Origin: Candidatus Woesebacteria bacterium GW2011_GWA1_38_8
GTDB lineage: Bacteria > Patescibacteriota > Microgenomatia > UBA8517
Assembly (NCBI GenBank): GCA_000993025.1
Contig: LBVJ01000020.1
Location: 1 to 35,077, forward strand
DNA: 35,077 bases
Reading direction: 5' to 3'
The position numbers and the translations under genes were made by a program. How positions within the stretch are numbered: position 1 is the first letter of the stretch; the number at the start of each line of letters is the position of its first letter. The notes beneath the pieces are model-generated. The model made no database searches. It was not told the origin of the DNA and saw only the letters and a list, made by a program, of their open reading frames with translations. Of the stretch, positions 1 to 35,077 are shown one piece after another.

Positions 1-2219
1 ACGATATCGTCTTTTTCCAATCTGATGCCGCGCATGCCTGATGTTGCCCGTCCCATTGCTCTGGTATTGCTTTCCGGAAATCTGATTGATTTACCCTTTT
101 TAGTGATCAGTAAAACATGGTCTTCACCACTGGTTTCCTGAACGGAGACAAGGGAATCATCGGGGTCCAGTCGTATTGCAATTATTCCTGATACTCTCAT
201 ATTCTTAAATTCTGATATCTCGGTTTTTTTAACAATTCCGCGGGCGGTAGATATAATAAGATTTTTACCTGCGTTCTCGCTCATCGGAAGGATAGACATG
301 ACCTCTTCCCCTTGTTCAACATTTAGAATATTAACAATAGCCTGCCCTTTTGCCTGACGGCTCCCCTCCCCTATATCCCACACTTTTGTTCCATAAACTT
401 TCCCTTTATTTGTAAAAAATAAAAGCGTATCGTGAGTTGATGCGGATACCAGGTGAAGTATTTCATCTTCCTCCTTTGTTGTCATTCCGACGACTCCTTT
501 TCCACCCCTTCTTTGGGCTTTATAAGTGGTCCTTGGTACCCTTTTTATATACCCCGTTTTTGTGATAGTGATCAGGGTTTCCTCTTTTGGTATCAGATCC
601 TCCTCTGAAAAATCTCCGATATTTTGTTTATAGATTTTTGTAAGCCTTGCATCGCCAAACTTTTCTTTTATGAAGATTAACTCATCAGTAATAATGTCAA
701 GAACTTTTTGCGGGTTTTTTAGTATCGAGATGAGTTTGTCGATAAGTTTCTGTATTTCCTCATATTCTTTTTCGATCTTTTCTCTCTCTAAAGCGGCCAG
801 TCTGCGAAGCTGCATATCCAAAATTGCGGTTGCCTGGATCTCTGATAATTTGAATCTGGATATAAGGTTGTTTTTAGCGTCTTCCTGGGTTTTGCTATTT
901 CTGATAGTTTTGATCACCTCGTCGAGATTGTCCAAAGCGATTTTAAGCCCCTCTAAAATATGAGCTCGTCTTTTAGCTTCAGTAAGTTCGAAAATGATTC
1001 TTCTTGTAACAACTTGTTGGCGGTGTTTAACATACTCGATAAGTATTTGTTTGAGGTTTAAGGTGTGCGGCGCTCCGTCGACCAATGCTACAAAATTAGC
1101 CGGGAAAGAAGATTGAAGTTTGGTATGTTTATAAATATTATTAAGGATGGATTTTGGTTTTCCGTCGCGTTTAAGATCAACAACAACACGCATACCATCT
1201 TTATCAGACTCGTCACGAAGATCGGAAATGCCGACTATTTTTTTCTCCCTAACAAGATCGGCAATCTTTTTTACAAGTTCTGCTTTGTTGACTTGATAAG
1301 GAATTTGACTTATCACAATCTGTGTTTTCCCGCTTTTACCTTCTGTAATTTCAGCAGTTCCACGGACTATGATCCTGCCTCTGCCGGTAGAATATACTTC
1401 TTTTAATGAATTGCCGTCGTAAATAGTAGCTCCGGTCGGAAAGTCCGGTCCGGGGATATATTTAATTAGATCTTCGATCGATATATCACTTTCAAAGCTG
1501 ATATTGTCAGAGGTAACGTCTTCGGTAGAAAGTTTCTTTGTTTCACCTGAGGCAACAAGGCTAATTTTTTTGATGACAAAATCAGTCTTTTCATTTTGTA
1601 CTTTTGCATCCGTTACTACACGGCCTCTATGAATTGTTTCGATAACTCCGTTTATCACTTCCGTCAGGTTGTGCGGAGGAATTTTGGTTGCCATCCCGAC
1701 AGCGATCCCTTCGGACCCCATTAAAAGGAGGTTTGGTAAAAGAGATGGTAAAAAAACAGGTTCTTTTAGTGTTGTGTCAAAATTATCAATAAAATCTACA
1801 GTATTTTTTTCAATATCCTTGAGCATCCATTCGGATAACGATGCCAGTTTAACTTCCGTATAACGCATCGCTGCGGCCGAGTCGCCGTCAACCGAACCGA
1901 AATTTCCCTGACCCTTAATGAGGGGGTAACGGAGAGAAAATGTTTGCGCCATGCGGACTATTGCATCATAAACAGCGGAATCACCGTGCGGATGATATTT
2001 TCCTAAAACCTCACCGACAACCTTTGCACTTTTTGTAAATCCCGATGCATGGGTTAATCCCATTTGCTGCATAGCATATAGGATCCTTCTATGAACCGGT
2101 TTAAGTCCGTCTCTGACATCCGGTAAGGCGCGGGAAACGATGACACTCATTGCATAGTCAACATATGACTTTGACAGTTCGGATGTAATTTCAACTATTC
2201 GGATTTTTCCAATGTCCAT
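1..2219 (-). CDS. gyrA: DNA gyrase subunit A, N-terminal and central part (3' end runs off the window)
   Basis: Reverse complement from 2219 reads [50 protein letters not shown]...; catalytic region [20 protein letters not shown]; GyrA-box QRRGGKG near 490-530 distinguishes it from ParC. Not in the ORF track because no stop lies in the window. Confidence 0.95.
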
Positions 2220-2224
2220 AATCA

Positions 2225-2340
2225 ACTAAATTCTAAATTCGAAGCACTAAATTCGAAATACTTTTATGAGCTGTGGTTTTTATATTTTGTAATTTGGAAT
2301 TTAAGTATAGTTTCGAATTTCGATATTCGTATTTAATATA
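2225..2340. repeat. Intergenic family A element next to the gyrA start
   Basis: ACTAAATTCTAAATTCGAAGCACTAAATTCGAAATAC ... AGTTTCGAATTTCGATATTCGTATTT, same words as 20491 and 30981 copies. Confidence 0.85.
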
Positions 2341-2405
2341 CCTAATTTTACTTGACTTTAGGTGCGGTTACAAGCTGGATTATTAACTTCAATTAACCTA
2401 TATTC

Positions 2406-3308
2406 TTACGAAGACTGTCGTGTCTGAGCCGACGGATGGGGTAAATTTTGACCGGCTTGTTTATTAAATAATATTATCCCCGTGATTAAGGATACCAATC
2501 CGAACATAGCAAATATTAATACAATTGGATTAATAAAAATTGGCACTAAAGTGCCCAACAGCACCTCATTCCAGGTGTTTTTAAAAGCCAACCCTTCGGC
2601 AAATATATGCTGAGCAGTAAAAAGGACCCAGGAACTTATCAAAATGATCACCCCCAAAAATGATAGAAGTTTTCCCATACTTGAGCCCCTTTTTTCTTTA
2701 TTGGTCAAAAAATAATATAAAGAAAAGAAGATAACATTTAGTGTTAAGACGGCAAAGAGGGCACTATTTAAATATTTATCGGTTAACTTTAGACTCTCAA
2801 AGATCCCAAGAAGGTCTGTGTTCTCATTAGCGGTTTTAAGGTTTATAAGTATTTCTCTTGCATCCAGATTTGTAGTTTTAAGATAGTCCGGCATTTGGTC
2901 GAGAATTTCCTTCGGGATAGCCCATTTTTCAAGCGGAAGATAGATAATGAGGTATTCGGATCTGTTTTTCAGGTATTTTAAGATATTGGATAAATTCGTT
3001 TCCGTAAAATCTTTAACATTATTCTTGTTTATGAAGGCTGTATAGCGTTCTGCCTGTACTTCTATCTCCTGTCTTTGTCCAAGCGTAAGGTTATCATAGT
3101 CGATAGTACCGGAGATATCGTCAATAAGCATTTCTTTAGTTAAACCCTTTAATCCCCGAGACAGATTTTCGTAAGTACCGTTCTTATTAAAAGAGTAGGT
3201 GTAATAATTCTTATTAAGAAGAATGAATTTAATATAAATAATAAATAGGGATGCAATCGTGAGAATTAGAATAAGTATTGTTACTATGAATTTGGCGAGT
3301 TTTATCAT
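2406..3308 (-). CDS. Hypothetical integral membrane protein (about 4 predicted TM segments)
   Basis: 300-aa ORF with one N-terminal and three C-terminal hydrophobic stretches; no family recognised. Confidence 0.6.
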   Translation of the reverse strand: MIKLAKFIVTILILILTIASLFIIYIKFILLNKNYYTYSFNKNGTYENLSRGLKGLTKEMLIDDISGTIDYDNLTLGQRQEIEVQAERYTAFINKNNVKDFTETNLSNILKYLKNRSEYLIIYLPLEKWAIPKEILDQMPDYLKTTNLDAREILINLKTANENTDLLGIFESLKLTDKYLNSALFAVLTLNVIFFSLYYFLTNKEKRGSSMGKLLSFLGVIILISSWVLFTAQHIFAEGLAFKNTWNEVLLGTLVPIFINPIVLIFAMFGLVSLITGIILFNKQAGQNLPHPSAQTRQSS

Positions 3309-3311
3309 TAT

Positions 3312-3977
3312 TCATTCTGAGTGGACCTGTGACCCTTGTGGGATCTTAAGACCAATATATCTAATGAATGTTGCGTTTTCCGTTTCGTGGGTTTGCTCTG
3401 AAGCGTCCAAAACGACAGGTTTAAAAAGTCCGTCGGTCTCTGCCTGGATTTCCTCTACCGAGAAAAATCTTTCCACAATTCCCTGCGGTGTTTGATAAAA
3501 ATTTTCAGACAGTTTCAACGATTTTAAAATTTCGGGGTCTTCTTTGGATTTGAGAAGTGTTGCAAAGACTCCCCCATTCTTTAGGACTCTGTGTATATCC
3601 TTGAAAATTTGATCAGTGGTCTCGTGACTAAAGTAGTGAAGTACGGCGTGGGCATATACAACATCGAACTCTTCATCTTTAAAAGGAAGGGGGTTTTTGA
3701 TATCGATATTTTGATATTCGATATTCATGATCTTCTGCATAGTGGATTCCCATTTTGAAGCGTCGAGTGCTTTATCCGAGAAATCGGTGCTGACGACAAA
3801 AAAACCATGTTGGGCAAAATATCGGGTATCTTTGCCTAAACCTGCACCCAACTCAAGTATTTTACCTTCTTTGGGAAAGTAGCTAAATGCGAATTGTGCA
3901 AAAAGAGAGGGTGTGTCATCCCAACCCTCATCTTCAGCTTTTGTCCACCAGCTTTCCCAAAAATCCTTGGTATCCAT
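3312..3977 (-). CDS. SAM-dependent class I methyltransferase
   Basis: Motif I ELGAGLGKDTRYFAQHG, then STDFSDKALD and FDVVYAHAVLHYF, typical of Methyltransf_11/25 families. Confidence 0.85.
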   Translation of the reverse strand: MDTKDFWESWWTKAEDEGWDDTPSLFAQFAFSYFPKEGKILELGAGLGKDTRYFAQHGFFVVSTDFSDKALDASKWESTMQKIMNIEYQNIDIKNPLPFKDEEFDVVYAHAVLHYFSHETTDQIFKDIHRVLKNGGVFATLLKSKEDPEILKSLKLSENFYQTPQGIVERFFSVEEIQAETDGLFKPVVLDASEQTHETENATFIRYIGLKIPQGSQVHSE

Positions 3978-4088
3978 ATCTTTACCATTATATACTTTTT
4001 GACCGGTTGATAAATATACAATGCAAAATGCAAGTTCATTTTTATAATGGAGAAAATAGGGGGTGTTAAGATATTACCCGACAAAGGA

Positions 4089-6326
4089 TTATGATAATGA
4101 AGGACTTTGTTTTTTACTTTGGGAAACTGCCCAAATGAATATTGCTATAAGGACAAACGCAAATATCCAAGACCCTGTTGTTCCTTGATATTGGACAATG
4201 ACGGGGGCAGCCATTAAGCTGACCAAGTTTACCACCTTTATCATTGGATTTAGTGCCGGACCTGCGGTATCTTTCAGTGGGTCTCCAAAAGTATCTCCTT
4301 CAACTGAAGCCTTGTGAGCATCCGACCCCTTTCCGCCAAGGTTGCCATCCTCAATGAATTTTTTGGCATTATCAAGTGCACCTCCGGAAACAGCCATAAA
4401 AACAGCCATTAACTGACCGACCAATATAACCCCTGCTAAAAATGCTCCAAGCGCTTCGACTTTAAAGACAAGCCCAACGATCAAAGGAAGGGTTACAGAA
4501 AGAGCGACCAAACTTATAAGGTCCTTTTGTGCGGCAGTTGTAGTTATTGCTACAACTTTATTGTATTCCGGAAGTACTGTACCTTCCATAACTCCGGGTC
4601 TTTTAAATTGAATCCTTACTTCCTCAACAATTTTAGTTGCAGCATGTGCGACGGCTTTGATAGAGTAAGAAGAAAATAAAAATGGCAAAGATCCACCGAT
4701 AAGAAATCCGATAACAGTATCCAGTGTTGATATGCGGATATCGGTAAGAGGTGTTAGGCCAAGTCTTGTCTGTACAATGCCGACGTCAGTGACAAAGGAA
4801 AAGAAAAGAGCGGTTGCGGCAATAACCGCAGATGCGATAGCAAGCTGTTTTGTGATTGCTTTGGTCGTATTTCCAACCGCATCAAGATCCGCCATGATCT
4901 TCCAGGCTTTTTTACCAACGTGTGACATTTCTCCGATTCCGTTAGCGTTATCAGCGATTGGACCAAAAGCATCCATAGCAACATTATTCCCTGTCAGGGA
5001 TAACATCCCGATTCCTATCATGGCAACACCATACAACATATACACAGGTGGCATGGTGTAATAGATAAGGTAAGAAATTGCAATTGATATCGAAACAACA
5101 AAAACACTCCAAACACTCGATTCCATTCCTACCGACAAGCCGGAAAGTATCGTAGTCGCCGGTCCTGATTTTGTAGATTCGACGATCTCTTTTACGGGTT
5201 TGTATTTATGTGAAGTAAAGTATGAAGTCAAAGGGTTGAAAACAACCGCAAGCCCTATACCAACTGCATTAAGAAGAGCCAATTTCCATTCTCCTGCATA
5301 AAATATAGCGAAAGCAAAGGCTGCAAGAACGGTTATAATCCCCGACAGTTCATAAGAACGGAACATGGCTTCTTCTGCATCTCTTGCTCTAAAAATTCTA
5401 ATAGGAAATTTTTCCCAGAAAGGAACGGCTAATGTTCCGATTATAGATGAGAAAACTCCTATAGCCCGCACTACAAGCGGGTAGATGATCCAAAACGTAT
5501 CACCTGTTAAATGAAGAAGGACCAGTCCAAGGATCAGTGACGAAACGATAGTTACTTCATAAGATTCAAAAATATCGGCAGCCATTCCGGCACAATCACC
5601 GACATTGTCTCCCACAAGGTCTGCAACTACTCCGGCGTTTCTTGGGTCGTCTTCGGGGAGGTTCTTTTCAACTTTTCCCACAAGGTCGGCTCCAACATCG
5701 GCTGCTTTGGTATATATTCCGCCGCCGATCCTCATAAAAAGGGCTACCAGTGTTCCACCAAATCCAAAACCTAAAAGTGCGTCAGGGGCTGCCTTTCCGA
5801 ATATGATAAAAATTACCGTTCCCCCGAGAAGTCCCAGACCATCTGTCAACATTCCGGTAAATGTTCCGGCTCTATAGGCAACGGTTAAAGCACCATTATA
5901 ATCACCCTTAACAGCTTTGGCGGTGACCCTGATGTTTCCTTGAATTGCAACCCGCATTCCAAGTTGCCCTACGAGCGTAGAGAAGGTTGCACCTACAATA
6001 AAGGCAATAGTTCTGCCTAATGCTATAACTAAAGTTGCGTTATTTCCATATCTGGCGAACGCTTCAGCCGATGGAGGGACCACATAGACACTCAAAAAGA
6101 GAACGATCGTCAGAGATAGAAGAACGAATGTAATGGTCTTGAGTTGCTTTTGTAAATATCCTTCTGCACCGACTTTGATCGCGTTCCAAACCTTTTGCAT
6201 TTTGGAATCGCCTTTGCTTTCACGAATAGTAGCTTTCCATAGCCAATATGCGTAGATCAAACTTATTATTGCGACTCCGATAACACCTGCCAGGAACATT
6301 TGTTCGAGGTTATTAAGTTCATCCAT
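4089..6326 (-). CDS. hppA: Membrane-bound ion-translocating inorganic pyrophosphatase
   Basis: 745 aa, polytopic, signature DVGADLVGKVEKNLPEDDPRNAGVVADLVGDNVGDCAGMAADIFESYEVT and GNTTKAITK. Confidence 0.95.
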   Translation of the reverse strand: MDELNNLEQMFLAGVIGVAIISLIYAYWLWKATIRESKGDSKMQKVWNAIKVGAEGYLQKQLKTITFVLLSLTIVLFLSVYVVPPSAEAFARYGNNATLVIALGRTIAFIVGATFSTLVGQLGMRVAIQGNIRVTAKAVKGDYNGALTVAYRAGTFTGMLTDGLGLLGGTVIFIIFGKAAPDALLGFGFGGTLVALFMRIGGGIYTKAADVGADLVGKVEKNLPEDDPRNAGVVADLVGDNVGDCAGMAADIFESYEVTIVSSLILGLVLLHLTGDTFWIIYPLVVRAIGVFSSIIGTLAVPFWEKFPIRIFRARDAEEAMFRSYELSGIITVLAAFAFAIFYAGEWKLALLNAVGIGLAVVFNPLTSYFTSHKYKPVKEIVESTKSGPATTILSGLSVGMESSVWSVFVVSISIAISYLIYYTMPPVYMLYGVAMIGIGMLSLTGNNVAMDAFGPIADNANGIGEMSHVGKKAWKIMADLDAVGNTTKAITKQLAIASAVIAATALFFSFVTDVGIVQTRLGLTPLTDIRISTLDTVIGFLIGGSLPFLFSSYSIKAVAHAATKIVEEVRIQFKRPGVMEGTVLPEYNKVVAITTTAAQKDLISLVALSVTLPLIVGLVFKVEALGAFLAGVILVGQLMAVFMAVSGGALDNAKKFIEDGNLGGKGSDAHKASVEGDTFGDPLKDTAGPALNPMIKVVNLVSLMAAPVIVQYQGTTGSWIFAFVLIAIFIWAVSQSKKQSPSLS

Positions 6327-6509
6327 ATTTCAATCAATTTACAAAAAAACCACCTTAAATCAGGGGTCTTAGGCATATTTTAATAGAGGGTTATTTGATT
6401 TGTCAACGAGTAAGTTTTTTATTAAAACTTCCATCTATAATTACAAAAACTAAGGGTGTTAATTTATTTATCCGGTAGTGGAAGAATTCTGGACCGCTTA
6501 ACATAAGCA

Positions 6510-8558
<2,049 letters not shown>

Positions 8559-8581
8559 TTAATAATTATATAAGATAACTA

Positions 8582-9190
8582 TTAAACATCAACGGTCACA
8601 TCTGACAGAAATTTTAATAATTGTAAGTTTGTATTTCCGTTTGCATGTAAGTTCTTTTTTAGAACGACCGCATTTTTTAATGTTTCCATACGGTATGTTT
8701 TCGGGAATTGCTTGAAATTTGCGACAAGAAATTTGATCATTTTACCCGAAAAGTTTTGAGCATCATCTCTTTTCATCTTATTCAAAAAGGAGTATTTATC
8801 AAACAGACTCATTTCCAAAAACTCTTTAATGTCAGAGAGATCTTCGTTGGCGGATGGTTTCGTGATCCTTAATATTTTACATCGCGATCTTATTGTTGGA
8901 AGAATTAAATTTTCATTTCTAGTGTGGATCAAAAAGATCAAATTTTCCTGCGGTTCTTCAAGGGTTTTTAAAAGCGAGTTTGAACACTCCTCCGTAACTT
9001 CTTCGAAGTTTTTGATAACAATAGCCGTTCTTTCCGGTAGTGATAATTTTAAAAATGCGATCAACGACCTCGCATCGGATATACTTTTTAATTCGAATGG
9101 GACCAATTTGTAACTTTTTAGATCAATATGTTTTTCGATATCCGCATAAAGATCGTCCGGGAATTTAGATACTATTATATACGCGTGCAT
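8582..9190 (-). CDS. holB: DNA polymerase III delta'-like clamp-loader subunit, short form
   Basis: VIKNFEEVTEECSNSLLKTLEEPQENLIFLIHTRNENLILPTIRSRCKILRI matches delta'/gamma AAA+ core (Walker B region plus sensor SRC); no Walker A. Confidence 0.75.
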   Translation of the reverse strand: MHAYIIVSKFPDDLYADIEKHIDLKSYKLVPFELKSISDARSLIAFLKLSLPERTAIVIKNFEEVTEECSNSLLKTLEEPQENLIFLIHTRNENLILPTIRSRCKILRITKPSANEDLSDIKEFLEMSLFDKYSFLNKMKRDDAQNFSGKMIKFLVANFKQFPKTYRMETLKNAVVLKKNLHANGNTNLQLLKFLSDVTVDV

Positions 9191-9269
9191 TTGAATTATT
9201 GGTTATACACCCTTCTTGATGAAGAGGTAGTATTAAGTCATAATAGTATAAGTATTCAAATATTTCAAA

Positions 9270-11006
9270 ATGCCTGCTCAATTATTAAATAACAATTCTC
9301 AGACTGACAATGTAAAAACACTGGCGGATATTCTCTTAAGTCAAGGTTCGATAACTGCCGAACAGGCAAGACAAATCAAATTTACCGAGATCCAAACAGG
9401 GAAAATACAGGAGGAGATCATTCTCGAACAGGGTGTTGTTTTTGAAGAAGCTTTGGTTCGTGCAAAATCGACTTTATACAACATTCCGTATCTAAATATC
9501 GAAACCGCTCCAACTTCACCGGAAGCTCTTTCCATACTCCCCCAGCAAGTGGCACAGAGATTCAGGGTATTTCCGGTGTCTATTGACAAGAACAATAAAG
9601 TCCTGAATTTAGTGATGTCTGACCCCTTAGATCTAACGGCGATCGGTTTTGTCGAGCAAAAAACCGGATATCATGTCAAACCCTTTGCCGGAGAACCCGA
9701 AAAAATCGACAGAATGGTCGCGACATCCTACTCAAGTTCGCTCGCAAAAGAGGTAACTGAGGCGTTGAAGGAGGTTGCTCCCGAAAAACGGCGCGTTCAG
9801 GTGGTTGATACCGGAAGGACGGGTGTTATAAGAGAAGAAAAGGTTTCCGAGATTGTCAGGCATATTTTAGGCTTTTCGGTAAAATCGAGAGCGTCTGATA
9901 TCCATATTGAACCTCAAGAAAGATCGACAAGGGTGCGTTACAGGATAGACGGTATCCTGCAGGAAAAATTGACAACACCCAAAGAGCTGCACGACGGATT
10001 AGTCTCAAGGATAAAGATCCTTTCGGGAATGAAAATCGATGAGAAGAGGATCCCTCAGGACGGAAGGTTCAATTTTTCTACGGACGAAGAAGAGGTGGAT
10101 CTTCGTGTTTCTACACTTCCGACAACTTGGGGAGAAAAGGTTGTTATCAGGTTGTTGAAAAAAACCGGCGGTATTCCTGAACTTCCCGAACTCGGACTTA
10201 GGGGGTTAGCATTAAAACATTTGGAGGATTCCATAACCCGTCCGCACGGGATCATTTTGATTACGGGTCCGACGGGTTCCGGAAAAACGACGACACTTTA
10301 TTCAATAATCCAGAGAATTAACACATCAAAGGTCAACATTGTCACATTGGAAGACCCGATAGAGTATAAAATTGCCGGAGTGAATCAGGTGCAGATAAAT
10401 GCGGGTGCGGGTTTGACTTTTGCTTCAGGTCTTAGATCGTTTTTGAGACAAGACCCCAATATAATTCTTGTAGGAGAAATACGTGATCAGGAAACCGCCG
10501 ATTTGGCTGTTCAGGCATCACTCACGGGTCATTTGGTGTTTTCCACTCTTCATACTACCGATGCATCGGGCGCACTTCCAAGAATGCTCGATATGGGAGC
10601 AGAACCATATCTTTTGGCTTCATCGATAACAGCGATCATGGCACAGAGGGTTTTACGGAAGATCCATCCGGAATGCCGTGTCGAATATACTCCCGACGAA
10701 AAGATAGTTACTGCCTTTAAAGATGTACTTGGTAATTTATGGAAGCCCAGCGGTCCTGTTAAATTTTATAAAGGAGAGGGTTGCAACGTATGCGGAAATA
10801 CAGGATATTATGGAAGAGTTGGCGTTTTTGAGGTCTTGCCAGTTACTGAAAAAATTAGTAGGCTTATACTAGAACATTCTTCCGCGGCAGATATCGAAAA
10901 GCAGGCAAGAGATGAGGGAATGATCACAATGAAACAGGACGGATACCTTAAGGTCATTGAGGGTTTAACGACTGTGGAGGAAGTTCTGAGAGTTGCGCAG
11001 GAGTAA
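9270..11006 (+). CDS. pilB: Type IV pilus assembly ATPase PilB (GspE family)
   Basis: N-terminal GspE_N-like domain; ASDIHIEP; Walker A GPTGSGKTT; TLEDPIEY; GEIRDQETADLAVQASLTGHLVFSTLHTTDA. Confidence 0.95.
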   Translation: MPAQLLNNNSQTDNVKTLADILLSQGSITAEQARQIKFTEIQTGKIQEEIILEQGVVFEEALVRAKSTLYNIPYLNIETAPTSPEALSILPQQVAQRFRVFPVSIDKNNKVLNLVMSDPLDLTAIGFVEQKTGYHVKPFAGEPEKIDRMVATSYSSSLAKEVTEALKEVAPEKRRVQVVDTGRTGVIREEKVSEIVRHILGFSVKSRASDIHIEPQERSTRVRYRIDGILQEKLTTPKELHDGLVSRIKILSGMKIDEKRIPQDGRFNFSTDEEEVDLRVSTLPTTWGEKVVIRLLKKTGGIPELPELGLRGLALKHLEDSITRPHGIILITGPTGSGKTTTLYSIIQRINTSKVNIVTLEDPIEYKIAGVNQVQINAGAGLTFASGLRSFLRQDPNIILVGEIRDQETADLAVQASLTGHLVFSTLHTTDASGALPRMLDMGAEPYLLASSITAIMAQRVLRKIHPECRVEYTPDEKIVTAFKDVLGNLWKPSGPVKFYKGEGCNVCGNTGYYGRVGVFEVLPVTEKISRLILEHSSAADIEKQARDEGMITMKQDGYLKVIEGLTTVEEVLRVAQE

Positions 11007-11016
11007 ATCATAATTT

Positions 11017-12078
11017 ATGGGAATTAAAGACCTATTGGAATTGACAGTTCAGAGAAGAGCATCGGATCTTCATATTATCACGGGTTTACCTCCTTTTATT
11101 CGTGTTGATGGTGTGCTTTCGCCTGTGAGTTCCGCCAGTTTGCTTACTCAGGATGTTGTTGACAAGTATCTTAAAGAAATTCTTCTACCAGAAAATTTGG
11201 AACGATTTTATGTAAACAAAGAACTTGATTTTTCTTTACCCTTTTCGGAACGTGCGAGATTTCGTGTCAATGCATACACTCAAAAGGGCCACTATGCCCT
11301 ATCGTTTCGCATGATCCCGATTGAGATAGCCGATATTGATGCGCTTCAATTGCCGAAAATATTGCATTCGTTCACCAATTTGAGACAGGGTTTTATCCTG
11401 GTGACCGGCCCGACAGGTCATGGAAAATCGACTACTTTAGCTGCCGTACTTAATGAAATAAACACTCTTCGTGCATGTCATATTGTTACAATAGAAGATC
11501 CAATAGAGTTTGTTTTCAGACCTAAAAACTCTATCATTTCCCAGCGTGAAATGGGGGCGGATTCACTTTCTTGGCAGGTGGCACTGCGCAGTGTTCTTAG
11601 AGAAGACCCTGATGTTGTAATGGTTGGCGAGATGAGGGATCATGAAACAATTTCTTCCGCACTTACGATTGCCGAAACAGGCCATCTTGTATTCGCTACG
11701 CTTCACACCAACTCGGCTGCGCAAACCATAGACAGGATCGTTGATGTTTTTCCTGACGAACAGCAGAAGCAAGTTCGGCTGCAAATGTCAAATGTCATTG
11801 AGGCTGTTTTTTCGATGAGACTTGTACCTTCGGTTTCCGGAGAGAGGCTTGTTGCCTATGAAGTTATGCTTGGAACATCAGCCGTAAAAAGCTCGATCAG
11901 GGAAGGCAAAACCCATCAAATTGACAATATTCTTCAAACCTCGACTGAGGTTGGTATGAATACACTTGAAATGTCGCTTGCCACATTGGTAAAAAGCGGG
12001 AGAGTGACATACGATGTTGCACAGTCCTTCTCATTAAGACCTGATGAATTGACGAGATTGGTAAGGTCCGGTAAGTAG
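11017..12078 (+). CDS. pilT: Twitching motility retraction ATPase PilT
   Basis: RRASDLHIITGLPPFIRVDG; GPTGHGKSTT; IEDPIEFVF; VGEMRDHETISSALTIAETGHLVFATLHTN; C-terminal IREGKTHQIDNILQT. Confidence 0.94.
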   Translation: MGIKDLLELTVQRRASDLHIITGLPPFIRVDGVLSPVSSASLLTQDVVDKYLKEILLPENLERFYVNKELDFSLPFSERARFRVNAYTQKGHYALSFRMIPIEIADIDALQLPKILHSFTNLRQGFILVTGPTGHGKSTTLAAVLNEINTLRACHIVTIEDPIEFVFRPKNSIISQREMGADSLSWQVALRSVLREDPDVVMVGEMRDHETISSALTIAETGHLVFATLHTNSAAQTIDRIVDVFPDEQQKQVRLQMSNVIEAVFSMRLVPSVSGERLVAYEVMLGTSAVKSSIREGKTHQIDNILQTSTEVGMNTLEMSLATLVKSGRVTYDVAQSFSLRPDELTRLVRSGK

Positions 12079-12082
12079 CAAA

Positions 12083-12166
12083 ATTATACGAATGCCGCAA
12101 ATAAACACGAATGTTTATATTATGCAATCTTCAGGTAATCGTATAGATTCGTAATATTTGCATTAT
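12083..12166. repeat. Intergenic family B element between pilT and pilC
   Basis: ATACGAATGCCGCAAATAAACACGAATG ... AATCGTATAGATTCGTAATATTTGCATTATTT, imperfect inverted arms. Confidence 0.75.
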
Positions 12167-12170
12167 TTTC

Positions 12171-13376
12171 ATGAAAAGATTCAAATATAAAGCAAAAAGT
12201 TTGACGGGAGAGATAGTGAAAGGTGAGGTTGAAGCGTCAAATGATAAAACTGCAGCAAAACTCCTGAAGCGGAAAGGCTACGTTATAATATCAATTATTC
12301 CGAAGCAAGACTTTGTTTTTGATGTCGCAAAAAAATTTAAGGACAGGGTTACAACAAAGGATGTTGTTAACTTCACAAGGCAGCTTGCGACGATGATGAA
12401 CGCGGGACTTCCGATAACAGAGTCGCTTCTTATCTTAAGAAATCAATCTTCAGGGAAGCTGCAGGCGATCCTTTCCGAAGTCCTGACCGACGTTGAAGGA
12501 GGACATGCCCTCTCCTCTTCCCTATCGAAATATCCGTCGGTCTTTAGCAAAACATATGTGTCTCTTATTAAATCCGGCGAGGTTGGAGGGGTTCTTGAGC
12601 AGGTTCTGGCCAAGCTTTCGGAAACACTAGAAAAACAACAGGATTTTCAGGGAAAAGTAAAGTCTGCAATGATATACCCTTCGATAATTGTTATCGGTAT
12701 GGTGGGGGTAGCGTCTGTTATGCTTGTCTTTGTGGTTCCGAAGCTAACATCACTTTATGACCAGTTCGACGCCGAACTTCCTGCAATGACAAAATTCTTA
12801 ATAGGCATATCAGATATTGCCAGCAATTTTTGGTATCTGATAATTATCGGTGCATTGTTTCTTTTTTATATCTTCAAACTTTATACAAAGACCAAGGTGG
12901 GAAAGAAAAAATTTGACGAATTCAAATTTAAAATTCCCCTTGTGGGTGACCTTCAAAGACAGGTTATCCTGACCGAGCTTACGCGGACAATGTCTTTAAT
13001 GGTCGGATCAAGGGTTTCAATATTGGAAAGTCTATATATAACTTCGGAGGTTGTTGGAAACGTTGTTATATCCGAAGCCTTGGTAGATGCTGCGAAGATG
13101 GTCGAGAAAGGGTTTCCTGTCGCATTTTCTTTTGGGAAGCATCCCGAAGCCTTCCCCCAAATACTTTCTCAGATGATATCCGTTGGGGAAGAAACGGGTA
13201 AAATGGATGAAGTTCTGGAAAAGATATCAAAAGTATTTGAAAACGAAAGCGACCAGAAATTAAAAGCAATCACAGCAGCCATTGAGCCGATAATACTCAT
13301 ATTTTTGGGTGTTGGCGTTGGATTTTTGGTTATAGCGGTCATCATGCCGATCTATAATTTAACAACGCAGTTGTAA
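12171..13376 (+). CDS. pilC: Type IV pilus inner-membrane platform protein PilC (GspF family)
   Basis: Two GspF repeats; FTRQLATMMNAGLPITESL and TRTMSLMVGSRVSILESL; GEETGKMDEVL. Confidence 0.94.
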   Translation: MKRFKYKAKSLTGEIVKGEVEASNDKTAAKLLKRKGYVIISIIPKQDFVFDVAKKFKDRVTTKDVVNFTRQLATMMNAGLPITESLLILRNQSSGKLQAILSEVLTDVEGGHALSSSLSKYPSVFSKTYVSLIKSGEVGGVLEQVLAKLSETLEKQQDFQGKVKSAMIYPSIIVIGMVGVASVMLVFVVPKLTSLYDQFDAELPAMTKFLIGISDIASNFWYLIIIGALFLFYIFKLYTKTKVGKKKFDEFKFKIPLVGDLQRQVILTELTRTMSLMVGSRVSILESLYITSEVVGNVVISEALVDAAKMVEKGFPVAFSFGKHPEAFPQILSQMISVGEETGKMDEVLEKISKVFENESDQKLKAITAAIEPIILIFLGVGVGFLVIAVIMPIYNLTTQL

Positions 13377-13384
13377 AAAAGAGG

Positions 13385-13485
13385 ATATTAAGATATTTAG
13401 ATATTACGATACTTCGAGCAGGAAGGATTTTTCTTTGGTACTTTTGTCCTAATATCGCAATATCATAATATCATTACCTTTCCCC
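13385..13485. repeat. Intergenic family C inverted-repeat element between pilC and pilin 1
   Basis: TAAGATATTTAGATATTACGATACTT versus reverse complement of right arm TAATGATATTATGATATTGCGATATT. Confidence 0.82.
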
Positions 13486-13539
13486 TCCCTCTTGACACCC
13501 GACACTCGTTTGTTCCATACTGAATGTGGTTAATAAAAC

Positions 13540-13605
13540 TACGAAATTCGAAATACTGGATTTGAAGTTTGAATAGTTTCGAATTTCGAATTTAGTATTT
13601 TAATT
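13540..13605. repeat. Short family A element upstream of pilin 1
   Basis: ACGAAATTCGAAATACT...AGTTTCGAATTTCGAATTTAGTATTT, inverted arms built from the same word. Confidence 0.82.
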
Positions 13606-13623
13606 TTAACCTAATGAGGGGGG

Positions 13624-14199
13624 GTGAAACTTAAAAGTTTTATAAAAAATATGAAAAAATTATTTAAAAATGGACCGGAAACCGGAGGTTTCACACTTAT
13701 CGAGCTTCTTATCGTTATGGCAATCCTTGGAGTTTTGGCTGTTGTTGTACTTGTGGCAATCAACCCGGTGCAGCAGCTTGCAAGAACCCGGGATGCCGGA
13801 AGAAAATCCGGTGTTGCGCAGCTTGGTAGGTCGCTTGAGGCTTACTATACAGCTCATGGAGGATCTTATCTGTCCGAAAGCGCTACATTCGTTTCGAATT
13901 TGGTAACTGCCGGTGAGATATCAACGGTTCCTGCTTCTATATCCGGATCAGTGAGTGGTTTTACCGCTTGTACGGAAAACGCGCAGAGCAACTGGTGTTA
14001 TGACACCGATGGTACGTATTCTTCTGCCATTTTATATACGGTATTGGAATCGCAATCGGAGTCATCCAAGTGTTCGAGCGGTATTCCACTTTTCGTCTGG
14101 TCTACGACACAGGGGAGGGGTGGGCTGGTGTGCCATGCAGATTATGATTTGGATACTGCCGATATTGATACCTCCTCTGAATGGAACGCGGTACAGTAA
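13624..14199 (+). CDS. Major-type prepilin (paralog 1); GTG start at 13624 or ATG at 13651
   Basis: Prepilin motif G|FTLIELLIVMAILGVLAVVVLVAINPVQQLARTRDAGRKS; poly-G-rich SD upstream. Confidence 0.9.
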   Translation: MKLKSFIKNMKKLFKNGPETGGFTLIELLIVMAILGVLAVVVLVAINPVQQLARTRDAGRKSGVAQLGRSLEAYYTAHGGSYLSESATFVSNLVTAGEISTVPASISGSVSGFTACTENAQSNWCYDTDGTYSSAILYTVLESQSESSKCSSGIPLFVWSTTQGRGGLVCHADYDLDTADIDTSSEWNAVQ

Positions 14200-14233
14200 T
14201 TTTATTTGACTTGGACGTTCAAGCTCAAATGGG

Positions 14234-14267
14234 AGAAAGTGTCATAGGAATATGGCACTTTCTTTTT
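14234..14267 (+). terminator. Intrinsic (rho-independent) terminator after pilin 1
   Basis: 13-bp stem agaaagtgtcata / tatggcactttct with GGAA tetraloop followed by a T-run; located 35 bp after the pilin stop. Confidence 0.85.
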
Positions 14268-14280
14268 GTGAGGAAGATGT

Positions 14281-16191
14281 CTAATATTCGGATTTGGGTA
14301 TATTGTACTGGATATATGGATCAAGCTGGACAGATCTAATAAAATAGTAAGACCCTTCGTCCTTGTTATTATATTGGTTAACAAGATATTCCGAGATACG
14401 GTAAAAGTCAGCAGAATAAATCTTCTGGATATCGGAAAATACTAAACTATAAGACAATATATCATCATGGGCAGAAAAATCATCAATACTATAAGAACCA
14501 ACTATGCTTGAAACCGTATTCAGGTAAGTTTTTTCAGGATGTGGTAAGTTTTTAAAGTATTCAAATTTGTAAAGGAGGCCTAAGGGGATTGTTACGATTC
14601 TATTTTCGGGATCGTTGTTATAAATAGAATATATTCCGTCAATAAACACATTTGTATTCTCGTCCAGCATTGCTTTAATAGACCGGTCAAATATATCCTT
14701 ATCGATACCTCCCTTGTGTCGCATGATGTGGTTATTGATTTCGGTATTTGTTTTCCCTATTGATTGTAAATTAATTAAAAATCCGTTATGCATTCCCGGA
14801 ATCATTACATCTTTTCGGTAATTATATGCTTGTTGATAGTAGATAGTATTAAATGCCAGAGTATCGTTCCGAAGCATTAAAACACTGTTTTCAGGGAGAT
14901 TTGACAGGACGTCGACGGCCAAACTGTCGCCGACATAAACTTTACTTAGATCTGTACGTTTGAAGTTGATAATAAATGAAACAATCGGAATTAAAGAAAA
15001 TACTACCGGAACGATTTTCGGGAGTATGTGTTTAATCGGTTTTCTTACCATCCGTATACTTCGGATAATGTTTTCAATTGATATTACACCAAAAGGAAGA
15101 AACAAAAATGAGATTAAAATATTAGAAATAATAAATCTCTCGATTGTGGCAAGACCGAGATAACTTTGAAAATCTGATCCTGCAAAAATCATAAATAACG
15201 GACCAACAAATAGAAACGAAGAAAGCAAAAAGAATACGATAAGTATTTTTTTATTAATTATAAGCTGAACTATCCCAAGAATAATTAAAACAGGAGCCAG
15301 TGGATTAATGTAGGATTTCCAGTAATCAAAATATACTCCCATTCTTAAAATAATGTTTTCTATTGTGTAGTGCATTTTGATGGTATTTACTCCCCCGCCC
15401 CAGCCGTAATATTGCCTTGTTACCAGAAACCAAAAATTTTCCCAATTTTTCGCGAACCCCCAATTCATTTCCGGATCATTCTGCGCTGAAAGTAATACAT
15501 ACAAATATGGAGTCAATCCGGCTACTAGAAATAAAATACATTTAAATATAGTTTTTATGTCTAATAATATTTTCCAATTTGAAATCACAATTGAAAGCGC
15601 GATAAACGGGAATAGTATAATTATTGATTGGTTGTTGGTGAGTGATAATCCTATCGTTAATGCCAATATAATAAGAAATTTTGTTTTTTTATTTTGGAGG
15701 TATTTTATTGTTAAATATATTAAAGCTGAAATAAAAAAACTATTAAGAGCAAAAACTTCTATGACTTCTGCGTACAACCAGAAAGAATAGGTAAAAGCAA
15801 CTGACAATGCGGTAAGTATTCCAAAGAGTTTACTTTTTGTTAATTCTACGGTGGTTTTATATATCAATAATAGAGTTAATGAAGAAAATAGAGATGAAAC
15901 TAATCCGATTTTCCAGGCGGGAGTGGCTTCGATGGGAATTTTCAAAAATAGGATTCCCAACATAGTTTGAAGGGGGTATCCGGAAGGGTGCGCGACACCA
16001 TTGGTAATTACCGCAGTTGCGATATCGCCGGAATCTCCGCCATAGATTGAAGAAGAAAGATTATGGATATAAATTTCAAGAGTGAATATAAATAAAAAGA
16101 TTGCTACAAAGTTTTCCTGAAGAAAACTGACAATTATCCTTTTAACTTTTTGATACAGCATACGTGATCCCGTCAATAATTCCTTTAGCAT
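14281..16191 (-). CDS. DUF2723-like multi-pass membrane protein (putative GT-C / protein O-mannosyltransferase-like)
   Basis: YGGDSGDIATAVITNGVAHPSGYPLQTMLGILF near the N-terminus is typical of DUF2723; many TM segments. A start at about 16161 (MLYQKVKR) would reduce overlap with the upstream gene. Confidence 0.75.
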   Translation of the reverse strand: MLKELLTGSRMLYQKVKRIIVSFLQENFVAIFLFIFTLEIYIHNLSSSIYGGDSGDIATAVITNGVAHPSGYPLQTMLGILFLKIPIEATPAWKIGLVSSLFSSLTLLLIYKTTVELTKSKLFGILTALSVAFTYSFWLYAEVIEVFALNSFFISALIYLTIKYLQNKKTKFLIILALTIGLSLTNNQSIIILFPFIALSIVISNWKILLDIKTIFKCILFLVAGLTPYLYVLLSAQNDPEMNWGFAKNWENFWFLVTRQYYGWGGGVNTIKMHYTIENIILRMGVYFDYWKSYINPLAPVLIILGIVQLIINKKILIVFFLLSSFLFVGPLFMIFAGSDFQSYLGLATIERFIISNILISFLFLPFGVISIENIIRSIRMVRKPIKHILPKIVPVVFSLIPIVSFIINFKRTDLSKVYVGDSLAVDVLSNLPENSVLMLRNDTLAFNTIYYQQAYNYRKDVMIPGMHNGFLINLQSIGKTNTEINNHIMRHKGGIDKDIFDRSIKAMLDENTNVFIDGIYSIYNNDPENRIVTIPLGLLYKFEYFKNLPHPEKTYLNTVSSIVGSYSIDDFSAHDDILSYSLVFSDIQKIYSADFYRISEYLVNQYNNKDEGSYYFIRSVQLDPYIQYNIPKSEY

Positions 16192-17047
16192 AAAAGAATC
16201 TTGACTTCATGTCTTTGCATTTTAATAATATATATGCAGGGAATTTAATAAGCAACTGCGCAATCGAATAAATAATATTTTGGGGAAATGATAAAATTTT
16301 TGTGCCGAATATCAAACCGTTTCTCGCAAGATAATATGATTGAAAAGAGTTGATTTTATCTGTGGTAATTGTATTTGAGCTTCTTGACACTTTGTGCCAG
16401 ATGACACTTTGAGGAATAGCAAGTATCTTGTATCCTGCCCTTTTAATTCTGTAACTTAGATCCGTGTCTTCATAATAAGCGAAATATATTTCATTAAAGA
16501 CACCAACTTTTTTCAGTACCGAGGAATTTACAAAGAAACCACATCCTGATGCATAATCCGGCTCGATCACGTGCCGATAAGTATTTGAAGCTTTATTTTG
16601 CCCAATCATTTTCGGGATGCTGGTTACCGGTGAAATGTGTCCGCCCATCGCCCAAATAATATTTTTTTTGTAATACAATATTTTAGGTGTAAGCACACCC
16701 TCAAAGTTGTTGTTTTCCGCATAGTTTACTAATATTTTTAGAAAATTATGTTTTACGATGGTATCGTTATTAAGAAGCAGAATATATTTTGCCTGCTTCA
16801 TTAATGCGTACTCAATACCCTGATTGTTTGCCTTACAATAACCTGTATTTGTATTATTATGAATAATATGTATTTTAGGGAAATGTTTTTTAATTTCTCT
16901 ACTTTCAGAATTAAGTGAACCATTATCGATCAGTACGATCCGTCGATTTTTATAATCGATCTTATTAAGGGAACTAAGCAGTTCCAAAGTGTCTTTAAGG
17001 CCGTTCCAATTTGCTGTGATGATATATACAAGCGGTTCCCTAATCAT
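16142..17047 (-). CDS. Family 2 glycosyltransferase (rhamnosyltransferase-like)
   Basis: YIITANWNGLKDTLELLSSLNKIDYKNRRIVLIDNGS; LLLNNDTIV; GVFNEIYFAYYEDTDLSYRIKRAGYKI. Confidence 0.9.
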   Translation of the reverse strand: MIREPLVYIITANWNGLKDTLELLSSLNKIDYKNRRIVLIDNGSLNSESREIKKHFPKIHIIHNNTNTGYCKANNQGIEYALMKQAKYILLLNNDTIVKHNFLKILVNYAENNNFEGVLTPKILYYKKNIIWAMGGHISPVTSIPKMIGQNKASNTYRHVIEPDYASGCGFFVNSSVLKKVGVFNEIYFAYYEDTDLSYRIKRAGYKILAIPQSVIWHKVSRSSNTITTDKINSFQSYYLARNGLIFGTKILSFPQNIIYSIAQLLIKFPAYILLKCKDMKSRFFYAKGIIDGITYAVSKS

Positions 17048-17967
17048 TTGCTAAATTTATGAATTGCTTTTGATGACGATATTGTTTTCCACACAGTGTG
17101 GCTGCGTAATTTGAACCTTATATCAAGATACCCAAAAAAGCGGGCAATAATTTCAAAGACAGCAACTAAAATCGAAAACACAATTTCCCTGGGATTTTTT
17201 CCAATCGCACTTATAAATACCGGCAATGCGGAAAAAGAACTGAAGGTAATTACCTCGTATCCGTAGCTGATTTTTGTATCGTAATGACCTGCAAAAATTC
17301 TTCTTCTCTGGCTTAAGTATTCCCTAAGTGTTTTGGGACCGGAATTGTAAACGACTGACTTCGGTTCGTATACAGTGTTGAAACCCTGTAGTTTTATCAG
17401 CGGTTCGATACTTGCCTCATCAACTGCAGTTTGTGGCGGTATTCTGGTAAAAATTTTCTTAAAGAGTATCAGCTCCCCCATTTTTGGGCGTTCCGGGTAT
17501 TTCAAATTAATTAAATGGTGCAATTCCCATTTTAAATGATTTGCGTAACCTAAAAAGGAACCTTTATTATCTGTAGGAACAATCCTTCCGCCGACCATGC
17601 CGACGTTTTTTTTGTTCATATGATTGAGAAAATTTAAGTAACAATTTGCTGCAGGTACAGTATCGGCACCTTGGAGCATAATTAAATTGCTTTTTGAATT
17701 TTGAATAATTTTATTTACCGCAGACGCTTTTCCCAATCTATTCTTTTCCTCGATCAGCTTAATTATTTTTGGGTGTTTTGACAGGACACTTCTGATTTTT
17801 GGAACTGTATTATCAGTACATCCCGATGCAACAATGATAATCTCTTTTAATTTAAAGTTATCGGGGATAGTTTGCTTTAGCGAGTATTTAATTGAACGAA
17901 GTATATTTTTCTCCTCATTGAATGCACAAATTCCAACGCTGAAATACTTAATATTTTTAGAATTCAT
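17044..17967 (-). CDS. Family 2 glycosyltransferase
   Basis: SVGICAFNEEKNILRSIKYSLKQ; IVASGCTDNT; LGKASAVNKII; MLQGADTVP; SQRRRIFAGH (QxxRR/W-like). Confidence 0.85.
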   Translation of the reverse strand: MNSKNIKYFSVGICAFNEEKNILRSIKYSLKQTIPDNFKLKEIIIVASGCTDNTVPKIRSVLSKHPKIIKLIEEKNRLGKASAVNKIIQNSKSNLIMLQGADTVPAANCYLNFLNHMNKKNVGMVGGRIVPTDNKGSFLGYANHLKWELHHLINLKYPERPKMGELILFKKIFTRIPPQTAVDEASIEPLIKLQGFNTVYEPKSVVYNSGPKTLREYLSQRRRIFAGHYDTKISYGYEVITFSSFSALPVFISAIGKNPREIVFSILVAVFEIIARFFGYLDIRFKLRSHTVWKTISSSKAIHKFSK

Positions 17968-17972
17968 GATAT

Positions 17973-19193
17973 TTAATTGACTAATGTATTTGTATTATTT
18001 TGTGGTTTTTCCGACGGTTTTAAAATATTTAAAATACATATTACTATTAGTGATAGATACAGCGTACTCATCAAAATAGTAATTCCATGATTATACATTT
18101 CCGGTAGCGAAAATTTGTAATGAGTTAACCAATAAAACCAGTAAGGCAGTCCACGATTGTCTTCAATCCCGTTAACAAATAATGCCCAGATAGTTCCCGG
18201 TATCCAAAGCGATTTAGTAACACGCCAATTTTCAAGAAGAATTGATATTGGAAGTACTGCCAGTATATATAAACTGTGCATTTTAGGATAGAAAAGAAAT
18301 ATTAACAAAAGAGATATAAGAATTGATTTTTTCAGATTAATTACCCCTTTATAATTTAATAAAAATATCGCAGTTTGAGATAAAAATAGAAGACTAAGAA
18401 GAATAAATGGGATTACACTACGATCAATAGAACTAACCCTAAATTTGTTAATAATGATAACAATAGATAAAAGTATCGGATATATTCCGAAAGGACCATA
18501 CGAAGATTGGTAAAATAAGATTAATTCGGTTAAAGAGCCGTTTCCCAAAAAGTTTCCTAATATAAAAAATGTAAAAGGTGCAGATATGGTTATCAGCGAA
18601 TATTTTATAATTTCTTTAAACTTGCGCAATCTGATGTACGGAATTAAAAATAATGGAAGCAGAACGATTGGATAAATACGGAGTGCGGAAGCTAAAGAAA
18701 GCATAAATAAACCTTTTGAATATTTTCTTTGAATGTAGAAATGATAAGTTAAAAATAATAATAGACCATTAATTATGTCGAACCCTCCCCAGAATATTGT
18801 TAAAAAAATAATTCCCGGATTGAGAAGGTAGGCGGATGAAAATTTATTTGTTCTTGTATTTTTTTCTAAAATGTATCCGCAAATCACTACTGATAAAAAA
18901 ATCGGAAGTTTAAACAAATATTGATAAAGGAAAATATTGTCCGATATATAATTGTAAAAATACCATGATGGTAAGATAAATAGAATTGTAATCGGAGGAT
19001 ATGGCCAATCTATTTTCCACTCATAGCGACCAAACGAAACGGTCATCTCTTTTGAGATCTCGGCTCCTTTTGTGAACACGTTATCCATAACAGCATCGAT
19101 GTTTGAAGAATTGTAAAAATCAAAAGTCAAAGGAGAAATAATCAGAAAAAGTAAGCATATGATCATTAATGATACTCTGAATGGTGTAGCCAT
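17973..19193 (-). CDS. Multi-pass membrane protein, possible GT-C mannosyltransferase-like
   Basis: 406 aa, polytopic; YPPITILFILPSWYFYNY and FMLSLASALRIYPIVLLPLFLIPY resemble GT-C families; position in glycosyltransferase operon. Confidence 0.55.
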   Translation of the reverse strand: MATPFRVSLMIICLLFLIISPLTFDFYNSSNIDAVMDNVFTKGAEISKEMTVSFGRYEWKIDWPYPPITILFILPSWYFYNYISDNIFLYQYLFKLPIFLSVVICGYILEKNTRTNKFSSAYLLNPGIIFLTIFWGGFDIINGLLLFLTYHFYIQRKYSKGLFMLSLASALRIYPIVLLPLFLIPYIRLRKFKEIIKYSLITISAPFTFFILGNFLGNGSLTELILFYQSSYGPFGIYPILLSIVIIINKFRVSSIDRSVIPFILLSLLFLSQTAIFLLNYKGVINLKKSILISLLLIFLFYPKMHSLYILAVLPISILLENWRVTKSLWIPGTIWALFVNGIEDNRGLPYWFYWLTHYKFSLPEMYNHGITILMSTLYLSLIVICILNILKPSEKPQNNTNTLVN

Positions 19194-19327
19194 ATTTAGA
19201 TATGTTCAGACAATCTCAATTGTGTATTTGCAAATAAATTCTATCATGCATCTTTAGTTGGCTGTTGCATGGATTCGAAAATTATGACTATAATTTAAAT
19301 AGTTTTGGTGTCGGAGGGGGTGAAAGA

Positions 19328-19939
19328 ATGAGAAAATTTTATAAAAGCGGTTTCACACTTATTGAGCTGCTTATTGTAATGGCGATATTGGGTGTTTTGG
19401 CCGTTGTTGTACTTGTTGCTATCAACCCGGTTCAGCAGTTGGCAAGAACGCGCGATGCAGGAAGAAAATCTGCCGTACAGCAGGTAGGGAGAGCACTACA
19501 AGCGTTTTCCACAACGCACGGTGGATCATTTTTACGGGATGATCACGCACCACTTGGAAATGGTAATTGTGATGCGGATGGAGACGGAAATCGTCTAAAT
19601 GGAGAATGGATAAGTTGTTTGGTGGAAGCGGGAGAGTTATCGACCGTACCCTCAGAGATCAGCTACTCAGTGGGTACCTCATTAACAGGATGCGTGGAAG
19701 GTACCGACACTCTTGCTGTTCATTACGATAAAGAAGGCCTTTTGTGTTATGTCGTAGGCAGTGACGGCGACGGAGCGGTGGTATATGCGCTGCTGGAATC
19801 GGATTCCGAGTTAAGCAAATGCGACACGTCAAATCCTTATGCATTTTTCGTGTGGTCAACAAGTGACGGAAGAGGTGGTCTTGTGTGTACGACCTCCGAA
19901 ACTTTAACGGCAGGTCCCCAATCCGGTTTTGTTAACTAA
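19328..19939 (+). CDS. Major-type prepilin (paralog 2); likely start ATG 19328, not 19265 as in the track
   Basis: SD ggaggggg 6-10 nt upstream of ATG 19328; MRKFYKSG|FTLIELLIVMAILGVLAVVVLVAINPVQQLARTRDAGRKS, identical to paralog 1 over this stretch. Confidence 0.9.
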   Translation: MRKFYKSGFTLIELLIVMAILGVLAVVVLVAINPVQQLARTRDAGRKSAVQQVGRALQAFSTTHGGSFLRDDHAPLGNGNCDADGDGNRLNGEWISCLVEAGELSTVPSEISYSVGTSLTGCVEGTDTLAVHYDKEGLLCYVVGSDGDGAVVYALLESDSELSKCDTSNPYAFFVWSTSDGRGGLVCTTSETLTAGPQSGFVN

Positions 19940-19945
19940 AAGATC

Positions 19946-20482
19946 ATGAAAACAATTTCAAAAGGCTTTACGCTTATTGAGCTTTTGATTGTTATTGCGA
20001 TACTTGGGATTTTGGCCGTGGTTGTTTTAGTGGTCATAAACCCCGGAGAACGACAGGCACAAGCTCGGGATACAGGGAGAATATCATCAGTTACACAACT
20101 TGGTAGATCTCTGCAAGCGTATTATTCTACAAAGTCTGCTTACCCGGAAGTTGGGAGCTGGGCTAATGATCTTATTACATCCGGTGAACTGTCGTCCTTT
20201 CCTTCCGGAATAGCTTATACATATAATAATGTTTCAGCTTGTACAATAGATTCATATGTTCAACCCGGGATTGATGGAACTTATTGTTACGGTGAAGATC
20301 AGGTAAATGGAAATGGCGCTCTCGTATTTGCTAAAGCAGAATCAACTACCTACAGAAGTAAATGCGTAAGTCCGGAAGAAGCGTATTTTGTTTTTTCAAC
20401 GGAAGACTCAAGGGGGGGTATAATTTGCAGTAGTGGAGACCCTGTACCCTGGAGTGCCGGAAGTATGACGTATGCACCGTAG
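19946..20482 (+). CDS. Major-type prepilin (paralog 3)
   Basis: MKTISKG|FTLIELLIVIAILGILAVVVLVVINPGERQAQARDTGR; shared C-terminal SKC...FVFST.DSRGGIIC motif. Confidence 0.9.
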   Translation: MKTISKGFTLIELLIVIAILGILAVVVLVVINPGERQAQARDTGRISSVTQLGRSLQAYYSTKSAYPEVGSWANDLITSGELSSFPSGIAYTYNNVSACTIDSYVQPGIDGTYCYGEDQVNGNGALVFAKAESTTYRSKCVSPEEAYFVFSTEDSRGGIICSSGDPVPWSAGSMTYAP

Positions 20483-20490
20483 GGTTCATC

Positions 20491-20645
20491 AATTAAATAC
20501 GAAATTCGGGAACTAAGTTCATAGAACCCGTTCGTCATGTCGAAATTCTAAACAAATATTAATTATTAAATTTCAAATATTTAAACATTAAGATTTGTGA
20601 TTTGGGTATTGTTTCGGATTTAGTGCTTCGGATTTCGAATTTTCA
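20491..20645. repeat. Intergenic AT-rich 155-bp element, family A (orientation opposite to 30981-31135)
   Basis: AATTAAATACGAAATTCGGGAACTAAGTTCATAGAACCCGTTCG...GTTTCGGATTTAGTGCTTCGGATTTCGAATTTT; reverse complement recurs at 30981-31135. Confidence 0.92.
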
Positions 20646-20665
20646 TTAATATGTCTATGTAGCCA

Positions 20666-20694
20666 TTGCCTCGTCAACTTGTTGTTACTATACT
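20666..20694 (+). promoter_or_regulatory. Possible sigma70-type promoter for pilD, leaderless arrangement
   Basis: TTGCCT - 17 nt - TATACT, with ATG at 20701 only 7 nt after the -10; no SD. Confidence 0.4.
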
Positions 20695-20700
20695 TACCTT

Positions 20701-21418
20701 ATGTCTAATATTCTTCTCCTATTTTCCCTCACCCTTTTCGGTCTTATCTTCGGATCTTTCATATCTGCTTTGTCGTACAGGTCAATTAAAGGGATAAGTA
20801 TTTTTAAGGGAAGGTCGATCTGTCCTCACTGCAAAAAAAAGATCGTTTGGAAAGATAATATACCTGTCTTTTCTTTTTTCTTTCTGAACGGCCGATCCCG
20901 CTGCTGCAAAAAATTAATATCTCTTCGCTATCCGGAAGACATTGTTGGGAATTACAACGCTACCCTACCTTTTACTTGTCAGTATATTTCTTATCACTTT
21001 GTTTGTAACAGATTTTGAACATAAACTGATACTGGATATATTTGTTTTCATTCCGTTTTTATTGACAGGTTTTTTGCTGGTATTTTTTAATCCGGACTAT
21101 ACATATGAAAATCTATTTCTCTCGTTTTGTACTGCGGGCTTTTTTCTTTTGATACATCTTGCAACACGCGGAAAGGGTATGGGTCTTGGGGATGTAAAGA
21201 TGGTGCTTGTCCCCCCCTTGATCTTGGGTTGGCCTTACACCCTGATATGGTTATTTTTGTCCTTTGTGATGGGGGCTGCCGTGGGGTCGTTTTTGATACT
21301 TATTGGTAAAGCTAAATTCGGGAAACATATCCCCTTTGGTCCGTTTCTAATCCTTGCTTATTTTTTGGTACTATTTTGGGGAGAGAGGTTGTTGTTCTTA
21401 ATACGATTAAATTACTAA
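20701..21418 (+). pseudogene. pilD: Prepilin peptidase PilD, split by frame change and internal deletion (ORFs 20701-21018 and 20942-21418)
   Basis: ORF 1 holds the N-terminal Cys domain (CPHCKKKIVWKDNIPVFSFFFLNGRSRCCKKLISLRYP); ORF 2 holds both catalytic Asp motifs (VTDFEHKLILD, GMGLGDVK). Reading frames differ by +1. Confidence 0.8.
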
Positions 21419-21497
21419 AATATTATATTATTGGAGAATCTCAACGGTAAGAAATTTAATCATTCAATAGTGTACGAATTTGATGGTTTAATATTTC

Positions 21498-22106
21498 ATG
21501 AAATCTTTTACCAGATCCGAAATTTATGGTGTCGGTATAATCTTACTTGTTATCGCATCTCTTACCGCTTTCAACCTTCAAGTTTCACTCCGCAGGTCGC
21601 GGGATTCTCAAAGGAAAGCCGATATTAACGCGATATCCGACGCACTCGGAAAATATCAGGCAGATTTTGGTTTTTTCCCTCCCTCAACAGAGGATGGAAA
21701 AATACTGGCTTGTAAGGGAGAAAATTTTGAAGATGTTCCTGACAACTTACCGGAAGATGAAAAAAGAGCTTTCTTTTTCAAAACCCTCAAAGGTTGTAGC
21801 TGGGGCGATGATGCTTTAAAGGACGTAAATGACGAAAAATATGAGCCGTACTTAAGGTCTATTCCGAAAGATCCCAAATTCGATGAGGGTCTCACCTATT
21901 TTTATATTTCGAACATGAACAGGTATCAGATCTATGCCTACCTTGAGGGAGGGAGTTCTGAGATTGGATATCGGGAAGGGATAGTAAAAAGGATGCTTTC
22001 CTGCGGAAGTAAAATTTGCAGCTTTGGGAAAGCATATTCCGAAACTCCGCTTGAAAAATCGATAGAAGAGTATGAAAATGAGATAAGTGAAAAAAGTATT
22101 CAATAG
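21498..22106 (+). CDS. Prepilin-like minor pilin with non-canonical processing site
   Basis: MKS|FTRSEIYGVGIILLVIASLTAFNLQVSLRRSRDSQRKADI: keeps Phe+1 and Glu+5 spacing but has Ser at -1. Confidence 0.7.
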   Translation: MKSFTRSEIYGVGIILLVIASLTAFNLQVSLRRSRDSQRKADINAISDALGKYQADFGFFPPSTEDGKILACKGENFEDVPDNLPEDEKRAFFFKTLKGCSWGDDALKDVNDEKYEPYLRSIPKDPKFDEGLTYFYISNMNRYQIYAYLEGGSSEIGYREGIVKRMLSCGSKICSFGKAYSETPLEKSIEEYENEISEKSIQ

Positions 22107-22770
22107 AAATGATAGGAACGCCTTTACGATGATAGAGGTCATTATGGTAATGGTGATCATAGGCTTCCTTGCTTCAATGGTTGTCGTAAATTATCCCGCT
22201 TCCCTTAGAAAGGCAAGAGATGTTCAAAGACAGAATGATCTGAAAACTTACCAAAGCGCGCTTGAAGTCTTTGCGATGAACCACAATGGCTTGTATCCAA
22301 CTTCGGCTTATATTCCAATTCCGACCTTGTGCCCCGTTCTTGGATTAACCGAAGGTGTTTGTCCGATCGACCCTAATAGCGGATCTTATTATTACGAGAC
22401 AAATACCTCCGGAACCAAATATACCGTATGGAGTTCTATGGAAAACACGGAGGAAAATTATGTTGTTTGTTCCAGCGGTCTTACTGGTCTTGCTGTTGTT
22501 ACACCTGCAGCCGGAATTTGCGTGCAACTAATTTATAACTCTGCAAGCGGAAGATCGTGTAGGTCAATGTGTACTGATTTGGGGGCCTACACTTGTGCAA
22601 GTGTTGGGGCTGATTATAACGCCGATGATGGAAATCAGGTTACAAAGACCGGACCCACATGTCTAACTTCAACTGCCGCAAATTGTGACACAACAATAAT
22701 AAGTGCAAGCAGCGCAACATGTGTCGGATATCAAGTTAACTGGACAAGATGCAGATGCGTCCCCAATTGA
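22087..22770 (+). CDS. Prepilin-like minor pilin with Cys-rich C-terminal extension
   Basis: RNA|FTMIEVIMVMVIIGFLASMVVVNYPASLRKARDVQRQNDLKTYQSALE; overlaps previous ORF by 20 nt; nine Cys in the last ~85 residues. Confidence 0.82.
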   Translation: MKKVFNRNDRNAFTMIEVIMVMVIIGFLASMVVVNYPASLRKARDVQRQNDLKTYQSALEVFAMNHNGLYPTSAYIPIPTLCPVLGLTEGVCPIDPNSGSYYYETNTSGTKYTVWSSMENTEENYVVCSSGLTGLAVVTPAAGICVQLIYNSASGRSCRSMCTDLGAYTCASVGADYNADDGNQVTKTGPTCLTSTAANCDTTIISASSATCVGYQVNWTRCRCVPN

Positions 22771-22781
22771 TTTAGCGGTGG

Positions 22782-23261
22782 TTGATTATGTATAAAATAA
22801 AAGGCTTCACATATCTTGAGATAGTGATCGTTATTGTGATCTTGGGGATCCTAGCTGGTTTTGGTATTACTTCATATCCCGGGGTACAAAAACAAGCAAG
22901 GGACGGGAAAAGATTATCCGATCTTAAACAGTATCAAACAGCACTGGAGAATTATGCCGGCAGTCATGGCGGATTTTACCCGTCGATGACCAGTGAGACT
23001 TCTGCAGAATCGCTTTGCGCATATTTTGGTATGAATCAATGCGCGGCGGATCCTAAAAGCGGTGAAAATGTATGTATGTCGGGTGTGTGTAATTATTTTT
23101 ACCAAAGTAATGGATCTGGCAGTGGAACATCGACTGCTTCACAGTTTGTTTTATATTCAAGACTGGAAAAGAAGTCAGGATATTGGGTATACTGTAGTAA
23201 TGGCTCTTCGGGAGCAGTTTCTGGTTCGGCGGTTTTTACAAGCGGCAACTGTCCGGTTTGA
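22782..23261 (+). CDS. Prepilin-like minor pilin
   Basis: MYKIKG|FTYLEIVIVIVILGILAGFGITSYPGVQKQARDGKRLSDLKQYQTALENY. Confidence 0.85.
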   Translation: MIMYKIKGFTYLEIVIVIVILGILAGFGITSYPGVQKQARDGKRLSDLKQYQTALENYAGSHGGFYPSMTSETSAESLCAYFGMNQCAADPKSGENVCMSGVCNYFYQSNGSGSGTSTASQFVLYSRLEKKSGYWVYCSNGSSGAVSGSAVFTSGNCPV

Positions 23262-23323
23262 GAAGAAGCAATAATCAGTAAACAGTAAGTAAAGTACAAA
23301 GTATCGTGGGTGTGGGGAGCGAT

Positions 23324-23365
23324 TAAGTGACCAAGTGACTAAGTGATCAAGTAACAAAGCAACTA
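23324..23365 (+). repeat. Degenerate ~9-bp tandem repeat immediately upstream of a pilin gene
   Basis: TAAGTGACCAAGTGACTAAGTGATCAAGTAACAAAGCAACTA. Confidence 0.85.
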
Positions 23366-23372
23366 ATTTATT

Positions 23373-23825
23373 ATGCGAAGCAAAGCATTCACACTAATTG
23401 AACTTTTGGTAGTAATTGCTATTATGACGATCCTTATTGGTCTTTCGGCTTTTGGTCTTCAGCAGGCAAGAGAGTCTGCACGGGATGGACAAAGAAAGTC
23501 CGATCTGGAAACTATAAGGACAGGTCTATCTTTTTATAAAGCTGACTGTAACGCCTATCCGACACCGACTTCAGGTGATTTTAAAACTGTCATTGGAACA
23601 AGTCTTGTAGGTGTAGCCGCATCTTGCGGAGGAACCGCAAATACCTATATTGCAAAAGTACCATCCGATCCTGTTCCGGGAAATCTATATTACTTTTCAT
23701 CAACAGGAACCACCTATTACATATGTGCGTCTTTAGAAACCGGAGATGCAGTTGCCGTGGCAGGCTGCCCTTCGGGATCAACAGGTTGTGGAGGGTATTG
23801 CAATTATATAGTCACAAATCCTTAA
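23373..23825 (+). CDS. Prepilin-like minor pilin
   Basis: MRSKA|FTLIELLVVIAIMTILIGLSAFGLQQARESARDGQRKSDLETIRTGL; Ala at -1. Confidence 0.85.
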   Translation: MRSKAFTLIELLVVIAIMTILIGLSAFGLQQARESARDGQRKSDLETIRTGLSFYKADCNAYPTPTSGDFKTVIGTSLVGVAASCGGTANTYIAKVPSDPVPGNLYYFSSTGTTYYICASLETGDAVAVAGCPSGSTGCGGYCNYIVTNP

Positions 23826-23832
23826 TAAATGA

Positions 23833-24354
23833 ATGATAAAGTCTCTGTCCAAAATCTATTATTCTAAACGTAATAAAAAGTATCCTTCTGTCTCTCCGGG
23901 CTTTACTATCCTAGAAATAATAATCTCTCTTTTTATTTTGATAATTATGTTTTCGGTTGCTCAGGCTAATTACCGTGGGTTTATCACTGAAAAAAATCTG
24001 GACACGGCAAGAGACAGGATTATATCCGATATACGTCTTGCTCAACAGCAGGCACAGGCAGGAAAAATGCCGTCAGGATGTCTTACCCCTCTTGACGGAT
24101 ATAGATTTATTACAAGTTCTTCAAGTTATGAAATACAAGCCGACTGTGCAACTGATGTGTCCGTTAAAACCGTTCAATTGAGCAGTTTTTCATCAGGTCT
24201 CTCTTTGACCTCCGGACAAGTTATTTATTTCAGAATACTTGGGAAAGGCCCGGTATTTCCGCCTTCTTTTTCTGACAGCATAACTCTGACTCTTTCTCAG
24301 CAGACCGGAGGCACCAGAGCAATTACAATTTCGGTGGGCGGAGAGATACGATAG
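23833..24354 (+). CDS. GspH/FimT-like minor pseudopilin
   Basis: SPG|FTILEIIISLFILIIMFSVAQANYRGFITEKNLDTARDRIISDIRLAQQQA. Confidence 0.75.
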   Translation: MIKSLSKIYYSKRNKKYPSVSPGFTILEIIISLFILIIMFSVAQANYRGFITEKNLDTARDRIISDIRLAQQQAQAGKMPSGCLTPLDGYRFITSSSSYEIQADCATDVSVKTVQLSSFSSGLSLTSGQVIYFRILGKGPVFPPSFSDSITLTLSQQTGGTRAITISVGGEIR

Positions 24355-24452
24355 AATGTGCGGATACAAAGATATAAAGATATTAAGAGGTTAACGAATA
24401 TACAGGAACAATAAGATCCAAAAAAATAAAACAACAAAAAACCAAGTTCTAT

Positions 24453-24935
24453 ATGCAAAAAGACATTCCTATATACAATGTAATAAATACTAGATATCAT
24501 CGAGGACAGTCTATTTTGGAAGTGATCTTAGCTTTAGCAATCTTATCCATTATTATTACGGCTATTGTTTCACTGACTTCGACTTCGGTTAATACTTCGA
24601 CCTACTCTAAGAATGTATCTCAGGCAAACAGGTATGCGGATGAGGTGGTTGAGTATATACGCAAGGAAAAAGAATTCAGCGGATGGTCGGATTTTACAAG
24701 CGATATTATTACAGCTTACGGAGGAATTTGGTGTATGCCTGACCTGACGTTTACGATTAACGAAGCCTGCGACCCTTTGAATAATTCACATTTTATCAGC
24801 AGTACTATCTTTCAAAGAATGCTTACGGCAACCCCTATAAACGATAATTCGATAGATATTGATGTGGAAGTTGTCTGGACGGACGATAAGGGATTACACC
24901 AAACAAAAAGTTCGACCACGGTTAGTAATTGGTGA
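24453..24935 (+). CDS. GspI/PilV-like minor pseudopilin
   Basis: RG|QSILEVILALAILSIIITAIVSLTSTSVNTSTYSKNVSQANRYADEVVEYIR. Confidence 0.75.
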   Translation: MQKDIPIYNVINTRYHRGQSILEVILALAILSIIITAIVSLTSTSVNTSTYSKNVSQANRYADEVVEYIRKEKEFSGWSDFTSDIITAYGGIWCMPDLTFTINEACDPLNNSHFISSTIFQRMLTATPINDNSIDIDVEVVWTDDKGLHQTKSSTTVSNW

Positions 24936-25501
24936 AAATTATGAAAAGAGGTTACTCGGTTGTTGAAATACTGGTTGTTGTCGGAATCTTCGCCGTTATG
25001 GCGGTTATAGCGACACAGTCTGTCAGTTTGAGCCTAAAGTCTTCAAAAAAGAGTGATTCAACAATGCTGGTTCGTAATGAGTTGGATTACACAGCAGGAT
25101 CTATTGAGAGAAATTTCCAATTTGCCAGTGCGATCATTGTCCCCGGATGTACGGATCAAGGAGGGGATGCAACTTTATCCGCCACACCATCTGCCGGTTT
25201 TCGTGACATGAAAGGTTATCGCGGGGATGTTGCCTGTCTTGATATTGCCACCGGTTTCTACATTCTCAATAATGATAAGCGTATAGCTTCATCCTCAGGG
25301 GAAACGATAAGCTACAAGCAGAGATTGACGTCTCCCAATATCGACATATCAAACTGTTCGTTCAGCTGCACCAAACAGGGTGAACAGATATATCTTGAAT
25401 TTACGGTAGGTGCGATCGGGAAAAATGCAACTCTTGAAGAAAATACTAACCTGATCACTATTTCAAAAAAAATATTAGTAAGGGATGCGGGGAGGAGATA
25501 A
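24929..25501 (+). CDS. GspJ/PilW-like minor pseudopilin
   Basis: KRG|YSVVEILVVVGIFAVMAVIATQSVSLSLKSSKKSDSTMLVRNELDYTAGSIERNFQ. Confidence 0.75.
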   Translation: MVKIMKRGYSVVEILVVVGIFAVMAVIATQSVSLSLKSSKKSDSTMLVRNELDYTAGSIERNFQFASAIIVPGCTDQGGDATLSATPSAGFRDMKGYRGDVACLDIATGFYILNNDKRIASSSGETISYKQRLTSPNIDISNCSFSCTKQGEQIYLEFTVGAIGKNATLEENTNLITISKKILVRDAGRR

Positions 25502-25542
25502 TCCTGATTGACCCTCTAGTTTTAAAATTATAAACTTAAATA

Positions 25543-26514
25543 ATGTTTAAACTGCCCCGAAACAATATCGGTAGAAGCGAAAGTCAAAACGGACAGGCGC
25601 TTCTTTTGATTCTTCTTGTCATGTCTCTCGTTCTAACCCTGGTGATGTCATCCGTTTCAAGAGGTGTCACAGATGTTGAAGTGTCAACTTCTGAAGAGGA
25701 GTCCATACGCGCTTTTGACGCGGCTCAGGCGGGCATCGAAAGGTCTGTTGTTGCGCTAACTACACCTGCAGTTTCGGTCGCTTTGGATAGCGGAGCAACA
25801 TTTGTAGCCGATAAGGATATAGTGTCTTCGGTTCAGTACCTTGACGGCGGTGATGAGGTGAACTACTTTAAATACCCTCTTGAGCTTCTATCGGGAGAAT
25901 CCGCGATTTTCTTTTTTGTCAGTCACAAAGAAAACAATGATGGTGATTATGTAATGACTTGTGATGATATTGACCCGTTGATCGAAGAATGTATAAGTCC
26001 TCAAAGGATTCGTTTCAATTGGGGTAGACCGGGTACACCATCTGATGGGAATACCACACCGGCGCTTTATATGGAATTTTATTATAATTCCGACTCCTCA
26101 AATCCCGATAAGTGGGAAGATTTGGGTGATCTATCAGACGTACAAATTGCCACTATAAGCGCCGATCCGAATGCATCGAGGCGGTGGGTGAACAATTTTC
26201 AAGCGCTTACTACAACAAATGGTATTCCAAGTAATGATGCTTATTCATTTACGTCTCTTTATGAAAAAGGTGTTGATTATGTAAATGTTCCGATCGGAGC
26301 ATTGCTTTTCGTAAAAGTCACAATGCTGTATAACGACACCCCCCAACCATTGGGAGTGACCAGTGCTGCCAGTTTACCGCCTCAAGGATACAACCTTACA
26401 TCTACAGGCCAGTCCTCGGATGTTTACAGGAAACTAGTTCTATTTCAAGGGTATCCCGAGATCCCGTTTGAATTTGGAAATGCGGTCTATTCAAATAATA
26501 GTTTGACCAAATAA
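25543..26514 (+). CDS. PilX/GspK-like pilus protein
   Basis: NG|QALLLILLVMSLVLTLVMSSVSRGVTDVEVSTSEEESIRAFDAAQAGIERSV, PilX_N-like, no Glu+5. Confidence 0.75.
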   Translation: MFKLPRNNIGRSESQNGQALLLILLVMSLVLTLVMSSVSRGVTDVEVSTSEEESIRAFDAAQAGIERSVVALTTPAVSVALDSGATFVADKDIVSSVQYLDGGDEVNYFKYPLELLSGESAIFFFVSHKENNDGDYVMTCDDIDPLIEECISPQRIRFNWGRPGTPSDGNTTPALYMEFYYNSDSSNPDKWEDLGDLSDVQIATISADPNASRRWVNNFQALTTTNGIPSNDAYSFTSLYEKGVDYVNVPIGALLFVKVTMLYNDTPQPLGVTSAASLPPQGYNLTSTGQSSDVYRKLVLFQGYPEIPFEFGNAVYSNNSLTK

Positions 26515-26526
26515 CCAACAATAATT

Positions 26527-27537
26527 ATGGTAGGTCTTGATATCGGTTCAAAAACAATAAAAATAGTAGAATTGGAAAAGACCCGTGATGCATACAAGCT
26601 GAAAGCTAGCGGTATAATTGGTTATAAAAGCAATACTCCTGAACACCTGGCTGATGATAAAGAGCTTGCGGTACTTTCCGATGTAATAAGGAAACTTCAT
26701 AAAGAAGCAAAGATTGTCGGAAGAGAGGTTGTGGCTTCTATTCCGGAAACTCAGGTATATACAAGAATGATACGTTTACCTATGCTTACCGATTCGGAAA
26801 TTTCATCGGCAATAAAATGGGAAGCGGAACAATATATCCCCTTCCCTGTTGAAGAAGCTGTAATTGATTATCAGATAATCGACAGAAAAGAAAATGCTAC
26901 CCCACCGCAGGTTTATGTACTTCTGATAGCTGCTCCAAAGGTGTTGGTGAACCGTTATGTTAAATTAATTCAGATGAGCAAGTTGGATCTTGTTGCGGTT
27001 GAAACTGAGTTAATGGCCATATCGAGGTCGATTTGTCCCGTGGACCAAACAGTGTTGGTTGCCGATTTTGGAGCCCGTTCGACAAACATTGCTATTGTAA
27101 AAAATTCTGCTTTGATGATGTCAAGAAGTATTCCCACTGCGGGAGATGCCTTAACAAGAGCAGTGGCTCAGGGCTTGGGAATTGAAGCTCAACAAGCGGA
27201 AGAATATAAGAAGACATATGGTTTGACGGAACAAAATCTTGATGGAAAAATTAAATCGATACTTTATCCGATACTTAGGATGGTTTCTGATGAGATCAAA
27301 AAAGCTGTTCATTATTTTCAATCTGAGGCCGGGAGCGAACAACCTAAATCAATTATTCTCACCGGCGGTTCCGCAGGAATGCCGGAAGTGGCTTCGATAA
27401 TGACTGAACTTTTAGGTATCGAGGTGCTTATTGGAAACCCATTCACTAAGGTACAAATAGACTCCGTTATTGTTAAACAGCTTGCAAATTTTTTACCGTA
27501 CTATTCAGTATCTGTAGGTCTTGCGATGAGAGTATAA
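26527..27537 (+). CDS. pilM: Type IV pilus assembly protein PilM (actin-like ATPase)
   Basis: VGLDIGSKTIKIVELEK; ELAVLSDVIRKL; IKWEAEQYIPFP; LVADFGARSTNIAIV; IILTGGSAGMPEV. Confidence 0.94.
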   Translation: MVGLDIGSKTIKIVELEKTRDAYKLKASGIIGYKSNTPEHLADDKELAVLSDVIRKLHKEAKIVGREVVASIPETQVYTRMIRLPMLTDSEISSAIKWEAEQYIPFPVEEAVIDYQIIDRKENATPPQVYVLLIAAPKVLVNRYVKLIQMSKLDLVAVETELMAISRSICPVDQTVLVADFGARSTNIAIVKNSALMMSRSIPTAGDALTRAVAQGLGIEAQQAEEYKKTYGLTEQNLDGKIKSILYPILRMVSDEIKKAVHYFQSEAGSEQPKSIILTGGSAGMPEVASIMTELLGIEVLIGNPFTKVQIDSVIVKQLANFLPYYSVSVGLAMRV

Positions 27538-27542
27538 GCTTT

Positions 27543-28070
27543 ATGCGTCAAATAAATCTATTGCCGGCGGAATTTAAACCCGGAAGAAAGATAAGCGAGG
27601 CTGTTAAAAAATTCGAAAAGCCCTTTATATTTTTTCTTGTCATTTACCTGATTTCTCTGGGAGGGTCTCTTGCTTTTTCCAAATATAGTAAAAATAAATT
27701 TGATGAATTGAGTTCCCAAAAAAGGTCTTTGTCGGAAGAGTTAAAAAGCTTGACCGAGATCGAATCGGCAACGGTTTATATCAGGGATAGAGTGGAAAAG
27801 TATAGATCCATCCCCCAGCGTGATACGGAAATGAAAACGCTTGAGGATTTTGATCACCTTTATTCCATTTTACCTGAAGGATCATCTGTAGGGGCGGTAA
27901 ATATTACTGATAACACTACTGTTTTTGATGTTGCACTTCCGAACACTCCGGTCTTTATAGAATTCCTGGACATTTTAACCTCGTCTGAGATCTATAAAGA
28001 TGCTTTATTAACATCCCTAAGTTTTACTCAAGAAAGGGGTTATCAATTTAATTTGGCTTTGACCAGATAA
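27543..28070 (+). CDS. pilN: Type IV pilus assembly protein PilN
   Basis: MRQINLLPAEFKP start motif, single TM, position after pilM. Confidence 0.85.
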   Translation: MRQINLLPAEFKPGRKISEAVKKFEKPFIFFLVIYLISLGGSLAFSKYSKNKFDELSSQKRSLSEELKSLTEIESATVYIRDRVEKYRSIPQRDTEMKTLEDFDHLYSILPEGSSVGAVNITDNTTVFDVALPNTPVFIEFLDILTSSEIYKDALLTSLSFTQERGYQFNLALTR

Positions 28071-28078
28071 AAAATATT

Positions 28079-28813
28079 ATGGCTATTGAACTAAAGTTGG
28101 ATAAAAAAAGCGTTGGGGAAAATTCAAAAACATACTCGGTATTTTTGTTGGGTTTTGCAATTCTTGCCGGTCTTTTTTTTGTGACGGGCAATAAAATGTA
28201 TACAAAAATTACAAAGATTCTTGAAGAGTCAGAAGGTCTGGAAAACGATATAACTTTATTGCAGACGAAAATCGATTCTTTAAGACTTTTGGATAATGAG
28301 ATTCAGAAGGATACAAAATCTTTAAGACTCGCTTTTCCGGATGAAGACCCATCCCTGTATGCGTACACTGAAATTAAAGAGCTCGGAAGATTGAATTCAA
28401 TAATATTCGATTCGGTAACTTTTTCATTGGGTGGCGGAGATAAAGACAGTGTTGCGTTGGGGAATATAGGCTTGGATTTTAGCGGAAATAAAGATGATGT
28501 TTTTAGTTTTATTCCCATTGCAGGACTTGGGCCAATAAGTATAGGAGAGTTTGTTGAATTGGAAGAAACAATGAAAATTGGAACTTCTGTCGAAGTATAT
28601 TATTCACCTCTTCCCAAAGCGCTTCCCAGTAGTGAAAAAGTTATAAATTCATTAACTCCGGAAGAAAAAGAGATATATAACTATCTCACCAATTTGGAAG
28701 TTTTAGTAAATACTGAATTGACTCCGTCAGGGGCGGTCAATGAAGAAGTCAATCCATTCTTTGGTACTTTGGATGAAACACCGTCCGAAGGAGAATTGAT
28801 TCCGGAACCATAA
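28079..28813 (+). CDS. pilO: Type IV pilus assembly protein PilO-like
   Basis: N-terminal TM, coiled-coil, position after pilN; sequence similarity itself is weak. Confidence 0.7.
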   Translation: MAIELKLDKKSVGENSKTYSVFLLGFAILAGLFFVTGNKMYTKITKILEESEGLENDITLLQTKIDSLRLLDNEIQKDTKSLRLAFPDEDPSLYAYTEIKELGRLNSIIFDSVTFSLGGGDKDSVALGNIGLDFSGNKDDVFSFIPIAGLGPISIGEFVELEETMKIGTSVEVYYSPLPKALPSSEKVINSLTPEEKEIYNYLTNLEVLVNTELTPSGAVNEEVNPFFGTLDETPSEGELIPEP

Positions 28814-28821
28814 CTTGAAAA

Positions 28822-29076
28822 CTACTGTTTTTCAACTATATCCAAGGAAAACCCTACTTTTTCGAGGGTGGCTTTTACTCTCAGAAGAGATCGGACAGCT
28901 TTTATGGTCTTACCTTTTTTACCTATTATCAATCCGATATTTTCGGGTGCGGTTGTAATTTTTAGATTCACAAAACCATTTTCAGATATATTCTCCTCAA
29001 CTTCAAAGTTTTCATGTCCAAGAATTTCCTTTACAAGGTAGGATAACAATTTATTCATACTATTTGGAATCGACAA
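28822..29076 (-). CDS. khpA: KH-domain RNA-binding protein (KhpA/YlqC-like); start may be at about 29058
   Basis: APENIGLIIGKKGKTIKAVRSLLRV, GxxG KH signature; downstream of rpsP as is common. Confidence 0.85.
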   Translation of the reverse strand: MSIPNSMNKLLSYLVKEILGHENFEVEENISENGFVNLKITTAPENIGLIIGKKGKTIKAVRSLLRVKATLEKVGFSLDIVEKQ

Positions 29077-29284
29077 GTTTTTTTACAGTGGGTGACACTT
29101 GGGCTCCTAAATTTACCCATTTTTTCAATTTCTCTTTATCGATTACGCCGTGTTTTTTGACAGGGTCATATTGACCCAGTACCTCAAGATAAAGACCTTC
29201 ATTCTTTTTTTTCGAATCAATCGCTACGACCCGGTATGAAGGACTATTTTTGGCACCTGTTTTAGAAAGCCTGATTTTTATCAT
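29060..29284 (-). CDS. rpsP: 30S ribosomal protein S16
   Basis: MIKIRLSKTGAKNSPSYRVVAIDSKKKNEGLYLEVLGQYDP. Confidence 0.95.
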   Translation of the reverse strand: MIKIRLSKTGAKNSPSYRVVAIDSKKKNEGLYLEVLGQYDPVKKHGVIDKEKLKKWVNLGAQVSPTVKKLVDSK

Positions 29285-29316
29285 ACATTGGTGATTTTAA
29301 CGATTATTTTCCGAAA

Positions 29317-30003
29317 TTACAAGGATTTAGATAATGCATCCTTAGCAGCGTTTTGAGCAGCTTCGTTTTTGCTCTTACCTGTACCTACACCGTACTCTTT
29401 TCCATCTACACTAACTTGTATGGTGAAGATTTTGTTATGGTCGGGACCGATCTCCTTTATAACGTGATACTTTGGTGTGGCATACCCCTTTGCCTGAACC
29501 TCTTCCTGAAAAAGACTCTTCGGATCCTTTAAAGTTTCATGGCTTATGTTATCAAGGTCAGAAAGCAGATGTTTTTCAATGAATTTCTTGCAAATATCAA
29601 GTCCTTTATCAAGATATATTGCGCCGATAACGGCCTCGACCGTGTCGGCTAAAAGCGATTGGTTTAAACGTCCTCCCGAATCTTCCTCACCTTTGCTTAA
29701 AAAGATATAATCCCCAAGTTGTAGTTCCTTTGCCAGATCTGCCAAATTGACAGTATTAACAATACGCGCCCTTAACGCCGTAAGGAACCCCTCTTCTTTA
29801 TTGGTAAATTCTGCATAAATTTTGTCTGAAACAACAAATTCAAGAATGGCATCACCTAAAAATTCAAGCCGTTCGTTTGACCGACGTGTATTTTTATGTT
29901 CATTAACCCATGATCTATGGGTTAATGACATCTTTAAAAGATCTTTATCGTTGAAACTTTTTTTTAGAGATATGTAGGTATTCATAGTGTTAAAAATCTT
30001 CAC
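29317..30003 (-). CDS. rnc: Ribonuclease III
   Basis: NERLEFLGDAILEFVVSDKIY; LLADTVEAVIGAIYLDKG; C-terminal dsRBD. Confidence 0.95.
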   Translation of the reverse strand: MKIFNTMNTYISLKKSFNDKDLLKMSLTHRSWVNEHKNTRRSNERLEFLGDAILEFVVSDKIYAEFTNKEEGFLTALRARIVNTVNLADLAKELQLGDYIFLSKGEEDSGGRLNQSLLADTVEAVIGAIYLDKGLDICKKFIEKHLLSDLDNISHETLKDPKSLFQEEVQAKGYATPKYHVIKEIGPDHNKIFTIQVSVDGKEYGVGTGKSKNEAAQNAAKDALSKSL

Positions 30004-30232
30004 TCTCCGATAGTATATCTATAAGATCTTGAACAGTTTCTATGTTCGGGATTGTGGATGGATCGATGGGATATTTATTATTGATAAGGTGGATAAGGTC
30101 TGATATGTCCCCCGATCCCATATGTAAATCGTCCTTTAAATAAAAATCGTTCTGAACGTCTTCATCGGATATCCCCAAATAATGAGCAATTGTATTTTTG
30201 ACAAAACTGTCAACATTTGTTGTTTTATTCAT
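29990..30232 (-). CDS. acpP: Acyl carrier protein-like protein with degenerate DSL motif
   Basis: 80 aa with ACP-like helices; DDLHMGSGDISDLIHLINNKYPIDP...IETVQDLIDIL; adjacent to rnc as in many bacteria. Confidence 0.7.
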   Translation of the reverse strand: MNKTTNVDSFVKNTIAHYLGISDEDVQNDFYLKDDLHMGSGDISDLIHLINNKYPIDPSTIPNIETVQDLIDILSESEDF

Positions 30233-30587
30233 GTGTTTTTTTTGGTTGATATATTGTACCTAAAACTCCATTAACAAATGAAGAGGAAGTTTCCGATCCA
30301 TACTCTTTTGCGATCTCCACAGCCTCGTCAATTATGACTTTTTTAGGCGCCGATCCTTTTAAGACCTCATAAATTGCGAATCTTAAAATTGCGAGATCAA
30401 TTTTATTGATTTTTTCTAAAGGCCAAGTTGGTGCGGCTTTTTGAATTGTTTTGTCGATTTTTGACAACATTGCGGTTATATTTAAGATCTCTGAATCGGT
30501 AGATTTTTGATGGTGGAAACTTTCTGCAAAAAGCGACTTGATCATTTTTCTTCGGTAAATATGCCGGGGGTCTTTTGAAGTTTTCAT
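30225..30587 (-). CDS. nusB: Transcription antitermination factor NusB
   Basis: RRKMIKSLFAES...PLEKINKIDLAILRFAIYEVLKGSAPKKVIIDEAVEIAKEYGSETSSSFVNGVLGTI. Confidence 0.93.
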   Translation of the reverse strand: MKTSKDPRHIYRRKMIKSLFAESFHHQKSTDSEILNITAMLSKIDKTIQKAAPTWPLEKINKIDLAILRFAIYEVLKGSAPKKVIIDEAVEIAKEYGSETSSSFVNGVLGTIYQPKKTHE

Positions 30588-30605
30588 AAATGAAATGATA
30601 TACTC

Positions 30606-30637
30606 CTCTTACTTGAGTTTGCAACTCAATGTAAGAG
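30606..30637 (-). promoter_or_regulatory. Hairpin in the nusB 5' leader, next to the Shine-Dalgarno
   Basis: CTCTTACTTGAGTT-TGC-AACTCAATGTAAGAG: 14-bp stem with one bulged T and a 3-nt loop; on the minus strand its 3' arm leads directly into GAGGAG. Confidence 0.75.
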
Positions 30638-30688
30638 ATTATATATAAGTGTCAAAATATCATTTTCAAAAACTTTCGTTTACACTTG

Positions 30689-30702
30689 CAAACTCGAGTT
30701 TG
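30689..30702. repeat. 14-bp perfect palindrome between rpmF and nusB
   Basis: CAAACTCGAGTTTG. Confidence 0.9.
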
Positions 30703-30741
30703 TTGAATATAACACGGATTTATTGCAGATTCTCACGGATA

Positions 30742-30900
30742 TTATTTATAGAATCCGCAGTGGGGACAAGCTTTATGCGGCTCCTTAAATTTCTTGCAGG
30801 AAGGACATTTTGCCAAAGTGGGAAGTTTTGCGCTAAAAGAAGCACTTCTTCTTTGATTACTTCTTGACCGCGAATGTTTTTTCTTTGGTAAAGGCGTCAT
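30742..30900 (-). CDS. rpmF: 50S ribosomal protein L32 (absent from supplied ORF track)
   Basis: Reverse complement translates to MTPLPKKKHSRSRSNQRRSASFSAKLPTLAKCPSCKKFKEPHKACPHCGFYK*, 52 aa with two CxxC. Confidence 0.95.
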   Translation of the reverse strand: MTPLPKKKHSRSRSNQRRSASFSAKLPTLAKCPSCKKFKEPHKACPHCGFYK

Positions 30901-30980
30901 ACGGAGTAAATATTACTAAATTATTGATTATTCCACAATTGGCAATATTTTAACTAATGTATCTTTAACATCATATGCAC

Positions 30981-31135
30981 ATAAAATTCGAAATCCTAAG
31001 CACTAAATCCGAAACAATAATTAAATTACAAATATTAATGTTTAAAACATTGTAATTTTGGATTTGGAATTTGATTCGAATTTCGATATAACGAACGGGT
31101 TCTATGAACTTAGTTCCCGAATTTCGTGCTTAATT
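30981..31135. repeat. Intergenic 155-bp element, family A (inverted partner of 20491-20645), overlapping the recG stop codon
   Basis: Reverse complement AATTAAGCACGAAATTCGGGAACTAAGTTCATAGAACCCGTTCGTTATATCGAAATTC differs at 4 of 58 nt from 20491-20548. Confidence 0.93.
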
Positions 31136-33145
31136 CAGCCCCACTCCTTCCCCAACGATACTATTTAACAGATCTTTATATCTGGGTTTGTTATCTATAA
31201 CGTGTTCCGCATAGTCGCGGGTAAGTTTTATAAGCTCAGTGTCGCTCCAGGAAGCATTCTTAAGTTCAAAAAAACCATGCTGGGCGGTTCCAAAGATCTG
31301 ACCGGGACCGCGTATCGAAAGATCAATCTCGGCAAGTTCAAATCCCGAATGGTGCGTTCGCATTGCCTCAAGTCTTTTTGAAACAAATCTTTCTCCTGAC
31401 GAAGGCATTAGAAGACAGTACGACTTTTTCGTCCCTCTTCCAACCCGGCCGCGCAATTGATGAAGCTGTGCAAGACCAAAACGTTCTGCCGTTTCGACCA
31501 CCATGATCGTGGCATTTGGAACATCAATTCCGACCTCAACGACAGGAGTGGAAACCAAGATGTCCGTTTTTCCTCTTTTAAATCCATTTATTGCCAAATC
31601 TTTTTCTTCGGACTTCAATTTTCCATGCAGAATGTCAACTTTATAACCCTTAAAGACCTTTTTGATATCTGCATATTGACTCATGGCAGCCTTTACGGAT
31701 TTCATTGTTTCGTACTCCGACTCTTCGATAAGCGGACAGATGAAAAATACCTGAATATGATCGGCGTCGATCTGTTTTTTTATCCAATCGTAAGCATGAA
31801 GCCTTTTTTTAGCGGGAACGATCCATGTGGTGACAGGCAGTCTTCCGTGAGGCATCTCCTTGAGGATTGAAAGATCCAGATCTCCATAGGTTGTTAATGC
31901 AATGGTTCTTGGGATGGGTGTTGCTGTCATTGTCAGAACATGAGGAACACGGTTTCCTTTTCCCGATTTTTTTACCAAATGCGATCTTTGTTCGACTCCA
32001 AAACGATGCTGTTCGTCGATAATAATAACGGCGATTCTTTCACTATCGATGACGCGATGGATAAGCGCGTGTGTTCCTACATACACATCTGCCTTGCCGA
32101 TATCTCCCTTTTTCTCGTTTGACGTAATTAGTTTGACCCTGATCTTATATTTCTCAAATAATTTATTTAGGGTTTGAAAATGCTGACTTGCGAGTATTTG
32201 CGTTGGAGCCATGATAACCGATTGGTATCCGTCCAAAAAAGCAGCAAAGATAGCCGTCGCGGCAACGACGGTTTTTCCGCTTCCGACATCTCCTTCCAAT
32301 AGTCTATTCATTGGAGTATCTTTACCAAGATCGGATAATATTTCGTCGATATTTAATTCTTGCGATGTTGTTAGTACAAAAGGTAGGTTGTTTTTGAAAT
32401 TCTTTATTTCTTTATTTCTTAATTTAATTTTGTATAATGCTTTGTTTTTCTTCCAAAGGTCTTTTCTGAATATACTTTGAAGAGTAAGCGTCAAAAATTC
32501 GTTAAAGGCAAGCCGTCTTTTGGCTTTTTGAAATTCCTCATCATCTTTTGGATAGTGGAGAGCGTATATTGCGTCTTTAAATCCCACAAGGTCATATTTA
32601 GAAAGATCGGTTGGTGGAATGTGATCTTCTATTTCAGGCTTTCCCACTTTTAAGGCAAATGCGATCTTTGAGCGGATCCATTTCGAGGATACGCCGTATG
32701 TCTCGGGATATACGGGAACAAGTCTGCCGGTGTGGATAAAAGAATCACCGATTTCGTACTCGGGAGTGATTAACGCCTTGTCGCGTCCAAAGAATTCAAC
32801 GTTGCCTGAAAAACACATAGTAAGCCCTCTTTTAAGAGTCATAACAAGAAATGGCTGGTTGAACCAGAGGATTTTCATTTTTCCACTGTCGTCTTCAATC
32901 TCTCCTAACTGCATAACACGTCCCGTTTTTGAATATTGGTTTTTTATGAAATTAAGTTTCCCTAAAACCGTAACCGTTTCTCCAACCCGAGCGTGTTTTA
33001 TCTTTGCGATCTTGCGAAAGTCCATAAAACGGTGCGGAGGGTGCGTCAGAAGTTCTCCGATCTTTATAATTCCTAGTTTTTCGAGGCGTTTAAGATATAC
33101 CGGACCGACTTTTGGAAGGCGCGTTATGGAATCAGAGAGTTTCAT
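31130..33145 (-). CDS. recG: ATP-dependent DNA helicase RecG
   Basis: LLEGDVGSGKTVVAATA; MAPTQILASQHF; IIDEQHRFGVEQR; TMTATPIPRT; QLRGRVGRGTKKSYCLL. Confidence 0.95.
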   Translation of the reverse strand: MKLSDSITRLPKVGPVYLKRLEKLGIIKIGELLTHPPHRFMDFRKIAKIKHARVGETVTVLGKLNFIKNQYSKTGRVMQLGEIEDDSGKMKILWFNQPFLVMTLKRGLTMCFSGNVEFFGRDKALITPEYEIGDSFIHTGRLVPVYPETYGVSSKWIRSKIAFALKVGKPEIEDHIPPTDLSKYDLVGFKDAIYALHYPKDDEEFQKAKRRLAFNEFLTLTLQSIFRKDLWKKNKALYKIKLRNKEIKNFKNNLPFVLTTSQELNIDEILSDLGKDTPMNRLLEGDVGSGKTVVAATAIFAAFLDGYQSVIMAPTQILASQHFQTLNKLFEKYKIRVKLITSNEKKGDIGKADVYVGTHALIHRVIDSERIAVIIIDEQHRFGVEQRSHLVKKSGKGNRVPHVLTMTATPIPRTIALTTYGDLDLSILKEMPHGRLPVTTWIVPAKKRLHAYDWIKKQIDADHIQVFFICPLIEESEYETMKSVKAAMSQYADIKKVFKGYKVDILHGKLKSEEKDLAINGFKRGKTDILVSTPVVEVGIDVPNATIMVVETAERFGLAQLHQLRGRVGRGTKKSYCLLMPSSGERFVSKRLEAMRTHHSGFELAEIDLSIRGPGQIFGTAQHGFFELKNASWSDTELIKLTRDYAEHVIDNKPRYKDLLNSIVGEGVGLN

Positions 33146-33182
33146 TGACTATATAATAGCATCAATAAAAATGAATTTATGA

Positions 33183-33267
33183 TTTAAAGAATTGTTAAAT
33201 GATTAGTTTAACTGTAAAATCTTTTTCGTTTAACAATATTGCAATTTGACTATTTAACAATTTATAT
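33183..33267. repeat. Intergenic family E inverted-repeat element downstream of the small ORF / upstream of recG
   Basis: AAGAATTGTTAAATGATTAGTTTAAC ... GTTTAACAATATTGCAATTTGACTATTTAACAATTT. Confidence 0.75.
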
Positions 33268-33369
33268 CATATATAACAACATCGGAAGAAAAGTCGTCAT
33301 AAGAAGAGCAATGGCGGCAACTATTACCATTATTTTAACGAATCTTTGCTGTTTTTTTGTTCTCAACAT
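33262..33369 (-). CDS. Possible 35-aa small membrane protein
   Basis: Reverse complement MLRTKKQQRFVKIMVIVAAIALLMTTFLPMLLYMI*: basic N-terminus then a single TM. Confidence 0.45.
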   Translation of the reverse strand: MLRTKKQQRFVKIMVIVAAIALLMTTFLPMLLYMI

Positions 33370-33493
33370 ATTAAATGATACTAATGGATGCTAATAATAC
33401 CAATCTACAAATAAATTCAAATATTTTGGAATAATGTATCAATTATTCGTATTTATTAGAATTCATTGGCATTATTCGCATTATTCGAATCAT
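33370..33493. repeat. Intergenic inverted-repeat element, family B
   Basis: Left arm AATGATACTAATGGATGCTAATAATACCAATCTACAAATAAATTCAAATA pairs imperfectly with the reverse complement of the right arm AATGATTCGAATAATGCGAATAATGCCAATGAATTCTAATAAATACGAATA. Confidence 0.85.
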
Positions 33494-34613
33494 TTACTTA
33501 ATAAGTAAAAACACTTTCTCTCCCACTTTTATTTTATCACCTATTTTTACTTTGTAAGCAGGTTCGGTGGCAACTTTTCCGTTAACATCTACTGAATTTT
33601 GTTGTATAAATCTTTTTGCATCGGATATGCTTTTAAGGTTTGTGTATGGAGCAATTGCCGAGGCTAAGTTTCCCCCCGATTCGATTTTTATATTGTACGA
33701 CGGCGCTTTTTCCTGAAAAGTATTTTCGAAATGAGATTTTGCTTTATTTGCTTCATCTTCGCTCCAAACGAGCTTTACTATTTCGTAGGCAAGACGCTTC
33801 TTCTCCCCCATTGGATCGTGGGTTATTTTCTCCTCAAGTCCCGAAAGTTCTACTTCGGTCAGAAGTTCAAATCCCGGAAAAATAGTCTCATCGGGAAACG
33901 ACATAATTCCACCGTAAAATTCATTGGGAGAAGAATCTAAAAATAATGCGTTCCCCGCCGTTTTTCCGACTTTCTTACCATCCTTATCGACCAGTAGTTT
34001 TGTGGCCAAAACATATTTTTCTTTATTTTTTATAGATTTGATTAAAGTTCTGCCTGCAAGCATATTAAATATCTGATCACTTCCACCTACTTCAAGATTT
34101 ACATCCATAAAAACACAATCGTAACCCTGTGCGATCGGGTATAGAAACTCATGCATATATATCGGTTCGTTGTTCTTTAACCTTTCCTGATACATGTCCC
34201 GCTCAATCATCTGCTGGACGGTAAAATTTGATGATATTTCTATCAGGTCTTTAAAAGTTACCTTGTCACTCCACTCGGAGTTGTACATAATTTCGGCTTT
34301 GTTTTCCCCCTCAAAATCAAGGATATTTTTTATTTGATTAACCCACGTTCGGGAATTTTCCAATACTTGTTCACGGGTTAATTTTTTTCTGGTAGCTTGT
34401 TTATCGTTTCATAACACCGACCAAATGACCAAGATGCAAAGACGGCATAGAAGGATCAAAACCTTGATACAGGGTAATTTTTTTCTCCTGCATCAATTTT
34501 TTTAAATTGTCCCCCGCCGGCAACAGCTCCGCCACTCCCCTTTTTAATACTTCATCTATATCCATGTGTTTGATGATATTTAACATTTTAGTATTTTTTT
34601 CTTTTAATTGCAC
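33494..34613 (-). pseudogene. tyrS: Tyrosyl-tRNA synthetase, disrupted by internal deletion and frame change (ORFs 34401-34613 and 33494-34363)
   Basis: ORF 1 has TLYQGFDPSMPSLHLGHLVGVMKR* (HIGH-type); second frame resumes DKQATRKKLTREQVLENSRTWVNQ...; KKVGKTAGNALFL (KMSKS region) and C-terminal S4 domain present. Confidence 0.85.
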
Positions 34614-34635
34614 TTGCTAAACGTAATGCTTATTC

Positions 34636-35077
34636 CTATAGCGACTTAATCCACGAGTCAAGAACATGGGAAATATTATCAATACTGCTTACACTAACCC
34701 ATTCTCCGTTTGAATGTATATTCTCTCCAATGGGTCCGAATACAACTGCAGGTATATTTTTAAAGTGTGCGTGTCGTGCGTCAGAGCTGACGTGATCAAA
34801 GCCCTTTATTTCTTTTATATTATTTTCACGGACGGCATGGGAGAAAGTCTTAAAGAGAACTGAGTTGATTGGGCAGTCTATTGGTGATTCACATTTTATT
34901 ACTAATACATTCTTTTTTCCAAATATCTTTTTAAAATCCTGTTCAATATTTTTAGGGTTATCGTTTGGGTTAAATCTAACATCACACCACAGGATTGCCT
35001 CATTGGGAATTTGGTTGATGGTATTTCCCGATGAGATTATTGAAAAGTTGAATGTCGTCTTTTTTGTCTCACGTTTC
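34636..35077 (-). CDS. M20-family metallopeptidase, C-terminal part (5' end runs off the window)
   Basis: Reverse complement ...ISSGNTINQIPNEAILWCDVRFNP...GFDHVSSDARHAHFKNIPAVVFGPIGENIHSNGEWVSVSSIDNISHVLDSWIKSL*; GPxGxNxHSxxEWV is typical of M20. Confidence 0.88.
   Translation of the reverse strand, partial: KRETKKTTFNFSIISSGNTINQIPNEAILWCDVRFNPNDNPKNIEQDFKKIFGKKNVLVIKCESPIDCPINSVLFKTFSHAVRENNIKEIKGFDHVSSDARHAHFKNIPAVVFGPIGENIHSNGEWVSVSSIDNISHVLDSWIKSL

Follow-up and report, generated by a model that had tools for sequence, protein, structure and literature searches.

The prepilin peptidase gene pilD is split into two halves in different reading frames in the draft metagenome-assembled genome studied here, and this split most likely reflects a local assembly error and not biology. 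In the living population, pilD is very probably a single uninterrupted gene, as it is in every relative examined. Specifically, short-read assembly and scaffolding would have joined two flanking pieces with ~89 nt omitted, and such an omission would remove one transmembrane (TM) helix and shift the pilD frame. We favour this explanation because tyrS, which is essential and lies on this contig too, contains a misjoin, because the same class of error occurs elsewhere in the assembly, because the relatives possess intact genes, and because pilD is single-copy and undecayed. The preliminary description of this DNA had preferred a true deletion, with an assembly error as the finding that would overturn it; by way of the error class and the intact relatives, the latter is now the best-supported explanation.

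Genomic setting

The draft genome spans 1.04 Mb in 59 contigs and is 92% complete; the window, meaning the whole 35,077-nt stretch of DNA analysed, is one of these contigs (C20). It harbours a type IV pilus locus comprising pilB, pilT, pilC, prepilins, pilD, further prepilins and pilM, flanked by gyrA, gyrB, rnc, recG and tyrS. Except for its final ~670 nt, the window is broadly collinear with contig C1 of the same-genus genome G001. A dispersed intergenic repeat is also present as two inverted 153-nt copies (20491-20643 and 30983-31135; 85% alike), one of which lies shortly upstream of pilD, and 20 full or partial matches to this repeat occur genome-wide.

pilD as assembled

The gene is broken over positions 20701-21418 of the forward strand and passes from frame 1 into frame 2 at a break point placed within 20935-20959 by tblastn and by alignment to 29 relatives; the exact join position is ambiguous inside this interval, and Ns are absent at the join. 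Two forward-strand reading frames result: ORF 1 (20701-21018; frame 1, 105 aa) and ORF 2 (20942-21418; frame 2, 158 aa, TTG start). The 5′ part of pilD (20701-20940, frame 1) corresponds to A24_N_bact, with the N-terminal TM helix and the Cys-containing cytoplasmic domain, and the 3′ part (20942-21418, frame 2) corresponds to the A24 catalytic domain, including both catalytic Asp residues in the motifs VTDFEH and GMGLGD. The A24_N_bact profile (PF06750) matches ORF 1 with an E value of 1.2e-22 over profile positions 1-67 of 84, curtailed at the break, and Peptidase_A24 (PF01478) matches ORF 2 with an E value of 1e-11 over positions 1-103 of 104. Both matches are far beyond chance, and bear out the earlier placement of the two domains in different frames.

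Comparison with bacterial PilD/GspO (MEROPS A24; PF06750 plus PF01478) reveals that both domains, both catalytic Asp residues and the locus position pilB-pilT-pilC-pilin-pilD-pilM, collinear with the relative, are shared, whereas the window pilD as assembled is one TM segment short and lies in two frames. Among named GTDB genomes, the closest match to the Peptidase_A24 part was a Candidatus Woesebacteria metagenome-assembled genome at 55% identity, which makes a member of the candidate phyla radiation (CPR) the most likely source. Searches with ORF 2 gave no match to PDB sequences at E values up to 1 and none to NCBIfam; no independent copy of pilD was present in IMG/VR contigs, and a plasmid collection yielded weak A24 matches only.

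The first Cys pair of the window pilD is CPHC, and the second, in the region 20890-20910, is S-x-C-C. The preliminary description had called this second pair degenerate; however, S-x-C-C also occurs in five intact PilDs (G001, G011, G012, G027 and G029; loci L003 and L216-L219), and because intact relatives carry it too, the pair represents no damage and was dismissed as a lesion. In Pseudomonas PilD, the zinc-site cysteines are required for methylation and dispensable for cleavage (PMC3584216).

Comparison with intact relatives

PilD is present in 54 of the 56 genomes searched. Both domains lie within one ORF in all 33 relatives whose reading frames were read, G001 included, in contrast to the two frames of the window pilD, and the frame is uninterrupted at the break site in every one of them. 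Four relatives had been flagged for a stop within the match, and proved on reading to be intact except at their C-terminal ends.

The PilD of G001 is continuous (272 aa) and ~72% identical to that of the window, with residues 1-79 matching the 5′ piece and residues 118-264 the 3′ piece, each at 72% identity. The matching pieces stop at 20934 and resume at 20960, such that 25 nt face 38 residues, a net loss of 89 nt. Hydropathy indicates that the TM segment PLIEFFTMLTFLLIGLVYT of G001, together with its loop, is exactly what the window pilD has lost. This segment, which follows RYP-L-[IV]-E and precedes the helix of the first catalytic Asp, is missing from the window; in the 29 aligned relatives, 15-45 residues, a hydrophobic segment among them, separate RYP from the next helix, compared to ~8 residue-equivalents here. 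Alignment with the relatives, whose PilDs are continuous and contain the helix, therefore upholds the earlier proposal that a TM segment and ~70-90 nt have been lost.

A pair of well-conserved halves that differ in frame and are separated by little sequence could also be read as a product of programmed frameshifting or translational bypassing that fuses both frames into one protein. Recoding, however, could not restore the missing helix, which is present in all 29 aligned relatives, and no relative read has a frame change at the break site. The A6 run at 20908-20913 is likewise unusable, since slippage there is blocked by the frame-2 TAA at 20915-20917, as had been recognized from the outset. 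We regard recoding of pilD as vanishingly unlikely.

Could ORF 2 instead serve as an enzyme in its own right? Translation from the TTG at 20942 or 20945 would give an A24 core free of the cysteine domain, similar to archaeal FlaK, which is active without a four-cysteine domain (PMC3584216). The presence of both catalytic Asp residues, nearly the whole of PF01478 and about six hydrophobic segments (by hydropathy) is consistent with a stand-alone or two-piece enzyme, as is the GGAAG located 3-6 nt upstream of the candidate TTG starts, albeit within old coding sequence where it can be chance. Unlike the FlaK type, however, ORF 2 begins within a longer conserved gene; ORF 1 is conserved as far as the break and continues as a non-homologous tail, and the break itself matches the error class of the assembly. 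None of the 33 PilDs read keeps a separate ORF 2-like A24 ORF, and no relative examined uses a stand-alone form. A functional enzyme of this kind is highly improbable, and the stand-alone A24 core suggested earlier for ORF 2 lacks support from the relatives, which have both domains in one ORF. We also give very little credence to a real junction at which ORF 2, by itself or together with the ORF 1 fragment, processes the ~20 prepilin-like proteins, such that type IV pili of a bacterium would depend on a FlaK-like core. A genuine join would provide a natural test of whether a bacterial prepilin peptidase can function when the cysteine domain and second TM helix are missing.

Copy number, constraint and the possibility of a recent deletion

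A single pilD is present in the genome, which contains one Peptidase_A24 and one A24_N domain; the search for another copy, an idea of the preliminary description, found no second pilD in the assembly. Values of dN relative to G001 are 0.23 and 0.22 for the two halves of pilD, compared to 0.23 for recG and 0.24 for rnc, with synonymous sites near saturation. By this measure both halves look constrained, with no apparent decay beyond the break. Genes with a prepilin N-methylation motif number 20 in the ~1 Mb genome (13624-25501, and contigs C10, C11, C15 and C28), a large set of pilins to be served by a single prepilin peptidase.

The main rival to an assembly error is a real and very recent deletion of ~89 nt, by which pilD would be a pseudogene in the sequenced strain and pilins would no longer be processed. 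A recent event would give an identical sequence without detectable decay, the flanks of the break are clean and collinear with G001, and a DNA search of the genome with 20641-21140 did not find the missing pilD piece on another contig. Strain-level loss of pili is, moreover, plausible. Set against these points are the retention of the rest of the pilus locus and of the 20 prepilin-like genes, the conservation of PilD in 54 of 56 relatives, and the recurrence of this type of break in other genes, among them the essential tyrS of this contig, in which it is a misjoin. A recent deletion is thus unlikely, and the biological splitting of PilD by an internal deletion, as originally put forward, is unsupported.

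No direct repeats flank the pilD break. The sole exact 10-mer pair nearby, CTGCAAAAAA at 20829 and 20904, fails to bracket it, and deletion via direct repeats was ruled out for this reason.

The tyrS join on the same contig

The essential gene tyrS (33494-34567) exhibits a frame change accompanied by the loss of 77 nt at 34405/34406. In a search of the genome itself, tyrS profile positions 87-403 were located at 33500-34402, and a match to positions 7-65 lay in a different frame (34389-34559), while the start of a separate contig, C46, encodes positions 7-117 without interruption. C46 begins with 99 nt that exactly match window positions 34307-34405 (minus strand), the final correct stretch of tyrS, and the sequences diverge at the very next base. 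Beyond this point C46 carries on through tyrS, whereas the window switches to another N-terminal tyrS sequence, which shares 79% identity with that of C46 and is followed by an M20 peptidase fragment (together 34406-35077, minus strand). Collinearity with G001 runs along C46 from tyrS across the adjacent PBP, pheT and pheS genes but does not extend to the window tail, which identifies C46 as the true continuation of tyrS and the tail as wrongly joined. By these sequence comparisons, the join at 34405/34406 is proven to be a misassembly, and the ~670 nt at the end of the window are foreign to this position.

Unlike the tyrS join, the pilD join lacks direct proof of being wrong. We only infer its membership of the assembly's error class, because a displaced contig with the missing piece was not found.

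Abrupt joins elsewhere in the assembly

Chen et al. (2020; PMC7111523) described local assembly and scaffolding errors in metagenome-assembled genomes, including a CPR example of 1.13 Mb that contained 13 local errors. In that work, abrupt unsupported joins gave rise to protein-coding genes that were wrong or incomplete, Ns at scaffold joins had duplicated sequence around them, and exact overlaps between contig ends approximated the largest k-mer. The present assembly displays similar features: in addition to its abrupt joins, exact 99-nt overlaps connect the contig ends C46/C3, C10/C15, C26/C7, C16/C55 and C27/C48, and an exact 29-nt repeat occurs on either side of 'NN' near position 16873 of C11, within a pilB-like gene, which is an unmerged scaffold join and one of the frame-changing joins of the C11 cluster described below. 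The published errors are defined by a test of read support, whereas the pilD join is judged here from assembled sequence alone.

To gauge the frequency of split genes, ORFs of one relative, G001, were compared with 0.93 Mb of the genome, and the reverse comparison was also performed. Frame changes split 9 of 227 G001 proteins in the genome under study, seven of them with net indels of 31-115 nt (89, 77, 43, 115, 55, 31 and 100 nt). The reverse comparison gave 5 split proteins among 235, only one of them with an indel this large. Fisher tests gave p = 0.29 for all splits and p = 0.035 for large-indel splits (7 versus 1), the latter being indicative only because the 30-nt indel cut was picked after the sizes were seen. 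The genome-wide contrast with G001 is therefore modest.

The main value of these observations is one of caution, in that ~3% of the genes comparable with G001 carry abrupt joins that mimic deletions or gene splits. In drafts of this kind, a biological interpretation of a split or truncated gene should wait until the gene has been compared with the reads or, at a minimum, with breaks in nearby essential genes.

Within gyrB, a 75-nt tandem near-duplicate (7202-7351, minus strand; 72 of 75 positions identical) adds 25 residues without counterpart in the GyrB of G001. All three differences between the copies are synonymous, and the duplicate probably represents variant contig ends, derived from strain variants, left side by side and unmerged. 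A second pilus-like cluster, which includes a pilB paralog, is located at 13154-18787 of C11 (locus L161) and contains frame-changing joins in four ORFs.
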